Below, piece by piece: positions 1 to 64,000 of a DNA stretch of 64,000 bases (position 1 is its first letter; the number at the start of each line of letters is the position of its first letter). The stretch lies in assembly GCF_013149275.1 (NCBI RefSeq), contig NZ_JABGNA010000008.1:367131-431130 (forward strand). Direction: 5' to 3'. The translations under genes were made by a program, and so were the position numbers. The DNA is from Mucilaginibacter sp. SG564. Lineage in GTDB: Bacteria > Bacteroidota > Bacteroidia > Sphingobacteriales > Sphingobacteriaceae. The notes beneath the pieces were generated by a model that saw only the letters and a list, made by a program, of their open reading frames with translations, had not been told where the DNA came from and did no database searches.

Positions 1-213
1 TAAATCTTTCTTGGTACCGGCAGCGAAATCAGCCTGACCTAAATCTTTCTTGGTACCGGCAGCAAAATCAGCCTGACCCAAATCTTTCTTAGTACCAGCA
101 GCGAAATCAGCCTGACCTAAATCTTTCTTGGTACCGGCAGCGAAATCAGCCTGACCTAAATCTTTCTTGGTACCGGCAGCAAAATCAGCCTGACCCAAAT
201 CTTTCTTAGTACC
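1..213 (-). repeat. 39-bp coding tandem repeat with 117-bp super-period
   Basis: Units of 39 bp start at 1, 40, 79, 118, 157 and 196 (plus-strand coordinates). Units 1, 2 and 3 carry three different sets of third-position variants, and units 4, 5 and the start of 6 repeat the same order. A block of three units was therefore duplicated as a whole. All differences between units are synonymous in the minus-strand frame. Confidence 0.9.
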
Positions 214-327
214 TGTAGCAGTGTTCGTTTTTTTATCGCCATCCGGTGTAGAGGCATTTGAAATGTGAGCTACTGAAGTTAAAAAAAGGCTTAGCGCTAA
301 AGCAGCTGCGGTCATTGATTTTTTCAT
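1..327 (-). CDS. Exported tandem-repeat protein, multi-copy GTKKDLGQADFAA (partial, runs off left edge)
   Basis: The frame is open from an ATG at 327 to base 1 (109 codons, no stop). Residues 1-25 form a Sec signal peptide: MKKS, then an Ala/Leu-rich core, with likely cleavage near SNA-S. After a short polar linker (about residues 26-38), residues 39-109 are five complete copies and a partial sixth of the 13-residue unit GTKKDLGQADFAA. Every copy is identical at protein level although the DNA units differ at several third positions, so the peptide sequence is under selection. No family is recognised. The core K-K-D-L-G-Q-A-D matches the C-terminal ends of the two small genes at 463-606 and 681-824, which lie upstream on the same strand. 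Function is unknown; a multi-copy secreted peptide precursor or a periplasmic or cell-wall repeat protein are both possible. Confidence 0.8.
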   Translation of the reverse strand, partial: MKKSMTAAALALSLFLTSVAHISNASTPDGDKKTNTATGTKKDLGQADFAAGTKKDLGQADFAAGTKKDLGQADFAAGTKKDLGQADFAAGTKKDLGQADFAAGTKKDL

Positions 328-462
328 GATTTTTTAAATTTTGAGGGGGGAGAAGTAAATATTTTTTATTTATGAATTGCTTATTAATTTAATACTGAGC
401 GTACGTTTAAGTGCCCACTAGTATTAATAGTTATTTTATTATATATCAGAAATTGGCAGATC

Positions 463-606
463 TCAATCAGCATTGCCCAGATCTCTTTTAAATTTGCTTG
501 CAAATGATTGTACCTCGGTAAAATCGGTATGTTGATGTTCTTTTTTGCAAGATGAAAAGATGCCGGTAAAAACGATGGCAAAGGCTATGATGATCAGTTT
601 TTTCAT
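463..606 (-). CDS. 47-residue exported lipopeptide ending KRDLGNAD
   Basis: ATG at 606, stop TGA at 463-465, 47 codons. The protein starts MKKLIIIAFAIVFTGIFSSC: a hydrophobic signal followed by a type II lipobox-like I-F-S-S-C20, so it is probably a lipoprotein. The mature part is about 28 residues and ends S-K-F-K-R-D-L-G-N-A-D. The last eight residues match the core of the repeat protein at 1-327 and the end of the 47-residue protein at 681-824. Both 47-residue genes also share a leader sequence. No known family is recognised. The matching length, shared leader and conserved tail argue that this is a real gene despite its size. Confidence 0.72.
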   Translation of the reverse strand: MKKLIIIAFAIVFTGIFSSCKKEHQHTDFTEVQSFASKFKRDLGNAD

Positions 607-613
607 GATATAT

Positions 614-637
614 TATTGTTAATGTGCTGTTTGATTA
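614..637 (-). promoter_or_regulatory. Leader motif shared with the paralogous gene at 681-824
   Basis: On the minus strand, TAATCAAACAG is followed after a short gap by TAACAATA, just upstream of the ATG at 606. The same two words in the same order occur at 840-860 before the ATG at 824. This suggests duplication of gene plus leader, or a shared regulatory element. Confidence 0.45.
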
Positions 638-640
638 TTG

Positions 641-663
641 TTGAGGTGTACACAATACCTCAA
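641..663. other. Hairpin between the two small peptide genes
   Basis: Perfect 7-bp arms TTGAGGT and ACCTCAA enclose a GTACAC-containing loop, between the stop at 681 and the start at 606. No clear T-run follows on the minus strand, so it may be an RNA-processing or partial termination site rather than a strong terminator. Confidence 0.4.
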
Positions 664-680
664 AATTTTAAATTGTCAGA

Positions 681-824
681 TTAGTCTGCGGTTCCTAAAT
701 CCCTTTTAAAAGGGGTAATAGTTTTAGTGAAGCTTACTGTCTGAGGCTCTTCAGCTTTTTTTGTTGATGAAGACAAAACTCCTGCACTTGTAATGAATAG
801 TGCTAATAGGATGGTTTTTTTCAT
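681..824 (-). CDS. 47-residue exported peptide ending KRDLGTAD
   Basis: ATG at 824, stop TAA at 681-683, 47 codons, the same length as the gene at 463-606. It begins MKKTILLALFITSAGVLSSS, a Sec signal peptide with a Ser where its paralogue has the lipobox Cys, so it is probably released rather than lipidated. The mature part is short and polar (KKAEEPQ) and ends F-K-R-D-L-G-T-A-D. It is first in a row of three minus-strand genes, all with the K[KR]DLGxAD motif. Unknown family; the function cannot be told from sequence. Confidence 0.72.
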   Translation of the reverse strand: MKKTILLALFITSAGVLSSSTKKAEEPQTVSFTKTITPFKRDLGTAD

Positions 825-839
825 GGCGGTTAATATTTA

Positions 840-860
840 TATTGTTACTCTGTTTGATTA
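840..860 (-). promoter_or_regulatory. Leader motif shared with the gene at 463-606
   Basis: This is the second copy of the TAATCAAACAG...TAACAATA leader, upstream of the ATG at 824. See 614-637. Confidence 0.45.
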
Positions 861-1344
861 ATTATTATTTAATAGTATTTTAACTCCTGTTTAAATACTA
901 AAAGCTTGCAAATTTTTGTGCTCCATTATAAAGTCTTTGAAAAATAAGGGAGCTCTTAATTTGATCGAATTCATCTTGTTTCTTGAAAAAAAATGGTAGT
1001 TTTAATGATTATAACTTTTTATATAAAATAATTTTTTAAATTTTTTTATTCATTTTTAAATGAACAGACAATAAGATAATTATACATATGATGTCTAAAT
1101 ATTTTTATGCTATTAAATTATAGCTTAATGGTATTTTTTTGTTTAATAATTATAATAAAAAAGCAAATAATATTCATTCAACTAATTGTATATCAATTAA
1201 TTAACAATGCAAATATAAATATGTTTTTGGTTTTTGAACAAAAAAAATAAAAATATTTTTCCACACGGTTTTTTTGAGCCGTTATTAGATATATTAACGC
1301 TTATTTCATAACTTTCACGCTAAATTGAACGTAAGAGTGCTTTA
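861..1344. other. AT-rich divergent intergenic region
   Basis: About 480 bp of very AT-rich DNA between the minus-strand peptide cluster and the plus-strand TPR gene. It must hold the promoters of both directions. I could not assign a convincing -33/-7 pair, and no further short gene with a signal peptide was found in it. Confidence 0.5.
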
Positions 1345-2784
1345 ATGAGAAAAACCTATATTCTCCTATTGGTATTTTTTGTATCATTTGCTGTACACGC
1401 AAATGATTTTAATGAAGCGACTGCAACAGATACCAACGCGGTAATAAAATTAAATAAACAGGCTTTTGCCAATCGTTTAACAAGTCCTGAACAAACAATT
1501 ATTGATGCAACGCAGGCTTTAGCAATGGCCAAAAAGCTGAATTATTATAATGGCATTGGCGAGGCATACCGGATTGTCGGCATCGGGAGATCCTATCTTA
1601 ACCAATCTGAAAAGGCCTTTGATAGTTACCTTAATGGGGTTGCCTATTTCATTAAAGCTAATAATTTGGCAGGTGAGGCAAAGATATATAATAATATGGG
1701 TAATTTATTCCGTGATCAGGACTATAACCGCTGCCTGGATTACCTGAATAAATCGCTCGCGATAGCCACTAAAATAAAGGATCAGCACCTGATAGCGGCT
1801 TTAGGCTTAAATTTAGGTAATGTTTATACACGTAAAAATAGTTTTCAGCAAGCATTAAAATACTATGATCAAAGTATGGTTGTTTTTGAAGAACTAAAAG
1901 ATAATGTAAATGTTGCTCAATGTGTGCTTAACAAAGGTTTTGTTTATTACAAACTTAATCAGTATGATATAGCATTGAAACTTCTGCTGGAAGCCCGGGA
2001 CTCGGCCAAACAACAGGATTTGAATGAAACCGTTGCCAGCATTAACCTTACACTTGCTTCATTGTATATGGCTCAAAAAAAATATACGGAAGCCGAACAG
2101 GTTGTAAGGGAGGGTTTGGCTTATGCTACACTCGTTAAAGATCCTAAACTTAATTATGATTACAAGCATACCTCGTACGAATTGGAATATAGCCGGAAAA
2201 ACTATGAACGTGCTATTTTTTATTTGCGGGAGATATACAAAGAAGATAGTGTAACCTTTAAACAAAATACCTCGGTGCAAATAAGGCTCATGGAGGCTAA
2301 GCGCAAACAAGAAGAGCAGGTAAAAGAAAATGAACGTGTAGCCGACAAGCAGGCTTTTGAACGTTCGCGTTTTTGGGCGGTGAGCACAGTGGCCGGTTTA
2401 TTATTGGTTGTTATTGGATTATTGGTAGGTAATGTGAAACGGAAGGCAAAGACCAACGCGCAACTTACCATGCTTAACGAAGAAGTTTTAAGACAAAAAG
2501 ATAACCTCGACAGGATAAATCATCATCTGGAGGAAATCATCGATGAAAGAACAAAAGATCTGCAGATTAAGAACAAGAAGCTTTCTGAACACTCTTCTTA
2601 TCTATCTCACCAGATCAGGGGGCCAATCGCTACGCTGCGCGGTCTGATAAACCTGGAGCGGGAGGGATTGGTTAACCAGGAAGAGTGTATTACCATGATG
2701 GATAAATGCGTTTCGGAAATTGACGAAAAAATAATTGAAATGAGCGACATGCTGCATGGCCCTTCTCATAATAGTAATTCCTGA
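1345..2784 (+). CDS. TPR-repeat membrane protein with a HisKA-like phospho-acceptor end but no ATPase domain
   Basis: 479 residues. Residues 1-19 are a signal peptide; about 40-300 are tandem TPR helices (motifs such as A-I-Y-N-N-M-G-N-L and A-L-G-L-N-L-G-N-V-Y); one membrane helix lies at about 343-364; a coiled coil at about 366-416; then S-H422-Q-I-R-G-P, a good histidine-kinase H-box. The protein stops about 55 residues later, so the usual HATPase_c domain (N, G1, G2 boxes) is absent. DNA after the stop does not encode one on this strand. The topology suggests a periplasmic TPR sensor with a cytoplasmic DHp domain that a separate kinase must phosphorylate. It faces the K[KR]DLGxAD peptide cluster, which makes a sensing link possible but unproved. 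Confidence 0.8.
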   Translation: MRKTYILLLVFFVSFAVHANDFNEATATDTNAVIKLNKQAFANRLTSPEQTIIDATQALAMAKKLNYYNGIGEAYRIVGIGRSYLNQSEKAFDSYLNGVAYFIKANNLAGEAKIYNNMGNLFRDQDYNRCLDYLNKSLAIATKIKDQHLIAALGLNLGNVYTRKNSFQQALKYYDQSMVVFEELKDNVNVAQCVLNKGFVYYKLNQYDIALKLLLEARDSAKQQDLNETVASINLTLASLYMAQKKYTEAEQVVREGLAYATLVKDPKLNYDYKHTSYELEYSRKNYERAIFYLREIYKEDSVTFKQNTSVQIRLMEAKRKQEEQVKENERVADKQAFERSRFWAVSTVAGLLLVVIGLLVGNVKRKAKTNAQLTMLNEEVLRQKDNLDRINHHLEEIIDERTKDLQIKNKKLSEHSSYLSHQIRGPIATLRGLINLEREGLVNQEECITMMDKCVSEIDEKIIEMSDMLHGPSHNSNS

Positions 2785-2806
2785 AACAGTATTTTTTTTA
2801 TGATGC

Positions 2807-3109
2807 TTAACCCAGGTTAAATGCAGCTGGCCATGAAGAATGTATCTGTGCCTCAATAAGCCCAAGATAAATACAATACCTGGATATCATTTGCAGTATA
2901 AGCAATTGCCGGTGTTTATTATAACCCTCAGTTTCAAAGGCAAGTGTTTCATCTCCTGCGGTAACAAAAAATCTCACTTCGCCCTGCCTCGGTTTAAATC
3001 TTGATTGTAAAAGATCGAATACCTTAACTTTAAGTTTGCTTTTGGGGTCGTGGATGGTCCCATCTTTCAAAGCCTGGTTTTTTGAAATAGATATCAGATA
3101 ATTTGACAT
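2807..3109 (-). CDS. Hypothetical protein, about 100 residues
   Basis: Starts at ATG 3109; a GTG two codons upstream at 3115 would add two residues. No signal peptide or membrane segment. The protein is mixed alpha/beta in appearance, with a basic middle (K-S-K-L-K-V-K-V-F) and a strand-like R-F-F-V-T-A-G. It converges on the TPR gene and lies downstream of the Xre regulator on the same strand. No family recognised. It is the only good frame in this stretch, but its reality rests on length alone. Confidence 0.5.
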   Translation of the reverse strand: MSNYLISISKNQALKDGTIHDPKSKLKVKVFDLLQSRFKPRQGEVRFFVTAGDETLAFETEGYNKHRQLLILQMISRYCIYLGLIEAQIHSSWPAAFNLG

Positions 3110-3331
3110 AAACACTTTTTACGATAAAAAATGTTTATGTCACAATTTTTACTCCAATTTTAAATTATAAGGCATATTAAATGAAATTATGTTCATTTAT
3201 ATTCCTTTTTCTTGAAAAATTTACTAAGATTAAATATTGTTAACCAGTATTTAACCAATTTAATGGTAATTTATATCAGAATGTGTTGTGCAAAAGATGT
3301 AACTGTAAGGTTTACAGAACACATTATTAAA

Positions 3332-3700
3332 TTATAGGACTAAAATACTTTTGTTTCGTAATTCTTCGTAAAGTAAAATTACTTTGCGTTGCAGGCTTGC
3401 GATCTCCGATTCCCGGTCTACCAGTTTTTTCTGGGCTATGCTCAGGTTTGATGGAGCAAGGTCAACTTCACCTTCTTCAACACTTAATATTTGTGCAACC
3501 GTTATTTCAAATATATTAGCGATCTGTTCCAGACGCGAAAGATTGATATCAGTTACACCGGTTTCGATCTTGGAAAAAGCCGGGATAGAAATACCTAAAC
3601 GGTTTGCTATATCTTCCTGGCTCCACCCGCGTTGGTGGCGTAAGGTTCTGATGTTTTTTCCAACGGATTTGTTTGTTTTCTTTTTGGTGCTGTCGTTCAT
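3332..3700 (-). CDS. Xre-family helix-turn-helix transcriptional regulator
   Basis: 122 residues. Residues 15-70 are an HTH_3 domain (G-K-N-I-R-T-L-R, then W-S-Q-E-D-I-A-N-R-L-G and F-S-K-I-E-T-G). The C-terminal third is a predicted coiled coil rich in Leu, Glu and Lys, probably for dimerisation. It is a cytoplasmic DNA-binding protein whose targets cannot be read from the sequence; nearby candidates are the divergent neighbours and its own promoter. Confidence 0.88.
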   Translation of the reverse strand: MNDSTKKKTNKSVGKNIRTLRHQRGWSQEDIANRLGISIPAFSKIETGVTDINLSRLEQIANIFEITVAQILSVEEGEVDLAPSNLSIAQKKLVDRESEIASLQRKVILLYEELRNKSILVL

Positions 3701-3847
3701 ATCAATGTTTCCTCATAATTAACTGAGTAAACATATCCAAACGGTATGCCATCATTAATTTCCCTTAAAACTATCCGGAATAACTTATTGTTAAACGGGA
3801 TGCTTAAAAAAGTGGGGAATTATTTACACAAAAAAAATGCTTAACCC

Positions 3848-6145
3848 TCAGTTGATATTATTTATGATATGCAATTTGGCAAACTTGAGCAGCAATTGTT
3901 TCTGGCCTATTTCCTTAAAAAATATAGTAGCTTTAATGTCGGGCTTATTGCCTTCCAGACTCAATACCTTTCCAAAACCAAAACGTTCATGTTCCACTTC
4001 CATGCCAACCTGCAGGTTTGAAGTATCAGACGGTTTAAAATCTGGCGATGGCACGTGTGCTTTGGCCAGTATTGATGTTGTTTTAACCGGGGCAGATGTT
4101 GCTGGTTTGGGCTTAGAGAACGCGTCGGCTTGTTTGCCGCTGCTCCAGGCTTTGCGGTCATCGTCAAAAAAGGCGCTGCTACCGCTGCTTGCGGGCTTCG
4201 CACTGTAGTCGAGCTCCAGGTATTTGGCATCTATCTCATCCAGGAAGCGGCTTGGCTCGCAACTGATAAGTGTACCAAATTTGAACCTTGAGGTAGCATA
4301 ACTGATGGTCAGTTTGGTTTCAGCACGTGTAACGGCTACATAAAACAGGCGGCGTTCCTCTTCCAGATCGCTGCGCGAGTTGAGCGACATTTGTGAAGGG
4401 AACAGGTTCTCCTCCAATCCCACCACATATACCTGCGGAAACTCAAGACCTTTGCTGGAGTGGATGGTCATTAATGATACCGTATCAGCGTCTTTATCCT
4501 TGTCTTTATCGTCATTAGTGAGCAGGGCTACATCCTGCATAAAAACATCGAGGCCTTTTTCTTCGATATCTTCCCGTTCAGAGAATTCCTTGATACCGTT
4601 CAGTAACTCCTGGATGTTCTCATAACGGTTAAGGCCTTCTACCGATTTGTCTTCATACAAGTCTTTCAGTAAGCCGGAGTGCTGCGCGATATAAAGTGCC
4701 GATTCATAAGCCGATTTTGACTTCGCCAACACCTGGAAACTCTGTATCATGGTAGCGAATGTAGCCACCGCTCCCGAAATCTTTCCTTCCAGGTATTTGC
4801 CTGGCTCCGCTATCACTTCCCAAGGGGTAATACCATGCTGATCGGCACTTACAATGATCTTATCAACCGAAGTATCACCAATACCCCGTTTAGGGTAATT
4901 GATCACCCGTTTCAGCGCCTCTTCATCGTTAGGATTAAAGGTAAGCCGGAAATAAGCTATAAGGTCTTTAATCTCCTTACGCTGATAAAAAGACAAGCCA
5001 CCATATATTTTATAGGGAATACTCAATTTGCGTAAGGCCTCCTCCATGGAGCGTGACTGCGCGTTGGTGCGGTACAGAATCGCAAAATCATGCCATTTAC
5101 GCCCCTTCAGGCTGCGATCCTGCATAATGGTTTCGGCTACCATTTTACCTTCCTCGTTATCGCTGAAGGCACGCATTACCTTTATTTTATCACCGCTTTC
5201 TTTTTCAGAGAAAACGTTCTTTTTAAGCTGATCCTTATTATTGCTAATGATGCTGTTGGCAACATTCACAATATTTTGGGTTGAGCGGTAGTTTTGCTCC
5301 AGCTTAAACACTTTCAGGTCCGGGTAATCCTTTTCAAAGTTGAGGATGTTCTGGATATTGGCCCCGCGGAAGGCGTAGATACTTTGCGCGTCGTCGCCCA
5401 CCACACACAGGTTTTCATTTACCGCAGCCAGTTTTTTAACGATCAGGTACTGAGAAAAGTTAGTATCCTGATACTCATCCACCATGAGGTATTTGAACTT
5501 ATGCTGATACTTGTTTAACGTATCAGGGTGCAGTTTAAGCAGCTCATTGGTTTTGTACAGCAAATCGTCAAAATCCATAGCGCCTGCCCTGAAGCAACGC
5601 GTGGCGTAAGTTTGGTAGATAAGCCCCAATTGCCCGCGTCCGCTCGAAAAATCATCAGCTTGTATCTGTTCGTTTTTCTGGTACTCCTGCCACGAGATCA
5701 GGTTGTTTTTGGATGCTGATATACGGTTAAGTACAAAGTTTACATTATACAGCTTATCATCCAGGTTCATCTCCTTTAAAATAGCCCGCAGCACGCTTTT
5801 GCTGTCGTCGGTATCGTAGATGGTAAAGTTGCTCGGGTAGCCAATTTTGTCGGCCTCCACGCGCAGTATCTTGGCAAAAACTGAGTGGAAAGTGCCCATC
5901 CATATGTTTTTGGCTTCGGTACCTACCACATGGGTAATACGCTCGCGCATTTCGCGGGCAGCCTTGTTGGTAAATGTAAGTACCAGTATGTTAAAGGAGT
6001 CGACACCCTTGCGTACCAGGTGTGCCACCCTGTATGTAATAACCCTTGTTTTGCCAGATCCGGCACCGGCAATAATCATTACCGGCCCTTCGGTTTGCTC
6101 AACCGCAGCTCTTTGTTCGGGGTTTAAACCCTGTAGATAATCCAA
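3848..6145 (-). CDS. uvrD: UvrD/PcrA-type superfamily 1 DNA helicase
   Basis: 765 residues, the usual size. Motifs in order: Q-motif L-N-P-E-Q-R-A-A-V; Walker A G-A-G-S-G-K-T near residue 30; D-E-Y-Q-D-T (motif II); Q-N-Y-R-S-T (motif IV); T-I-H-S-S-K-G-L-E-F-P (motif V); and Y-V-A-V-T-R-A (motif VI). The C-terminal 60 residues look like the Tudor-like RNA-polymerase-binding domain of PcrA (V-G-M-E-V-E-H-E-R-F-G-F-G-K-V). The start codon is TTG at 6145, supported by AGAGGA just upstream and by the family-typical start M-D-Y-L-x-G-L-N. Role: 3'-5' unwinding in excision repair and removal of stalled complexes. Confidence 0.95.
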   Translation of the reverse strand: MDYLQGLNPEQRAAVEQTEGPVMIIAGAGSGKTRVITYRVAHLVRKGVDSFNILVLTFTNKAAREMRERITHVVGTEAKNIWMGTFHSVFAKILRVEADKIGYPSNFTIYDTDDSKSVLRAILKEMNLDDKLYNVNFVLNRISASKNNLISWQEYQKNEQIQADDFSSGRGQLGLIYQTYATRCFRAGAMDFDDLLYKTNELLKLHPDTLNKYQHKFKYLMVDEYQDTNFSQYLIVKKLAAVNENLCVVGDDAQSIYAFRGANIQNILNFEKDYPDLKVFKLEQNYRSTQNIVNVANSIISNNKDQLKKNVFSEKESGDKIKVMRAFSDNEEGKMVAETIMQDRSLKGRKWHDFAILYRTNAQSRSMEEALRKLSIPYKIYGGLSFYQRKEIKDLIAYFRLTFNPNDEEALKRVINYPKRGIGDTSVDKIIVSADQHGITPWEVIAEPGKYLEGKISGAVATFATMIQSFQVLAKSKSAYESALYIAQHSGLLKDLYEDKSVEGLNRYENIQELLNGIKEFSEREDIEEKGLDVFMQDVALLTNDDKDKDKDADTVSLMTIHSSKGLEFPQVYVVGLEENLFPSQMSLNSRSDLEEERRLFYVAVTRAETKLTISYATSRFKFGTLISCEPSRFLDEIDAKYLELDYSAKPASSGSSAFFDDDRKAWSSGKQADAFSKPKPATSAPVKTTSILAKAHVPSPDFKPSDTSNLQVGMEVEHERFGFGKVLSLEGNKPDIKATIFFKEIGQKQLLLKFAKLHIINNIN

Positions 6146-6282
6146 AATCTTGTCCTCTTTTCTTGAATCAGCGAAATTAAGGTTTTGAGCCGAAAGGGGA
6201 AAGTAAGATTAGCCCTGAACCGGATAAAAATATCAACAATAGTAAAAGCGAGAAAAATGAGTGTTAATATCGAACACGGATG

Positions 6283-6343
6283 TCGAATATTGAATAATGA
6301 AGTGAGTGGAAAATCGATGTTTCAAAATTCATTATTCGATATT
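6283..6343. repeat. Imperfect AT-rich inverted repeat
   Basis: One arm reads TCGAATATTGAATAATGAA and the other TTCATTATTCGATAT. It sits in the 228-bp gap between the divergent helicase and ATPase genes. Confidence 0.55.
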
Positions 6344-6373
6344 ATTTCTTTTCTTCCTTAAATTTACCAACCC

Positions 6374-7135
6374 ATGGAAGCAAAGCCCTATCTGCAGCAA
6401 ATATCCCTTAAGCGCGAGGCGGTACCGTCGTTCGAGGCGTACCCTTTTCATGTACCTGCGGTGAAGAATTTGCCGGTAATGAAGTTTCACCGGGATGTTA
6501 CTTTTATTGTTGGCGAAAATGGCTCGGGTAAATCAACATTGATAGAAGCCATTGCCCTGCACATGGGTTTTGGTATTGAAGGCGGCAGTAAAAGCGTGCA
6601 AACCAAAACACATCAAAACGCTTCACCTTTGTTTGAATATTTGAATAGCAGTAAAAGCTATCGCAAGCCTTCTGATTATTTCTTTTTGCGCGCCGAGAGT
6701 TTCTATAATGTAGCCACTTACCTGGAAGAATTGGATAAAGAGGAGGATAAGAATTATGTGAAGGGTAACTATGGTGTTAAATCGTTGCACGAATGCTCAC
6801 ACGGAGAATCGTTTATGGCTACGTTAACCCACCGGCTTTCGGGCAACGGGCTTTATATTTTTGATGAGCCCGAGGCGGCTTTATCGCCAGCAAGGCAATT
6901 GGCGGCCCTTTCGGCTATTCATGAGCTGGTACAGGCCAATTCGCAGTTTATTATAGCCACGCATTCGCCTATTTTGCTGGCTTATCCTAATGCGCTTATT
7001 TATCAGTTGGATGAAGAAGGCATACACAAAGTAAGCTATGAAGAAACCGAACATTTCAGGCTCACCCAATATTTTTTGAATAATCATCAGGAAATGACAC
7101 GGACGCTGATGGGGAATCCCTTGAATTTGTCCTGA
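6374..7135 (+). CDS. AAA-family ATPase, SMC/OLD-like ABC-type fold
   Basis: 253 residues. Walker A G-E-N-G-S-G-K-S-T at 47-55; ABC-like S-H-G-E-S-F near 145; Walker B L-Y-I-F-D-E-P-E-A-A-L-S-P; and a switch His in I-A-T-H-S-P. The length and motifs match the predicted ATPase family annotated as AAA family ATPase (YcbJ-like). It is a soluble single-domain protein with no nuclease domain attached. It is divergent from uvrD and probably monocistronic, since an inverted repeat follows. The cellular role is not known from sequence. Confidence 0.85.
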   Translation: MEAKPYLQQISLKREAVPSFEAYPFHVPAVKNLPVMKFHRDVTFIVGENGSGKSTLIEAIALHMGFGIEGGSKSVQTKTHQNASPLFEYLNSSKSYRKPSDYFFLRAESFYNVATYLEELDKEEDKNYVKGNYGVKSLHECSHGESFMATLTHRLSGNGLYIFDEPEAALSPARQLAALSAIHELVQANSQFIIATHSPILLAYPNALIYQLDEEGIHKVSYEETEHFRLTQYFLNNHQEMTRTLMGNPLNLS

Positions 7136-7154
7136 AGGATGGCTTCAAAAAAAA

Positions 7155-7253
7155 GCGTCATTGCGAGGTACGAAGCAATCTCTAAGCTATACAGAGCGAG
7201 CTTTTATGGCTGACCTGCTTATGTAGAGATTGCTTCGTACCTCGCAATGACGC
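7155..7253. repeat. REP-like palindrome, family GTCATTGCGAGG
   Basis: Arms of about 29 bp: GCGTCATTGCGAGGTACGAA onward, returning as TTCGTACCTCGCAATGACGC, with an imperfect loop. It lies between the convergent ATPase and fabV genes. Related copies are at 14247-14383, 41097-41181 and 51557-51643. Confidence 0.85.
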
Positions 7254-7274
7254 GTGGGAGATTTTTATGAGTTT

Positions 7275-8468
7275 TTACCCTACCAATCCCGGTATCTCTA
7301 CCATTTCGTCAACATCTTCCTGGTAGTTTACACCGGGAACATCAAAACCAAACAGGTTCAGGAAATCGGTTCTGTAGCCTGCCAGGTCGCCTATTTGTGG
7401 TAGGGTTTCGGTGGTAGCTTCCAGCCATAGTTTGGCTATCTGCGCTTGTACTTCGGGGTTCATTTCCCAGTCGTCTACACGGATACGGCCTTCGGCATCG
7501 GTAGGTATGGCACCACCGGTGTACAGGCGTTGCTCAAACAAACGTTGGATCTGTTCAATACAACCTTCCTGGGTGCCTTCGGCTTTCATGATCTTGTACA
7601 ACAGCGAAATATACAGCGGAATAACCGGTATGGCCGAACTTGCCTGGGTTACCAGCGCCTTGTTTACCGATACCAGGGCTTTACCGTTAATATCCTTCAA
7701 TTGTTCGCTGATCTGCTTAGCAGTAGCCTCCAGGTGATCTTTGGCCCTGCCGATAGTTCCTTTACGGTAAACCTTTTCGGTAACTGCCGGGCCAATGTAA
7801 GAGTAAGCAACAGTGATAGCGCCATCGGCCAGTACACCGGCAGCTTTCAGGTCGTTGATCCAGAACTGCCAGTCTTCGCCACCCATTACGGCCACGGTAT
7901 TGGCTATCTCTTCGTCGGTAGCAGAGTTGATAGAAATTTCGGATACTACACCGGTATGAAAATCGACAGTTTTATTGGTAAAAGATTCGCCGATAGGTTT
8001 TAATACAGAAGTATGGGTTATACCTGTTTTTGGATTGGTACGACGGGGTGAGGCCAGGCTGTAGATAACCAGGTCAACCTGTCCCAGGTCGGCTTTAATC
8101 AGGTCGATAGTTTTTTGTTTGATCTCGTCAGAAAAAGCGTCGCCGTTGATGCTTTTGGCGTATAAGCCGGCAATATGGGCTTGTTTTTCAAAAGCGGCGG
8201 TATTATACCAGCCCGCAGATGCCGGTTTGCCCGGTGCCGGTGGTTTTTCAAAATAAACGCCCACGGTGGCCGCACCAGACCCAAACGCGCTGGTGATTCT
8301 GGAAGACAGGCCGAAACCGGTTGACGCGCCAATAATGAGCGCTTTTTTGGTGCCTGCGGGGTTGTTTTTTGATTTAACGTAATTGATCTGGTTAATTACG
8401 TTTTGCTCGCAGCCTTTTGGATGTGTAGTTAAACAAATAAAGCCACGAATTCTGGGTTCAATGATCAT
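7275..8468 (-). CDS. fabV: FabV-type NADH-dependent enoyl-[ACP] / trans-2-enoyl-CoA reductase
   Basis: 397 residues, exactly the family size. The N-terminus M-I-I-E-P-R-I-R-G-F-I-C and the nucleotide-binding G-A-S-T-G-F-G-L-S-S-R at 48-57 are typical of FabV. The catalytic pair Y-x8-K is present as Y234 and K243 (V-Y-R-K-G-T-I-G-R-A-K). The enzyme reduces the enoyl double bond in the last step of the fatty-acid elongation cycle in the cytoplasm. Single gene, convergent with the ATPase at 6374-7135. Confidence 0.95.
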   Translation of the reverse strand: MIIEPRIRGFICLTTHPKGCEQNVINQINYVKSKNNPAGTKKALIIGASTGFGLSSRITSAFGSGAATVGVYFEKPPAPGKPASAGWYNTAAFEKQAHIAGLYAKSINGDAFSDEIKQKTIDLIKADLGQVDLVIYSLASPRRTNPKTGITHTSVLKPIGESFTNKTVDFHTGVVSEISINSATDEEIANTVAVMGGEDWQFWINDLKAAGVLADGAITVAYSYIGPAVTEKVYRKGTIGRAKDHLEATAKQISEQLKDINGKALVSVNKALVTQASSAIPVIPLYISLLYKIMKAEGTQEGCIEQIQRLFEQRLYTGGAIPTDAEGRIRVDDWEMNPEVQAQIAKLWLEATTETLPQIGDLAGYRTDFLNLFGFDVPGVNYQEDVDEMVEIPGLVG

Positions 8469-9038
8469 AATGTAAAATTGATTTTAACAATATCGGGGGC
8501 ATATATAAGCAAACTTTTTCTAAAATGGTTTTAAAATTTTCAAGGAGAGGGTAGAGGGGCTTAGAAGTGCTGCGGTGATAACACCGACCACGGGCTGAAA
8601 TAAGAAGTTGTCATTTCGAACGAGGTACGAGGAGAAATCTTTTTCGCCATGAAATTAGGCTTTGTATCCAACAACCTTGCGCTCGTTTGCAACGAGTGCT
8701 TATTGTGGTTAAGCGATTGCATCGCTCTTGCGTTTTAAACGCAAACCCATGTTAAGCACTCGTTACAAACGAGCGCAAGTAGATATGAAGCTTACATGAT
8801 ATTTGAATCGCAGGTCAGAGGCCTGAAATAGTCGTTACTCGGCAGGAGCCAAGCGACTGCGATGGGATGCCGCAGAGTTTACTCACCCGGTCTGCGCTTC
8901 GCTGGACCACCCTCTCTCCGGCTTTGCCGCAAAGAGGGTGGAGAAAAAAGTAATAAAACCCCCTCTATGCGCGAAGCGGAGAGAGGGGTGACAAGCGCAG
9001 CGATGTCGGGGTGAGTCTATATGCGTCTGTTCCTAAAC
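8469..9038. other. Intergenic region packed with inverted repeats
   Basis: No gene seen. It contains half of a GTCATTTCGAACGAGG element near 8612-8640; a long inverted repeat at 8676-8779; a 55-60-bp segment at 8802-8860 related in inverse orientation to 51412-51465; and a GAGAGGGTGG/CCCCCTCT palindrome at about 8910-8990. Confidence 0.7.
8676..8779. repeat. Long inverted repeat with nested hairpins
   Basis: 27-bp arms with one mismatch, beginning CTTGCGCTCGTTTG and returning as AAACGAGCGCAAG. The loop contains two further small palindromes, GCGATTGCATCGC and GCGTTTTAAACGC. In RNA or cruciform form it would make a branched structure. Confidence 0.85.
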
Positions 9039-10838
9039 CTACTGCCCAATCCTATTCCCCGCAACCTTCACATCAGCACAATCCTTCAATTCCATAGTCT
9101 CTTTAATGCTAATGACCTTATCGCCCTTGATGGTATTGTTATTAAACTTAATTCCAGAAGTACTTTTTGCAGATAATGCCTTTGTACCTTGCAGATCAAA
9201 CTGATTATCCGTAATAACAATGTTCCGATGCACTGGGCCGTCCGACCGTGTATTTTCGGGGCAGATGATAATAGCCGGTTCGCCGCATTGGATAAACTGG
9301 TTGCGGCGGATGGTAAAATCCTTCACCATACCCGATTCGTACCAGCTGGCGGCATCGTCGGCAATAGAGATACCACTCATGTGGGTATGCAGAAAAACGG
9401 TGTTTTCGATCAGGGTTTTGCGGCGCGAGGTAACCAGGATGCCCCGTGTAGGGATGCGGGCCACGGTATCCTGGTGGATCCATACCCGCGGTGTCCAGGT
9501 GGTGTTTTCAATTACGTCTGTTGGGTTGATGGATGCGGGTACAGGCTTTTTAAGCGTCAGCAGAAAATCTTTATCATTTACCTTTTGTACCTGTGTTATC
9601 ACATTACTGCTGTACTCGCGCAGGGTTTCGGCATGGATAAAGGCGATGCTATCTCCTGGCGTAAAAGCATCAAAACCATAGGTTTGGTTATGCATAAAAC
9701 GCACCAGCACCTGTTGAGGCTTTGGCATGTTGATCACCCGTAAATACGTGCCGTGTATGTTGATAGCATCATCATTAGCACCTGATAGGTAAGAATTGTT
9801 GATCTCGATATTGCCGCGACAGCCCGAAAAATGCAGGATATCGGCCCAGGCGGCACAGGTACGACCGGAGGCTGGATCGGGCCGTACGCTGATGTGGTCC
9901 ATGCGTATGTTTTGACAAAACTGACTCACCACGCCCATGCCATGCATAAAATTGATATGTATGTTTTTAAGACTGATGTTTTTACTACGCTGCATAAATA
10001 TGCCCGAGCAATCGCGGGTTACATCGCGGTTTTGGTATATCAATCCGGTTTTAAAGCCCGGGTTCTTTTTAAACCAGGCCCGCACCAGATTGGTACCGGT
10101 TTCGGCATAGCGGATGCTGTCAACTGCGATATCGGTGCGCTGCAGGTCGCCGGTTTGGGTATCCAGTACCTGCCAGAGCCAGAAAGGTTTGTGTTGCCAG
10201 CCTTCGCCCAGGAAGGTAAGCAGGCTATCCCGAATGCTGTATTTGGATTCGGGATGAATCCGGAGATCGGCAAAATGATCGCCTGTGTTTACAACCGTTA
10301 ATTCTGATACGGTAGGGCGATAGTAATCATAAGTAAGGCCATTGATACTGATGTTTTCGCTGTGGTCAAGACAGGTTTCGATCATTTTGCCCCGCATCAG
10401 CAGTTTAGCGCCAGGGCCTTTAATATCTACAAAACGGCAATTGTTTATATATAGGGCGATGTCTTTCATGCCGTCGGGTACATCATTGGTATTGGAGATA
10501 TGAAACTGTTTTTTTAAAGCGCCATCCGGATAAAAATTATAAACCCCTGGTGCGAAATTGATAGTAATGTGCGCTTTGCTGGTGCCTTTGGCTTTGGGTA
10601 TTAACGACTGATGAAAATCACCAGGAGCAAGGATGTTTACCCGGTCACCCGCTGAAAGAGTAAGCCGGTTGAGCGGGGCAAATGTTTTCCAGGCACGGCG
10701 GCTGTCCTTTCCTGTACTTTGGTCGTTACCGGTTTGGGGGTTAATGTACCAGGTAGTTTTACCTGCTTGCGCTGAAGCGGAATAACAAAATAGCAACAGA
10801 AAAACGGATAGTATCAGGAGAGGGAGGTGTTTTTTCAT
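9039..10838 (-). CDS. Exported beta-helix glycosidase, GH110-like (alpha-1,3-galactosidase family)
   Basis: The start is taken at ATG 10838 (599 residues) because it gives a clean signal peptide, MKKHLPLLILSVFLLL ending S-A-Q-A; an ATG at 10877 would add 13 residues in front of it. The rest is a right-handed parallel beta-helix with repeated N-I-x-I-x-N-x rungs. The motif D-D-A-I-N-I-H-G-T-Y-L, and later E-N-T-T-W-T-P plus an R-x-T-L-I-E-N rung, resemble GH110 enzymes, where Asp residues in this region are catalytic. Predicted periplasmic cleavage of terminal alpha-galactosyl residues. The substrate is inferred from family; a generic beta-helix hydrolase is the fallback. Confidence 0.75.
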   Translation of the reverse strand: MKKHLPLLILSVFLLLFCYSASAQAGKTTWYINPQTGNDQSTGKDSRRAWKTFAPLNRLTLSAGDRVNILAPGDFHQSLIPKAKGTSKAHITINFAPGVYNFYPDGALKKQFHISNTNDVPDGMKDIALYINNCRFVDIKGPGAKLLMRGKMIETCLDHSENISINGLTYDYYRPTVSELTVVNTGDHFADLRIHPESKYSIRDSLLTFLGEGWQHKPFWLWQVLDTQTGDLQRTDIAVDSIRYAETGTNLVRAWFKKNPGFKTGLIYQNRDVTRDCSGIFMQRSKNISLKNIHINFMHGMGVVSQFCQNIRMDHISVRPDPASGRTCAAWADILHFSGCRGNIEINNSYLSGANDDAINIHGTYLRVINMPKPQQVLVRFMHNQTYGFDAFTPGDSIAFIHAETLREYSSNVITQVQKVNDKDFLLTLKKPVPASINPTDVIENTTWTPRVWIHQDTVARIPTRGILVTSRRKTLIENTVFLHTHMSGISIADDAASWYESGMVKDFTIRRNQFIQCGEPAIIICPENTRSDGPVHRNIVITDNQFDLQGTKALSAKSTSGIKFNNNTIKGDKVISIKETMELKDCADVKVAGNRIGQ

Positions 10839-10956
10839 ATCGGGCAGAAAAATATAAAAAATAGCGGCAGCGTTCATGATTATTTTTTGTTGTGCAACGC
10901 GCCTGAAAATTGTTTGTCATGTAGGACAGAAAAGTATCACTATCCTTTAAAATTAA

Positions 10957-12078
10957 ATGACCTACAACATGAAACCTAAGCTCATTTTAGTATACCTCAT
11001 CGCCTTGATATTCGGAATAAAGGCGGCAAAAGCGCAGGCCCCTTCTGATAACGACAGTGTTCGTTCCGATACGGCCTTTGTTCCGTTGATCACCAAACCT
11101 TTACCGAGCCCGTTTGAAGTGGAATACTCCGACACCAATCTGAAAAATAAGGTAGATAATGGCGAGGTGAAAGAAAAGATAAAAACTTACAGTAAGGTTT
11201 ACTCTGCAGCCGGCAGTGACGAGTTAAAAATAGAGAACAGCTTTGGTGAAATATCTGTAAATACCTGGGACCGTAACGAATTTAAGGTAGATGTACAGAT
11301 AAAAGTTTATGCTGATTTTGACGCCGATGCCGACAGGTTTTTGGATGTTATACAAATAAGCGACAGCAAAACGGCAGGACTGGTCTGGTTTAAAACAGTA
11401 ATTGGCAATAACGGCAACCTGAGCCCTGAGTTATGGAAAGGCGAGGGGGAAAACCATATCAAAAAAATAGAGATCAATTATGTGGTTTACATGCCCACAA
11501 AAAATACACTGAGCATCAATAATAAATATGGTAACACCATACTGCCCGACCTGCCGGGAAAGGTTACCCTGCATAGTTTTTATGGTAGCTTGAAAGCAAA
11601 GAACTTGTTGAACCCACTGAATGAAATTAAAGTACGTTTCGGCGATGCTACGATCAGCAGCTTAACGGGTGGTAGTTTGCAAATAGCATATGGCAGTCTT
11701 AATTTATCAGAAAGCGATAAACTGAATGCCGATATCAGCTATGGTCCGGCAAAAATTGGAACGTTGCGTACTTCGGGAAATATCAAGGTTAAATATTGCA
11801 GTAAACTGCAGATTGCCGGTTTAGATAAAAACCTGAAAGTGCTGGATATCAACTCCTCATATTCCAATGTGAAATTAGGTATCAATAAAAGCGAGAACGC
11901 CAACTTTGATATCAATACTTATTATGGTTCATTTACTTACGACAAGGTCCGTGCCAGCTTGTTGGGCAAAGTACCGGGTACCGAGCCTCAAAAAAACTAT
12001 ACCGGCCAGTTAGGTAAAGGCAACCCAGATAAAACCATCACCATCCGCTCGAATTATGGACATGTGGATTTTAATTGA
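10957..12078 (+). CDS. Exported beta-strand-repeat protein (DUF4097-like)
   Basis: 373 residues from ATG 10957; ATG 10969 (MKPKLILVYLIALIFG) gives a more typical signal peptide and may be the true start. Cleavage is probable after A-K-A-Q. The mature protein is a series of short strands with recurrent Y-G-[SN] and N-[ST]-x-Y-G turns (N-N-K-Y-G, F-Y-G-S-L, S-Y-G-P, Y-Y-G-S-F, N-Y-G-H), as in DUF4097/DUF2807 beta-helix adhesin-like proteins. Function unknown; periplasmic or surface. It is divergent from the GH110-like gene and ends at a bidirectional terminator. Confidence 0.7.
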   Translation: MTYNMKPKLILVYLIALIFGIKAAKAQAPSDNDSVRSDTAFVPLITKPLPSPFEVEYSDTNLKNKVDNGEVKEKIKTYSKVYSAAGSDELKIENSFGEISVNTWDRNEFKVDVQIKVYADFDADADRFLDVIQISDSKTAGLVWFKTVIGNNGNLSPELWKGEGENHIKKIEINYVVYMPTKNTLSINNKYGNTILPDLPGKVTLHSFYGSLKAKNLLNPLNEIKVRFGDATISSLTGGSLQIAYGSLNLSESDKLNADISYGPAKIGTLRTSGNIKVKYCSKLQIAGLDKNLKVLDINSSYSNVKLGINKSENANFDINTYYGSFTYDKVRASLLGKVPGTEPQKNYTGQLGKGNPDKTITIRSNYGHVDFN

Positions 12079-12090
12079 GGGTAACAGATA

Positions 12091-12130
12091 TAAAAAAGGG
12101 GATGAGTGTTTTACTCGTCCCCTTTTTTAT
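12091..12130. terminator. Bidirectional intrinsic terminator
   Basis: Stem AAAAAAGGGGATGAGT pairs with ACTCGTCCCCTTTTTT across a short loop. A-run and T-run on either side serve both the plus gene ending at 12078 and the minus gene ending at 12150. Confidence 0.9.
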
Positions 12131-12149
12131 ATTTTCAAACTCAAACGCA

Positions 12150-14114
12150 CTAATTTCCTTCGTATTTGTTATTTCTTAAGTCAACATCGGGTAGCTCATG
12201 TTCCGGGTCGATCACGATAGATTTGATGACTGATGTGGATGGATATTTGAATGTCCACTCACCGCCACGCTGCCAGATGTTTACCGGCAGATGAAGCGTT
12301 TCGGTTTTACCGTTTGCCTGTACGATCTTGAGGTCAACAGGCATGGCCATTTTTTCTTTATTGGTGAGGGTGATCATGGCACCGTTAGCCGCATCGTCAT
12401 TTACATATTTAACCGAAGTAACGGCCTGGTCAAGCTTCCAGGTAGTAAAGAACCACGGTTTCCAGAACCAGTTCAGGTCTTCGCCGCTGGCATCATTCAT
12501 GGCGCGGAAAAGATCATACGGCAGCGGGTGCTTAAAGGCCCAATGTTTCACATACTCGCGGAAAGCATAATCAAAACGCTGGGGACCTAATACCACATTG
12601 CGTAATATATCCAAACCTAAAGCGGTTTTATTATAGTACTGACCGTAATCATTTAAGCCAATGGCTTCCGGAGCGGTCATCAAAGGATCTTTGCTGTTGC
12701 GGTAGGAGGCCAGTATATTTTGGGCTTGTTTTGATGGATCTGCATATTCGCCATTGTTAAACTGCTGGCTCGCGTACTCATTGATAAAAGTGTTGAAACC
12801 TTCGTCCATCCACATGTATTTGCGTTCGTTGGAACCCACGATCATCGGGAACCAGTTATGACCTATCTCGTGCGTAACATCGCCCCAAAGTTGTCCTTTT
12901 TTAAAGTTGCTCAGGCAAAATATAGCGCCCGGGTACTCCATGCCCAAAGCTACACCGGATACGTTAACGGCTGAGTTCCATGGATATTCAAAATAAGCTT
13001 TGGAATAGATCTCCATGCTGTTTTTCAGATATTCGGTTGATCGCCCCCAGGCATCATTACCCGCGCTTTCAACCGGATAGGCCGACATGGCAATACCTTT
13101 ACGACCCGAAGGGAAGTTAACCTGTGCGGCATCCCATATAAAGGCATTGGAAGCGCCCCAGGCTATATCGCGGGTGTTTTCCGTTTTATAGTGCCAGGTT
13201 AGGCTACCTTTGAACGGACGGGTAGCGGCTTTGCCCACTTCACTGGCTTTAATGATCATTTCTGTTTTATCGCTGGTTTTGGCTTTGGCCAATCGGCTGA
13301 GCTGGGCGGGACTAAGTACTTCTTCCGGATTTTGCAGATCGCCTGAACCTACTACGATCATGTTGGCAGGAGCGGTGATGTAGTAATCAAAATCGCCATA
13401 CTCGCAGTAAAACTCGCCCAGGCCCATGTAGGGTAGGGTGTTCCAGCCTTCTACATCGTCATACACGCACATGCGCGGGTACCATTGGGCAATTTCGTAT
13501 ACATAACCCTGCTTGAACTTTTTGCGACCCATGCGGTCGGCGCCATAAAAGGGGATGGCAAAATCATAATTGATCTTCACCTGTATCTTTTCGCCTTTGC
13601 CGTCAAGCGGGGTATTTAAACGCAATTGCATGCGGGCGTCGGTGATGATAGGGGTTACGGTATAAGTTTCGCCTTTGTAGGTTACGCTTACCGAACCGAT
13701 ATGATAACCGCCGCGGCTAAATCCACGAACATCAAAGCGATCGCCAGAAACAGGGGTGGTTGCCGCGCCGCGTGAGTCAGGGCGGAAAAGATTCTGGTCC
13801 AGTTGCAGCCACAGGTAATCCAATTTATCGGTACTGTTGTTGGTATAGGTAATGACTACTTCGCCGGTAATGGTGGTATCGCGACCTTCGTTTAATGTAG
13901 CTTTTATCTGGTAATCGGCACGGTTTTGCCAGTAATTGGCAGCCGGTTGTCCGCTGGCCGAGCGGGTGCCGCCGCTGGTAACGGGCCAGGTAATGGGGCC
14001 AAATACATCCTGGTGATTATATTTTGGAGTATCGGCAGTTTGCGCTGCCACGGGTATTGCACCGGCTAATAAGCCCATGGCGCATAAAAAGTCGATCAGT
14101 TTAAAATAGCGCAT
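12150..14114 (-). CDS. M1-family zinc metallopeptidase (aminopeptidase N-like), exported
   Basis: 654 residues with a signal peptide (cleavage near V-A-A-Q). The zinc motif H415-E-I-G-H419 is followed after 18 residues by E438 (M-D-E-G-F), the M1 HExxH-x18-E arrangement. G-M-E-Y-P-G at 391-396 takes the place of the GxMEN substrate loop. The N-terminal half is the beta-sandwich typical of M1 enzymes. Predicted periplasmic peptidase that trims peptides from the N-terminus. It has no operon partner on this strand. Confidence 0.92.
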
Positions 14115-14246
14115 TTGAAATTTAATAATAAAGGCGCAAATAAAGTGAAATAATTTGTGAACTTGGTAATTTGATTGCTTAACCGATTGCGTATAAGTGA
14201 ATTTTGTGAGTGGGTAATGGTATTGTTACGGTTTAAATAAGAAACG

Positions 14247-14383
14247 CGTCATTGCGAGGCACGAAGCAACCTCTATGCTATACAGAGTGATCTACTAATC
14301 GGGGATTATTAATATTTTGTTTATTTTTAATTGGTATTAATGAGCTCCCTCCAGTCGGTTGTCTTCGTGCCTCGCAATGACGT
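14247..14383. repeat. REP-like palindrome, interrupted copy
   Basis: The left arm CGTCATTGCGAGGCACGAAG and the right arm CTTCGTGCCTCGCAATGACG flank an unusually long loop that includes an AT-rich insert. Same family as 7155-7253. Confidence 0.8.
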
Positions 14384-14414
14384 GTGGAGAAAACTTTACA
14401 TTAAAGCCTCTGTA

Positions 14415-16040
14415 TTAATTCATGTTTATTGAACTTTCACTGAAGATTAATTTAAAAACAGTGCCATTACCGGGAGAACTCATCACTTCTATCCTTCCTC
14501 CCTGCGACTCTATTTGAGTTTTTACTAAAAATAAACCAACCCCATGAGCATCCTTTTGTTGGTGAAAGGTTTTATAAAGGCCAAATATTTTCCCCCCGTA
14601 TAAATCAAGATCTATTCCCTGGCCGTTATCCCGGCACTCTAAAACCGTTTCATTTTGCTCATTCTTATATGTTTTTAATATAATGTGCGGATTTTTATTG
14701 GCCATTTTGTATTTAATGGCATTGGAGATCAGATTTAAAAGAATGCTTTCCAGATAGATCGGTGGAAAATTGACATAACTAGCTTGAAGATACAATTCAA
14801 CCTCGGTATTACTTGTTGTTAATTCTAAAGCAATAACGCCTAATACTTTTTTGATGAGTGCATCAAAATTGATAATTTCTGATTGGATTGTGTTTTCTTT
14901 TATTTTGATAGCTTCAGATAAATCATCAAGCGTTGCGTTTAATCCTTTGGATACATTATCTAATTTTTCAAAAAGTTCCGCATTTTCAGCATCCAGGCTT
15001 TCGGTGTCAACCAGGGATGTTACTAAGGAGATATTATTTGCATGGTTTCTGATGTTATGCGATAAAATATGTGTGAAGTTTTTAAGTTGCTGATTGCTTT
15101 GGGTAATTAAGCCGATTGATTTATGAAGTGCCATTTCGGTAGATTTATACTGATCAATATCGATAAAGACACCTCTCAGTTTTACTAATGCACCTTTTTC
15201 GTCATACAAGGGTTCGCCTATTGACCGTACCCATATGGTGTTTTTTTTAGCATTGATCATCAATAGCTCTACATCCCATTTTAAACCTTCGGCATAGGCC
15301 CTGTTTAAAGCGTCTTTTAATGTTTGCCGATAAGGCTCCGGAAAGTAACTCATCATGTCATTTTCATCTATGGCAAAGTCATAGGGGAGGTCATAAATGT
15401 CAAATACCATTTTTGACCAGGTAGTTTTATTCAGAATAACATCCAGTTCCCAGCCGCCTACCCGGCCTATTCTGCCTGCTTCTGATAATAAAAATTCGCT
15501 TGCTGCCAGTTTTTCTTCTATAACGCGCCTTTTTTCGATCTCGGCCTCAAGTTCTGTAACACTTCTTAATGTAAACATTAAGGGAAGGATCTTATAAAGG
15601 GCATATACTGTAAAAATGGATACGATAGCAGTTATAAACCGAACTAAAGCACTTAAACGATAGGCTGGCCACCAGAATATAATAACATCCATCAGGTGCG
15701 TTAAACCACATAAAAGTATAAATGCTATAAACAGCCAGAACACCTTATTAAAAGGGAGGTCTTTCCTTTTGACAATAAGACGGATCAATAGAAAAGGTAT
15801 GGCAAAATAAGCCGCCCAGATACTCGCATCAGATAAAATGTACAACCAGCCATGAAAATCAGTCCAGTTTCCGCAATGCCAGCGTGGGGGCCAATCATCG
15901 GTATTGAGTATTTTGCCGAAAAAATCTTTGATTTGATGAAAAGTTCCGGTATTTAAATGATCGGGTTTTTCTATAGCAGATGGGCAGGCTGTTGAATTGC
16001 AAACCGCATGGTTACTTGAGTTAGGGGTATTAGGAGCCAT
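14415..16040 (-). CDS. Sensor histidine kinase with ethylene-receptor-like transmembrane domain
   Basis: Start at ATG 16040 (541 residues); a TTG at 16094 is less likely. Three membrane helices at about 72-90, 100-121 and 130-153 match the ethylene-binding domain. D71, Y78, I81, P82, I108, C111 and H115 keep the exact spacing of D25, Y32, I35, P36, I62, C65 and H69, the ligand/copper-site residues of Arabidopsis ETR1. A coiled linker, a PAS domain (about 185-305), an H-box (L-S-H-N-I-R-N-H) and a HATPase with N, G1 (D-N-G-Q-G-I-D) and G2 (G-V-G-L-F-L-V) follow. It has no receiver domain and no adjacent response regulator. Inferred to sense ethylene or a similar small olefin through Cu(I). Confidence 0.88.
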   Translation of the reverse strand: MAPNTPNSSNHAVCNSTACPSAIEKPDHLNTGTFHQIKDFFGKILNTDDWPPRWHCGNWTDFHGWLYILSDASIWAAYFAIPFLLIRLIVKRKDLPFNKVFWLFIAFILLCGLTHLMDVIIFWWPAYRLSALVRFITAIVSIFTVYALYKILPLMFTLRSVTELEAEIEKRRVIEEKLAASEFLLSEAGRIGRVGGWELDVILNKTTWSKMVFDIYDLPYDFAIDENDMMSYFPEPYRQTLKDALNRAYAEGLKWDVELLMINAKKNTIWVRSIGEPLYDEKGALVKLRGVFIDIDQYKSTEMALHKSIGLITQSNQQLKNFTHILSHNIRNHANNISLVTSLVDTESLDAENAELFEKLDNVSKGLNATLDDLSEAIKIKENTIQSEIINFDALIKKVLGVIALELTTSNTEVELYLQASYVNFPPIYLESILLNLISNAIKYKMANKNPHIILKTYKNEQNETVLECRDNGQGIDLDLYGGKIFGLYKTFHQQKDAHGVGLFLVKTQIESQGGRIEVMSSPGNGTVFKLIFSESSINMN

Positions 16041-16297
16041 TACAAATGTGTTGTTTTGTCGATTTATGTCAATAGTTATAAAAGAGGTCAACAAATATAA
16101 ATTATTACGGGATAGTGACTTGTGAAAAAATATGTGCCGTAATTAAAATGTGTCAATAGTTTTTGAAATAACTACTTTTTGCAATAAAAAGAATAATTAT
16201 TCACCTTTTATACGGGATATACCCTTTGAAGTTACTACGGATGGTTTTATAGGTACATTTAATATCCGCATCTTTGCTATCAAATAATACATCTGTT

Positions 16298-18310
16298 ATG
16301 AATCGCCTGGCTAACTCTTCGTCACCATATTTATTACAACATGCCAACAACCCGGTAAACTGGTATCCTTGGGGTAAAGAGGCCCTGGATAAGGCTAAAG
16401 CCGAAAATAAGCTCATCCTGGTGAGTATCGGCTACTCGGCCTGCCACTGGTGCCATGTAATGGAGCACGAAAGTTTTGAGGACGAAGCTGTGGCTGCCGT
16501 GATGAACGAATATTTTGTTTGTATTAAGGTGGACAGGGAAGAGCGCCCCGATGTCGACCAGATCTATATGAGTGCCGTACAGCTCATGAGCGGCCGGGGA
16601 GGCTGGCCGCTGAACTGTATCTGCCTGCCCGATCAACGCCCTATTTACGGCGGTACTTACTTCCGCAAAAACGATTGGACATCCTTATTATTTAACCTGG
16701 CCGATTTTTATAAACAAAAGCCCGAAGAGGCCGAGGAATACGCTGTGCGCCTCACCGAAGGCATCCAAAACTATGAATCGGTACAATTTGTAGCGGAGCA
16801 ACCTGAATATACTAAGGCTGATCTTGAATTGATCGGCGATAACTGGAAACGTTATTTTGACCAGTACGAAGGAGGCACCGGCAACGCACCCAAATTCCCC
16901 ATGCCGAATAACTGGCTGCTGCTGATGCGTTATGCCCACCTGATGAAGGACGAGGAGGTAGCCGCCCAGGTAAAGCTTACGCTACATAAAATGGCCTTCG
17001 GCGGTATTTATGATCATATAGGCGGCGGTTTTGCCCGCTACTCGGTTGATGGTCGCTGGCACGTACCCCATTTCGAAAAAATGCTGTATGATAATGCCCA
17101 GCTCATCAGCCTGTATGCCGAAGCATATACCTGGAGTCCGGATGCGCTTTATGAACAGGTAGTAGACGAGATCATTGCCTTTTCTACCCGCGAACTGGCA
17201 TCGCCGGAGTCGGGTTTTTACTCGGCCCTGGATGCTGATAGCGAGGGTGTAGAGGGTAAGTTTTACATTTTTACCCAAAAGGAAATTGAAGAGATCCTCG
17301 GTGAAGATGATGCCGAACTGTTCTGTATTTACTACCATATTACCGATGATGGCAATTGGGAAGAGGAACATTCCAACGTATTGTTCCGCCGGGAAAGTGA
17401 TGAAGACCTGGCCGAAAAATTAGGCTTAGGGGTGGATGACCTGCTGCTGCGAATCAAAGCTTCGCGCAAAAAAGTATTTGAATTTCGCCGGCACCGGGTA
17501 AGGCCGGGGCTGGATAATAAAATACTAGCCTCATGGAACGGACTAATGCTAAAGGGCTTATGCCAGGCTTACCGTGCGTTTAATAATCCCAGATACCTGG
17601 AGCTGGCTTTACAGAATGCCGGGTTTATCTCCGCTAATTTGATAAGTCAAAATAGCAGGATATCAAGAGTTTATAATGTCAATACGACAGGCGAGGCTTC
17701 AGTAGCGTTTTTGGATGATTATGCCAATATCATCGATGGGTTCATCGCCTTATACGAAGTTACTTTTGATGAACAGTGGTTACAGCAGGCAAAAAAACTG
17801 ACCGACGCCGCTATAGAGCATTATTATGATGAAATAAACGGCATCTTTTTTTATACTGCCGATGATGACGAGCAGTTGATAGCCCGTAAATCGGAGATCA
17901 TGGACGGGGTAACGCCGGCCAGTAATTCGGCCATGGCCATCAACCTGAAAAAGTTAGGCTTGCTTTTTGATAACGAAAGCTATGCAGCGGTTTCGGCGCA
18001 GCTGTTACGCAACATTATGCCGCAACTGGCTAAATATGGTACAGCCTATTCAAACTGGACCCTATTATTGCTGGATGAAGTGTTTGGTATTTATGAGGTG
18101 GCGATAACAGGCAACGAAGCCGAAACTGTGCGAAAGGAAATCGAAAATAATTACATCCCGAACAAAATAATCTTGGGAGGTAAAAAAGGAAGTTTACCTT
18201 TGTTGCAGGATAAGTTTGGTCAATCAACACAAATTTTTGTTTGTAAAGATAAAACCTGCGGATTACCTGCCAATAATACGGCCGATGCTTTAAAACAAAT
18301 TGAGGCCTGA
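16298..18310 (+). CDS. DUF255 thioredoxin-domain protein (YyaL / SSP411 family)
   Basis: ATG 16298 gives 670 residues with the family start [14 protein letters not shown]; a TTG at 16274 is less likely. The N-terminal thioredoxin-like domain has C49-H-W-C52 in the signature [12 protein letters not shown]. The remaining ~450 residues are an (alpha/alpha) barrel like N-acylglucosamine 2-epimerase or GH families ([19 protein letters not shown]). The family is widespread but its reaction is not established. It is followed 25 bp later by a SlyD-type isomerase, so the two are probably co-transcribed. Confidence 0.92.
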
Positions 18311-18335
18311 TTGCTTATTTAAAAAATACTTTACA

Positions 18336-18833
18336 ATGAAGATTGAACCACAACACGTAGTATCATTAACTTACGATTTGTATGTTGACCGCGACGGAGC
18401 CGAAGTTTTAGCTGAAAGCGCCACGCAAGAACAACCATTAACCTTTTTATTCGGCGCTGGCCAGATGCTGCCTAAATTTGAAGAAAACCTGAGCACGCTG
18501 TCAACCGGTGATGCTTATGAGTTTCGTCTGTCTGCAGCTGATGCTTATGGCGAATATGATCAGGAAGCTGTAGCTAACCTGCCTAAAGAAATGTTCCAGG
18601 GTCAGGAAATTCCTGAGATCGGCAGCATTTTGCCTTTACAGGATAACCAGGGAAACCGTTTCCAGGCGCAGGTAGTATCGGTAGCAGAAGATGCTGTTAT
18701 TGTTGACCTTAACCATCCGATGGCTGGCCAGGAACTGCATTTTAAAGGTAACATCCTGAATGTACGTCCGGCTACTCCGGAAGAATTATCACACGGCCAT
18801 GCACATGGTCCGGATGGTCATCACGCTCACTAA
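18336..18833 (+). CDS. SlyD-like FKBP-type peptidyl-prolyl isomerase
   Basis: ATG 18336, 165 residues; an in-frame upstream extension to 18300 overlaps the previous gene and is not needed. The domain order is FKBP, then inserted flap, then FKBP: V-S-L-T-Y-D-L, L-F-G-A-G-Q-M-L-P-K-F-E, D-A-Y-G-E-Y-D, D-L-N-H-P-M-A-G-Q-E-L-H-F. The C-terminus is His-rich (H-G-H-A-H-G-P-D-G-H-H-A-H), as in SlyD nickel-binding tails but short. Cytoplasmic folding helper, possibly metal-binding. Ends at a terminator. Confidence 0.93.
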   Translation: MKIEPQHVVSLTYDLYVDRDGAEVLAESATQEQPLTFLFGAGQMLPKFEENLSTLSTGDAYEFRLSAADAYGEYDQEAVANLPKEMFQGQEIPEIGSILPLQDNQGNRFQAQVVSVAEDAVIVDLNHPMAGQELHFKGNILNVRPATPEELSHGHAHGPDGHHAH

Positions 18834-18860
18834 TTTTATTGATATAAAATAGATAAGAAA

Positions 18861-18890
18861 ACGCCGGGTTTATGCCCGGCATTTTTTTTA
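18861..18890 (+). terminator. Intrinsic terminator after the SlyD-like gene
   Basis: GCCGGG stem, TTTAT loop, CCCGGC stem, then an eight-T run. Confidence 0.88.
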
Positions 18891-18943
18891 AATATGTCAT
18901 TGCGAAGCGTGGCAATCGCATACTTTACAGAGCTGCTGAGCCA

Positions 18944-19197
18944 GGCGTATACCCGCTCTTGGCCGCGCGGGAGGGCCAGTTACTTTGTAGCCACAAAGTA
19001 ACCAAAGGGCTTTCAGGAGAAATGCTTCTTTACGCACAATGCCTTTGTCCTGCAAATCAGTCAGAACCACGGGCTGCAATTATTTTGCCCAACTTTGTTC
19101 CCACAACCCTAGGCTTCAGCAAAAACTTGCTATGCCCCTGCAGCCGCACAGGCCACCATTGTTCTGCCCGCTTTCGCCCGAAGCTGTTCTGCTGACC
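18944..19197 (+). repeat. Dispersed ~255-bp element, copy A
   Basis: Non-coding element with an internal palindrome GTTACTTTGTAGCCACAAAG. It matches, in inverted orientation, 53513-53767; similarity spans most of the length except a central block that differs. A single GTCATTGCGAAGCG half-element lies just before it at about 18896. Confidence 0.85.
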
Positions 19198-19237
19198 GAA
19201 CGGAAAGAAAGAAAACTGTATTTTGTACAACTCCTTT

Positions 19238-19313
19238 GTCATGCTGAACGGAGTGAAGCATCTATTATGCGATATGCCTGCTTACGAGTAGATCCTTCGT
19301 TCCTCGGGATGAC
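19238..19313. repeat. Palindrome, family GTCATGCTGAACGGAG
   Basis: The left arm GTCATGCTGAACGGAGTGAA and the right arm TTCGTTCCTCGGGATGAC are imperfectly paired. Related elements are at 34962-35041 and 42269-42345. The rest of 19314-19443 is AT-rich, ending in TCACTAATT-type low-complexity DNA. Confidence 0.8.
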
Positions 19314-19443
19314 AAATTTTTTAAGTAAAATTAACTCGTAAAAAATCCTAAAAACGGCGTAGCCCTCAACGGAGTTAATCATGGTTCAGACAACTTTCGA
19401 AGCTTAATCACCAATTCACTTAATCAATAATTCACTAATTGCC

Positions 19444-20130
19444 TTAAATTTCCAGTCCTCCGTCATTATCAATATAACACCTCATCATGATGCGGCAGCC
19501 TATGGGTTCGCCGTTTAGGGTGGCGGGAATAAATATCTTGTCTTCTTCGTTGGGCATATCGGTACGCAGGTTAAATACTCTATGGTAATTAAGCCCGCTG
19601 AATAAGTGTACCTTAAAATCGGCCAGTCGACCGCCCGGGCTTACGAGCAATTCAATAACCGCATAAGATGCATTACGACTGATGCCCATGAGTTCGTTTG
19701 GGAGTTTAAATACTTTAAGATAGGGCAAATAGCCAAAATAACGCCCCCCTGCTTTAATAGGTTTGGTTGTACGGTCGGAGTCGGTTAGTACCTTATCTAC
19801 AAAATACCTAAGGTTTGAGGTGGTGTCTTCAACGGCCTCAAATTGTAATGACTTTTTAGTGTAGTCGTAATTTTGAAGCAGGTGGCCCTGTGGATCATAA
19901 AAATGCCATACACCAACCTTTTTGTCTTTATCAAAATTACCGCTGGCCACGGCAATATCTTTTTCGGTAAGGGCCTGGTATAAACCCTGTCGTGTGCTTT
20001 TATCGCTTTTAAGTACCGATATCCGTTCGGTTATCTGATCGGTAAGACGGTGTTTGCGTACCACGGTTTCCTGTGTAAAACCGGTAGTAAAATAAAAAAA
20101 CAGGATGGTAAATAAGGTTATAATTTTCAA
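19444..20130 (-). CDS. Exported hypothetical protein, 228 residues
   Basis: Starts at TTG 20130; no in-frame ATG lies between the upstream stop and the signal peptide MKIITLFTILFFYFTTGFTQ. The middle has a MORN-like stretch (K-V-G-V-W-H-F-Y-D-P-Q-G-H-L), and the C-terminus resembles a TonB-C-type fold (E-L-L-V-S-P-G-G-R-L-A-D-F-K-V) ending Y-I-D-N-D-G-G-L-E-I. Periplasmic or outer-membrane-associated by inference. It lies downstream of the outer-membrane barrel gene on the same strand. Confidence 0.75.
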   Translation of the reverse strand: MKIITLFTILFFYFTTGFTQETVVRKHRLTDQITERISVLKSDKSTRQGLYQALTEKDIAVASGNFDKDKKVGVWHFYDPQGHLLQNYDYTKKSLQFEAVEDTTSNLRYFVDKVLTDSDRTTKPIKAGGRYFGYLPYLKVFKLPNELMGISRNASYAVIELLVSPGGRLADFKVHLFSGLNYHRVFNLRTDMPNEEDKIFIPATLNGEPIGCRIMMRCYIDNDGGLEI

Positions 20131-20194
20131 CGCAGTTCAATTTTGGTAAATATAAAACAGGTTTCACGTAATGTCAAAAGCGCTGCCGTATAAA

Positions 20195-22984
20195 TTAGCC
20201 TCGTCCACCTCCACCTCTGCGCCCACCGCCGCCTCCACCACCATTCCGGCGTCCACCACCACCGCCACCAGAAGGACGACTACCTTTAAATTTTTGCAAA
20301 CGCAGGGTAAATGAAAGCATAAAATACCTGCCCAGCCGGTTGGTGCGCGTATCAATGATCTGGTTGCCGGATACCGTGCGGCTTACGCCTTTGTTTTCGT
20401 CGAAAATATCAAAGGACTGGAAACGTATGGAGGCGATGTGTTTGGCCAGGAACTGGTATTCAACATAACTGCTCAGCAGGGTAGGGTTGGCCTTTATCGT
20501 ACTGCTAAAGCCATGGTTAATGGTTTGGGTAAGGTTATAACCCAGCACCCAGCTGTAAAAGAAATAGTTGCGGCCATCAAGCCCCAGCGTCCACGTGCTG
20601 GCATCGGTATTTAAGGATGATGGCAGGCTGTAGCGGGTGGTATTGACGCTGTAATTGCCACTTACCTCGGTATCCATAATGCTATCGATATCTACCCTCA
20701 GTTTCAGTCCCTGGTTCCAAACCCAGTTTTTACCCATGTTGCGCTGATTTTCGATAAAGGATACGTTGTTGTTATAACCCGCGCCGCCGTTTAAGGATAC
20801 GGTGAACTTGCGTTGAGCAAATGGTTTCGAAAACGAATAGTTACCGTTGATATTATACAAACCATTAGTGTTCAGGTACCGGGTTTCCTGTATGGTGTTG
20901 TTGCGCTGGTTTGGATCGGTCCCGGTGCCGCTTGCAATAGATACCGGGGAAGTGTTGGTGACAATAGCGTTCTGCGTTTCGGAGAACGACAGGTTGGTGA
21001 ACAGCGAATTACCGCTGGTAAGATCAAACTGATTATAGCGCAGGTTGATGTTATTGGTAAATGAAGGTTTCAGATCGGGGTTGCCATACACCCGGTTCTG
21101 CGGGTTTGAATAATCGGGCTGAATCTGTAACTGCGTAAACGAAGGCTGACTATTGGAACCACTGTAATTGATGGTGAAAGAATGGTTGCGCGAAAAATTA
21201 TAAATGAACCTGGCCGTTGGTATCACATTAAAGGTATTGGTGGTGGTGCGAAAGTTGTGCGATTCACCTTCCAGCGTTGATGGCTGCACCGCCATACCTA
21301 TGGTGTAATTATATTTGGCGCCTATGCCCCGGATGTTTAAACCAAAGCGATTGGTGATAAACTGGTAATTGTAAATAGTACTGAGTGAATCGACAAAAGT
21401 TTGGCTACCCGTTGCCGGATCAACCCGGTAATTGTAGCGGTTATTATCGGTATTGGAATAGCTGTAACCATAGTTGGCCTCCAGGTAAGTGGTTTTGCCG
21501 ATGGGTTCGATATAAGATAAATGTACGTTTGCCCGCCGCGAGTTATTATTGCTGTTGATTTGCTGGAAAAGCGGGGTCACGATGGTATCCTGCCGGGTAG
21601 TGTACTGATCATTTAATCCCTGATCGCTTTCTGACAAGCTCAGCCCGGCGCTCACGCTGAAGTTGCGCCCTTTTTTATGAAACTTATGATTGTACAATAT
21701 ATTGATGCCCCCGCTTTTGGGGGTAGAGTTGGTTAAAGCCAGTTCGTTACCAGTTACCAGTGTGCCATTGCGGCTATTGCTAAAGGTATCGGTGCTGATG
21801 GTGTTGGATATGCCGTATGAAAAACTGGGATTTACCTTGAGGTAATTGGAGGTATCGATCTTGTACTCCATATTAAAATCAAAGCGGTGGTTTACACCGT
21901 GATTCCTGTTGTCGCTGTTATCGTTGTTGATGAGTGTACCCGATTGAAATACGTTTTGCTGCACCGTAGTGCTGGTCTGATCGCGGTCTTTATCGGCAAA
22001 GCTGTAACTGCCGTAAACGGTGATTTTTTTACCCCAGTCGTCACGGTAATTGGTACCGACAGACCTGTTGGTGGTAATACCATTGGCCGTACTGATCTGC
22101 GAGCCACCGCCGCCGCCTCTGCCACCACCACCGCCGCCACCACCCAGGTTAAAGGAGTTGGTATTGGTGTTGTTGAGTGTGCCGATAAGGGCTATCTGCC
22201 GGGTATCCATGAACGTATTGGCCGATAGGCGCGCCTGGTATTTATCGTCATTACCTACACCTATGCTTCCCTGCCCAAAGTTGCCCCGGTTTTTGCTCTT
22301 CTGTATGGTAATATTCAGGATCTTGTCGGGGTCGCCGGTTTTAATACCGGTAAGGTTGGCCTGATCGCCGTAATCATCAATTACCTGTATTGCATCAACA
22401 ATGTCAGCGGGCAGATTTTGGGTGGCGGTTTGCACATCGCCGGTAAAATAATCCTTACCGTTAACCCGTACTTTGGTTACCTGCTTGCCATGTGCCGTTA
22501 CGTTACCGTCCTTATCCACAGTTACACCGGGTAGTTTTTTTAGCAGGTCTTCCACCGGCGACCCCTCACGTACTTTGTAGGCACTGGCTTTATATTCAAC
22601 CGTGTCCTCCTTAATAGTAATGGGATTGGCCTCGGCAACCACATGCACCGTCTTTAAAAAGTTGGTTTGAACCTGAATTTTTATCGGATCGAGCTTAATA
22701 GGTTTGGTGTCATTATCCATTACATAACGGCGTATCAGGGTTTGATAGCCAATGCCGCTTACCGTTATTTTAAAATTTTTTGAGTTAACTGCCGGGAAGC
22801 TAAACGCACCGCCCACGCCGGTAGCCGCGGTAAGGCTATCTTTATCAGATATTAGCTTGATGTTAACACCGGGCACCGCGCCAACACTGTCTACAACGGT
22901 GCCGCTCACCTTGCGGCTTTGCTGCGCCAGGGTCTGCGTTATGCATAAAGAACAAAGGAGAATAAGTAGTAGGTGTTTGGTCAT
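20195..22984 (-). CDS. TonB-dependent-receptor-like outer-membrane beta-barrel with Gly/Arg tail
   Basis: 929 residues. Signal peptide 1-20 (ends T-L-A-Q), a carboxypeptidase-regulatory-like beta domain (~22-110), a plug-like segment (E-D-L-L-K-K-L-P-G-V-T-V-D, V-R-V-N-G-K-D-Y-F-T-G-D) and a long barrel of the OMP_b-brl/CirA type. A glycine-rich insertion at about 282-295 and a C-terminal tail of about 28 residues made almost only of Gly and Arg follow the apparent last strand (Y-F-M-L-S-F-T-L-R-L). No SusD partner is adjacent. The substrate is unknown; peptide or small-molecule uptake is possible. Confidence 0.88.
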   Translation of the reverse strand: MTKHLLLILLCSLCITQTLAQQSRKVSGTVVDSVGAVPGVNIKLISDKDSLTAATGVGGAFSFPAVNSKNFKITVSGIGYQTLIRRYVMDNDTKPIKLDPIKIQVQTNFLKTVHVVAEANPITIKEDTVEYKASAYKVREGSPVEDLLKKLPGVTVDKDGNVTAHGKQVTKVRVNGKDYFTGDVQTATQNLPADIVDAIQVIDDYGDQANLTGIKTGDPDKILNITIQKSKNRGNFGQGSIGVGNDDKYQARLSANTFMDTRQIALIGTLNNTNTNSFNLGGGGGGGGRGGGGGSQISTANGITTNRSVGTNYRDDWGKKITVYGSYSFADKDRDQTSTTVQQNVFQSGTLINNDNSDNRNHGVNHRFDFNMEYKIDTSNYLKVNPSFSYGISNTISTDTFSNSRNGTLVTGNELALTNSTPKSGGINILYNHKFHKKGRNFSVSAGLSLSESDQGLNDQYTTRQDTIVTPLFQQINSNNNSRRANVHLSYIEPIGKTTYLEANYGYSYSNTDNNRYNYRVDPATGSQTFVDSLSTIYNYQFITNRFGLNIRGIGAKYNYTIGMAVQPSTLEGESHNFRTTTNTFNVIPTARFIYNFSRNHSFTINYSGSNSQPSFTQLQIQPDYSNPQNRVYGNPDLKPSFTNNINLRYNQFDLTSGNSLFTNLSFSETQNAIVTNTSPVSIASGTGTDPNQRNNTIQETRYLNTNGLYNINGNYSFSKPFAQRKFTVSLNGGAGYNNNVSFIENQRNMGKNWVWNQGLKLRVDIDSIMDTEVSGNYSVNTTRYSLPSSLNTDASTWTLGLDGRNYFFYSWVLGYNLTQTINHGFSSTIKANPTLLSSYVEYQFLAKHIASIRFQSFDIFDENKGVSRTVSGNQIIDTRTNRLGRYFMLSFTLRLQKFKGSRPSGGGGGGRRNGGGGGGGRRGGGGRG

Positions 22985-23119
22985 AGTGCAGGTTTAATGA
23001 ATACAAAAGACCATAAAGATTTAATTAAGTTTAATATATTAAATGTGTGTAATACTATTGTTGCAGAAATTACCATTTTGATGCTTAAACTTGTAACGAA
23101 CTTATAACAAAAACTACGC

Positions 23120-23689
23120 ATGACAGCGCTCACCGATCAATCTGATTACAAAACGGTAAGTTTTTCTCAAACTACCATCACCGAACTGATGATACCTTCC
23201 TACTCCAATTTTGGGGGCAAGATACATGGGGGCATTTTGCTGTCGCTGATGGATAAGGTGGCTTATGTATGTGCCGCTAAACATGCCGGGAATTACTGCG
23301 TAACCGCCTCTATTGATACGGTGGATTTTTTGCAGCCGGTAGAAGTCGGCGAACTGGTATCCCTCATGGCATCGGTTAATTATGTGGGTAAAACTTCCCT
23401 GGTGGTGGGTATCCGCGTGGTATCGGAAAACATCAAGAATAATTCGGTAATGCACACCAATACCAGCTACTTTACCATGGTTGCTAAGGACGAGAACAAC
23501 AAACCTGTAAAGGTACCCGGCCTGATATTGGAAAACCGCGAGCAGGTGAGGCGTTTTATCGAATCGCGCCGGCGCAAGGAGATCAAACAAAGCTATATGC
23601 AGGAAGTAGAACAGATCCAGATGCCCGATAATTACGAACATTGCATCGCCATGCTCATGGGCGAACGCTGCCTGGTAGCAGGGGAATAG
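23120..23689 (+). CDS. Hotdog-fold acyl-CoA thioesterase (YciA-like)
   Basis: 189 residues. The hotdog signature N-F-G-G-K-I-H-G-G-I-L-L-S-L-M-D-K-V-A-Y is at about 34-53, followed by T-A-S-I-D-T-V-D-F and the strand V-G-K-T-S-L-V-V-G-I-R-V. The C-terminal ~40 residues are basic and helical. It is a cytoplasmic hydrolase of acyl-CoA thioesters; the chain length cannot be judged. A lipid-related neighbour (desaturase) follows 565 bp downstream. Confidence 0.9.
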   Translation: MTALTDQSDYKTVSFSQTTITELMIPSYSNFGGKIHGGILLSLMDKVAYVCAAKHAGNYCVTASIDTVDFLQPVEVGELVSLMASVNYVGKTSLVVGIRVVSENIKNNSVMHTNTSYFTMVAKDENNKPVKVPGLILENREQVRRFIESRRRKEIKQSYMQEVEQIQMPDNYEHCIAMLMGERCLVAGE

Positions 23690-23701
23690 GGTTTTTAAAG
23701 T

Positions 23702-23834
23702 CAAAAGTCAAAAGTCAAAAGTCAAAAGTCAAAAGGCAAAAGTCAAAAGTCAAAAGGCAAAAGTCAAAAGGCAAAAGGCAAAAGGCAAAAGGCAAAAGGC
23801 AAAAGGCAAAAGGCAAAAGGCAAAAGGCAAAAGG
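23702..23834 (+). repeat. 7-bp tandem repeat, 19 units of CAAAAGT/CAAAAGG
   Basis: Nineteen exact-length units. The left end is mostly CAAAAGT, the right ten units are all CAAAAGG, and the two types alternate between. It directly follows the thioesterase stop codon. The remainder to 24254 holds no gene apart from the palindrome at 24180. Confidence 0.95.
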
Positions 23835-24179
23835 ACATTATGTTAAGCAGGAAATCCTGGGAATCCCTAAATCATGTCAATCAAGGTTCAGACAAAATCA
23901 ACGTAATCAAAAACATCAACGGTGACATTTATTTGACATTAGATGAAATAAAGTATCAGGTTCGGAGTTTAAACTATAGGTGTTAAGTTTAATACCTGTG
24001 CTCTGCAACAATTAACCTGCATTAAATGGAAGGACTTCACCGTCACTAATCAACACACACATTCGTTACCCCTACCTATTGTCAATCCTACTTACAACTC
24101 GAAGGAATACTCCGAAAAGGGTTTAAGTTTTAGCAGGGATTTGGCACAACATAATATATCTTTAGAAAATGACAATTCG

Positions 24180-24194
24180 GTGATATTATATCAC
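24180..24194. promoter_or_regulatory. Perfect 15-bp palindrome upstream of the desaturase
   Basis: GTGATAT-T-ATATCAC, centred about 68 bp before the desaturase ATG. Size and symmetry fit an operator for a dimeric regulator; no regulator gene lies next to it. Confidence 0.5.
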
Positions 24195-24254
24195 TACATT
24201 GTGAGCGCTAACTATCCCCTTTAAACTATTTACTATTAATCCCCACAAAACTTA

Positions 24255-25331
24255 ATGGCTTTTTTAAACACGGTACTTGAACCGCCTTCATACGGCTGGA
24301 CGGATGAAAATGGTGACCTCTCCAAACCCTCTAACGGCAAAATTGTAAAAGAATTTTTTTCAAGACTCAACGTATTTAAGGACAAAAAAAACTGGCTCTC
24401 GTTTTTAAGCTGGTTCCTGGTATTGGCTTTGGTGCCTTTTTTAGGTCTGTTTATATTTAAATATTTCAGCTTTACCGGTTTAATTGTGGCTTTTGTTTAC
24501 AGCATGATCATCATGGGTACGCATGGCACCATTTGGCATCACCGGTATTGTACGCATAGTGCCTATACATTCAAAAATAAATTCTGGCGGTTTTTTACCC
24601 AAAATTTAACATTAAAGATCATCCCCGAAGAGATCTACGCGGTATCGCACCATGTACATCACGCGCTTTCAGATCAGCCCGGCGATCCGTACAATGCCCA
24701 GGGCGGTTTTATGTACTGTTTCCTGGCCGATGTAAACCACCAGCCCATTGCCCGCAACATGGGCGAGGCCTGTTATAAAAAATGCGTTAATCTCATGAAG
24801 CATGTGGGCGTTATTCCTAACACCTACAAACAATATCAAAAATGGGGAACCATTGCTAATCCATACCGCACTATCTTGGGTATCATATTAAACTGGGGCT
24901 TTTGGTTTGTGGCATTTTACCTTTTGGGTGGTATGCCGCTGGCTTGCGCGGTTTTTGGTTCGGCAGGTATCTGGGCTGTTGGAGTACGTACTTTTAATTA
25001 CGAAGGCCACGGCAAAGGCGAGGATAAACGCCGCGAAGGTATCGATCATAACCGCGAAGACATGTCTATCAATCAGCTATGGCCGGGTTATGTGGCCGGC
25101 GAATGGCATAATAACCACCACCTGTTCCCCAAAAGCGCCCGCTCTGGTTTTAAACCGCACCAGCTTGATCTGGCCTGGTGTTATATTAAATTTTTAAGTA
25201 TGATAGGGGCAGTAAGTTCGTACCGCGATTCCAAAAAACAATTCCTGCTGGAGTACTGCACCGTGAAACCAGTTGCTGGGCCAATTGCCGAATATCCGCA
25301 AACGGTTAAATCTGTATTTATAGCCGAGTAA
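24255..25331 (+). CDS. Membrane acyl-CoA (delta-9 type) fatty-acid desaturase
   Basis: 358 residues. Membrane helices lie at about 48-69 and 73-89 and again at about 215-245. Three histidine boxes are present: H90-G-T-I-W-H95-H, S-H132-H-V-H-H136, and E-W-H-N-N-H-H near 282-288, which bind the di-iron centre. Introduces a cis double bond into acyl chains, adjusting membrane fluidity. A palindromic operator-like site lies upstream and a terminator downstream, so it is probably a single regulated gene. Confidence 0.92.
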   Translation: MAFLNTVLEPPSYGWTDENGDLSKPSNGKIVKEFFSRLNVFKDKKNWLSFLSWFLVLALVPFLGLFIFKYFSFTGLIVAFVYSMIIMGTHGTIWHHRYCTHSAYTFKNKFWRFFTQNLTLKIIPEEIYAVSHHVHHALSDQPGDPYNAQGGFMYCFLADVNHQPIARNMGEACYKKCVNLMKHVGVIPNTYKQYQKWGTIANPYRTILGIILNWGFWFVAFYLLGGMPLACAVFGSAGIWAVGVRTFNYEGHGKGEDKRREGIDHNREDMSINQLWPGYVAGEWHNNHHLFPKSARSGFKPHQLDLAWCYIKFLSMIGAVSSYRDSKKQFLLEYCTVKPVAGPIAEYPQTVKSVFIAE

Positions 25332-25354
25332 TAATTAACCAATACGAAAAAAAT

Positions 25355-25394
25355 TAAAAGGGAATGATAGCTTAGCTGTCATTCCCTTTTTTTG
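25355..25394 (+). terminator. Intrinsic terminator after the desaturase
   Basis: AAAGGGAATGATAGC / GCTGTCATTCCCTTT stem followed by seven T residues. Confidence 0.9.
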
Positions 25395-25527
25395 TTAAAA
25401 GCACACATATAAAATAAAGGCAGATAAGTAAAATATATGATATGAATAAAATAATGCTATACCATTTACAATTGGATTTTATAACTTAGTGAACCCAATT
25501 ATATAGTGTAATATAAACACCTAATCC

Positions 25528-27036
25528 ATGCGTAATAAAATACAGTTTTTGTTTTTTAGCCTGCTTTGTTTTATTGTTCTTGTTAACCAAAAGGCAATTG
25601 CTCAGGCTTCCGCAATCGGGATATTTGACGGGCATACCGATGTAGGTCTGGTAAAACACCAGGGCAATGTGCAATACGATCCTAAATTGCAGCAGTATCA
25701 CCTCGAAGGATCAGGCGCAAATATCTGGGCCACAAGCGATGCTTTTCATTTTGTGTGGAAACGCATAAAAGGCGATTTTATATTACGCACCAATGCCGCT
25801 TTTATAGGCAAAGGTGTTGAGGATCATCGCAAAATTGGACTGATGATACGCAGTACGCTCGATTCTAACTCCAAACATATCAACGCGGTTGTTCATGGCG
25901 ATGGTTTAACATCCTTACAATACCGCAAAACGGTAGGGGGTATCACCGAAGAGAAAAAATCAACAATAACCGCTGCCAATGTGATACAACTGGAGCGGAA
26001 GGGTAATACCTATACCATGTCGGTAGCGCGCAAAGGCGATATGTTTGTAACCGAAGAAGTAAGCGATCTTGACCTGGGCGACGAAGTATACGTAGGCATA
26101 TTCATCTGCTCGCACAATGCCAATGTTACCGAAAAGGCCATCTTTAATAATGTACGTATTGTAGTGCCTGCCCCGGCAACGCTTGTGCCATACAAACAAT
26201 ACCTGGGCAGCAGTATCGAATTGCTCGATCTGGCTACGCAAAACAGTACTGTCGTTTATCAATCTCCCAAATCATTACAGGCGCCAAACTGGATGCATGA
26301 CGGGCAATCAATTATTTATAATAGCGAAGGCTCTTTGTATAAATTCAACCTTAAAACAAGGCAGCCTGTTGTGCTGAACACCGATCCGGCAAAAAATAAC
26401 AATAACGATCACGTTTTATCTTTCGATGGAAAAATGCTGGCCATCAGTAGTGGAGATGGCGGGCCGTCCATAGGGTATACTGTGCCGGCTACGGGAGGCA
26501 GGGCCAAGAGGATATCTGCTGTAGGCGTTGGCGCGAGCTATATGCACGGCTGGTCGCCTGATGGAAAGTACATCGTTTTCTGCGGCGAACGTAATAGGGA
26601 ATTTGATGTATACCGAATTCCTTCGGTTGGTGGCAAAGAAGTAAGGTTGACCAATAGTCCGGGTTTGGATGATGGTCCGGAGTATACACCCGATGGTAAA
26701 TACATTTATTTTAATTCGGTACGCAGCGGACTGATGCAGGTTTGGCGTATGAAAGCCGATGGCAGCGAACAAACGCAGATCACCAGCGATGATTATAACA
26801 ACTGGTTTCCGCATGTATCGCCCGATGGTAAGTGGATCTGCTACATCACCTTCCTCAAAAACGAGGTAGAACCCGGCGATCACCCTTTTTATAAACATGT
26901 ATTCATCAGGGTGATGCCTGCAGGTGGTGGGCCTTCCAAAGTGGTGGCTTATTTGTATGGCGGACAGGGTACTATCAACACACCTTCGTGGTCGCCAGAT
27001 AGTAAACACATTGCGTTTGTGAGTAACTCTCAATAA
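25528..27036 (+). CDS. Exported TolB-like beta-propeller protein with N-terminal DUF1349-like domain
   Basis: 502 residues. Signal peptide 1-25 (ends A-I-A-Q). About 30-215 is a jelly-roll domain of the DUF1349/concanavalin type (W-A-T-S-D-A-F-H-F-V-W, I-G-L-M-I-R-S-T-L-D). About 225-500 is a PD40 propeller with repeated S-x-D-G-K motifs (W-S-P-D-G-K-Y-I-V-F, Y-T-P-D-G-K-Y-I-Y-F, V-S-P-D-G-K-W-I-C-Y, W-S-P-D-S-K-H-I-A-F). Probably periplasmic; function unknown. Located just before the sugar-oxidation locus. Confidence 0.85.
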   Translation: MRNKIQFLFFSLLCFIVLVNQKAIAQASAIGIFDGHTDVGLVKHQGNVQYDPKLQQYHLEGSGANIWATSDAFHFVWKRIKGDFILRTNAAFIGKGVEDHRKIGLMIRSTLDSNSKHINAVVHGDGLTSLQYRKTVGGITEEKKSTITAANVIQLERKGNTYTMSVARKGDMFVTEEVSDLDLGDEVYVGIFICSHNANVTEKAIFNNVRIVVPAPATLVPYKQYLGSSIELLDLATQNSTVVYQSPKSLQAPNWMHDGQSIIYNSEGSLYKFNLKTRQPVVLNTDPAKNNNNDHVLSFDGKMLAISSGDGGPSIGYTVPATGGRAKRISAVGVGASYMHGWSPDGKYIVFCGERNREFDVYRIPSVGGKEVRLTNSPGLDDGPEYTPDGKYIYFNSVRSGLMQVWRMKADGSEQTQITSDDYNNWFPHVSPDGKWICYITFLKNEVEPGDHPFYKHVFIRVMPAGGGPSKVVAYLYGGQGTINTPSWSPDSKHIAFVSNSQ

Positions 27037-27234
27037 AGAGGCAAGAGATAAGAATCAAGAACCAGGAAAAAATTGAAGATTGAAAAATATGCGAAAATCA
27101 CCTTTATGATGACAGAATGATAAATTGAATTAAATGCAATTAAAAAGAAAAATATGTAGTTATCTTGTCTCTTGATTATTGTTTTCTTGACTCTAATCAA
27201 ATATCCCAATTATAACCTTAAATATATCATTTCC
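27037..27234. repeat. Low-complexity imperfect inverted repeat
   Basis: Words such as AAGAGATAAGAATCAAGAA near 27042-27061 return as complementary CTTGTCTCTTGATTATTG near 27164-27181. Imperfect pairing; no gene seen. Confidence 0.5.
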
Positions 27235-28149
27235 ATGCAAACCTCCCGCAGATCATTTTTAAAAACAAGTGCAGTAGCCTTAGCTGGCGCAGCTTTATTA
27301 CCCGATAGTTTACTGGCATCACAAAAACGCCTGCAACGTGTGGGTGTACAGTTGTACAGCGTACGCGATGCCATGAAGGTAGACCCAAAAGGAACGCTAA
27401 AAAAGCTGGCCGACGCCGGTTATCATCATGTAGAGCATGCCAACTATGTTGATCGTAAATTTTATGGTTTTACACCCAAGGAATTTAAAAAGATACTTAC
27501 CGATCTGGAACTTAAAATGCCAAGCGGCCATACGGTAATGACTGCCCAGCACTGGGACGAAGCCAAAAACGATTTTACCGACGCCTGGAAATATACGGTA
27601 GAGGATGCCGCCACTGTTGGTCAGCGTTATGTAATCAGTCCATGGCTGGATGAAAGTCTGCGCCATGATACCGATAAATTAAAACGCTTTATGGAGCAGT
27701 TTAACAAAAGCGGCGAACTGTGCCAAAAGTCGGGGATGAAGTTTGGCTATCATAACCATAACTTTGAGATCAGCACCAAGGTAGGGGATATTACCCTGTA
27801 TGATTTTATCATCCAGAATACCGATCCAAAACTGGTAGCTCAGCAAATGGATGTTGGCAATATGTTTAGCACCGGTGGTGTAGCGCTTGATTTTATTAAT
27901 AAATATCCGGGTCGTTTTGAATCGCTGCATGTTAAGGACGAGATCAAAGTAGCACCAAGAGCCGATGGTGATGATACCGAAAGCACGATACTGGGTCAAG
28001 GGGTATTGCCGGTTAAAGAAATTGTAAAGGCGGCTAGCAAAAAAGGGGGCACGGTTCTGTTTATCATTGAGCAGGAAGCTTACCAGGGAAAAGACCCGGT
28101 TGATTGTGTAAAAATTGATTTACAAACCATGAAAAAATGGGGTTATTGA
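27235..28149 (+). CDS. Tat-exported TIM-barrel sugar phosphate isomerase/epimerase-family protein
   Basis: ATG 27235, 304 residues; the upstream extension is not needed. Tat signal S-R-R-S-F-L-K at 4-10. AP-endonuclease-2-like barrel with metal ligands in H-N-H-N-F-E-I and M-D-V-G-N-M, and H-V-K-D-E. Export means it cannot act on cytoplasmic sugar phosphates; in this context it more likely acts on oxidised (keto) sugars in the periplasm. Close relative in layout to the gene at 39240-40115. Confidence 0.9.
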   Translation: MQTSRRSFLKTSAVALAGAALLPDSLLASQKRLQRVGVQLYSVRDAMKVDPKGTLKKLADAGYHHVEHANYVDRKFYGFTPKEFKKILTDLELKMPSGHTVMTAQHWDEAKNDFTDAWKYTVEDAATVGQRYVISPWLDESLRHDTDKLKRFMEQFNKSGELCQKSGMKFGYHNHNFEISTKVGDITLYDFIIQNTDPKLVAQQMDVGNMFSTGGVALDFINKYPGRFESLHVKDEIKVAPRADGDDTESTILGQGVLPVKEIVKAASKKGGTVLFIIEQEAYQGKDPVDCVKIDLQTMKKWGY

Positions 28150-28743
28150 TATTATTAAGGTAATTTCACCAAGGCAATAAATTTCCAGACCTACTCTTTT
28201 TTTAGTAGTGAAAATTATTAAGTTTGGAAATCTTTTATAGGCCCGACACCCCAGTTAAATAATAAAAAATGTTTGCATCAAATGGTCACTGACATATTTA
28301 ACAAGGTTTTGCTAAAACAATTTACCAAAATATGTACAGGCGTATGGCTGCCAAAAAATGTAGCTTTTACAGTTTATGCAACCAAAATGCTGTTAATGAA
28401 GTAAAAAAAGAGGATATACAGGTGAAGATACAGCTTAAATTGTATTTATATTTTTTTGATCCTGTTTTTTTAAAACTTATTGATATATAATACTTTGTGT
28501 TTTTTAAATGTGTTTTTATTTTAAATTTTCGGTATACAAATAGGTAATATAATAGAGTGATTTTACTTTAGGCTTGTGGGAATATGAGTTCCTAAATGCC
28601 AGGCCAAAAAACTTAAATTGATAAACCGAATTAAATTATTTCAATGTGTAAAAAAAACACAATGACATATTGTAAAATAATTTTTATTCATACATTTAGC
28701 CGGATAACCAAGTATTAAACAATTTCATTTTAACCGAATAAAT
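28150..28743. other. AT-rich region upstream of the GMC locus
   Basis: About 590 bp with no supported gene. It holds a promoter candidate near 28670-28698 and a quasi-palindrome ACAATGACATATTGT at 28659-28673 overlapping its -33 side. Confidence 0.5.
28670..28698 (+). promoter_or_regulatory. Candidate Bacteroidota promoter for the GMC locus
   Basis: TTG at 28670-28672 and TACATTTA at 28691-28698 (one mismatch to TAnnTTTG), separated by 18 bp, about 45 bp before the ATG at 28744. Confidence 0.4.
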
Positions 28744-30423
28744 ATGTCTGCAAACACTTATGACGCTATAGTCATTGGCTCAGGAATCTCAGGCGGGTGG
28801 GCTGCCAAGGAACTAACAGAAAAAGGTTTAAAAACCATTATGCTGGAGCGTGGTCGTAATATCGAGCACATTAAGGATTATGTGAACGCTAACAAAGCGC
28901 CGTGGGAATTCCCGCATCGTGGTGGGCGTACGCAAAAAATGATCGAAGATTACCCGGTATTACAGCGGGATTATCCGCTTAATGAAACCAACCTTGATTA
29001 TTGGGCAAGTGATAAAGACAGTCCATATACCGAGGTTAAAAGATTTGACTGGTTCCGTGGTTATCACGTGGGCGGCCGTTCACTCATGTGGGGCAGGCAA
29101 TCATACCGTTGGGCCGATGTTGATTTTGAAGCCAACCTGAAAGATGGTATCGCTGTGGATTGGCCTATCCGTTATAAAGATATCGCCCCGTGGTACAGCT
29201 ATGCCGAAAAGTTTGCAGGTATATCTGGCAATAAAGATGGCCTGGCCATTTTACCGGATGGCGATTTTATGCCGCCCATGGAAATGAACGTGGTTGAAAA
29301 AGATGTAGCCAAACGTTTAAAAGAATATTATAAAGAAGAGCGGGCCATGATCATTGGTCGTACAGCCAATATCACCGTGCCACATAATAACCGTACTAAT
29401 TGCCAGTACCGTAACAAATGTTGGTTGGGTTGTCCGTTTGGCGCTTATTTCAGTACACAATCGGCTACTTTGCCAGCGGCTATGGCTACGGGTAATTTAA
29501 CCGTTCGGCCGTGGTCAATCGTAACCAAAATCTTGTATGATAAGGATACCAAAAAAGCCAAAGGTGTAGAGGTACTGGATGCCGAAACCAACAAAACCTA
29601 TGAGTATTTTGCCAAAGTTGTGTTCCTGAATGCATCTACCATTAACTCTGCCTGGATCCTGATGAACTCGGCAAATGATGTTTGGGAAGGTGGTTTAGGC
29701 AGCAGCAGCGGCGAACTGGGTCATAACCTGATGGATCACCACTTAAATGTTAATGCCTGGGGCCATGTAGAGGGCTATGAGGATAAGTACTACTTCGGGC
29801 GCCGTGCAAACGGATTTTATATTCCCCGTTTTGCCAATCTGGGTAACGATAAACGCGATTTTATACGTGGTTTTGGTTACCAGGGTGGTGCAAGCCGCGA
29901 AGGATGGAGCCGTGACATTGCCGAACTGAGCATTGGCGGAGCCTTTAAAGATGCCTTAACCGAACCAGGCTCATGGTCTGTTGGTATGGGTGGTTTTGGC
30001 GAAACCCTGCCTTACCATGACAATAAGGTTTTCATCGATAAAACCAAAAAAGATAAATGGGGCCTTCCGGTTATCGCTATTGACGCGGAACTGAAAGACA
30101 ACGAGAAAAAAATGCGTATCGCTATGGAAAGCGAAGGTAAAGCCATGCTGGAGGCCGCAGGTGTTAAAAATGTACAAACAAGCAGCAAAAACCCATACCT
30201 GGGCCGTGGTATTCATGAAATGGGAACCGCACGTATGGGCCGCGATCCAAAAACATCGGTACTGAACCAGTGGAACCAGGTTTGGGATGCCAAAAACGTA
30301 TTTGTTACCGATGGTTCATTCATGACCTCGGCCGCATGCCAGAACCCATCACTTACTTATATGGCCATGACCGCCCGTGCAGCCAACTACGCGGTTGAGG
30401 CCTTAAAGAAAAACGAGATCTAA
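28744..30423 (+). CDS. GMC-family FAD oxidoreductase, glycoside 3-dehydrogenase-like large subunit
   Basis: 559 residues. N-terminal FAD motif G-S-G-I-S-G-G at 12-18; G-G-R-S-L-M-W-G-R-Q for FAD contacts; C-terminal active-site His in G-I-H-E-M-G-T-A-R-M-G and Asn in C-Q-N-P-S-L-T. It has no signal peptide of its own, as in GMC dehydrogenases co-exported with a Tat-bearing small subunit. Such a subunit is encoded at 32021-32587 and a cytochrome c at 36578-37018. Inferred to oxidise the C3 hydroxyl of sugars or glycosides, passing electrons to the cytochrome. Confidence 0.9.
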   Translation: MSANTYDAIVIGSGISGGWAAKELTEKGLKTIMLERGRNIEHIKDYVNANKAPWEFPHRGGRTQKMIEDYPVLQRDYPLNETNLDYWASDKDSPYTEVKRFDWFRGYHVGGRSLMWGRQSYRWADVDFEANLKDGIAVDWPIRYKDIAPWYSYAEKFAGISGNKDGLAILPDGDFMPPMEMNVVEKDVAKRLKEYYKEERAMIIGRTANITVPHNNRTNCQYRNKCWLGCPFGAYFSTQSATLPAAMATGNLTVRPWSIVTKILYDKDTKKAKGVEVLDAETNKTYEYFAKVVFLNASTINSAWILMNSANDVWEGGLGSSSGELGHNLMDHHLNVNAWGHVEGYEDKYYFGRRANGFYIPRFANLGNDKRDFIRGFGYQGGASREGWSRDIAELSIGGAFKDALTEPGSWSVGMGGFGETLPYHDNKVFIDKTKKDKWGLPVIAIDAELKDNEKKMRIAMESEGKAMLEAAGVKNVQTSSKNPYLGRGIHEMGTARMGRDPKTSVLNQWNQVWDAKNVFVTDGSFMTSAACQNPSLTYMAMTARAANYAVEALKKNEI

Positions 30424-30452
30424 TTAACCGGATATCCAAAATATACAAACCA

Positions 30453-31883
30453 ATGACTGAAGAACAGGACAAAAGTACTCCCGACGCCTCCAGACGGGAT
30501 TTCCTTAAAAAAGGCACATTAGCCGCGGCAAGTTTTATGATCGTTCCACGTTTTGTGTTGGGCGGCAAAGGCTTTACAGCACCCAGCGACAAACTGCTTA
30601 TTGCCGGTGTAGGCGCAGGCGGTAAGGGCCAGAGCGATATTGCCAACTTTTACAAAAGCGGAAAAGCCGAGATCGCTTTTCTGTGCGATGTAGACGACAG
30701 AAGATCAGCAAATTCACGTGCTAAATTCCCTAAAGCCAAGTATTACAAAGATTGGCGCGAGATGTATGATAAAGAGTCGAAGCATTTCGACGCGGTATCA
30801 GTGTCTACACCAGATCATAACCACGCTTTAATTGCCTACCATGCTATGCAACTGGGCAAACACGTGTATGTTCAAAAACCATTAACGCATGATATCTGGG
30901 AAGCTCGTTTATTAACCGAGGCTGCCAAGAAATATAAAGTAGTAACCCAAATGGGTAACCAGGGATCATCAAATGATGGTACCCGTTTAATGTCGGAATG
31001 GTATGATGCCGATTTGATTGGTGATGTGCATACCATTTACTGCTGGACAAACCGTCCGGTATGGCCTCAGGGTATTGCCTGGCCTCAGCCGGCAAAAGAA
31101 ATTCCAAAAGAACTGGATTGGAACCTGTGGTTGGGTACAGCGCCTAAAAAAGATTACGTAGATAAACTGGTGCCGTTTAACTGGCGCGGATGGTGGGATT
31201 ACGGAACCGGCGCCCTGGGCGATATGGGCTGCCACTTGGTTGAAGCTCCGTTCCGCGTGTTGGGTTTACAATATGTAAAAGATGTACAAGCCAGCGTAGG
31301 CAGTGTGTATGTGGATGAGTTTAAACAAGGCCACTTCCCTGAAAGCTGTCCTCCATCAAGCCACATTACCTTAACTTTCCCTAAAACCGAGAAAACAAAA
31401 GGTGATGTTACCATGCACTGGATGGATGGCGGTATTACACCAGAAAGACCTATTGAATTAGAAGCCAATGAAAAATTTGGCGGTGAAGAAGGTAATGGTA
31501 CATTATTTATCGGTACAAAAGGTAAAATGTATGCCAGCACTTATTCAGATGCGGCTACACTGTTACCGAAATCATTAACTGCAAGCGCCAACGCACCTCA
31601 GAAATGGAAACGTGTACCGGGCGGTGCCGAAGGCCACTATGCGCAATGGGTTGAAGGTTGTTTAGCCGGATATGGTAAAACCGAACTGAGCTCATCATTT
31701 GATAAGGCTGGTCCGCTTACCGAGGCCTTGTTGATGGCTAATTTGGCTGTTCGTGGTCATGATCTCCAGGGCGGTCAGGTAAAACTGTTATGGGATAACA
31801 AAGCCATGAAAGTGACCAACTTTGACGCCGTGAACCAATACATCCAAAGGGATTATCCTGATGGATTTAAACTGAAAGCATAA
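30453..31883 (+). CDS. Tat-exported Gfo/Idh/MocA-family oxidoreductase
   Basis: 476 residues. Tat signal S-R-R-D-F-L-K-K at 13-20. Rossmann motif G-V-G-A-G-G-K-G near 53-60; the family E-K-P position is Q-K-P (V-Y-V-Q-K-P-L-T-H-D); G-D-M-G-C-H-L-V follows. Exported members of this family hold NAD(P) tightly. Starts 29 bp after the GMC gene, so probably co-transcribed. Likely acts on the same periplasmic keto-sugar pool. Confidence 0.92.
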   Translation: MTEEQDKSTPDASRRDFLKKGTLAAASFMIVPRFVLGGKGFTAPSDKLLIAGVGAGGKGQSDIANFYKSGKAEIAFLCDVDDRRSANSRAKFPKAKYYKDWREMYDKESKHFDAVSVSTPDHNHALIAYHAMQLGKHVYVQKPLTHDIWEARLLTEAAKKYKVVTQMGNQGSSNDGTRLMSEWYDADLIGDVHTIYCWTNRPVWPQGIAWPQPAKEIPKELDWNLWLGTAPKKDYVDKLVPFNWRGWWDYGTGALGDMGCHLVEAPFRVLGLQYVKDVQASVGSVYVDEFKQGHFPESCPPSSHITLTFPKTEKTKGDVTMHWMDGGITPERPIELEANEKFGGEEGNGTLFIGTKGKMYASTYSDAATLLPKSLTASANAPQKWKRVPGGAEGHYAQWVEGCLAGYGKTELSSSFDKAGPLTEALLMANLAVRGHDLQGGQVKLLWDNKAMKVTNFDAVNQYIQRDYPDGFKLKA

Positions 31884-31890
31884 ATTAATT

Positions 31891-32018
31891 TTGAATTAGC
31901 GATTTAGTGAATTAGTGATTGGAAAAAGTAAATTTTATCGATCACTAATTTTATATTTAAGCTCACTAATTCAATATTTAAATTCACTAACTCACTAATT
32001 CACTAAATCAATAATTAA
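31891..32018. repeat. Low-complexity intergenic repeat, TCACTAAT words
   Basis: GTGAATTAGTGATT-type words on the left face many CACTAATTCACTAA words on the right, so the RNA can fold back on itself. Placed inside the operon; similar DNA at 19405-19440, 45390-45478 and 53455-53490. Confidence 0.7.
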
Positions 32019-32020
32019 TC

Positions 32021-32587
32021 ATGAATAGAAGAGAAGCTTTAGGCAGGGTTGGATTGATACTGGGAGGTACCATTATCGGCGCTGAGTTTTTTATCTCGGG
32101 CTGTAAACCAAGCTCCAAAAAAGTGAACGAATTGTTTGATGAAAACAACGTTGCTTTATTTGATGAAATTGGCGAAACCATTTTACCTGCTACCAGCACC
32201 CCAGGAGCCAAAGCCGCCGCTATAGGCAAATTTATGGCCCTGATGGTTCAGGATTGCTATAAACCAGAGGATCAGAAGATATTTGTAAAAGGTATCTCTG
32301 ATCTGGATGAGGCCAGCAAGAAAAAATTCAGTAAATCGTTTATGGAAGCCGATGCTAAACAACGCACCGAATTGCTTACCGAACTGGATGCCGAACAAAA
32401 GAACTACACCAAAAACAAAAAGCCCGAAGATCCGAACCATTACTTCCGTATGATGAAAGAGTTAACCCTGCTGGGTTACTTTACCTCGGAAGTTGGTGCA
32501 ACTAAAGCCCTGCGCTACATTGCTGTACCCGGACGTTATGACGGCAACGTGCCCTACAAAAAAGGTGATAAAGCCTGGGCTACCTGA
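32021..32587 (+). CDS. Gluconate 2-dehydrogenase subunit 3-family small subunit, Tat lipoprotein
   Basis: 188 residues. R3-R4 twin arginine, hydrophobic stretch, then lipobox I-S-G-C28, so a Tat-exported lipoprotein. The body is helical with F-D-E-I-G-E-T-I-L-P-A-T-S-T-P-G-A-K-A-A, the signature of the subunit that pairs with GMC dehydrogenases. It should carry the signal-less GMC protein (28744-30423) across the inner membrane and anchor it. Confidence 0.92.
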   Translation: MNRREALGRVGLILGGTIIGAEFFISGCKPSSKKVNELFDENNVALFDEIGETILPATSTPGAKAAAIGKFMALMVQDCYKPEDQKIFVKGISDLDEASKKKFSKSFMEADAKQRTELLTELDAEQKNYTKNKKPEDPNHYFRMMKELTLLGYFTSEVGATKALRYIAVPGRYDGNVPYKKGDKAWAT

Positions 32588-32596
32588 TAAATTAGT

Positions 32597-32716
32597 TTTT
32601 AGTTTCAGGTATCAAGTAGCTAGTATCAAGTATCAAGACGAGGAAAACAACGTCTTGATATTTGACATTTATAGCAGATCCTGATACTTGGTACTAACTA
32701 CTTGATACTAACACAT
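32597..32716. repeat. Low-complexity intergenic inverted repeat, TATCAAGTA words
   Basis: TATCAAGTAGCTAGTATCAA-type words are followed by CCTGATACTTGGTACTAACTACTTGATACTA, their imperfect complement. Also has AAGACG...CGTCTT. Within the operon. Confidence 0.7.
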
Positions 32717-32726
32717 TAAACTACAA

Positions 32727-33878
32727 ATGAAACTAAGATTAGGAATGATCGGTGGTGGTCAGGGCGCGTTTATTGGCGCCGTGCACCGCATAGCCGCACG
32801 TATAGATGGTGAATATGAACTGGTTTGCGGCGCTTTTAGCAGCAATGCCGAAAAATCACAAGCCAGCGGTTTGTTATTGGGATTACCCGCCAATCGCATC
32901 TACAACTCATACACCGAACTCATCGAAAAAGAAAAACAACTGCCAGAGGACCAGCGCGTACAGGTGATCAGTATTGTAACACCCAACCACGTACACTTCG
33001 CCCCAACAAAAATGGCGCTGGAAAATGGCTTTCATGTTGTTTTAGATAAACCCATGACTTTTTCTTTAGCCGAAGCCAAAGAGCTGGATAAAATAGTTAA
33101 GGCTACAGGTAAATTATTTTGCCTTACCCATACCTATACCGGCTACCCGATGGTAAAAGAAGCCAAACAATTAATAAAAGCAGGAAAATTAGGGGCCATC
33201 CGTAAAGTGTATGTAGAATATCCGCAGGGATGGCTCAGCAGCTTTTTGGAAGGCGATGATAATAAACAGGCTTCATGGCGCACCGATCCGGGTAAAAGTG
33301 GCATAGCAGGTGCCATGGGCGATATCGGTACCCACGCCTTTAACTTGGCCGAATATGTGACTGGTTTAGAGGTTACTAAAATTTGTGCCGATATAAATAT
33401 CGTAGTTGAAGGTCGCAAATTGGATGATGACGGTGCCGCGCTGCTTAAATTCAACAATGGTGCGAGCGGCGTACTAACCGCTACCCAGATTGCCGCTGGC
33501 GAAGAAAATAACGTTAAAATACGCGTTTACGGCGAAAATGGCGGACTGGAATGGCACCAAAGCGATGCTAACTCATTAACCGTGATGTACACCGACAAAC
33601 CGATGGAGGTATGGCGCACAGGCGGTGGTTACACCAGTTCGTTCGCGCAGCATAATACCCGTACACCCGCTGGTCACCCCGAAGGTTACCTGGAAGCCTT
33701 TGCCAACCTTTACTGCAACTTTGCGTTAACCGTTAAAGCTGGTATTGAGGGCAGAACTGCAACACCCGAAGAACTGGATTTTCCGGGAGTAAAAGAGGGG
33801 GTACGAGGCATGGCATTTATTGAAAATGTAATAGCCTCGGGCAAATCAGATAAAAAGTGGACTGAATTTTCTATTTAA
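32727..33878 (+). CDS. Cytoplasmic Gfo/Idh/MocA-family dehydrogenase
   Basis: 383 residues, no signal peptide. Rossmann G-M-I-G-G-G-Q-G-A-F-I-G at 6-17; the catalytic-region motif D-K-P-M-T-F replaces the usual E-K-P; G-D-I-G-T-H-A-F-N-L-A-E. Family enzymes use NAD(P) to oxidise or reduce sugars, often at C3. Only 7 bp before the next gene, suggesting translational coupling. Likely converts imported keto-sugar back to a usable sugar. Confidence 0.92.
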   Translation: MKLRLGMIGGGQGAFIGAVHRIAARIDGEYELVCGAFSSNAEKSQASGLLLGLPANRIYNSYTELIEKEKQLPEDQRVQVISIVTPNHVHFAPTKMALENGFHVVLDKPMTFSLAEAKELDKIVKATGKLFCLTHTYTGYPMVKEAKQLIKAGKLGAIRKVYVEYPQGWLSSFLEGDDNKQASWRTDPGKSGIAGAMGDIGTHAFNLAEYVTGLEVTKICADINIVVEGRKLDDDGAALLKFNNGASGVLTATQIAAGEENNVKIRVYGENGGLEWHQSDANSLTVMYTDKPMEVWRTGGGYTSSFAQHNTRTPAGHPEGYLEAFANLYCNFALTVKAGIEGRTATPEELDFPGVKEGVRGMAFIENVIASGKSDKKWTEFSI

Positions 33879-33885
33879 AAAAACT

Positions 33886-34938
33886 ATGACAACTATAAAA
33901 GGACCTGCCATATTTTTAGCGCAGTTTATAGGCGATACAGCGCCATTTAACAGTTTGGAGTCTATTTGTAAATGGGCCGCAGGCCTGGGTTACAAAGGCG
34001 TTCAGTTGCCAACCAATGATGCCCGCTTTATCGATCTGCAAAAAGCTGCCGAAAGCAAAACTTATGCTGATGAGATCAAAGGCATTGTGAACGCTGCCGG
34101 TTTGGAGATCACAGAACTATCAACCCACTTGCAAGGTCAGCTGGTAGCCGTAAACCCAGCTTATGATTCGCTATTTGATGCTTTCGCACCGGAGGCTGTT
34201 CGTAATAACCCGGTTGAAAGACAAAAATGGGCTGTGCAGCAAGTAAAATATGCCGCGCAGGCTTCCAAAAATTTAGGACTAAACGCCTCTGTAACTTTCA
34301 GCGGAGCTTTGCTTTGGCCAATGGTTTATCCATGGCCGCAACGGCCTGCAGGTATAGTAGATACCGGATTTGATGAGCTGGCTAAGCGCTGGAAACCGAT
34401 CCTGGATGTGTATGAAGACAATGGCATCGACCTTTGCTACGAAATTCACCCCGGCGAAGACCTGCATGACGGTATCACTTATGAAATGTTCCTGGAAAAA
34501 GTGAACAATCATAAACGCGCCAACCTGTTGTATGATCCATCGCACTTTGTACTACAATGTCTGGATTATCTTGAATATATCGATATCTATCACGAGCGCA
34601 TCAAAATGTTCCACGTAAAAGATGCCGAATTTAACCCTACTGGTCGCCAAGGTGTTTATGGTGGTTACCAGAACTGGGTAGATCGCGCGGGCCGTTTCCG
34701 TTCGTTGGGTGATGGCCAGGTTGATTTCAAGGGTATATTTAGCAAGTTAACTCAATATGATTATAAAGGGTGGGCCGTATTAGAATGGGAATGCGCGCTT
34801 AAACATCCCGAAGATGGGGCAAGAGAAGGTGCCACATTTATCAAGGATCATATCATCAGGGTTACCGAGCGTGCTTTCGACGATTTCGCGGCATCAGGTT
34901 CTGATGAAGCTTTTAACAGGAAAATGCTGGGGATATAA
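33886..34938 (+). CDS. Cytoplasmic sugar phosphate isomerase/epimerase-family TIM barrel
   Basis: 350 residues, no signal. AP-endonuclease-2-type barrel with C-Y-E-I-H-P-G-E-D-L-H-D (metal Glu), Y-D-P-S-H-F-V, H-V-K-D-A-E-F and V-L-E-W-E-C. Coupled to the upstream dehydrogenase. Inferred role in rearranging or cleaving a keto-sugar after import. Confidence 0.92.
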   Translation: MTTIKGPAIFLAQFIGDTAPFNSLESICKWAAGLGYKGVQLPTNDARFIDLQKAAESKTYADEIKGIVNAAGLEITELSTHLQGQLVAVNPAYDSLFDAFAPEAVRNNPVERQKWAVQQVKYAAQASKNLGLNASVTFSGALLWPMVYPWPQRPAGIVDTGFDELAKRWKPILDVYEDNGIDLCYEIHPGEDLHDGITYEMFLEKVNNHKRANLLYDPSHFVLQCLDYLEYIDIYHERIKMFHVKDAEFNPTGRQGVYGGYQNWVDRAGRFRSLGDGQVDFKGIFSKLTQYDYKGWAVLEWECALKHPEDGAREGATFIKDHIIRVTERAFDDFAASGSDEAFNRKMLGI

Positions 34939-34961
34939 TCACCCCTTGTCCTAAAATACTT

Positions 34962-35041
34962 TGTCATCCTGAGCGTAGCGAAGTATCTGCTCGTCTGCAT
35001 ACATGTTCACGAATAGATACTTCGCTACACTCAGCATGACA
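34962..35041. repeat. Palindrome, family GTCATCCTGAGCGTAGCG
   Basis: GTCATCCTGAGCGTAGCGAA pairs imperfectly with TTCGCTACACTCAGCATGAC. Sits between the isomerase and MFS genes. Confidence 0.85.
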
Positions 35042-35076
35042 AAACATAAAGGTGATAAGTGAGAAGGTAAAAGCAT

Positions 35077-35084
35077 TATATTTG
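35077..35084 (+). promoter_or_regulatory. Candidate -7 box TATATTTG
   Basis: Perfect TAnnTTTG 43 bp before the MFS start; no clear TTG at the -33 spacing. Confidence 0.35.
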
Positions 35085-35126
35085 GTAACCAATTAACCAA
35101 TTAAATTAAAACCTAATTATCTTTAA

Positions 35127-36434
35127 ATGCAAACCATTAACCGTACACAGCTTTTCAGGGCCAGTTGTTTATCTCTGTTAGTAACATCACTATCCTTTGG
35201 TATCCGTGCAGGTATATTGAACGATCAGGGCGTCAGATTTCACCTTAATGGCTCAGAACTGGGCACTATTGCTGCAACAGCTTTTTGGGGCTTCCCCTTA
35301 GCTATCATTGTGGGGGGCTTTATTGTAGATATCATCGGCATGAAAAAATTGCTGGTATCGGCTTTTGTTTTTCATTTGATAGGTATCCTGCTTACCATTT
35401 TCGCTAATGGATACTGGACCCTGTTTCTGTCGACACTGATGATCGGTATCGCCAACGGAACGGTCGAGGCTTCCTGTAATCCGTTGGTGGCTTCTTTATA
35501 TACCGACAATAAAACCACCAAGCTTAATCACTTTCACTTGTGGTTCCCGGCGGGTATCGTGATCGGTACATTGGTTGTGTTTGGGCTGGATACAGCGCTG
35601 GCGCATGGTGTATCTCCAAAGCCTTACTGGATATCGCAGTTAGAAGTAGCCATTATGCTTATTCCAACATTGATTTATGGCTTCCTGTTCTCCAAACTGG
35701 AGTTCCCGGTTACCGAAAGGGTATCAGCAGGTGTAAGCACAAGCGATATGTATGTTTCTTTGATGAACCCTTTATTTCTGTTCATGATCATCTGTATGTT
35801 TGGTACTGCTATCACAGAATTATTTACTAATCAATGGACGGATGTATTGTTCAAAACGGTTACCGACAATGCTATCCTAATTCTCACTTTCGTAGCATCC
35901 GTACAGGTATTGGGCAGGGCATTCGCCGGTCCCATCGTACACAGGTTGGCTCCTCAGGGCGTATTGCTTATTTCTGCGGTTTTATCGGCCCTGGGTATTT
36001 TCCTGATGGTTCACCTGCACGGCGACGCCATTTATCTGGCTGCTGTTGTTTTTGGATTAGGTGTAGCCTTTTTCTGGCCTTGTATGATAGGCTTTGTAGC
36101 CGAAAACCTGCCTCGTACCGGAGCTGTTGGCTTAAACCTGATGGGCGGTGCAGGCATGTTCGGCGTATCTATTTATATGATGTTTATGGGAGGACGTTAT
36201 GATGCTATCATGGCTCAGAAACTTCCGGCAGGAGCCAGTCTGGATGCTTACCGGTCGGCAGCGGCAGGTACAGACATGGCTAAGGCTTTTGATGCGGCCA
36301 GGTCAGCGGCTGGTCCCGAAGTACTGAATACCACGCTCATTATTCCTGTAGCATTGATAGTTGCTTTCGGCGGTTTGGTATTATATATGCGCGGCAGAAA
36401 AAAAACAACGCCATTAAATACAGTTACCGTGTAA
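35127..36434 (+). CDS. MFS sugar transporter
   Basis: 435 residues with about 12 membrane helices. The loop after helix 2 reads G-G-F-I-V-D-I-I-G-M-K-K, an MFS motif A variant. Located among sugar-oxidation genes, so import of the oxidised sugar or of its hydrolysis product is likely. The length is normal. Confidence 0.85.
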   Translation: MQTINRTQLFRASCLSLLVTSLSFGIRAGILNDQGVRFHLNGSELGTIAATAFWGFPLAIIVGGFIVDIIGMKKLLVSAFVFHLIGILLTIFANGYWTLFLSTLMIGIANGTVEASCNPLVASLYTDNKTTKLNHFHLWFPAGIVIGTLVVFGLDTALAHGVSPKPYWISQLEVAIMLIPTLIYGFLFSKLEFPVTERVSAGVSTSDMYVSLMNPLFLFMIICMFGTAITELFTNQWTDVLFKTVTDNAILILTFVASVQVLGRAFAGPIVHRLAPQGVLLISAVLSALGIFLMVHLHGDAIYLAAVVFGLGVAFFWPCMIGFVAENLPRTGAVGLNLMGGAGMFGVSIYMMFMGGRYDAIMAQKLPAGASLDAYRSAAAGTDMAKAFDAARSAAGPEVLNTTLIIPVALIVAFGGLVLYMRGRKKTTPLNTVTV

Positions 36435-36577
36435 AAAGTACACTGATTATGATAAAAAATTGTATTTTTCGGCCGTATTATTCACCAATCCCAAAAAAAC
36501 AGAAGTAAACCGGGCAGCTTAGTAAAAATAAAACAGATATGACCCTGCCAGGTTATTATTAAAAAAACAAAAAACTC

Positions 36578-37018
36578 ATGAAAAAGGCTTTTTTTATTCT
36601 TTGTATCAGCGCGGTAGTTACAGCTTGCGGTAGCAATTCATCAAACAAAGGCGGTAGCGACAGCACCAGCGCGGCAAACCAAACCGCAAAAGCGGCTGAT
36701 GCTAATGCTGATACCGTTGTAGCAAAAACAGGTACAGAAGCGGCTGGCGGATCAGCAGGTTCAGCCAAAGGCGAAAGTTTAATTGCTGCAGCAGATTGCA
36801 ATACCTGCCATAAGGTTGATGTAAAAATAATAGGTCCTGCGTTTCAGGATGTAGCGGCTAAATATCCAGCTACAGAAACCAACATTGAAACCCTGGCTAA
36901 AAAAGTTATTGACGGTGGTAAAGGTAACTGGGGCGATATCCCAATGACACCACACCCAACTGTATCTTTAGATGATGCTAAAGAAATGGTTAAATACGTT
37001 TTATCCCTGAAAAAATAA
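36578..37018 (+). CDS. Cytochrome c lipoprotein
   Basis: 146 residues. Lipobox V-T-A-C17. A low-complexity Ala/Ser/Thr/Gly linker (18-65) precedes a single class-I cytochrome domain with C74-N-T-C-H78 and a probable axial Met at 123 (I-P-M-T-P-H). Probable electron acceptor of the GMC dehydrogenase, tethered to a membrane by lipid. It starts 28 bp before the next transporter gene. Confidence 0.93.
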   Translation: MKKAFFILCISAVVTACGSNSSNKGGSDSTSAANQTAKAADANADTVVAKTGTEAAGGSAGSAKGESLIAAADCNTCHKVDVKIIGPAFQDVAAKYPATETNIETLAKKVIDGGKGNWGDIPMTPHPTVSLDDAKEMVKYVLSLKK

Positions 37019-37046
37019 CCTGATTTCATCTACTTAAAAAACAACT

Positions 37047-38291
37047 ATGACCACTGGAATCAGGGTAAAACTTTCTGCCATGATGTTCCTCGAATTTTTT
37101 ATTTGGGGAGCATGGTTTGTAACATTAGGAGCATTCTTAGATAAAACACTACATGCCACAGGCGTTCAGGCCGGATCTGTATTTTCTACCCAATCATGGG
37201 GTGCTATCATAGCGCCTTTTATTATTGGCTTAATTGCCGACAGGTATTTTAACGCCGAAAAAATATTAGGTATACTGCATATAGCAGGCGCTGTACTCAT
37301 GTATCAGATGTACAAAGCATCAGATGTAGGCGCGTTTTACCCGTATGTATTGGGTTACATGATATTGTATATGCCAACGCTTGCGCTGGTAAATTCCGTT
37401 TCATTTAACCAGATGACCGATCCGGAGAAGGAGTTTTCTTCTATCCGTGTTTGGGGAACTGTAGGTTGGATATTGGCGGGGGTATCGATAAGCTATTTGT
37501 TTCACTGGGATTCACCCAATGGCATTGCTCGGGGCTTTTTAAAAAACACCTTCCTCATGGCAGGAATTGCTTCCCTGGTTTTAGGTTTATTCAGTTTCAC
37601 ACTGCCAAACACTCCGCCTAAGGTTGCCAAAGGCGAAAAAGTTAGCGTTTCGCAGGTACTTGGTCTTGATGCATTGAAACTGCTGAAAGACAAGAACTTT
37701 GCGGTGTTCTTTGTGGCTTCTATCCTGATCTGTATTCCATTGGCGTTCTACTACCAAAATGCAGGCGCCTTTTTAGCCGATATTAAGGTTGATAACCCAA
37801 CCGGGAAAATGGCTATTGGTCAGGGTTCGGAGGTGTTGTTCCTGCTTTGCCTGCCTATCTTCTTTAAGAAATTCGGGTTTAAAAAAACAATCCTGGTAGG
37901 TATGCTGGCATGGGCGGTTAGGTACGCGATGTTTGCTTACGGTAACGCCGGCGAATTAAGCTTCCTGTTGCTCATAGGTATCGCGCTTCATGGTGTTTGT
38001 TATGATTTCTTCTTTGTTTCCGGACAGATCTATACTGATTCAAAGGCGGGTATTCAATATAAAAGCGCCGCGCAGGGTATGATAACCCTGGCTACTTATG
38101 GTGTAGGTATGTTGATCGGCTTTTATATTGCCGGGTTAATTTCCGACAGTTATAACAGTCCTGCCGGGCATAATTGGAAAATGATATGGCTGATACCTGC
38201 CGGTATAGCGGCTGTAGTGTTTATCCTGTTTGTGCTGTTCTTTAAGGACAAAAAAGATAGTGAAGCTATTAATCAACCTGCAAATAACTAA
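37047..38291 (+). CDS. MFS transporter, nucleoside:H+ symporter (NupG/XapB) family
   Basis: 414 residues, about 12 helices. The N-terminus R-V-K-L-S-A-M-M-F-L-E-F-F-I-W-G-A-W-F-V-T-L is diagnostic of the family. Context suggests the substrate is a sugar or glycoside product rather than a nucleoside. The next gene follows after 3 bp, so they are coupled. Confidence 0.9.
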   Translation: MTTGIRVKLSAMMFLEFFIWGAWFVTLGAFLDKTLHATGVQAGSVFSTQSWGAIIAPFIIGLIADRYFNAEKILGILHIAGAVLMYQMYKASDVGAFYPYVLGYMILYMPTLALVNSVSFNQMTDPEKEFSSIRVWGTVGWILAGVSISYLFHWDSPNGIARGFLKNTFLMAGIASLVLGLFSFTLPNTPPKVAKGEKVSVSQVLGLDALKLLKDKNFAVFFVASILICIPLAFYYQNAGAFLADIKVDNPTGKMAIGQGSEVLFLLCLPIFFKKFGFKKTILVGMLAWAVRYAMFAYGNAGELSFLLLIGIALHGVCYDFFFVSGQIYTDSKAGIQYKSAAQGMITLATYGVGMLIGFYIAGLISDSYNSPAGHNWKMIWLIPAGIAAVVFILFVLFFKDKKDSEAINQPANN

Positions 38292-38294
38292 ACA

Positions 38295-39188
38295 ATGGGA
38301 TCAAACCAAAACCGGAGATCGGCTATCAAAAACATGCTTGCGGGCACGGCGGCAATCACAGCGTCGGGCGTGCTTACCTCATTTACATCAACCGAACAAG
38401 ATAAACAGATGTTACCTGATACGCTTAAAGGAAATATTAACCATGCGGTTTGCCGCTGGTGTTATGGCGATATAAGTGTGGAGCAACTTTGCATAGCTGC
38501 CAAAGATATCGGCATCAAAGGGATCGACCTGGTTGGCCCTGCCGACTGGCCTACGCTTAAAAAGTATGGCCTGTACTCATCTATGTGTAATGGTGCCGAG
38601 ATAAACCTCACCGATGGTTTTGGTGATAAGCAGTTTCATGCCCAATTGCAGAAGAACTATACGGAAATGATCCCTAAGGTGGCAGCTGCAGGGTATAAAA
38701 ACCTTATCTGCTTTAGTGGTAGCCGCCGTGGTAAGGATAACGAAACCGGCTGGAACAACTGTGTGGAAGGTCTGAAACCCTTGGTAGCTCTTGCCGAAAA
38801 GCATAATGTAGTATTGGTAATGGAACTGCTGAACAGTAAGATAGACCATAAAGATTACCAATGCGACCGTGTATCATGGGGGGCTGAGCTTTGCAGAAGA
38901 CTCGGCTCCGAAAACTTTAAGCTGCTGTATGATATATACCACATGCAGATAGATGAAGGCGATGTGATCCGTAATATCCGAGACAATCACCAATACATCG
39001 CGCACTATCATACCGGTGGTGTACCCGGCCGTAACGAAATTGACGATACGCAGGAGTTATATTACCCGGCCATTATGAAAGCTATAGTAGGCGTAGGGCA
39101 TAAAGGCTTTGTAGCACAGGAATTTATTCCGAAGCAACCAGATCATATCGCTTCTTTACGTAAAGCGGTACATATTTGCGATGTTTAA
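38295..39188 (+). CDS. Exported hydroxypyruvate-isomerase-like TIM barrel protein
   Basis: 297 residues. N-terminal twin arginine N-R7-R8-S-A-I-K then a hydrophobic stretch: Tat-like. Barrel residues E-L-L-N-S-K (metal Glu), Y-D-I-Y-H-M-Q-I-D-E-G, H-Y-H-T-G-G-V-P-G-R-N-E-I, Q-E-F-I-P. Close in motif to Hyi. Start is 3 bp after the transporter stop. Periplasmic keto-sugar chemistry is more likely than hydroxypyruvate metabolism. Confidence 0.9.
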   Translation: MGSNQNRRSAIKNMLAGTAAITASGVLTSFTSTEQDKQMLPDTLKGNINHAVCRWCYGDISVEQLCIAAKDIGIKGIDLVGPADWPTLKKYGLYSSMCNGAEINLTDGFGDKQFHAQLQKNYTEMIPKVAAAGYKNLICFSGSRRGKDNETGWNNCVEGLKPLVALAEKHNVVLVMELLNSKIDHKDYQCDRVSWGAELCRRLGSENFKLLYDIYHMQIDEGDVIRNIRDNHQYIAHYHTGGVPGRNEIDDTQELYYPAIMKAIVGVGHKGFVAQEFIPKQPDHIASLRKAVHICDV

Positions 39189-39239
39189 ACCTTATGGTTT
39201 ACAACTGCTCTAACCAATACATTAACCAAATAATTATAC

Positions 39240-40115
39240 ATGACAACCAGAAGAACGTTCTTAGCACAAGCCGGATTAGTTGCGGCAGGTGTGATGATAA
39301 AACCTAATTTACTATCGGCCAAAAGTACCAATGGTGTAGGGCTGCAATTATATAGCTTGCGTGATCAACTGCCAAAAGACGTAAAAGGGGTGATAGCACA
39401 GGTTGCCAAAGCCGGTTACAAAGAAGTAGAAACCTTTGGTTTTAATCAGCAAACCGGTTATTGGGGTTTACAGGGTAAAGATTTTGGTCAGCTGTTAAAA
39501 GATAACGGCTTGAGCACACCAAGCGGGCACTATGGCCTTGACCAGTATTTTGGCAGTGGTAAAACCGACGATCTGAAAGCATATATCGAAGTGGCCAATA
39601 CCATCGGTCAAACTTATATTATTATCCCTTCGCTTAACCACAACTTTATCAAAACGGTTGACGACTGCAAAGGTGTTGCCGAAAAGATGAATAAGATTGC
39701 CGAGATCTGCAAGGCATCTGGCTTAAAACTGGGCTACCATAACCATAATTTTGAATGGCACCCGGTAGGAGATACTACTTTTTATGATGTAGTACTGAAC
39801 AATACCGATCCTAAACTGGTGAATATGGAAATGGACTTGTACTGGGTAGTTCGCGCCGGTCAGGATCCGTTGGCTATATTCCAGAAACATCCGGGTCGTT
39901 TTACCTTTGTACACATTAAGGACCGTGATAAAACCAATGCCGAACTGAACACCGAAATTGGCAATGGCGATATTGATTTTAAAACCATTTTAGGCAAAGC
40001 CAAACTGGCCGGCATTAAACATTTTATTGTTGAGCAGGAAAACTATACCAATATCGATCCGTATGTGAGCATTGCCAAAAGTGCATCGTACTTAAAAAAT
40101 ACATTACATGTTTAA
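39240..40115 (+). CDS. Tat-exported sugar phosphate isomerase/epimerase-family protein
   Basis: 291 residues. Tat signal T-R4-R5-T-F-L-A. G-L-Q-L-Y-S-L-R-D-Q-L-P-K, G-Y-H-N-H-N-F-E-W, M-E-M-D-L-Y-W and H-I-K-D-R-D. Paralogue of the gene at 27235-28149 (same N-terminal V-G-[VL]-Q-L-Y-S-[VL]-R-D and H-N-H-N-F-E). Part of the same plus-strand run. Confidence 0.92.
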   Translation: MTTRRTFLAQAGLVAAGVMIKPNLLSAKSTNGVGLQLYSLRDQLPKDVKGVIAQVAKAGYKEVETFGFNQQTGYWGLQGKDFGQLLKDNGLSTPSGHYGLDQYFGSGKTDDLKAYIEVANTIGQTYIIIPSLNHNFIKTVDDCKGVAEKMNKIAEICKASGLKLGYHNHNFEWHPVGDTTFYDVVLNNTDPKLVNMEMDLYWVVRAGQDPLAIFQKHPGRFTFVHIKDRDKTNAELNTEIGNGDIDFKTILGKAKLAGIKHFIVEQENYTNIDPYVSIAKSASYLKNTLHV

Positions 40116-40117
40116 GA

Positions 40118-40200
40118 GGTGGTGAATAGTGAGCGGTGAGTTGTAAATAGTTAGGAATTTGCTTACTCTATCAAACCACTCTCCGCTCACTACTCACCAC
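40118..40200. repeat. Low-complexity inverted repeat, GTGAGTGG words
   Basis: GGTGGTGAATAGTGAGCGG on the left and CCGCTCACTACTCACC on the right, in the gap before the DUF1080 gene. Confidence 0.75.
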
Positions 40201-40231
40201 TCACTAATTTAAAACCAACTATAATACTGAT

Positions 40232-41002
40232 ATGAAATATCCAATTGTATTAACAGCGCTTTTAGCAGGAAGCTTTTTTGCAGCCAGCGCGCAACAGGCA
40301 AAACCAGAAGATACCGAAACCTGGGAACCAATACCAAAAGTAGTTGTTCCGGGAAAAGTATTGGGCGAGGCCCCGTCTGACGCTATTGTTTTATTTGATG
40401 GCAAAAATCAGGACGAATGGGTTTCTGTGGCTGATCAAACACCGGCAACATGGGTGGTTAAAGGCGGTATTTTAACCGTTGATAAAACCAAAGGCAATAT
40501 CGAAACCAAAAGAAAATTTACCAATTATCAGCTGCATATTGAATGGCGCGTACCTGCCAACATTGCCGGCGAAGGACAGGCCCGCGGTAATAGCGGTATT
40601 TTCCTGGCCTCATTAGGCAAAGGCGATGCCGGTTATGAGCTACAGGTTTTAGATTCATACCAAAACAAAACTTATGTTAACGGTATGGCTGGCAGTTTGT
40701 ACAAACAAGCTATCCCATTGGCAAACCCTTGCCGTAAACCAGGCGAATGGAACGTGTATGATGTAATCTGGACCGCACCAGTATTTAACGAGGATGGTTC
40801 ATTAAAATCGGCAGCCAAAGCTACCGTATTCTTTAACGGTGTACTGGTTGAAAATAACTTTGAACTATGGGGCCCAACCCAATACATTGGTAAGGCATCA
40901 TACGAAGGTAAAAAACATGGTGCCGCTCCAATCAAATTACAGGCACACGGCGATAAAAGCGAACCGCTTAGCTTCCGGAATATCTGGGTGCGCGAGTTGT
41001 AA
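40232..41002 (+). CDS. DUF1080 (3-keto-disaccharide hydrolase domain) exported protein
   Basis: 256 residues. Signal peptide ends A-S-A-Q. Concanavalin-like jelly roll with I-V-L-F-D-G-K-N, W-V-V-K-G-G-I-L-T-V, N-S-G-I-F-L and Y-E-L-Q-V-L-D-S, all DUF1080 hallmarks. Pfam links this domain to hydrolysis of 3-keto-glycosides, which fits the GMC dehydrogenase upstream. Last gene of the run, ended by a terminator. Confidence 0.93.
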   Translation: MKYPIVLTALLAGSFFAASAQQAKPEDTETWEPIPKVVVPGKVLGEAPSDAIVLFDGKNQDEWVSVADQTPATWVVKGGILTVDKTKGNIETKRKFTNYQLHIEWRVPANIAGEGQARGNSGIFLASLGKGDAGYELQVLDSYQNKTYVNGMAGSLYKQAIPLANPCRKPGEWNVYDVIWTAPVFNEDGSLKSAAKATVFFNGVLVENNFELWGPTQYIGKASYEGKKHGAAPIKLQAHGDKSEPLSFRNIWVREL

Positions 41003-41032
41003 TATCTCATATTCGTTTAAAAAAAATCCAGG

Positions 41033-41062
41033 GCCCGTAAGCGATAGCTTATGGGCTTTTTT
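41033..41062 (+). terminator. Intrinsic terminator closing the sugar-oxidation run
   Basis: GCCCGTAAGC, GATA loop, GCTTATGGGC, then six T. Confidence 0.9.
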
Positions 41063-41096
41063 GAATAATAGCCATGATTCATTACTTATAAAAACA

Positions 41097-41181
41097 TGTC
41101 ATTGCAAGCGCAGCGTGGCAATCTCCTCGCATGCATATTGAACGCGATGAGATTGCTTCGTCGTTCCTTCTCGCAATGACA
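41097..41181. repeat. REP-like palindrome, family GTCATTGC
   Basis: TGTCATTGCAAGCGCAGCG on the left, CTTCTCGCAATGACA on the right; the middle pairs partly (GCAATCTC/GAGATTGC). Confidence 0.85.
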
Positions 41182-41314
41182 TAAAGGGAATATGCCATGA
41201 GTAGTAGCGTCAAAGGGCGACACCCTTTTAATATTGTTTATTCCTATTTTCTACTTATTAAAAAAACAAAAAATCACCAGATTTGAACCTATCTTTACCG
41301 CATTTAATAAACTC

Positions 41315-42109
41315 ATGAAATCACTTTACCAAACCCGTTATTCACTGTTCGCGTTGATATTATTTTTTATGCTGGGGCTGTCGGCTTCCTCGGCTATGGC
41401 AGCTAAAAGGTTTTATTATCAGCTTAAAATATATCATTACAAAACCGCAGCGCAGGAGGGAAGGATTGAGCGTTACCTGGAGCAAGCCTATGTGCCGGCT
41501 CTGCACCGGGCAGGTATAAAAAACGTGGGTGTATTTAAACCGGTTAAGCAGGATACTGCCGATATGCGTATTTATGTTTTTATCCCTTTCGCCACTTTTG
41601 ATAAACTGGTGAATATGGGTAAAAAACTGCAAGGCGATACCGAATATTTAACCAATGGCGACGACTATATCAATGCCGATTATAAAGATGCACCTTATAC
41701 CCGTATAGAAACCATTGTATTGCAGGCTTTCCCGGGTATGCCCTCCCCGGCTGTACCCAATTTAACAGGCGCCAAAGCCGACAGGGTATATGAACTGCGC
41801 AGCTATGAAAGTGCAACCGAAAAGTATAATTTTAACAAAGTGCGTATGTTTAATGTAGGCGACGAAGTAGGCTTGTTTAAACGCCTTGGTTTTAATGCTG
41901 TGTTTTACTCCGAAGTGATTGCCGGCAGCCGTATGCCCAACCTTATGTACATGACCACTTTTAACAACAAGGCCGACCGCGACAAGCACTGGGAAGCTTT
42001 TAATAATGACGCCTACTGGAAAAGCCTCGTAGCCAAACCGGAATACCAGAACAATGTATCGCATGCGGATATTATATTTTTGTATCCGGCAGCCTATTCG
42101 GATTTTTAA
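41315..42109 (+). CDS. Exported NIPSNAP-family protein
   Basis: ATG 41315 gives 264 residues with a signal peptide (ends S-A-M-A-A); an upstream in-frame start at 41234 is unlikely. Two ferredoxin-like NIPSNAP repeats: Y-Q-L-K-I-Y-H-Y-K and Y-E-L-R-S-Y-E-S. NIPSNAP proteins often accompany GMC/Gfo/DUF1080 loci in this phylum; the reaction is unknown. It lies beyond the terminator, so it probably has its own promoter. Confidence 0.87.
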   Translation: MKSLYQTRYSLFALILFFMLGLSASSAMAAKRFYYQLKIYHYKTAAQEGRIERYLEQAYVPALHRAGIKNVGVFKPVKQDTADMRIYVFIPFATFDKLVNMGKKLQGDTEYLTNGDDYINADYKDAPYTRIETIVLQAFPGMPSPAVPNLTGAKADRVYELRSYESATEKYNFNKVRMFNVGDEVGLFKRLGFNAVFYSEVIAGSRMPNLMYMTTFNNKADRDKHWEAFNNDAYWKSLVAKPEYQNNVSHADIIFLYPAAYSDF

Positions 42110-42125
42110 ATTTATTTTCCATCAT

Positions 42126-42232
42126 GTCATTTCGACCGTAGGGAGAAACCTTATACGATTAGTTCATCCCGCGCAAAAGATTTTTCGCTCCGCTCAAGAG
42201 ATAGTTTCTCCTCGTACCTCGTTCGAAATGAC
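42126..42232. repeat. Palindrome, family GTCATTTCGA
   Basis: GTCATTTCGACCGTAGGGAG at left, CTCGTACCTCGTTCGAAATGAC at right (imperfect). A half copy of this family lies near 8612-8640. Confidence 0.8.
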
Positions 42233-42268
42233 ATTTTGTTATTTAATTCTTCACACAAAAACAGATTT

Positions 42269-42345
42269 GTAATGCTGAACGGAATGAAGCAGCTATTCAC
42301 CAACAAGCATGTGGATTAATAGATCCTTCGTTCCTCAGGATGACA
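42269..42345. repeat. Palindrome, family ATGCTGAACGGAA
   Basis: AATGCTGAACGGAATGAAGC at left, CCTTCGTTCCTCAGGATGAC at right. Same family as 19238-19313. Confidence 0.75.
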
Positions 42346-42355
42346 GAATATTTAA

Positions 42356-42388
42356 AGACTTACGAAGTTTTCAAAACTTCGTAAGTCT
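42356..42388. repeat. Perfect 33-bp palindrome
   Basis: 16-bp arm AGACTTACGAAGTTTT, one central C, and its exact complement. It stands between the repeat cluster and the efflux operon promoter. Perfect symmetry suggests a protein site or a mobile palindromic unit. Confidence 0.9.
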
Positions 42389-42504
42389 GGATTCCCACTC
42401 CCCACACCCAATCCCACCTGTCCATTATCATCAAAAATGTCCGGAATCGATCATTTTTTGAAAATATAAAATCAGTAATTATTTGATAGTCAATATTTTA
42501 ATAT

Positions 42505-42520
42505 TGGTATAGCTCTTGCA
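42505..42520 (+). promoter_or_regulatory. Sigma-54 promoter of the efflux operon
   Basis: TGGTATAGCTCTTGCA fits TGGCAC-N5-TTGCW: GG at -24, GC at -12, exact spacing, 24 bp before the ATG at 42545. The CAATATT/AATATTG inverted repeat at 42491-42506 overlaps its upstream edge. A sigma-54 activator is encoded in the same operon (48652-50025). Confidence 0.7.
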
Positions 42521-42544
42521 AATCCCTATCCAAAAAGTATCAAA

Positions 42545-43789
42545 ATGGATAAGGAAATAGCCCTTGAAGTAACTACGCAAAAACGCCGGAAAGCCGTATT
42601 GATCGTGATGATCGTAATCAGCGGTTTGGTGCTGGCTGTATGGATACTGAGGGGATTCATCAAGTCATCAATAAACAGATCACAAATTACTGCTTCGGCT
42701 GTTCAGGTGGGTAATATCGAAAACACTATCAATGCTACCGGTGAGGTTTTACCCGAGTTTGAAGAGATCATCACCAGCCCCATCAATGCCTCCATCAAAA
42801 ACGCCCTGATGGATGCCGGTAATAAAGTAAATGTGGGGCAATCCGTCATCACACTTGATAAAACCGCTACTCAAACCGAGTATGATAAGCTCAACTTTCA
42901 ACTGGAATCAAAACGCAACGAGATCAGCAAACTAAAACTCGACCTCGGCAAAAGTTTTTATGATATCAAGTCGAACAACGATATCAAACAACTACACATC
43001 AGCAACCTGGCCGATGCGGTTGAAAACGCCAAACGCCTGTATAAGGCAGGCGGCGGTACCCGCGAAAATATTGAACAGGCAGAGCTTAACCTGAAGGTGG
43101 CCCAGCTGGAAAAAAAGCAGCTGGAAAACGAGATCAAAAATAAGCAGCAAACCATGCGGATAGAGATCAAGGAGGCCGAGATTGCCGCCGCCATTCAGCA
43201 AAGCGACCTGAGCGCCCTGCAACGCAAGCTTAACCTGGCTAACATAGTGGCTACCCGCAAAGGGGTGATTACCTACGTAAACAAAAACATAGGTGCCAAT
43301 ATACATGAAGGTGAAACGCTGGCCCGCATAGCCGATCTGGGCAGTTTTAAGGTGCAAGGCAGCATATCTGATAATTCGGTTGATCAGTTACATGCCGGAA
43401 TTCCGGTTATTGTGAGGGTGAATGATAACCAGCTGCGCGGTCACGTGACCAATGTATCGCCATCCATTCAAAACAGCATTATTTCTTTTGATATCCAGCT
43501 GGACGATCGCTCCAGCAAGCTGCTGCGACCCAATATGAAAGTAGATGTTTTTTTGGTAACTGCAGCACATAGCAAGGTAATGCAAGTGGCCAATGGCCCG
43601 GCATTTAAGGGATCATCGCTCCAGGATATTTTTGTGATTAATGGCTCAAAAGCCGAGCGCCGGACGGTTCATATCGGCCTCAGCAATTTTGATTTTGTGG
43701 AGATTAAAGGCGGTGTAAAACCTGGCGATGTGGTGATCACCTCGGATATGAGCGAATATAAAAACTCAAAAGAGGTAACTATTAACTGA
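42545..43789 (+). CDS. Periplasmic adaptor (HlyD/MacA-like membrane-fusion protein)
   Basis: 414 residues. One N-terminal membrane helix (about 18-37), lipoyl/barrel-sandwich halves (N-T-I-N-A-T-G-E-V and N-I-G-A-N-I-H-E-G-E-T-L-A-R-I), a long coiled-coil hairpin (about 105-230), then beta-barrel and membrane-proximal domains. Bridges the inner-membrane ABC permeases to a TolC-type channel. First gene of the operon behind a sigma-54 promoter. Confidence 0.92.
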   Translation: MDKEIALEVTTQKRRKAVLIVMIVISGLVLAVWILRGFIKSSINRSQITASAVQVGNIENTINATGEVLPEFEEIITSPINASIKNALMDAGNKVNVGQSVITLDKTATQTEYDKLNFQLESKRNEISKLKLDLGKSFYDIKSNNDIKQLHISNLADAVENAKRLYKAGGGTRENIEQAELNLKVAQLEKKQLENEIKNKQQTMRIEIKEAEIAAAIQQSDLSALQRKLNLANIVATRKGVITYVNKNIGANIHEGETLARIADLGSFKVQGSISDNSVDQLHAGIPVIVRVNDNQLRGHVTNVSPSIQNSIISFDIQLDDRSSKLLRPNMKVDVFLVTAAHSKVMQVANGPAFKGSSLQDIFVINGSKAERRTVHIGLSNFDFVEIKGGVKPGDVVITSDMSEYKNSKEVTIN

Positions 43790-43832
43790 TAAACCACTCA
43801 GCTCCTGTGGGAAGGGAGTTCTTCATAACATT

Positions 43833-43860
43833 AATCCTCCTGCCAGAGGGCGGGAGGATT
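43833..43860 (+). other. GC-rich hairpin between adaptor and TolC genes
   Basis: AATCCTCCTGCC pairs with GGCGGGAGGATT across AGAG. No T-run, so more likely an mRNA-stability or attenuation hairpin than a full terminator. Confidence 0.55.
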
Positions 43861-43892
43861 GAGTGGATAGCAGATCAATATATTAAAGAAAA

Positions 43893-45350
43893 ATGAGGAT
43901 TCTATACATCATAAGTTTGTTAACCATGAGCGCAGGGGCATTTGGCCGCAGTAACAGCGATACACTGCGGCTAACCCTGCAGCAGGTGGTTGAAATGGCC
44001 AAGGCAAACTCCATAGCGGCTAAACAGGCGGCTACCGTACGCGAAACCAAGTACTGGGAATACCGTACCTATAAATCAAACTATCAGCCGCAGCTGGCCC
44101 TGAGCGGTACCCTGCCAGATTATAATAAAAACTTTACCCAGGTACAGCAGCCCGATGGTACCATATTGTTTCAGCCTGTGCATAATGATAACTCATCCCT
44201 ACAATTGGATTTTAGCCAGAGTATTACCGCTACCGGCGGTACTATTTACGGCAGAACCCAACTACAGCGTTTTACCGATTTCGACAGGCATAACGCCTTG
44301 TATAACGGTGTTCCGTATAGTATTGCTTATACACAGCCGCTTTTTCAGTTTAACCAACTCAAATGGGATAAAAAAATTGAACCGCTAAAATATAACGAGA
44401 GCAAACAGAAGTATATCGAAGACCAGGAAAATATAGCGGTTACTGTTGAAGGGTATTTTTTTGATCTGTTGCTGGCGCAGGTTAACTTGCACATTGCCGA
44501 AACAAATTATACCAATACGCAAAAAATAATGGCTATAGCCAATATCAAGCTCGATTTAGGGAAAGTATCAAAAAACGAAATATTGCAATTACAGTTGGAA
44601 CTGATCAACGCTAAAAAAGCAGTAGGTACCGCCAAACGCGATATTGAAGTGGCTACCCTCAATCTTCGTAGCTACACCGGACTGGAAGATGACAGCAAAA
44701 TTGTATTGGCAATACCCCAAAATATCAGCCAGATGACGGTTACATCAGATAAGGTTTTGGCCGAGGCCTATGCCAACCGGGCAGATGCTATAGGGTTTTT
44801 ACGGAAAGTAGCAGAAGCTAAAAGGGATGTAGCTAAAGCCAAAGGCGAAACGGGTTTGAAAGCAACGCTTAATGCTAACCTGGGTTTTTCAAATACGGCC
44901 ACCAGTATTACCGGGGTTTACAATAACCCGCAAAACCAGCAGATAGTACAGTTAACGCTGTCGGTACCTATATTGGATTGGGGCAGGTCAAAATCGCGCA
45001 CCAAAACGGCGCTGGCTAACCAGCAACTTACGGAGTATACGGTGGAGCAGGATAAGCAAACTTTTAAACAACAAATTGTAACGCAGGTATCCCTTTTTAA
45101 TATGATGAAAGAGCAACTGGTATATACCGCCGAGGCCGACAGCATAGCCTCAGAAAAATATAAAATAGCCCGCGAACGCTACGTGCTGGGCGATCTGGGC
45201 ATCACCGATCTGGGCATTGCCTTCCGTGAAAACGATCAGGCCAAGCGCGATTATATCACCTCGCTCCGCGATTTCTGGGGAGCCTATTACCAACTGCGCC
45301 AGCTGTCGTTATATGATTTTGAAACCAACCATAAGATAACGTACCAGTAG
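43893..45350 (+). CDS. TolC-family outer-membrane efflux channel
   Basis: 485 residues. Signal peptide (ends A-F-G). Two OEP repeats with long coiled coils (L-R-L-T-L-Q-Q-V-V-E-M-A; the second starts near V-L-A-E-A-Y-A-N-R), and L-S-V-P-I-L-D-W-G-R-S-K. Trimeric channel partner of the adaptor at 42545-43789. Confidence 0.92.
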   Translation: MRILYIISLLTMSAGAFGRSNSDTLRLTLQQVVEMAKANSIAAKQAATVRETKYWEYRTYKSNYQPQLALSGTLPDYNKNFTQVQQPDGTILFQPVHNDNSSLQLDFSQSITATGGTIYGRTQLQRFTDFDRHNALYNGVPYSIAYTQPLFQFNQLKWDKKIEPLKYNESKQKYIEDQENIAVTVEGYFFDLLLAQVNLHIAETNYTNTQKIMAIANIKLDLGKVSKNEILQLQLELINAKKAVGTAKRDIEVATLNLRSYTGLEDDSKIVLAIPQNISQMTVTSDKVLAEAYANRADAIGFLRKVAEAKRDVAKAKGETGLKATLNANLGFSNTATSITGVYNNPQNQQIVQLTLSVPILDWGRSKSRTKTALANQQLTEYTVEQDKQTFKQQIVTQVSLFNMMKEQLVYTAEADSIASEKYKIARERYVLGDLGITDLGIAFRENDQAKRDYITSLRDFWGAYYQLRQLSLYDFETNHKITYQ

Positions 45351-45357
45351 GGGAATA

Positions 45358-45478
45358 AGTCAAAAGTAAAAAGTCAAAAAAATAAACAAATCACTAATTC
45401 ACTAAATCACTAATTCACTAAATAATTACCTAAGCCTTATCACTAATTCACTAAATCAATAATTCACTAATTAAAAAA
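45358..45478. repeat. Low-complexity intergenic DNA, AAAAGTC and TCACTAAT words
   Basis: GTCAAAAGTAAAAAGTCAAA followed by repeated CACTAATTCACTAAAT. Same word families as 23702-23834 and 31891-32018. Confidence 0.7.
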
Positions 45479-45479
45479 T

Positions 45480-46145
45480 ATGATCCGTTTACAAAATATT
45501 GAGAAAGTATACCGTACAGATACTATCGAAACACTGGCCCTTAACAGCATTAGTCTTGATGTGGCCAAAGGCGAATTTTTATCCATTATGGGGCCATCGG
45601 GCTGCGGCAAAAGTACGCTGCTTAATATCATGGGATTGCTGGATACACCGTCCAAAGGCGACATCAGGATAAGCGATCAAAAGACCGATCATTTATCCGA
45701 TAAGCAACTGGCGCAGTTCAGGAACCAGAAACTGGGTTTTATTTTTCAGAGCTATCATTTGATCAATGATCTGCAGGTGTTGGATAACGTAGAGCTGCCG
45801 CTATTATACCGTAACACTACCGCCAAAGAGCGTAAAGAATTGGCTACGGAAGCGCTGGCTAAAGTAGGATTGTCTAACCGTATCAAACACTTCCCAACGC
45901 AGTTATCGGGTGGTCAGCGGCAGCGTGTGGCTATAGCTAGGGCCATTGTTGGCAGGCCGGAAATTATCCTGGCCGATGAGCCTACCGGCAACCTGGACAG
46001 CGCCATGGGCAACGAGATCATGGATATCCTTATCAACCTTAATCGTAACGAGGGTACCACCATTGTGATGGTAACACACGATGAAAATATGGCCCACAAA
46101 ACGCACAGACTTGTGCGCTTATTTGACGGTTCGCAGGTTCAGTAA
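45480..46145 (+). CDS. ABC transporter ATPase (MacB/LolD-like)
   Basis: 221 residues. Walker A G38-P-S-G-C-G-K-S-T46, Q-loop (F-I-F-Q-S-Y), signature L-S-G-G-Q-R-Q-R, Walker [13 protein letters not shown], switch H in V-T-H-D. Energises the two FtsX-type permeases that follow. Confidence 0.95.
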
Positions 46146-46168
46146 TACATCAGCTAAAAATTAATATC

Positions 46169-47413
46169 ATGCTTAAAAATTATTTCAAAATAGCCATAGC
46201 GGTATTAAGGCGCAGAAAGTTCTTCACCTTTATCAGTCTGTTTGGCATTAGTTTAACACTTACGGTATTGATGGTGCTTGCCGCTTTTATTGAAAAGGTT
46301 ACCAACCCGGTTTATCCGGGCGATAAAAATAGCCGGTCGCTGTATATCAAACGGTTAACCTACACCTCAAAAAAAGGATGGATAAATAGTGGTGGCTCCT
46401 CCTTTTATTTTTTAACCCATTATGCTGGCAGTTTAAAAACGCGGGTTAAAATGGCTATTGTTTCCAGCAATACTTCATCAAATGCGTATGTGAATAACAA
46501 AAAAATAGTGATCGACATGAAGTACACCAATGCCGATTTGTGGAATATTGCTAATTATCAGTTTATAGAAGGAAAGCCATTTACCCCCGACCAAATTAAC
46601 AAAGCCGACCGTGTAGCCGTAATCTCCGAGCGTACCCGGAACGAATATTTTGGCGATGCTGTTACCGTAGTTGGTAAATACATTGAAGCTGATAATATAA
46701 GCTATCGGATAACAGGTGTAATTAAAAACGTGCCAGAGATTGAGGAAGTTTTTTATGCCAATATGTTTTTGCCTTATACTGTAGCTAAGAGTGATTACCG
46801 GAATAAGGACTTTTGGGGCGATTACTCCGCGATATTACTTGCGCCATCTGAACAACTGGTAACGAAGATGCACACCGAGTACGAGCAAATGGTTACCCGG
46901 ATACCCATACCCGATAACATGAAAAAGGATTTTGATACCCTGCATTCCGATGCCGACACATACTTTGAAACCTTTACCCGCGGTTTTTTTGGCAATGCCG
47001 ATAATGCAGGTTATGCACGCTTTTTGCTTTTTATGAGCCTGTTTGTTTTGTTGTTTATGTTGCTGCCCACCGTAAACCTGGTTAATGTAAACATCACCCG
47101 CATCATGGAGCGCTCGTCTGAAATTGGTGTGCGCAAGGCTTTCGGGGCTTCATCAAAAACATTGGTTTACCAGTTTATTACAGAAAATATCATACTCACC
47201 ATATTGGGCGGTATTATTGGTGTTATACTGACCATAATTATTTTACAGGTTATTAACAGCAGCGGATTTATACCTGATCTTGATCTCACTATCAATCCCG
47301 TGGTATTACTGTATAGTTTACTGGCTTGCTTGTTTTTTGGCCTGTTATCCGGCGTGTATCCAGCCTGGCGAATGTCAAGACTTAATGTGGTAACCGCCTT
47401 AAAGGCGCAATAA
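46169..47413 (+). CDS. FtsX/MacB-type ABC permease 1
   Basis: 414 residues. Helix near 20-40, large periplasmic MacB_PCD domain, then three helices. I-G-V-R-K-A-F-G-A-S is the coupling motif. Starts 23 bp after the ATPase. Works with the next gene as a heterodimer. Confidence 0.93.
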   Translation: MLKNYFKIAIAVLRRRKFFTFISLFGISLTLTVLMVLAAFIEKVTNPVYPGDKNSRSLYIKRLTYTSKKGWINSGGSSFYFLTHYAGSLKTRVKMAIVSSNTSSNAYVNNKKIVIDMKYTNADLWNIANYQFIEGKPFTPDQINKADRVAVISERTRNEYFGDAVTVVGKYIEADNISYRITGVIKNVPEIEEVFYANMFLPYTVAKSDYRNKDFWGDYSAILLAPSEQLVTKMHTEYEQMVTRIPIPDNMKKDFDTLHSDADTYFETFTRGFFGNADNAGYARFLLFMSLFVLLFMLLPTVNLVNVNITRIMERSSEIGVRKAFGASSKTLVYQFITENIILTILGGIIGVILTIIILQVINSSGFIPDLDLTINPVVLLYSLLACLFFGLLSGVYPAWRMSRLNVVTALKAQ

Positions 47414-47436
47414 TTAAACCTTTAATCAAAACTTTT

Positions 47437-48630
47437 ATGATAAAGCATTTATTCAAACTCATCTGGAATAAAAAGAAGCAAAACTTTTTATTGATCACCG
47501 AAATATTTATTTCGTTCCTGGTCATCTTTGGGGTGTTTACCTCCCTGGTCTATTATTACCGCAACTACAAAAAACCAATGGGCCTTACTTATAATAACGT
47601 TTGGGTTATTAATTTTCAAAACAACAAGCAGTTTCACACTACCGACTCCGTAACGCAGTATTACGCCACTCTGACTGCTATGCTCAAAAATATGCCGCAG
47701 ATAAAAACGCTCAGTTATGCATCAAGCAATATTCCGTTTACCAGTAGTACAAATACAACCAGGCTTATTTATAAGGGACGGGAAATAAGGCCCATTAACT
47801 TTTACCGTACTGGCGATAACTATCGTGAAGCTTTCAATATGAATTTATTGGAGGGCCGTTGGTTTAACCAGGATGACGTGGTAAGCATCAATAGGTCGGT
47901 AGTTATCAATGCTTCGCTTAGGGAAAGTTTATTTGGAAATGGCCGGGCCTTAGGGCAATTAATAGACGATAGCCAGGACGATAAACATGTTAGAAAGATA
48001 AAAGTAATAGGTGTTGTGCAGGATGTTAAAGACAAGGGCGACTATTTACCATCGGGTATGGCTATGTACAATCGTGTAGATACCGGCGACATGCGCTATA
48101 TAAGTAAGTTGGTCATCAAAGTATCGCCCGATGCAGATGCGGCTTTTGAGAGCAAATTGTATAAAACCGTGGCCAGCTATATGAAGGAAGCATCGGTAGA
48201 GATAGAGCATTTTTCAAAGAAACGGGAAAGCACCAACAGGAGTACTTTAATCCCCATCATCATATTCTCTATTGTAGCCGCTTTTCTTATTATCAATGTA
48301 TCATTGGGTATTTTTGGCGTGTTATGGTATAATATCAACCGTCGCCGGGGCGAGATTGGGCTGCGCAGGGCAGTAGGAGCGTCAGGCGGCGCGGTTTCAT
48401 CACAGTTGATCACCGAATCGTTGATATTGACCACTCTATCTTTAATTATCGGTGTGTTTTTTGCCGTGCAGTTCCCTTTACTTAATGTGTTTAATATGGA
48501 GGCGGGCATTTATGTAACCGCCATATTCCTGGCTATCCTGTTCATTTACACGCTGGTATTACTGTGCTCGTTATACCCGGGCAGGCAGGCCGCGGCAATT
48601 TACCCGGCGGTGGCTTTACATGAAGAATAA
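47437..48630 (+). CDS. FtsX/MacB-type ABC permease 2
   Basis: 397 residues. Same four-helix plan; coupling motif I-G-L-R-R-A-V-G-A-S-G-G. 23 bp after permease 1. The two permeases differ clearly, so the pair is probably asymmetric. Confidence 0.93.
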   Translation: MIKHLFKLIWNKKKQNFLLITEIFISFLVIFGVFTSLVYYYRNYKKPMGLTYNNVWVINFQNNKQFHTTDSVTQYYATLTAMLKNMPQIKTLSYASSNIPFTSSTNTTRLIYKGREIRPINFYRTGDNYREAFNMNLLEGRWFNQDDVVSINRSVVINASLRESLFGNGRALGQLIDDSQDDKHVRKIKVIGVVQDVKDKGDYLPSGMAMYNRVDTGDMRYISKLVIKVSPDADAAFESKLYKTVASYMKEASVEIEHFSKKRESTNRSTLIPIIIFSIVAAFLIINVSLGIFGVLWYNINRRRGEIGLRRAVGASGGAVSSQLITESLILTTLSLIIGVFFAVQFPLLNVFNMEAGIYVTAIFLAILFIYTLVLLCSLYPGRQAAAIYPAVALHEE

Positions 48631-48651
48631 TTACGATATTAACCTGCTGTT

Positions 48652-50025
48652 ATGATATTGGTTATTGATGATGATTTAGCGGTACGCACCTCGCTGGTAT
48701 TGTTGCTCAAAGGCGAAGGCTATGATGTGCAGTGTACCGAAGGTCCGGCCGAAGCATTGAAAGCTATCCGGAAGCAAAATCCGGAGCTCATTATACTCGA
48801 TCTTAATTTTTCTATAGATACATCCGGTCGGGAAGGGCTTGATCTGCTGGCTAAAATAAAACAAATCAACAGCAGTATACCCGTGATACTGATAACCGGC
48901 TGGGGCAGTATTGAACTGGCGGTAGCCGGTATGAAAATAGGCGCCAGCGACTTTATCAATAAACCCTGGAGCAACGAACACCTGGTGCAATCGGTAAAAA
49001 CCCTGCTCGATCTGCAGGATAATAAAGCCGGTCACCGCACCCGCTCACAGCTCGACAAAAGCTACAACTTTCAGCACATTATAGGGCATGACCCTAAAAT
49101 GCTGGATATACTGGAAACCATTGGCCGCGTAGCTCAAACCGATGCTTCGGTACTCATCATGGGTGAAAGCGGAACGGGTAAGGAACTGATTGCCGAAGCT
49201 ATCCATCAAAACAGCCTGCGCCGTAACAAGCCATTTATCAAGGTTAATCTGGGCGGCATCAGCACCTCGTTGTTTGAAAGCGAGATGTTCGGCCATATCC
49301 GCGGGGCGTTTACCGATGCCCGGTTTGACAGGATCGGTCGTTTTGAAATGGCCAACAAAGGCACCATATTTTTGGATGAGATTGGTGATCTGGATGCCAG
49401 CAGCCAGGTAAAACTGCTGCGCGTATTGCAGGACCGTACCTACGAGGTGCTGGGCAGCAGCCGCACTAAAACAGTTGATGTACGTATTGTCTGCGCTACC
49501 AACAAAAACCTGAACGACATGGTGAGCAAGGGTACTTTCCGCGAAGATCTGCTTTACCGCATCAACCTCATCACGGTTTACCTGCCCGCCCTGCGCGACA
49601 GGCCAAAGGACATCCCTTTACTGGTGGAGTTTTTTATCAATAACTTAAAAGATATTTATAATCGGCCAAAGCTATCCGTAGCGCCGGCCGCTATGAAATG
49701 GTTGCAGCAATTACCGCTGCCCGGCAATATCAGGCAATTGAAAAACCTGGTGGAGCGCTCTATCCTGGTGAGTAAAAAAGATGAACTTGGTATTGATGAT
49801 TTCCGCTCACAGCTGGAGCTATCGCCGGTAAAAAAAGGTAATATGCAGCTGCCCGGTGTAGGGACCCTCACACTGGAAGAGGTAGAGGTAGAGATGATCA
49901 AACGCGCTATGGATCACCATAAAAATAAAATAAGCCGGGCCGCCGCCGCGCTGGGCCTCACACGCAGCGCCCTTTACCGCCGCCTGGATAAATACCAGAT
50001 CCCTTACGATGAAGCTGAGGACTAA
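48652..50025 (+). CDS. NtrC-type sigma-54-dependent response regulator
   Basis: 457 residues. Receiver with D50 phospho-site (I-I-L-D-L-N-F) and K104-P; AAA+ domain with Walker A G171-E-S-G-T-G-K-E, sigma-54 loop G-A-F-T-D-A at 218-223 (a natural GAFTGA variant), Walker B T-I-F-L-D-E; C-terminal Fis-type HTH (S-R-A-A-A-A-L-G-L-T-R-S-A-L-Y-R-R-L). Its kinase follows with a 17-bp overlap. Expected to activate the promoter at 42505. Confidence 0.95.
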   Translation: MILVIDDDLAVRTSLVLLLKGEGYDVQCTEGPAEALKAIRKQNPELIILDLNFSIDTSGREGLDLLAKIKQINSSIPVILITGWGSIELAVAGMKIGASDFINKPWSNEHLVQSVKTLLDLQDNKAGHRTRSQLDKSYNFQHIIGHDPKMLDILETIGRVAQTDASVLIMGESGTGKELIAEAIHQNSLRRNKPFIKVNLGGISTSLFESEMFGHIRGAFTDARFDRIGRFEMANKGTIFLDEIGDLDASSQVKLLRVLQDRTYEVLGSSRTKTVDVRIVCATNKNLNDMVSKGTFREDLLYRINLITVYLPALRDRPKDIPLLVEFFINNLKDIYNRPKLSVAPAAMKWLQQLPLPGNIRQLKNLVERSILVSKKDELGIDDFRSQLELSPVKKGNMQLPGVGTLTLEEVEVEMIKRAMDHHKNKISRAAAALGLTRSALYRRLDKYQIPYDEAED

Positions 50026-51310
50026 ATATATTTTATTTGTGGTTACCCTGCACCTGTTAACACTGGTGCTCACTTACTTTATTTTTAACGATAATAAGCT
50101 ATTCTTCATTGCCTCAGAGGTTGTTGTCATCATTTCGGCCATCATAGCCTGGCAGCTTTACCGCCAGTTGATACAACCGCTAAAACTGTTAATGCAGGGC
50201 GTAGATGCCATTAAGGATAAGGATTTTAACGTAAAACTAATCTCCACCGGTAAACATGAGGTTGATGAACTGATTGGGGTATATAACCGGATGATGGATG
50301 AGTTAAGAAAGGAGCGTACCATGCAGGAACAGCAGCATTTTTTTTTAGAAAAACTGATATATACATCCCCAACGGGCATCATCATTCTGGATTATGATAA
50401 CCGTATACAACAGGTAAATCCCAAGGCGCTGCAACTGCTGTCGGTTAATGAGGAAGCCCTAAAGGGACACTCCATTTATGAATTAGAGCATCCACTGATA
50501 CAACAGATCCGGAACTTACAGTCGGGCGACACGGTTGTGGCCCGGGTTGATGGTGTAAGTTCCTTTAAACTGCAAAAATCACACTTTGTGGATAGGGGAT
50601 TCTCGCGCCATTTTATCATGATCGAAGACCTGACCGCCGAGATCCTGGCCGCCGAGAAACAGGTGTACGGCAAGGTGATCAGGATGATGGCACACGAAGT
50701 TAATAATACTATTGGTCCGGTGAATTCCATTATGCAGTCGGCTATGCATACCGATCAGCTTTGGGAGGGTCATGAATTTGATGTGCTGAAAGATGCCCTG
50801 CAGGTAGCTATGGACCGAAACCAGAACCTGAACCATTTTATGCGCAATTTTGCCGATCTGGTAAAACTGCCCCCGGCCAACAAGCAACCCGTTGTACTGC
50901 AAAAAATAATCAATTCGGTAGCGGCTCTCATGAGCGCCAAAGCCCGCGAAAACGACGTGGTATTTGAGTTGGAGCTACCCGCAGATGATATCCACCTCAA
51001 AGCCGACGAACAGCAATTAGAGCAGGCATTCATCAATATTGTAAAAAACGCGGTGGAAGCTATAGAGGATGGGGGTACCGTGAAATTTACCATCATCCCC
51101 GCCAAACGCTTACTGCTCATCACCGATACAGGCAAAGGCATTAGCGCCAGCGAGCATACCGGCCTCTTCTCCCCATTTTTCAGCACCAAAAAAGACGGGC
51201 AGGGGATAGGTCTTACCCTGGTGCGGGAGATATTGCTCAACCACGGCTTCGAATTCAGCCTCAAAACTGTGGCTGATAAACAAACGGAGTTTAGGATACA
51301 TTATAGTTAA
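50009..51310 (+). CDS. NtrB/NtrY-like sensor histidine kinase
   Basis: 433 residues; the ATG lies within the last codons of the regulator gene (overlap 50009-50025). Two helices (about 8-26 and 31-51) with almost no periplasmic loop, HAMP (~52-105), PAS (~112-205), H-box M-A-H229-E-V-N-N-T-I-G-P, N-box F-I-N-I-V-K-N-A-V-E-A, G1 D-T-G-K-G-I-S, G2 G-I-G-L-T-L-V. The missing periplasmic domain suggests it senses membrane stress or a cytoplasmic cue. Confidence 0.94.
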   Translation: MKLRTKYILFVVTLHLLTLVLTYFIFNDNKLFFIASEVVVIISAIIAWQLYRQLIQPLKLLMQGVDAIKDKDFNVKLISTGKHEVDELIGVYNRMMDELRKERTMQEQQHFFLEKLIYTSPTGIIILDYDNRIQQVNPKALQLLSVNEEALKGHSIYELEHPLIQQIRNLQSGDTVVARVDGVSSFKLQKSHFVDRGFSRHFIMIEDLTAEILAAEKQVYGKVIRMMAHEVNNTIGPVNSIMQSAMHTDQLWEGHEFDVLKDALQVAMDRNQNLNHFMRNFADLVKLPPANKQPVVLQKIINSVAALMSAKARENDVVFELELPADDIHLKADEQQLEQAFINIVKNAVEAIEDGGTVKFTIIPAKRLLLITDTGKGISASEHTGLFSPFFSTKKDGQGIGLTLVREILLNHGFEFSLKTVADKQTEFRIHYS

Positions 51311-51411
51311 GGCATCTGTTTAAAGGGAGACACATGTGATGTGCCTCTACGAAAAAGAAAATTGTAGAGACGCATTACATGCATCTTTTTGTTAATTCAC
51401 TCTCCACAGTC

Positions 51412-51465
51412 GTCCGGCTCCAGCCGAGTGACGATTATCAACAGGTCGCCGGCCTGCGATTCAAA
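51412..51465 (-). repeat. Dispersed ~55-bp element related to 8802-8860
   Basis: The minus strand carries TTTGAATCGCAGG, then a TCG[TC]nACTCGGC...GGAGCC block, as at 8802-8860 on plus. A CTCGGCTTGAGCCGAG palindrome follows at about 51513-51528. No gene seen in 51311-51781. Confidence 0.6.
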
Positions 51466-51556
51466 CATAACCTTGCTTTTTACGGCGGCCAGAGGCCGGG
51501 TAATAATGGTCACTCGGCTTGAGCCGAGCGACTGCATAGGGGGTAATTACCTCCAC

Positions 51557-51643
51557 GTCATTGCGAGCGTAGCGTGGCAATCCCCAATTAGCAGGGCCGT
51601 TCTGTAAGTAGGGGATTGCCACGTCGTTCCTCCTCGCAATGAC
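51557..51643. repeat. REP-like palindrome, family GTCATTGCGAG
   Basis: GTCATTGCGAGCGTAGCGTG at left, CACGTCGTTCCTCCTCGCAA then TGAC at right. Confidence 0.85.
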
Positions 51644-51781
51644 GGATAGTTTTATGGTCGAAAAGAGGCCAACCCACCATGCTTCGACGATGCTCAGCAT
51701 GACAGCTTTTTCTCTTTTTCCACCCCAAATATTTTTATTAGCTGAATCCTTTTAGTAACGTTGTAATACCAATTCACAACT

Positions 51782-53452
51782 ATGCAAAGGCGACACTTTT
51801 TAAAACTTTCTTCAGCGGCCACCGCGGCTGTACTCTTTAGCAGGATCACGCATGCTACATCAACCCAAACCACTGCCATCAACGCTCCCGACGAGGTGTG
51901 GGCGCAATCTGGCGAGGAATGGTTTCAGTTGAAAGGCAGCAATGGCTCATCGTTTACTTATAAAGATATCAGCGTTAGTTTTAAAACTACGGGTAATGCC
52001 AGAGGTGTGTTTGTAAACTCGCCAACACAGCAACTCAACGCGGTTCGGCTGAAATGGAAGCATCACCTGAGTCCCAATTCCAAATTCCTGGGCGACCATT
52101 GGGAACGCTCTTATGGAGACCTGCAATGGAAAACTAATCCGGATAAGGTTAAAAATCCATGGTATGTAATTATCCATGATGATAAACAAACGGCCTGTTT
52201 CGGCGTAAAAACCGGTTGCAAAGCTATTTGCTGGTGGGGATTGACCAACGATAGCCTGGAACTTACTTTAGATACGCACTCCGGCGGTAACGGGGTATTA
52301 TTAGGTTCGCGCCAGTTGCATGCTGCCGATATTATTACTACCGACGGTCGTCCTGGTGAGAACGCTTTTTATACCACCCGCAGGTTTTGCGGTATGATGT
52401 GCCCCAATCCGCGCTTACCCAAGCAGCCGGCTTATGGTATTAACGACTGGTATTTCGCCTACGGCAATAACTCGTTTGATCTGATCAAGAAAACAACGGC
52501 CATGATGGCCGACCTGGTGACCGATACCCATAACCGCCCGTTTTCGGTAGTGGACGCGGGCTGGGCAACCTATTCGCCCTTATTGCCGGGCGATGGCGGC
52601 TGGAACGATGATTTCTCGAAGCCTAACGATAAGTTTAAAGATATGCACCTGCTGGCCAACGAGATTAAGCAGTTGGGCATGCGCCCCGGCTTGTGGATGC
52701 GCCCGCTTTGTGCCCGTCATGATGAAAAAGCCAGTTTGCTGGCACCTAAAATACCAGGCCGCGACGATCCGAAAAACCCGGTACTTGATCCTACCATCCC
52801 CGAAAATATAGCTCGCATTAAGCATAATTTTGATGTGTACAAGCAATGGGGCTATGATATGGTTAAGCATGATTTCAGCACCTACGATATTACCGGCAGA
52901 TGGGGTGCCGGTATGAAGGACAGCATCACCGCGCCTGGCTGGAATTTTAACGACCGCAGCCGAACCACCGCCGAAATCATTAACGACCTTTACGCCGCCA
53001 TACGCCAGGCTGCCGGCGATGGCATCTACATTATAGGCTGCAATACCATGAGCCATCTATCCGCAAGGGTATTTGAAATGTGCCGCATTGGCGATGATAC
53101 CAGCGGCCATGAATGGGAACGTACCCGTAAAATGGGGGTGAATACATTGGCTTTCCGTTTGCCGCAACATGATAAATTTTACGCTGTAGATGGCGATTGT
53201 GTGGGGCTTACCAAAGATATTTCCTGGGAACGCAACAAGCAATGGCTGGAGCTGCTGGCCGGAAGCGGTGCGCCGCTCTTTATATCGGCCCAACCCGAAG
53301 CCCTCGGCACGGAGCAAAAAGCGGCCATCAAACAAGCCTTTGCCCAGGCCGCCAAACCCCAACCCATCGGCGAACCCCTGGACTGGATGACCAATACGCA
53401 ACCCCAAAAATGGAAACTAAACGGTAAAACGGTGGAGTTTGACTGGAAGTAA
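51782..53452 (+). CDS. Tat-exported alpha-galactosidase-like glycoside hydrolase (GH-D clan, GH36/GH27-like)
   Basis: 556 residues. Twin arginine Q-R3-R4-H-F-L-K. N-terminal beta domain, then a TIM barrel with V-V-D-A-G-W, L-W-M-R-P-L, probable nucleophile D364 (M-V-K-H-D-F) and acid/base candidate D438/D439 (R-I-G-D-D-T-S-G-H-E-W). Releases terminal galactose or a similar sugar in the periplasm. With the GH110-like enzyme at 9039 it gives two predicted alpha-galactosidases. The exact family is uncertain. Confidence 0.82.
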   Translation: MQRRHFLKLSSAATAAVLFSRITHATSTQTTAINAPDEVWAQSGEEWFQLKGSNGSSFTYKDISVSFKTTGNARGVFVNSPTQQLNAVRLKWKHHLSPNSKFLGDHWERSYGDLQWKTNPDKVKNPWYVIIHDDKQTACFGVKTGCKAICWWGLTNDSLELTLDTHSGGNGVLLGSRQLHAADIITTDGRPGENAFYTTRRFCGMMCPNPRLPKQPAYGINDWYFAYGNNSFDLIKKTTAMMADLVTDTHNRPFSVVDAGWATYSPLLPGDGGWNDDFSKPNDKFKDMHLLANEIKQLGMRPGLWMRPLCARHDEKASLLAPKIPGRDDPKNPVLDPTIPENIARIKHNFDVYKQWGYDMVKHDFSTYDITGRWGAGMKDSITAPGWNFNDRSRTTAEIINDLYAAIRQAAGDGIYIIGCNTMSHLSARVFEMCRIGDDTSGHEWERTRKMGVNTLAFRLPQHDKFYAVDGDCVGLTKDISWERNKQWLELLAGSGAPLFISAQPEALGTEQKAAIKQAFAQAAKPQPIGEPLDWMTNTQPQKWKLNGKTVEFDWK

Positions 53453-53512
53453 TTTAATTATTGAATTATTGAGTTAGTGAATTAGTGATTGAAATTATTT
53501 AGGTCTTCCTCC

Positions 53513-53767
53513 GTCAGCAGATAAGCTTCGGGCGAAAAACGGGCAGAACAATGATGGGCGGTGCGGTTGCAAGGACATAGCGAACCTTACCTGAAGTATG
53601 GGTGATGAGCGAACGAAGTAGAGGTAAGGTTTAGCAGTCCGTGGTTCTGATCGTTTTGCAGGGCAATGGCCTGTGCGCAAAGAAGCCTCTCTGCTGAAAG
53701 CCCTTTGGTTACTTTGTGGCTACAAAGTAACTGGCCCTCCCGCGGCCAAGAGCGGGTATACGCCAGG
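53513..53767 (-). repeat. Dispersed ~255-bp element, copy B (inverted)
   Basis: Complement of 18944-19197: the same GGCCAGTTACTTTGTAGCC core, the same ends, and a different central block, which here is itself a hairpin (AACCTTACCT...AGGTAAGGTT). Non-coding. Confidence 0.85.
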
Positions 53768-53840
53768 ATAGTTTCTGCGTTGCCACAAGATGCTTACTCT
53801 TTGATACTTCACAAATTTTTTCGTATATTTATACAAACTA

Positions 53841-53875
53841 CAGCCCGGTACTCTACACCCAAGAGCACCGGGCTG
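53841..53875 (+). terminator. GC-rich hairpin, possible terminator
   Basis: CAGCCCGGT and ACCGGGCTG stem with inner CTC/GAG pairing, then TTTGGTT. Weak T-run. Confidence 0.5.
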
Positions 53876-54176
53876 TTTGGTTAAAGAAAAAACAAGGTAA
53901 AAAATCAATCGTTTGACAGGTAGTTATTTGAAGGCCAATTTTTTGCTACTTTTTAAACCTTTCAAAACCCCTCAAAAATTTGTTAAAAAGTGTTAAAATG
54001 GGGTATTTTAAATGAAAAATGAGCTGTTTTTGAGCCTTTTTTACCCTGTTTTCTACTAAAAAAGTGTTAAAATTGAAGGTTTAAAAAGTTCCGGTGGAGC
54101 CAATCCGGTGTTTTTTATTTTATAAACAATGGAATTATTATCTTGTTCCACTTTTACATCACCCCGAAAATCTGCC
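53876..54176. other. AT-rich leader region
   Basis: No gene. Two copies of GTGTTAAAAT (53990 and 54064 areas) and several TTTTTGAGCC/CTCAAAAA-type words. Upstream of the DUF885-like lipoprotein. Confidence 0.4.
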
Positions 54177-55487
54177 ATGAAGAAATTACTGCTTTTTGCA
54201 CCTATATTGTTTATATTCTCGTGTAAAATGGATCCAGCCCGCGACCGTGAAAATCAAAAACTCAACAGCCTGGCTGCCAAATATGTAAAACTGGGGCTCA
54301 CCATAGGTCAGTATGATTCCGATTTTGTGGATGCATACTATGGGCCCGATTCGCTGAAAACCAAAACAGAGCCAGTCAAGGAGTTCCCGAAGGACAGCCT
54401 GCTGGCCGATGCCAATATTTTGATGAATGAGCTGAGGGCGGTATCGTCATCATCTGTAGTAGATTCCAATAAGTTACGTGCCGACTGGATGTCTGATCAG
54501 TTGCTGGCTTTTAGTCGCCGGATACGCATTTTTTCTGGCGAGGAACGCCCTTTTGATGAGGAATCACGTGAACTGTTTGGTGTAACGGCCCCGGTGTATA
54601 CCGAAGACTACTTTAAGGCCCAGATAGCCCAGCTGGACAGTATTTTACCCGGTAAAGGCCGCGTGAACGATCGATTCCAGAAGCTGGCTAATAAGTTCAT
54701 CATCCCCAAAGATAAACTCGACCCGGTAATTAAAGCAGCCATTGCCGAGGCTCGCAAACGCACGCTGGCACATTATAAACTGCCTGCTAACGAAACCTTT
54801 ACTCTGGAGTATGTAACCAACAAACCCTGGAGCGGTTACAACTGGTACAAGGGCGGCTATAAAAGCACCGTACAGATCAATACGGATTTAAAAATATTTA
54901 TCGATAGGGCAATTGACGTGGGCAGCCATGAAAGTTATCCCGGTCACCACGTGTACAATATGCTGCTGGAAAAGAATTTGTATCATGACAAAGGGTGGGT
55001 AGAGATCTCACTGTATCCGTTGTTTAGCCCGCAGTCGTTGATTGCAGAAGGGAGCGCTAATTATGGTATCGAGATGGCCTTCCCGGGAGATGAAAAGGTG
55101 AAATTTGCCAAGAGCGTGCTACTGCCGCTGGCTGGTTTAGATACGGCTGGTGTTGAACTGTATTTTAAGGCTTTAGCCATTAAGGGTAACCTGAACTATG
55201 CCCGTAACGAGGCCGCCAGGGGGCTGGTAAACAATACGATGTCACGTGACAAAGCCAGAACATACTTAACCAAATACTGCCTTATGAATGATGAAACAGC
55301 TGATAAATCGCTCAGCTTTATCAAAAAATACCGCAGCTATGTGATCAACTATAATTACGGATTGGACCTGGTGAAAAATTATGTTGAAGGTAACGGCGGC
55401 ACGGCCAAAGATCCTCAAAAACGCTGGGAATTATTTGGACAACTGCTAAGCCATGAGGTAGCGCCGGCGAGTTTGGTGAAAAAGTAG
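54177..55487 (+). CDS. DUF885-like metalloprotease-fold lipoprotein
   Basis: ATG 54177 (436 residues) gives a lipoprotein signal with lipobox I-F-S-C16; an upstream in-frame ATG at 54129 is less likely. H251-E-S-Y-P-G-H257-H258 matches the HEAYPGHH motif of DUF885, followed by E-G-S-A-N-Y-G, giving likely zinc ligands. Predicted periplasmic-face peptidase-like protein. DUF885 proteins are usually longer, so this is a short member. Confidence 0.78.
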   Translation: MKKLLLFAPILFIFSCKMDPARDRENQKLNSLAAKYVKLGLTIGQYDSDFVDAYYGPDSLKTKTEPVKEFPKDSLLADANILMNELRAVSSSSVVDSNKLRADWMSDQLLAFSRRIRIFSGEERPFDEESRELFGVTAPVYTEDYFKAQIAQLDSILPGKGRVNDRFQKLANKFIIPKDKLDPVIKAAIAEARKRTLAHYKLPANETFTLEYVTNKPWSGYNWYKGGYKSTVQINTDLKIFIDRAIDVGSHESYPGHHVYNMLLEKNLYHDKGWVEISLYPLFSPQSLIAEGSANYGIEMAFPGDEKVKFAKSVLLPLAGLDTAGVELYFKALAIKGNLNYARNEAARGLVNNTMSRDKARTYLTKYCLMNDETADKSLSFIKKYRSYVINYNYGLDLVKNYVEGNGGTAKDPQKRWELFGQLLSHEVAPASLVKK

Positions 55488-55590
55488 GGGCGGGTTTTGT
55501 CCTCAGCTGATCCCTCGGAAGGACATAAGTTTTTATAAAAAAATCGTTTATACTTCAATGGCTATTTAGCAGACCCTAAGAAGTCAAAAT

Positions 55591-56484
55591 TTAAGACTTT
55601 TGTAAGGGTACAATATTTACTGAATAGCCTTGATTTAAATAGAAACTTTGAAGTGAATTTATATAATCATTATTATCCTTTATGTCTAAAATTTTTAATA
55701 ACTCCACACCGGGTTTTGTTAACGCATAACAATTGAGATTTAGTTTTTGATTGTCCTTGCAAATCCATATAAATGATTCTCGATAGCTGAAGTTATGACC
55801 ATATTCTTCTTTTGTTAATTCATTATTATTAGTATAATGTTTTAATACATGTACCGGTGGTGCGGTACTAGATAATTCGTGGTTATGATACACTAGCCCA
55901 GCAGCACTTAATAATAGTAAATCTTCATAACTAATATCGAAATTAGTGATATCTCCATTGATCTTAAATATTTGACCACTTGTTGTAGAAATCGACGCAA
56001 GTTTCAAAAACGTTTCAGCTTCATATTGGGATAAATTGCTGAAAATATCTATGGTCCTTAATGAGAAATTTCCAGGTTGATTAATTTCATTTGCTAATAT
56101 TTTAGCCCAAAGTAATTGCATTTCGTCTGAAGTAATATCCTGAGCTTTAGTAAAGAACCTGGTTCGCCAATTAGGATCAATTGGTTGTTCTGATACCGTT
56201 TCATTAAGGAGATTAGAGGCCTCCTCTACTATATTGTCAATGTTTATTTGACGATTTATTTCTTGATGGTACAATCGTTGTTTGGCTCTCTCTGTCACTT
56301 CATATTCGGCATCGGATCTAATTATAGAAGCTTTTGCTTCAGCTTCCGCTATTTTTTCAATTTCATAAGCTTTTGCGTCAGCTTCATTGCGCATCGCTTT
56401 GGGCTTATATTTTACCCCAATTGCTGCGCTAACGACTTCTATAAGTTTTGTGATTGGGGCTCCGAATACTTGTATGTCAGCCAT
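55591..56484 (-). CDS. DUF2806-family protein
   Basis: 297 residues, no signal peptide. An N-terminal helical coiled segment rich in Ala, Glu and Lys (A-Y-E-I-E-K-I-A-E-A-E-A-K-A) precedes W-R-T-R-F-F-T-K-A-Q-D-I-T-S-D-E-M-Q, a DUF2806 hallmark, and an alpha/beta C-terminus. The gene is clearly more AT-rich than its neighbours, suggesting transfer. Related proteins often sit in accessory or defence islands, but no partner gene is adjacent here. Function unknown. Confidence 0.78.
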   Translation of the reverse strand: MADIQVFGAPITKLIEVVSAAIGVKYKPKAMRNEADAKAYEIEKIAEAEAKASIIRSDAEYEVTERAKQRLYHQEINRQINIDNIVEEASNLLNETVSEQPIDPNWRTRFFTKAQDITSDEMQLLWAKILANEINQPGNFSLRTIDIFSNLSQYEAETFLKLASISTTSGQIFKINGDITNFDISYEDLLLLSAAGLVYHNHELSSTAPPVHVLKHYTNNNELTKEEYGHNFSYRESFIWICKDNQKLNLNCYALTKPGVELLKILDIKDNNDYINSLQSFYLNQGYSVNIVPLQKS

Positions 56485-56618
56485 GATTTGATAAGGTTTA
56501 TTTAGAATTAAGTGTAAATATAATTATCATATTAGACATTAATCAAATTTGAATTTCTTTACGTATGTCTCATTAAATATGATGGATACTATGTCCGCAA
56601 TTTGTTATGACTAAGGCT

Positions 56619-57152
56619 TTAGCCCACCCCCAATTCCAAATGAATATCCTCCGGTTCAAGGGCAAATAATTCCGGGTTGATCTCTTTGGTGATAACTGCG
56701 TCGTTCTTTAAATAAAAATCAACGGTGTTTTTGGTTGGAGTGGCGGATATGTATAGCTTTTCTGCTCCCAGGTTTTTTGCAATGATTTTGCATTGCTCCA
56801 GCAGATTTTGCCCTGCTTTTTGTCCACGAATGTTTTTGCTTACGTATAAGATATCCATTTTAAGATAGTTATTCCGGGCACCTCGTTTTACTCCTTCCAC
56901 AGAGGCAACGCCAACAAGCGTATTTTGGTTAAAAGCGCCGATAACCCTTCCGCCGGTGTCTATCAGTTTGTGCTGCCGACGGATGATCTCCTCGAGTTCA
57001 TCTTTGTCAAAATGAGTAACTATTTGCTGGTCGGGCCTAAGCTGTAACTCACCGTTCTGCATATAGTAACGTTCCAGTATTTCCTCGGCGCGGTCAATTT
57101 CAGCTATACGGTGAAGTTCGGCTGAGTGTAGGTCTCTGTAAATAATGCCCAT
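56619..57152 (-). CDS. GNAT-family N-acetyltransferase
   Basis: Start at ATG 57152 (177 residues); ATG 57182 adds ten residues. GNAT core: L-V-G-V-A-S-V, L-K-M-D-I-L-Y-V, R-G-Q-K-A-G-Q-N-L-L (acetyl-CoA loop), Y-I-S-A-T-P-T-K-N-T-V-D-F-Y. Cytoplasmic; substrate unknown. Confidence 0.88.
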   Translation of the reverse strand: MGIIYRDLHSAELHRIAEIDRAEEILERYYMQNGELQLRPDQQIVTHFDKDELEEIIRRQHKLIDTGGRVIGAFNQNTLVGVASVEGVKRGARNNYLKMDILYVSKNIRGQKAGQNLLEQCKIIAKNLGAEKLYISATPTKNTVDFYLKNDAVITKEINPELFALEPEDIHLELGVG

Positions 57153-57306
57153 GATAATTGGGGTTAACAAATGGTGGGTCAAGATAATGATTACTATACA
57201 AAAAATGGGGAGCGTAGCAACGGTTTACCCTAAGTGGAATATATTGCTTGCAAATCCGATCAAAATTTGCATTTTTACTGCCAGCCAATTTTTATAAATA
57301 CCTTTT

Positions 57307-58530
57307 ATGAAATTCAGAATTCTACCTGTTATTGCTTTTGTATTTTTATTTTCGACGTTCGGCGCAAATCTGCACGCGCAAGATAATTTTAAGCCGCAGA
57401 AACAATTGTCATCCACCATCAAAAAAAACTTTAAGGATGCGGATGAGCAATATAAATTTCTGGCGAAACAGATAGGTCCGCAGGATTTCCCAAAAACATA
57501 TCACCCCGATACCAAAAAGCAAGAGAACAGCAATTCGGGCTGGTGGTGCAGTGGTTTTTACCCCGGTAGTTTATTGTATCTGTATGAGCAGGATCATGAT
57601 CAGTGGTTACTAACCGAAGCTAACCGCATATTAGGTGTACTGGCTAAAGAGCAGTTCAATACGCATACCCATGATTTGGGTTTTATGATGTATTGCAGCT
57701 TTGGCAATGCCAATAAAATTGAGCCTAAACCGGAGTATAAACAAATTTTAATTAATAGCGCTAAATCGTTATCAACCCGGTTTAACCCAACTGTAGGCTG
57801 TATTAAATCATGGGACTCAAAAAATCCGTCGGATTACCTGGTGATCATCGATAATATGATGAACCTGGAGCTGCTGTTCTGGGCCACGCATGAAACCGGC
57901 GATTCCAGCTATTATAAAATAGCAGTTACGCATGCCAACACCACCATGAAAAACCATTTCAGGCCCGATTATAGCTCCTACCATGTGATCAACTACGATG
58001 CGCAAACCGGTGCGGTTAAAGAAAAGAAAACCGCGCAGGGCTTTGCCAATGAATCGGCATGGGCCAGAGGGCAAGCATGGGGACTGTATGGTTACACCGT
58101 AATGTACCGCGAAACCAAAGACAAAAAATACCTGGAGCAGGCGCAAAACATAGCCCGGTTTATACTGACCAATCCCAATCTTCCGGCGGATAAAATACCT
58201 TATTGGGATTACAACGCTACTAATATTCCAAATGCGCTTAAAGATGCTTCGGCTGCTGCTATAGCGGCCTCGGCTTTGCTGGAGCTTTGCCGCTATGCGG
58301 ATAATGATAAGGGACAGGAGTATTTCAATACGGCCGAAACTATTTTAAAAACTTTATCATCACCCACCTATAAGGCACCCATCGGAACCAATGGTGGTTT
58401 TATACTGGAGCATAGTGTAGGGCATTTGCCAGCCAAAAGCGAAGTTGATGTACCTTTAACCTATGCCGATTATTATTTTATTGAGGCGATGAAGAGGTAC
58501 CAGGATTTTAACATGAAAAAGAAAAATTAA
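57307..58530 (+). CDS. GH88 unsaturated glucuronyl hydrolase-like, exported
   Basis: 407 residues. Signal peptide ends L-H-A-Q. (alpha/alpha)6 barrel: S-G-W-W-C-S-G-F-Y-P-G, H-D-L-G-F-M-M (first catalytic-region Asp), I-I-D-N-M-M-N (second), W-A-R-G-Q-A-W-G-L-Y-G. Hydrolyses unsaturated uronic sugars released by polysaccharide lyases. No lyase or GH105 gene is nearby. Confidence 0.92.
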   Translation: MKFRILPVIAFVFLFSTFGANLHAQDNFKPQKQLSSTIKKNFKDADEQYKFLAKQIGPQDFPKTYHPDTKKQENSNSGWWCSGFYPGSLLYLYEQDHDQWLLTEANRILGVLAKEQFNTHTHDLGFMMYCSFGNANKIEPKPEYKQILINSAKSLSTRFNPTVGCIKSWDSKNPSDYLVIIDNMMNLELLFWATHETGDSSYYKIAVTHANTTMKNHFRPDYSSYHVINYDAQTGAVKEKKTAQGFANESAWARGQAWGLYGYTVMYRETKDKKYLEQAQNIARFILTNPNLPADKIPYWDYNATNIPNALKDASAAAIAASALLELCRYADNDKGQEYFNTAETILKTLSSPTYKAPIGTNGGFILEHSVGHLPAKSEVDVPLTYADYYFIEAMKRYQDFNMKKKN

Positions 58531-58546
58531 TCATAAGTACTGATCG

Positions 58547-59149
58547 ATGGCATTTGGCAAATCCAGGATAGAAGCTTTTAGTGATGGCGTTATTGCCATT
58601 ATCATTACTATAATGGTGTTGGAGATGAAAGTGCCCCACGGCGAAAGTTTTGCCTCGTTAAAACCACTCATACCTGTTTTTTTAAGTTATATAATAAGTT
58701 TTATTTATGTGGGGATATACTGGAATAACCATCATCACATGTTCCACATTGTAAAATCGATTAATGGAGCAGTATTATGGGCCAATCTTCACCTGCTTTT
58801 TTGGTTGTCGCTGATACCCTTTGTAACCGGATGGATGGGCGAAAATCATTTTACCCAGTTACCGGTAGCCTGTTATGGATTTGTATTGGCTATGACCGGT
58901 ACTGCTTACACGATACTGGAAAAAGTGCTGATCAAACATAGTGGAAAAAATTCGCTTATTGCCAATGTGCTGGGGCGCGATTGGAAGGCAAAAAGTTCTG
59001 TAGTTATATATGCCGCGGCAATTGGTATATCCTGGCTAAGTCCTGTTATTAGCTTTGTGTTATATGGTGTGGTTGCCGCGCTTTGGTTCATTCCAGATAA
59101 AAGGATTGAAAATAAATTAACACGCGAAACAACCGAAATTAAAGAGTAA
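58547..59149 (+). CDS. TMEM175/DUF1211-family membrane protein (potassium-channel-like)
   Basis: 200 residues, about six helices. R-I-E-A-F-S-D-G-V-I-A-I-I-I-T-I near the start is the FSD pore motif of TMEM175. Bacterial members form K+-permeable channels. Starts 17 bp after the GH88 stop. Confidence 0.92.
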   Translation: MAFGKSRIEAFSDGVIAIIITIMVLEMKVPHGESFASLKPLIPVFLSYIISFIYVGIYWNNHHHMFHIVKSINGAVLWANLHLLFWLSLIPFVTGWMGENHFTQLPVACYGFVLAMTGTAYTILEKVLIKHSGKNSLIANVLGRDWKAKSSVVIYAAAIGISWLSPVISFVLYGVVAALWFIPDKRIENKLTRETTEIKE

Positions 59150-59329
59150 TCATATTAGTTTAGATACCCCTGTAAATAAGTAAAAGATCACCAGTTCGCA
59201 AGGAACGGTTTTCCAGAAAGAATAAACTTTATCACACAAATACTGTTATAGCACTTTGTTGTTAACATAATGTAGTGCATTTAAGGATTTAATAAAGTTT
59301 AATTATTCGACATTATTACACATTTACTT

Positions 59330-59929
59330 ATGTTTGAAATTACTCATGCTGATGAGAAAGATTTGTTGATGCAGGTGGCTTCGGGTAATGAAAATGCCTT
59401 TCGCCAGCTTTTTATGTTGCATCACCAGCAATTGGGGGTACACATGCTGCGTATAACAAACTCCATTGAACTGGCCGAAGAAGTGGTACAGGATGTATTC
59501 GTGAAAATATGGTTCACACGCGAATCATTGGTACGTGTTGATAATTTTAAAGCATACCTGTTCGTGATATCTAAAAATCATGCTTTAAACTGTTTAAAAA
59601 AGCTGGCAAAGGAGCGTGCCATGATCAGGCAATTGGAAGATGCCGATCGCCCTAACCTCGAAGTGGCTGGTACAGATATGTATTATAACCTGTTGGATGA
59701 AGCTATCGACCAGTTACCTCCTCAACAACAAAAAGTGTATCTACTGAGCAGACACGGCCGTTTAAAATATACCGAAATAGCCGATCAGCTGGAGCTATCG
59801 CGCGAAACCGTAAAAAAATATTTACAGATAGCAACCCTTTCTATAACCGAGTATGTGCATGAGCACCTGGAAGTTATGGCGTTTTTGTCTATCGCGCTAA
59901 AAAGTTTTTTTATTTTTTTTAAGAAGTAA
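59330..59929 (+). CDS. ECF RNA polymerase sigma factor, FecI-like
   Basis: 199 residues. Region 2 E-L-A-E-E-V-V-Q-D-V-F-V-K-I-W, region 4 L-P-P-Q-Q-Q-K-V-Y-L-L-S-R and Y-T-E-I-A-D-Q-L-E-L-S-R-E-T-V-K-K-Y. First of the sigma / FecR / SusC set, which drives receptor expression when ligand binds. Confidence 0.95.
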   Translation: MFEITHADEKDLLMQVASGNENAFRQLFMLHHQQLGVHMLRITNSIELAEEVVQDVFVKIWFTRESLVRVDNFKAYLFVISKNHALNCLKKLAKERAMIRQLEDADRPNLEVAGTDMYYNLLDEAIDQLPPQQQKVYLLSRHGRLKYTEIADQLELSRETVKKYLQIATLSITEYVHEHLEVMAFLSIALKSFFIFFKK

Positions 59930-60022
59930 TACCCCCTTTTTACCCTGCTTGTTGTCATGTATATGAGGTGTTCCTAAAATCCTCATTTGCCAATTATTTA
60001 CTATGATAAACAATTACACGGT

Positions 60023-61228
60023 ATGAGTGCATTGAATGCAAGATTACATTATCTTTTTAGCAGTTATTATAATCAAACCGCTACCGAGCAGGAGCGGGAT
60101 GAGCTGTTTCAAATTATAAATGCCTCAACCAATGATGCTGAACTTACCTCCCTTATTCAGCAGGCATGGAACAATCTGGAAGTAAATGAACCACTTTTTG
60201 ATCATTCAAAAAGTATGGATATGCTCAATAATATCCTTAAAAATGGCAATCAGGACGATATACATATTATTAAGCCTCCAGACGATCATAAATTATGGCT
60301 GCGGTTAGGTACGGCTGCTGCCTTGATGATCTTTTTGGGTTTAGGGGCCTATGTTTTGATCAATAAAAAAAAACCATCCGACCAAAAAAAGAATATAGCT
60401 AAAATGCAGCACAGGCATGATGCTTTACCTGGTGGCAACAGGGCTTTATTGACATTGGCAAATGGTAAAACGATTTATTTAGATAATGCGCAAAACGGCG
60501 TTTTGGCAAAAGAGGGGAGTACACAAATCAATAAAACACATGATGGGCAATTGGTTTATGAAGGAGGTAAAAATGGTGGAGATAGTGGAACGATACCAAT
60601 GAATACCATTGCTACACCAAGAGGTGGGCAATATCAATTGGTACTTAACGATGGAAGCAAGGTTTGGTTAAATTCGGCATCGTCATTAAGCTTTCCTGCA
60701 GTATTTACCGGTAAAACCAGGGACGTGGAAATTACCGGCGAAGCTTATTTTGAAGTAGCCAAAAACGCGGCGATGCCTTTCAGGGTAAAAACCAATCATA
60801 CCGTTATCGAGGTATTAGGTACCCATTTTAATACCATGGCTTATAATGACGAAGCTGTAATGAAAACCACTTTGCTGGAAGGATCTGTTAAAATAAGCAA
60901 TAACAACTATACCAGCATTTTAAAACCGGGCCAACAAGCCTCACTAAATCAAAATGGTGCGATCCACGTGGTAAATGATGCTGATGCTGATGATTCGGTA
61001 GCCTGGAAAGATGGTTTGTTTCAGTTTACGGATGCCAGTATTCAATCGATCATGAGACAGGTTGCGCGTTGGTACGATGTAGAGGTAAGTTACGAAGGCC
61101 AGATCCCGGTTAAGGAATTTACCGGGCGCATATCCCGCAATGTAAAAGCATCAGAACTTTTAGGGATGCTTAAATACGCGGGTGTTAATTTCAAAATAGA
61201 AGATAAGCACATTACTATAATGCAATGA
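60023..61228 (+). CDS. FecR-family anti-sigma factor
   Basis: ATG 60023, 401 residues; a TTG at 59987 is less likely. N-terminal sigma-binding helices, one membrane helix near 93-112, FecR domain (T-P-R-G-G-Q-Y-Q-L-V-L-N-D-G-S-K-V-W-L-N), and a C-terminal DUF4974 domain (F-T-G-R-I-S-R-N-V-K). Transmits the receptor signal to the sigma factor. Confidence 0.95.
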   Translation: MSALNARLHYLFSSYYNQTATEQERDELFQIINASTNDAELTSLIQQAWNNLEVNEPLFDHSKSMDMLNNILKNGNQDDIHIIKPPDDHKLWLRLGTAAALMIFLGLGAYVLINKKKPSDQKKNIAKMQHRHDALPGGNRALLTLANGKTIYLDNAQNGVLAKEGSTQINKTHDGQLVYEGGKNGGDSGTIPMNTIATPRGGQYQLVLNDGSKVWLNSASSLSFPAVFTGKTRDVEITGEAYFEVAKNAAMPFRVKTNHTVIEVLGTHFNTMAYNDEAVMKTTLLEGSVKISNNNYTSILKPGQQASLNQNGAIHVVNDADADDSVAWKDGLFQFTDASIQSIMRQVARWYDVEVSYEGQIPVKEFTGRISRNVKASELLGMLKYAGVNFKIEDKHITIMQ

Positions 61229-61433
61229 CCCTGTTTAAAAAAATAAATAAAATCAAAAGACAACTAAACCAAAAGATAACTAACCAATTATTCACCTTAA
61301 ACAACTCTATGATGGAAGAAATACAAAAAATAAGTTAGCTCCGGCATGGGGGATCCGCAACTTATTATACCTGTTTTTGCCCGGTGTAGTCATACCGCGA
61401 TGAACATGGCATAGAGGTACATGATATAAAAAA

Positions 61434-61463
61434 ACCGGGAAGTGTTCGCTGCACTTTCCCGGC
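61434..61463 (+). other. Hairpin between FecR and SusC genes
   Basis: CCGGGAAGTG / CACTTTCCCGG stem with only a weak T-run. The 309-bp gap 61229-61537 holds no gene. Confidence 0.5.
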
Positions 61464-61537
61464 TAAAATTATCTGGGGTCCCAAAAGAATGCAATCAACG
61501 AATTGAATTTAATGTTTAACCCAAACACAACAAACTT

Positions 61538-64000
61538 ATGAATTTTAATTCTAAGGCCACGCCCTTGGCATGGCCTCAATTATCCAAAATAATACTGGCT
61601 ATGAAGCTAACGGCTATTATTATAATTGCAGCTCTTACCAATGTAAGCGCAAAAAGTTATAGTCAGGTGGTGACCTTGCATCAGAAGAACACTACTGTTG
61701 AAAAAGTTCTCAGATCGATCGAAAAACAAACTGGCTATCATTTTTTATATGATAAAAAGGATGTATCAAATACAGGTGGAATAAATGTTGAGGTATCCAA
61801 TGCCTCGCTTCAGGAAGCACTTGATCAGTGTTTTAAAGATCAGCCCTTAACCTACAAAATATTCCAGGAAACTATTGTTGTTAAAAAGAAGGATGTTACC
61901 GCAGTAATCACTCCCGCTGCATTTAAGGTGCAAGGTACCGTGAGTGATGATAAAGGACCGCTCCCGGGTGTAAGTGTCAGGGTGAAGGGCTCAAACGTTG
62001 GGGTAGTTACCGATGTGAACGGTAAGTATACTTTGAACGCGCCCGATGCCAATGGAACCCTTGTGTTTAGCTTTGTTGGTTATGTTACACAAGAAGTGCC
62101 TATCGCTAATAAAGCTCAGCTTGATGTAAAACTGGTTGAAAGCCCCAAAGCATTAAGCGAAGTGGTGGTTGTAGGTTACGGTACCCAAAAAAGGGTCGAC
62201 CTTACCGGCTCTGTTGGTAGCGTTGGTGCAAAAGCTTTGCAGGAACGTCCCGCAATTAACGTGGAGCAGGAACTGGCAGGTAAAATTGCCGGTGTAAACG
62301 TATCGACTAACTCTGGGGCACCAGGTGGTGAAACCAAGATCCGGATACGTGGTTACAGCTCTATCAATGCCGCAACAGATCCGCTGTATGTAGTAGATGG
62401 AGTGGTATGGACAGCAGGCGGCGCGGCGTTGAATCCTAATGATATTGAAACTATTGATGTTTTGAAAGATGCGTCGTCAACGGCCATATACGGTACCCGT
62501 GGTGCCAATGGTGTGATCCTGGTAACTACTAAACGTGGTAAAAAGGGTGGTAGTGTAAGTTATGACGCTTATGGAAGCATCAGCTACATGGCCAAAGAGC
62601 TGCCCGTGTTAAATTCAAAAGAGTTTTTATCAGTTGAAGACCAATCATATGCCAATATTCCTAAATATGACCCTACTGGCTGGGCTGCAGGAAAATATGT
62701 AGATGATGATCCTAAAAAGATACGTACGGCATTGATAGGTAAATTATTTGATCAGAATTTAAATCCGTTATATGACGTTGATTGGCAAAAAGCCACTACG
62801 CGTACAGCTTACAGTCAAAATCACAATGTTACGTTTACCGGCGGTTCTGATAATCTTACTTACGGTTTGTTCCTGAATTATGCAGATGATGAAGGTATTA
62901 TATTGAATAGTTATCAAAGACGTTATAATGCACGATTAACCATTGATCACCAGGTAAAGCCATGGTTAAAAGTTGGTGCTACCATAAACTATAACAGCTC
63001 CGAGCAGCGTACAGCAGATGACGGTACAGGTGGTAATAATATTCCGCGCATGCTGATTGAGATGATTCCGATTGTACCTATAAAATACCCAGATGGTACT
63101 TACGGTAAAAGAACCGATTATCCAAACATGGAGGGTGGTGACAACCCGGTTGCACAGGCTAATGAGGTAGAAAATCTTTACAGAAAACGTGTATTTAGTG
63201 GGAATGGTTATTTAAACTTAAACCTTGCACCAGGCCTGGAGTTCCGCAGTACTTTAGGTGTTACTACGCAGGCTAATTACAACCCACATTTCCAGAGTGG
63301 TTTAGTTGGTGGGGCAACGGCAGATCAAAGCAATAGCTCGGCTTCTATAAATGAATATAATGATACTTTTTGGCAGTGGGAAAATCACTTTACCTATAAC
63401 AAAACATTTAATAAAATACATTCATTAAACGTAGTTTTAGGTACAGAAAGGCAAAACTTTAATGAGCTCAGTGTTGGCTCATCAACATCGGGTTTGGCAG
63501 ATAATTATTTCCAGTTTTACAACCTTGGAGCAGGGTCAGTACCAGGTACACCGGCATCAGGTTATTACGCCTGGCAGATACAATCGTATTTCGCGAGGGT
63601 AAACTATGGTTATAAAGACAAGTATTTGTTAACATTAACTGGTCGTGAAGATGGTTCGTCGCGCTTTGGTACAGGTAAAAAATATGGCTTCTTTCCATCA
63701 GCAGCTTTGGCCTGGCGCGTATCTCAGGAAGATTTCATGAAGGATAATAAAACCATTTCAGACCTGAAACTTAGATTTAGCTATGGCTTAACCGGTAACT
63801 CTGAAATTGGCCAATACAGATCACAAGCCTCATTACCTATCGGTAGCTATCCGTTTGGTGGAAACCGCAATTCAGCTACAGTAATTGATATCGGCAGCCC
63901 TGGTAACCCTGATTTGCAATGGGAAAAAACCTCGGAGTATAACTTCGGCTTGTCATTTGGGGTATTGAATAACAGAATCACCCTTGATGCTGATGCTTAT
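61538..64000 (+). CDS. SusC/RagA-family TonB-dependent receptor with STN domain (partial, runs off right edge)
   Basis: Open from ATG 61538 to the last base (821 codons). Extended signal region (to about residue 40), STN secretin-like domain (~47-115: V-E-K-V-L-R-S-I-E-K-Q-T-G-Y-H-F-L-Y), carboxypeptidase-regulatory domain (~128-205), TonB-box-like E-V-V-V-V-G-Y-G-T-Q, plug with Y-V-V-D-G-V, then barrel strands. The STN domain contacts FecR, matching the neighbours. A SusD partner is expected beyond the edge. Confidence 0.95.
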   Translation, partial: MNFNSKATPLAWPQLSKIILAMKLTAIIIIAALTNVSAKSYSQVVTLHQKNTTVEKVLRSIEKQTGYHFLYDKKDVSNTGGINVEVSNASLQEALDQCFKDQPLTYKIFQETIVVKKKDVTAVITPAAFKVQGTVSDDKGPLPGVSVRVKGSNVGVVTDVNGKYTLNAPDANGTLVFSFVGYVTQEVPIANKAQLDVKLVESPKALSEVVVVGYGTQKRVDLTGSVGSVGAKALQERPAINVEQELAGKIAGVNVSTNSGAPGGETKIRIRGYSSINAATDPLYVVDGVVWTAGGAALNPNDIETIDVLKDASSTAIYGTRGANGVILVTTKRGKKGGSVSYDAYGSISYMAKELPVLNSKEFLSVEDQSYANIPKYDPTGWAAGKYVDDDPKKIRTALIGKLFDQNLNPLYDVDWQKATTRTAYSQNHNVTFTGGSDNLTYGLFLNYADDEGIILNSYQRRYNARLTIDHQVKPWLKVGATINYNSSEQRTADDGTGGNNIPRMLIEMIPIVPIKYPDGTYGKRTDYPNMEGGDNPVAQANEVENLYRKRVFSGNGYLNLNLAPGLEFRSTLGVTTQANYNPHFQSGLVGGATADQSNSSASINEYNDTFWQWENHFTYNKTFNKIHSLNVVLGTERQNFNELSVGSSTSGLADNYFQFYNLGAGSVPGTPASGYYAWQIQSYFARVNYGYKDKYLLTLTGREDGSSRFGTGKKYGFFPSAALAWRVSQEDFMKDNKTISDLKLRFSYGLTGNSEIGQYRSQASLPIGSYPFGGNRNSATVIDIGSPGNPDLQWEKTSEYNFGLSFGVLNNRITLDADAY

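Follow-up and report, generated by a model that had tools for sequence, protein, structure and literature searches.

Small exported peptides and the membrane protein encoded beside them probably form a two-partner signalling module in Mucilaginibacter sp. SG564, with the neighbouring protein, here named F0, as the peptide receptor; we give this reading roughly two chances in three. Its starting point is the left end of the window, the whole stretch of 64,000 nucleotides that was analysed. A ligand with its receptor is the simplest account of an array predicted to be disordered, near-constant copies, a peptide-groove fold encoded nearby and cores that are specific to the species. Action of the peptides between cells is less certain than the pairing itself. 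An earlier note, made from the letters of the window, had proposed among other things a multi-copy precursor processed like a pheromone, and this is still the best reading of the peptide genes, since the repeats differ almost entirely by synonymous changes and homologues were found. The family and the pheromone-like precursor it recognized are thus retained, but it missed the adjacent TPR-DHp protein (1345-2784).

A family of small exported peptides

Three minus-strand genes at the left edge of the window (1-824) encode a signal peptide followed by the motif K[KR]DLGxAD. That they form an unrecognised family of small exported peptides, as the earlier note had it, agrees with the open reading frames, and the family is larger than was noted, with homologues throughout the genus and in further genera of the Sphingobacteriaceae. 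The first gene (1-327, minus strand) is a repeat-peptide gene of which the window holds the 5' part, a frame of 109 amino acids open at the edge, where the signal peptide is followed by GTKKDLGQADFAA units, five whole ones and part of a sixth. Tandem Repeats Finder places the array at 1-213 (minus strand), with a 39-bp period and 5.5 units, each unit standing for 13 residues. The array is interrupted by a 97-N assembly gap left of the window (L011:7035-7131). When the contig is followed leftwards past that gap, as had been proposed, the end of the gene is reached: about ten further in-frame units, ending in QADFTA and a stop codon, are added to the five or more copies first counted, the stop lying about 510 bases outside the window edge with the gap taken at the length written in the assembly. 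Contigs likewise end (L046, L049) or carry N runs (L011) inside repeat arrays, so that annotation may cut peptide genes short or overlook them.

The copies bear the mark of selection on the protein. Sliced by period, with no use of the motif, the window array shows 7 synonymous codon differences and no non-synonymous one over 71 codons, and the units beyond the gap show 27 and 1, the stop codon excepted, where random change would be expected to give a synonymous share of 0.22. The repeat gene of the window is under purifying selection (34 synonymous versus 1 non-synonymous differences). The statement that all repeat differences are synonymous therefore holds in the window (7 of 7) but not past the gap. 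A lack of homologues and changes that are not synonymous had been named as what would speak against the family; both were looked for, homologues turned up and the differences are nearly all silent. Other arrays gave 1686 synonymous versus 57 non-synonymous differences and, in a second count over 15 arrays, 617 versus 53, figures biased by the selection of similar copies, whereas those of the window rest on the period only.

The two other genes encode proteins of equal length, 47 residues, as had been stated, with the ends that had been read. One (463-606, minus strand) is of the lipoprotein type (FSSC-KKE) and ends in KRDLGNAD, the codons of its core DLGNAD lying at 466-483; the other (681-824, minus strand) lacks the lipobox cysteine and ends in KRDLGTAD, with core codons for DLGTAD at 684-701. 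They are related and non-identical (38% identity), the lipobox-like FSSC of one standing where the other has SSS. Three close core variants, DLGQAD, DLGNAD and DLGTAD, thus coexist in the window. The intergenic region that separates the divergent peptide genes and F0 extends from 825 to 1344; Rfam at its gathering threshold reports nothing across 1-3500, and a promoter scan, with 14 sites for 7.6 expected, is uninformative.

Repeats of other kinds occur further along the window. About 20 copies of the heptanucleotide AAAGGCA (96% match), a repeat of a type that can vary in length, lie at 23697-23834, just past an open reading frame of 189 residues (23120-23689), and arrays of 8- or 16-bp units of the type TCACTAAT are found at 31892-32016, 45388-45472 and 53452-53488.

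The DNA pattern for K-x-D-L-G-x-A-D matches 35 of 149 genomes of the genus, many with 10 to 30 clustered matches, while the reversed control pattern gives a single match in each of four. Among 31 places fetched around motif matches, 27 have peptide genes and four (L053, L066, L069, L070) do not; some single matches are chance. In the 27 loci there are tandem genes for a signal peptide with a C-terminal core, or array genes, or both kinds; repeat numbers vary and reach 29 tandem copies (L060). As read from these sequences, the rule of the family is a core some six residues long with Asp as its last residue, placed at the C-terminus or repeated. The motif of the earlier note is indeed present in genomes of the genus but is one dialect only. 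Mucilaginibacter cores include DLGQAD, DLGSAD, DLGNAD, DLGTAD, DVGTAD, DIGTAD, NLATAD and DVGSGD, with further dialects such as NVGTAD, TLATAD, DVSSAD and NTGSSD, and other genera use NLGTWD, DMGGWD or DLGSYD. In any one species the paralogues have identical or similar cores; between species the cores differ. In many arrays and some short members residues follow the core (ADFAA, ADGK, GDGGVDRPPKKP), so that trimming would be needed to leave a free C-terminal Asp. One array, folded alone from a single sequence, is predicted to be disordered (pLDDT 42), as expected of a precursor.

No family in Pfam, NCBIfam or PADLOC accounts for the peptides scanned. Matches below cut-off were to DM_Arn (0.0014), Phr_nterm (0.011), a PG1828 lipoprotein family (3.8e-5) and a chryseobasin-related one (0.022), the last three covering the signal peptide and adjoining residues only. 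In the open-access literature without preprints, DLGQAD, KKDLG and KRDLG return unrelated sequence matches only, and the matches listed for Bacteroidota peptide pheromones or periplasmic TPR sensors contain no such system; on the basis of these searches we call the proposed system apparently undescribed.

F0, the constant neighbour

F0 (1345-2784, plus strand) is a membrane TPR protein of 479 residues with a DHp lacking its catalytic domain, proposed as the peptide receptor from its adjacency, its Pfam domains and its model. Residues 1-19 (1345-1401), judged by eye, look like a signal peptide; a TPR superhelix spans residues 45-315 or so (1477-2289; Pfam, AlphaFold2, VIA-align and Foldseek); a probable membrane helix, also recognized by eye, lies at about residues 344-362 (2374-2430) and is followed by a basic stretch. 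The TPR part is thus presumably periplasmic. Pfam gives TPR_12 at 4.5e-19 and HisKA over residues 414-461 at 21.9 bits, below the cut-off of 26.9; the DHp helix pair (2557-2754) carries a putative phospho-acceptor, His422 (2608-2610, in SHQIRGPIA), invariant in 99 F0 sequences. Pfam detects no HATPase, and the protein ends at residue 479. A generic TPR model of PADLOC also matches (6e-10).

The protein is found in 137 of 149 genomes of the genus (116 of the 117 good ones), with one match each in all but two of the 137, and at the family level in 121 of 301 genomes and 11 of 22 sampled genera. Six of 345 genomes in a phylum-wide sample have it; just one of the six falls outside the family (G557, 4e-57), and there no peptide lies within 1.5 kb. 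It was not found in the plasmid and phage collections searched, and the closest named F0 among the matches listed is that of M. aquaedulcis (76% identical). Two genomes have motif matches and no F0: G128, 86% complete, with 12 matches and no F0 above threshold, and G137, with one match. Three of the 121 family genomes (G223, G233, G265) match over the TPR part only, in open frames of about 610 residues that are probably full kinases and not F0. A full-length TPR histidine kinase of 635 residues (L047:16858-18765), about 4 kb from F0 and possibly related to it, fell into the F0 cluster as an extra member.

When neighbouring open reading frames were clustered, F0 was the sole family present in all 27 loci chosen by motif, always divergent from the peptides. 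These loci contain peptides by construction, four of the 31 fetched places having been dropped first for want of them. A further 100 loci were chosen by F0 alone, 80 from the genus and 20 from other genera, with the upstream 3 kb scanned. (Upstream DNA was read for 107 of the 137 genus genomes with F0 and, outside the genus, for 20 of 48.) Among 425 short exported upstream frames, 308 end in Asp; one or more of these frames is present at 69 loci and none at 31, and in 79 an upstream 5-mer is common to exported frames or repeated three times. Controls for an Asp-ending short frame gave 0 of 100 on the other strand, and 3 of 112 and 0 of 112 further upstream. Over all 127 F0 loci, 403 of 535 short exported frames and 106 of 127 regions are positive, compared with 4 of 298 frames and 9 of 571 regions in control DNA; the 535 frames are those of 35-130 residues upstream of F0 with a signal peptide by a hydropathy rule rather than SignalP, and array members can exceed 100 residues. 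A looser test, accepting [AGWFYM]D in any exported frame, found 95 of the 100 F0-chosen loci but up to 65 of 112 control regions, and is not relied on for that reason. The first signal-peptide frame lies at a median of 377 bp from the start of F0 (123 loci), and at 520 bp in the window. As for the 20 loci of other genera, two have less than 600 bp upstream, and 17 of the other 18 have an Asp-ending exported frame (-WD, -FD, -YD, -MD, -GD); L221 has a similar lipoprotein ending in EE. At L181 F0 is present with no recognisable peptide in 6 kb upstream.

It might be argued that the whole observation is an accident of low-complexity DNA: the copy number of tandem repeats grows readily, and an assembly gap adjoins the start of the window. 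The controls refute this: the reversed pattern, the control regions, the synonymous share and the loci chosen by F0 alone all go against it.

Other genes keep company with the pair. Four neighbour families occur in at least 26 of the 27 loci, F0, F1, an XRE gene and PcrA; an M20 peptidase is present in 19, a DUF4290 gene and an enolase-superfamily gene in 16, an EPSP-synthase-family gene in 11, and others in nine at most. In the window a Cro/C1-type HTH gene lies at 3332-3700 and a gene of 102 residues at 2807-3115, present at 100 and 96, respectively, of 107 loci of the genus. The XRE gene and F1 were considered as parts of the system and set aside, neither being found beside F0 in any of the 20 loci of other genera. 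PcrA and the M20 dipeptidase do flank F0 and the peptides there (19 and 18 of 20), and they are also present in all ten F0-less genomes of the family that were tested; we treat them as synteny. The adjacency of F0 and the peptides is thus in part old synteny, the PcrA and M20 flanks being conserved across the family. At L047, F0 and the peptides stay together though PcrA, the XRE gene and F1 are missing.

Such flanks lend some colour to the idea of a structural or adhesive surface protein (matrix, anchor or metal-binding) that has F0 nearby through synteny only, and long arrays with variable repeat number would suit it. We think this improbable. Many genes carry a single C-terminal core, the one array modelled is disordered (a single sequence, hence weak evidence), and four of the ten F0-less genomes keep PcrA and M20 close, within about 2.3 kb; the other six, where PcrA and M20 lie well apart or on separate contigs, carry no information. 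From the coordinates, 163 bp separate them in G167, with neither partner between. An OmpA-like-looking gene, judged by eye, intervenes in G152 and G173, and other genes in G159, where 1.5 of the 2.2 kb were read; L308 and L310 were read on the side away from PcrA. Joint gain or loss of F0 and the peptides fits these four genomes. An anchoring role for the motif, also envisaged in the earlier note, is unlikely for related reasons: the array is predicted, from a single sequence, to be disordered, and the motif often stands at a free C-terminus.

Bacteriocins and RiPPs, too, have precursors that are short and exported, cores in several copies and sequences peculiar to a clade. The peptides share all three features, and might be toxins, bacteriocins or modified natural products for which F0 would be the sensor or the immunity protein. 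This too seems improbable, if very slightly less so than a surface protein. Pfam searches with representatives of the recurrent neighbours of the 27 long loci found no known RiPP-modifying enzyme, exporter or immunity gene, nearly all cores lack cysteine, and the core is nearly constant within the arrays tested. Nor is a response regulator a constant neighbour in these loci. A lone receiver domain lies past PcrA in nine of the 27 (L044:15489-15866 and eight equivalents; Pfam 1.3e-22) and is missing from the window; it is a possible, if inconstant, output or partner of the F0 DHp.

Groove, core and a proposed mechanism

The AlphaFold2 model of F0, built with 99 aligned sequences, has a mean pLDDT of 85, most TPR blocks being above 90. 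VIA-align places its TPR part with APPBP2 (Z 26.2) and with receptors that take a peptide into the groove, LGN (25.6), phi3T Rap with its pheromone (24.4), RapF with an inhibitory peptide (24.3) and NprR with NprX (23.7); Foldseek has LGN on top and RapJ among its matches. To be sure, having a TPR fold in common indicates no function by itself. Arg76 (codon 1570-1572), at position 5 of a TPR helix A, is present in 127 of 127 F0 sequences, Asn117 in 124 and Asn156 in 125, and three of the repeats have Asn at their position 6 (in 124, 125 and 116 of the 127). Groove positions are presumed from the usual TPR numbering convention, not taken from model coordinates.

Core and receptor vary together. 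Across 93 loci of the genus, core distance correlates with the distance of the TPR outside the groove given the DHp (r 0.37, p 0.002), and with groove distance given the DHp (0.38) or given the rest of the TPR (0.205, p 0.002); the DHp given the TPR gives 0.036 (p 0.28). Over all 110 loci, however, the DHp keeps a partial r of 0.31 with the core, as the TPR does (0.30), so that shared ancestry is not removed (17 of the 127 loci were dropped from these Mantel tests, having fewer than two assignable core copies). Raw mutual information with the core shows no excess at groove sites, whereas the entropy-corrected measure is higher there (p 4.5e-5), and the top co-varying pair joins core position 5 to site 152 (APC z 6.4 in the genus). 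Where the penultimate residue is bulky (W, F, Y or M), 15 of 16 loci have Gly at site 152, versus 3 of 94 where it is A or G; where core position 2 is V or I, 34 of 36 have Tyr at site 162, versus 1 of 54 where it is L; and where the first core residue is acidic, 3 of 73 have an acidic residue at site 239, versus 23 of 37 where it is not. These pairings appear chemically sensible. Independent pairs, on a tree built without groove sites, go in the same direction almost throughout; with few pairs, no median falls below 0.05, and the sites and groupings were picked after seeing the data.

Many of the peptides may be lipoproteins. A lipobox cysteine is present in 206 of 511 family-like short frames, followed by Lys at +3 in 194 and by an acidic residue at +4 in 161. 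This abundance suits another possibility, that F0 is an envelope sentinel, reading the C-termini of lipopeptides in the periplasm when sorting, surface export or proteolysis has failed; NlpE with CpxA is a known case of this type. A receptor facing the periplasm would be expected, and a gene as nearly universal in the genus as F0, mostly with a single match, fits. Of the competing explanations it is the least improbable, and still unlikely: it leaves unexplained why cores are specific to the species, why arrays reach 29 copies, why some paralogues are not lipidated, and why core and groove co-vary. The residues after the cysteine resemble the surface-export signal of Bacteroidota lipoproteins, C-X-K-(D/E)2 (PMC5080379), so that the lipoprotein forms may be displayed at the cell surface; the full K(D/E)2 is present in 41 of 56 lipobox peptides outside the genus and in 2 of 150 within it.

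In the peptide-receptor reading, which we prefer, the small genes would make Sec-exported precursors, lipidated or soluble, in which a core of six residues or so, with Asp last, stands at the C-terminus or in tandem. The core, preceded in the window by Lys-Lys or Lys-Arg, would be cut out by proteases; it would reach the periplasm and lie extended within the TPR groove, the terminal Asp being gripped by invariant residues, with Arg76 and the Asn ladder 117/156/196 as candidates. Binding would shift the F0 helix through the membrane and thereby change the phosphotransfer or phosphatase state of the kinase-less DHp, which would act toward some response regulator. We infer cleavage, binding and its orientation, as well as the direction of the signal, its output and any action between cells; the family, its copies, their synonymous variation, the adjacency, the predicted fold and the co-variation are read from sequence. 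Each species would use its own cores, in the manner of pherotypes. Core size counts against signalling, since the usual porin limit is about 600 Da and some cores come near it or exceed it (DLGSAD and DVGTAD 577 Da, DLGQAD 618, NLGTWD 705).

The fuller version is put forward tentatively, at somewhat less than even odds: an apparently undescribed pheromone system of the Sphingobacteriaceae, in which precursors anchored as lipoproteins or holding many copies release peptides with a C-terminal Asp, read outside the cytoplasm by a protein made of TPRs, membrane helix and kinase-less DHp, each species having its own cores and matching changes in the groove (152/162/239). If true, Mucilaginibacter and related environmental genera would possess a private language that could be tested with synthetic hexapeptides, and the loci would offer many natural ligand-receptor pairs for the study of how the specificity of a TPR groove changes.

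Relation to known systems

The carboxylate-clamp TPRs of HOP and CHIP read EEVD-COOH through a groove with conserved basic and Asn residues. Their ligand ends in Asp, as the cores do, in a different protein family, and the clamp residues match in part only, through an Arg at position 5 and an Asn at position 6. One of the weaker matches of F0 by sequence is HOP TPR2A (1.2e-8). ComX-ComP and the agr type combine an exported peptide with a membrane sensor and display a diversity of pherotypes. By contrast, the loci described here have no modifying enzyme, no kinase ATPase domain and no constant response regulator, and the ligand domain is made of TPRs.

Periplasmic sensors offer other likenesses. 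VbrK/VxrA of Vibrio has a TPR-like sensor domain in the periplasm on a membrane sensor, but there a TPR-like and a PAS-like domain belong to full kinases with a proposed response to beta-lactams, and the passages on them in PMC8534201 describe no peptide genes. The best NCBIfam match of F0 is FimS, at 60.6 bits for a cut-off of 600. FimS of Porphyromonas gingivalis shares the periplasmic TPR sensor, the membrane helix and the coil; it has a kinase domain, whereas F0 stops after the DHp. Peptide genes adjoin F0. Because the catalytic domain is missing, we do not file F0 as a FimS-type kinase. The signal of FimS is unknown, its authors suggesting a polypeptide ligand (PMC11053733); the present system, if true, suggests a type of ligand for FimS and other orphan TPR sensors in the periplasm of this phylum.

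Most known cases of quorum sensing by peptides come from Bacillota. According to the introduction of PMC10075063, most knowledge of quorum sensing comes from three phyla, Bacteroidota not included. The RRNPP systems are recognized in that paper by a small propeptide exported through Sec, in which the signal mostly occupies the final residues and is sometimes duplicated, and by a neighbouring gene for a TPR receptor of 250-500 residues, at a default spacing of -60 to 400 bp; RRNPP_Detector was applied there to complete Firmicutes genomes and mobile elements, so that it would have missed the peptide-F0 family (PMC10075063). The resemblance to RRNPP/RRNPPA (Rap-Phr, NprR-NprX, PlcR-PapR) lies in size and fold: propeptides there have 10-100 residues and the short genes here 47, and F0, with its 479 residues and its TPRs, has the same superhelix (Z about 24). 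The differences lie in topology, for the receptors of RRNPP work inside the cell on peptides that have been taken up again, whereas F0 appears, by eye, to have a signal peptide and a membrane helix, together with a DHp, and the precursors are often lipoproteins. A cytoplasmic receptor being a defining feature of RRNPP, the F0 system is not filed there; it is best read as working like RRNPP without being a member. If true, it would be a third mode of reading peptides, beside the cytoplasmic RRNPP receptors and the kinases of the ComP/AgrC type.
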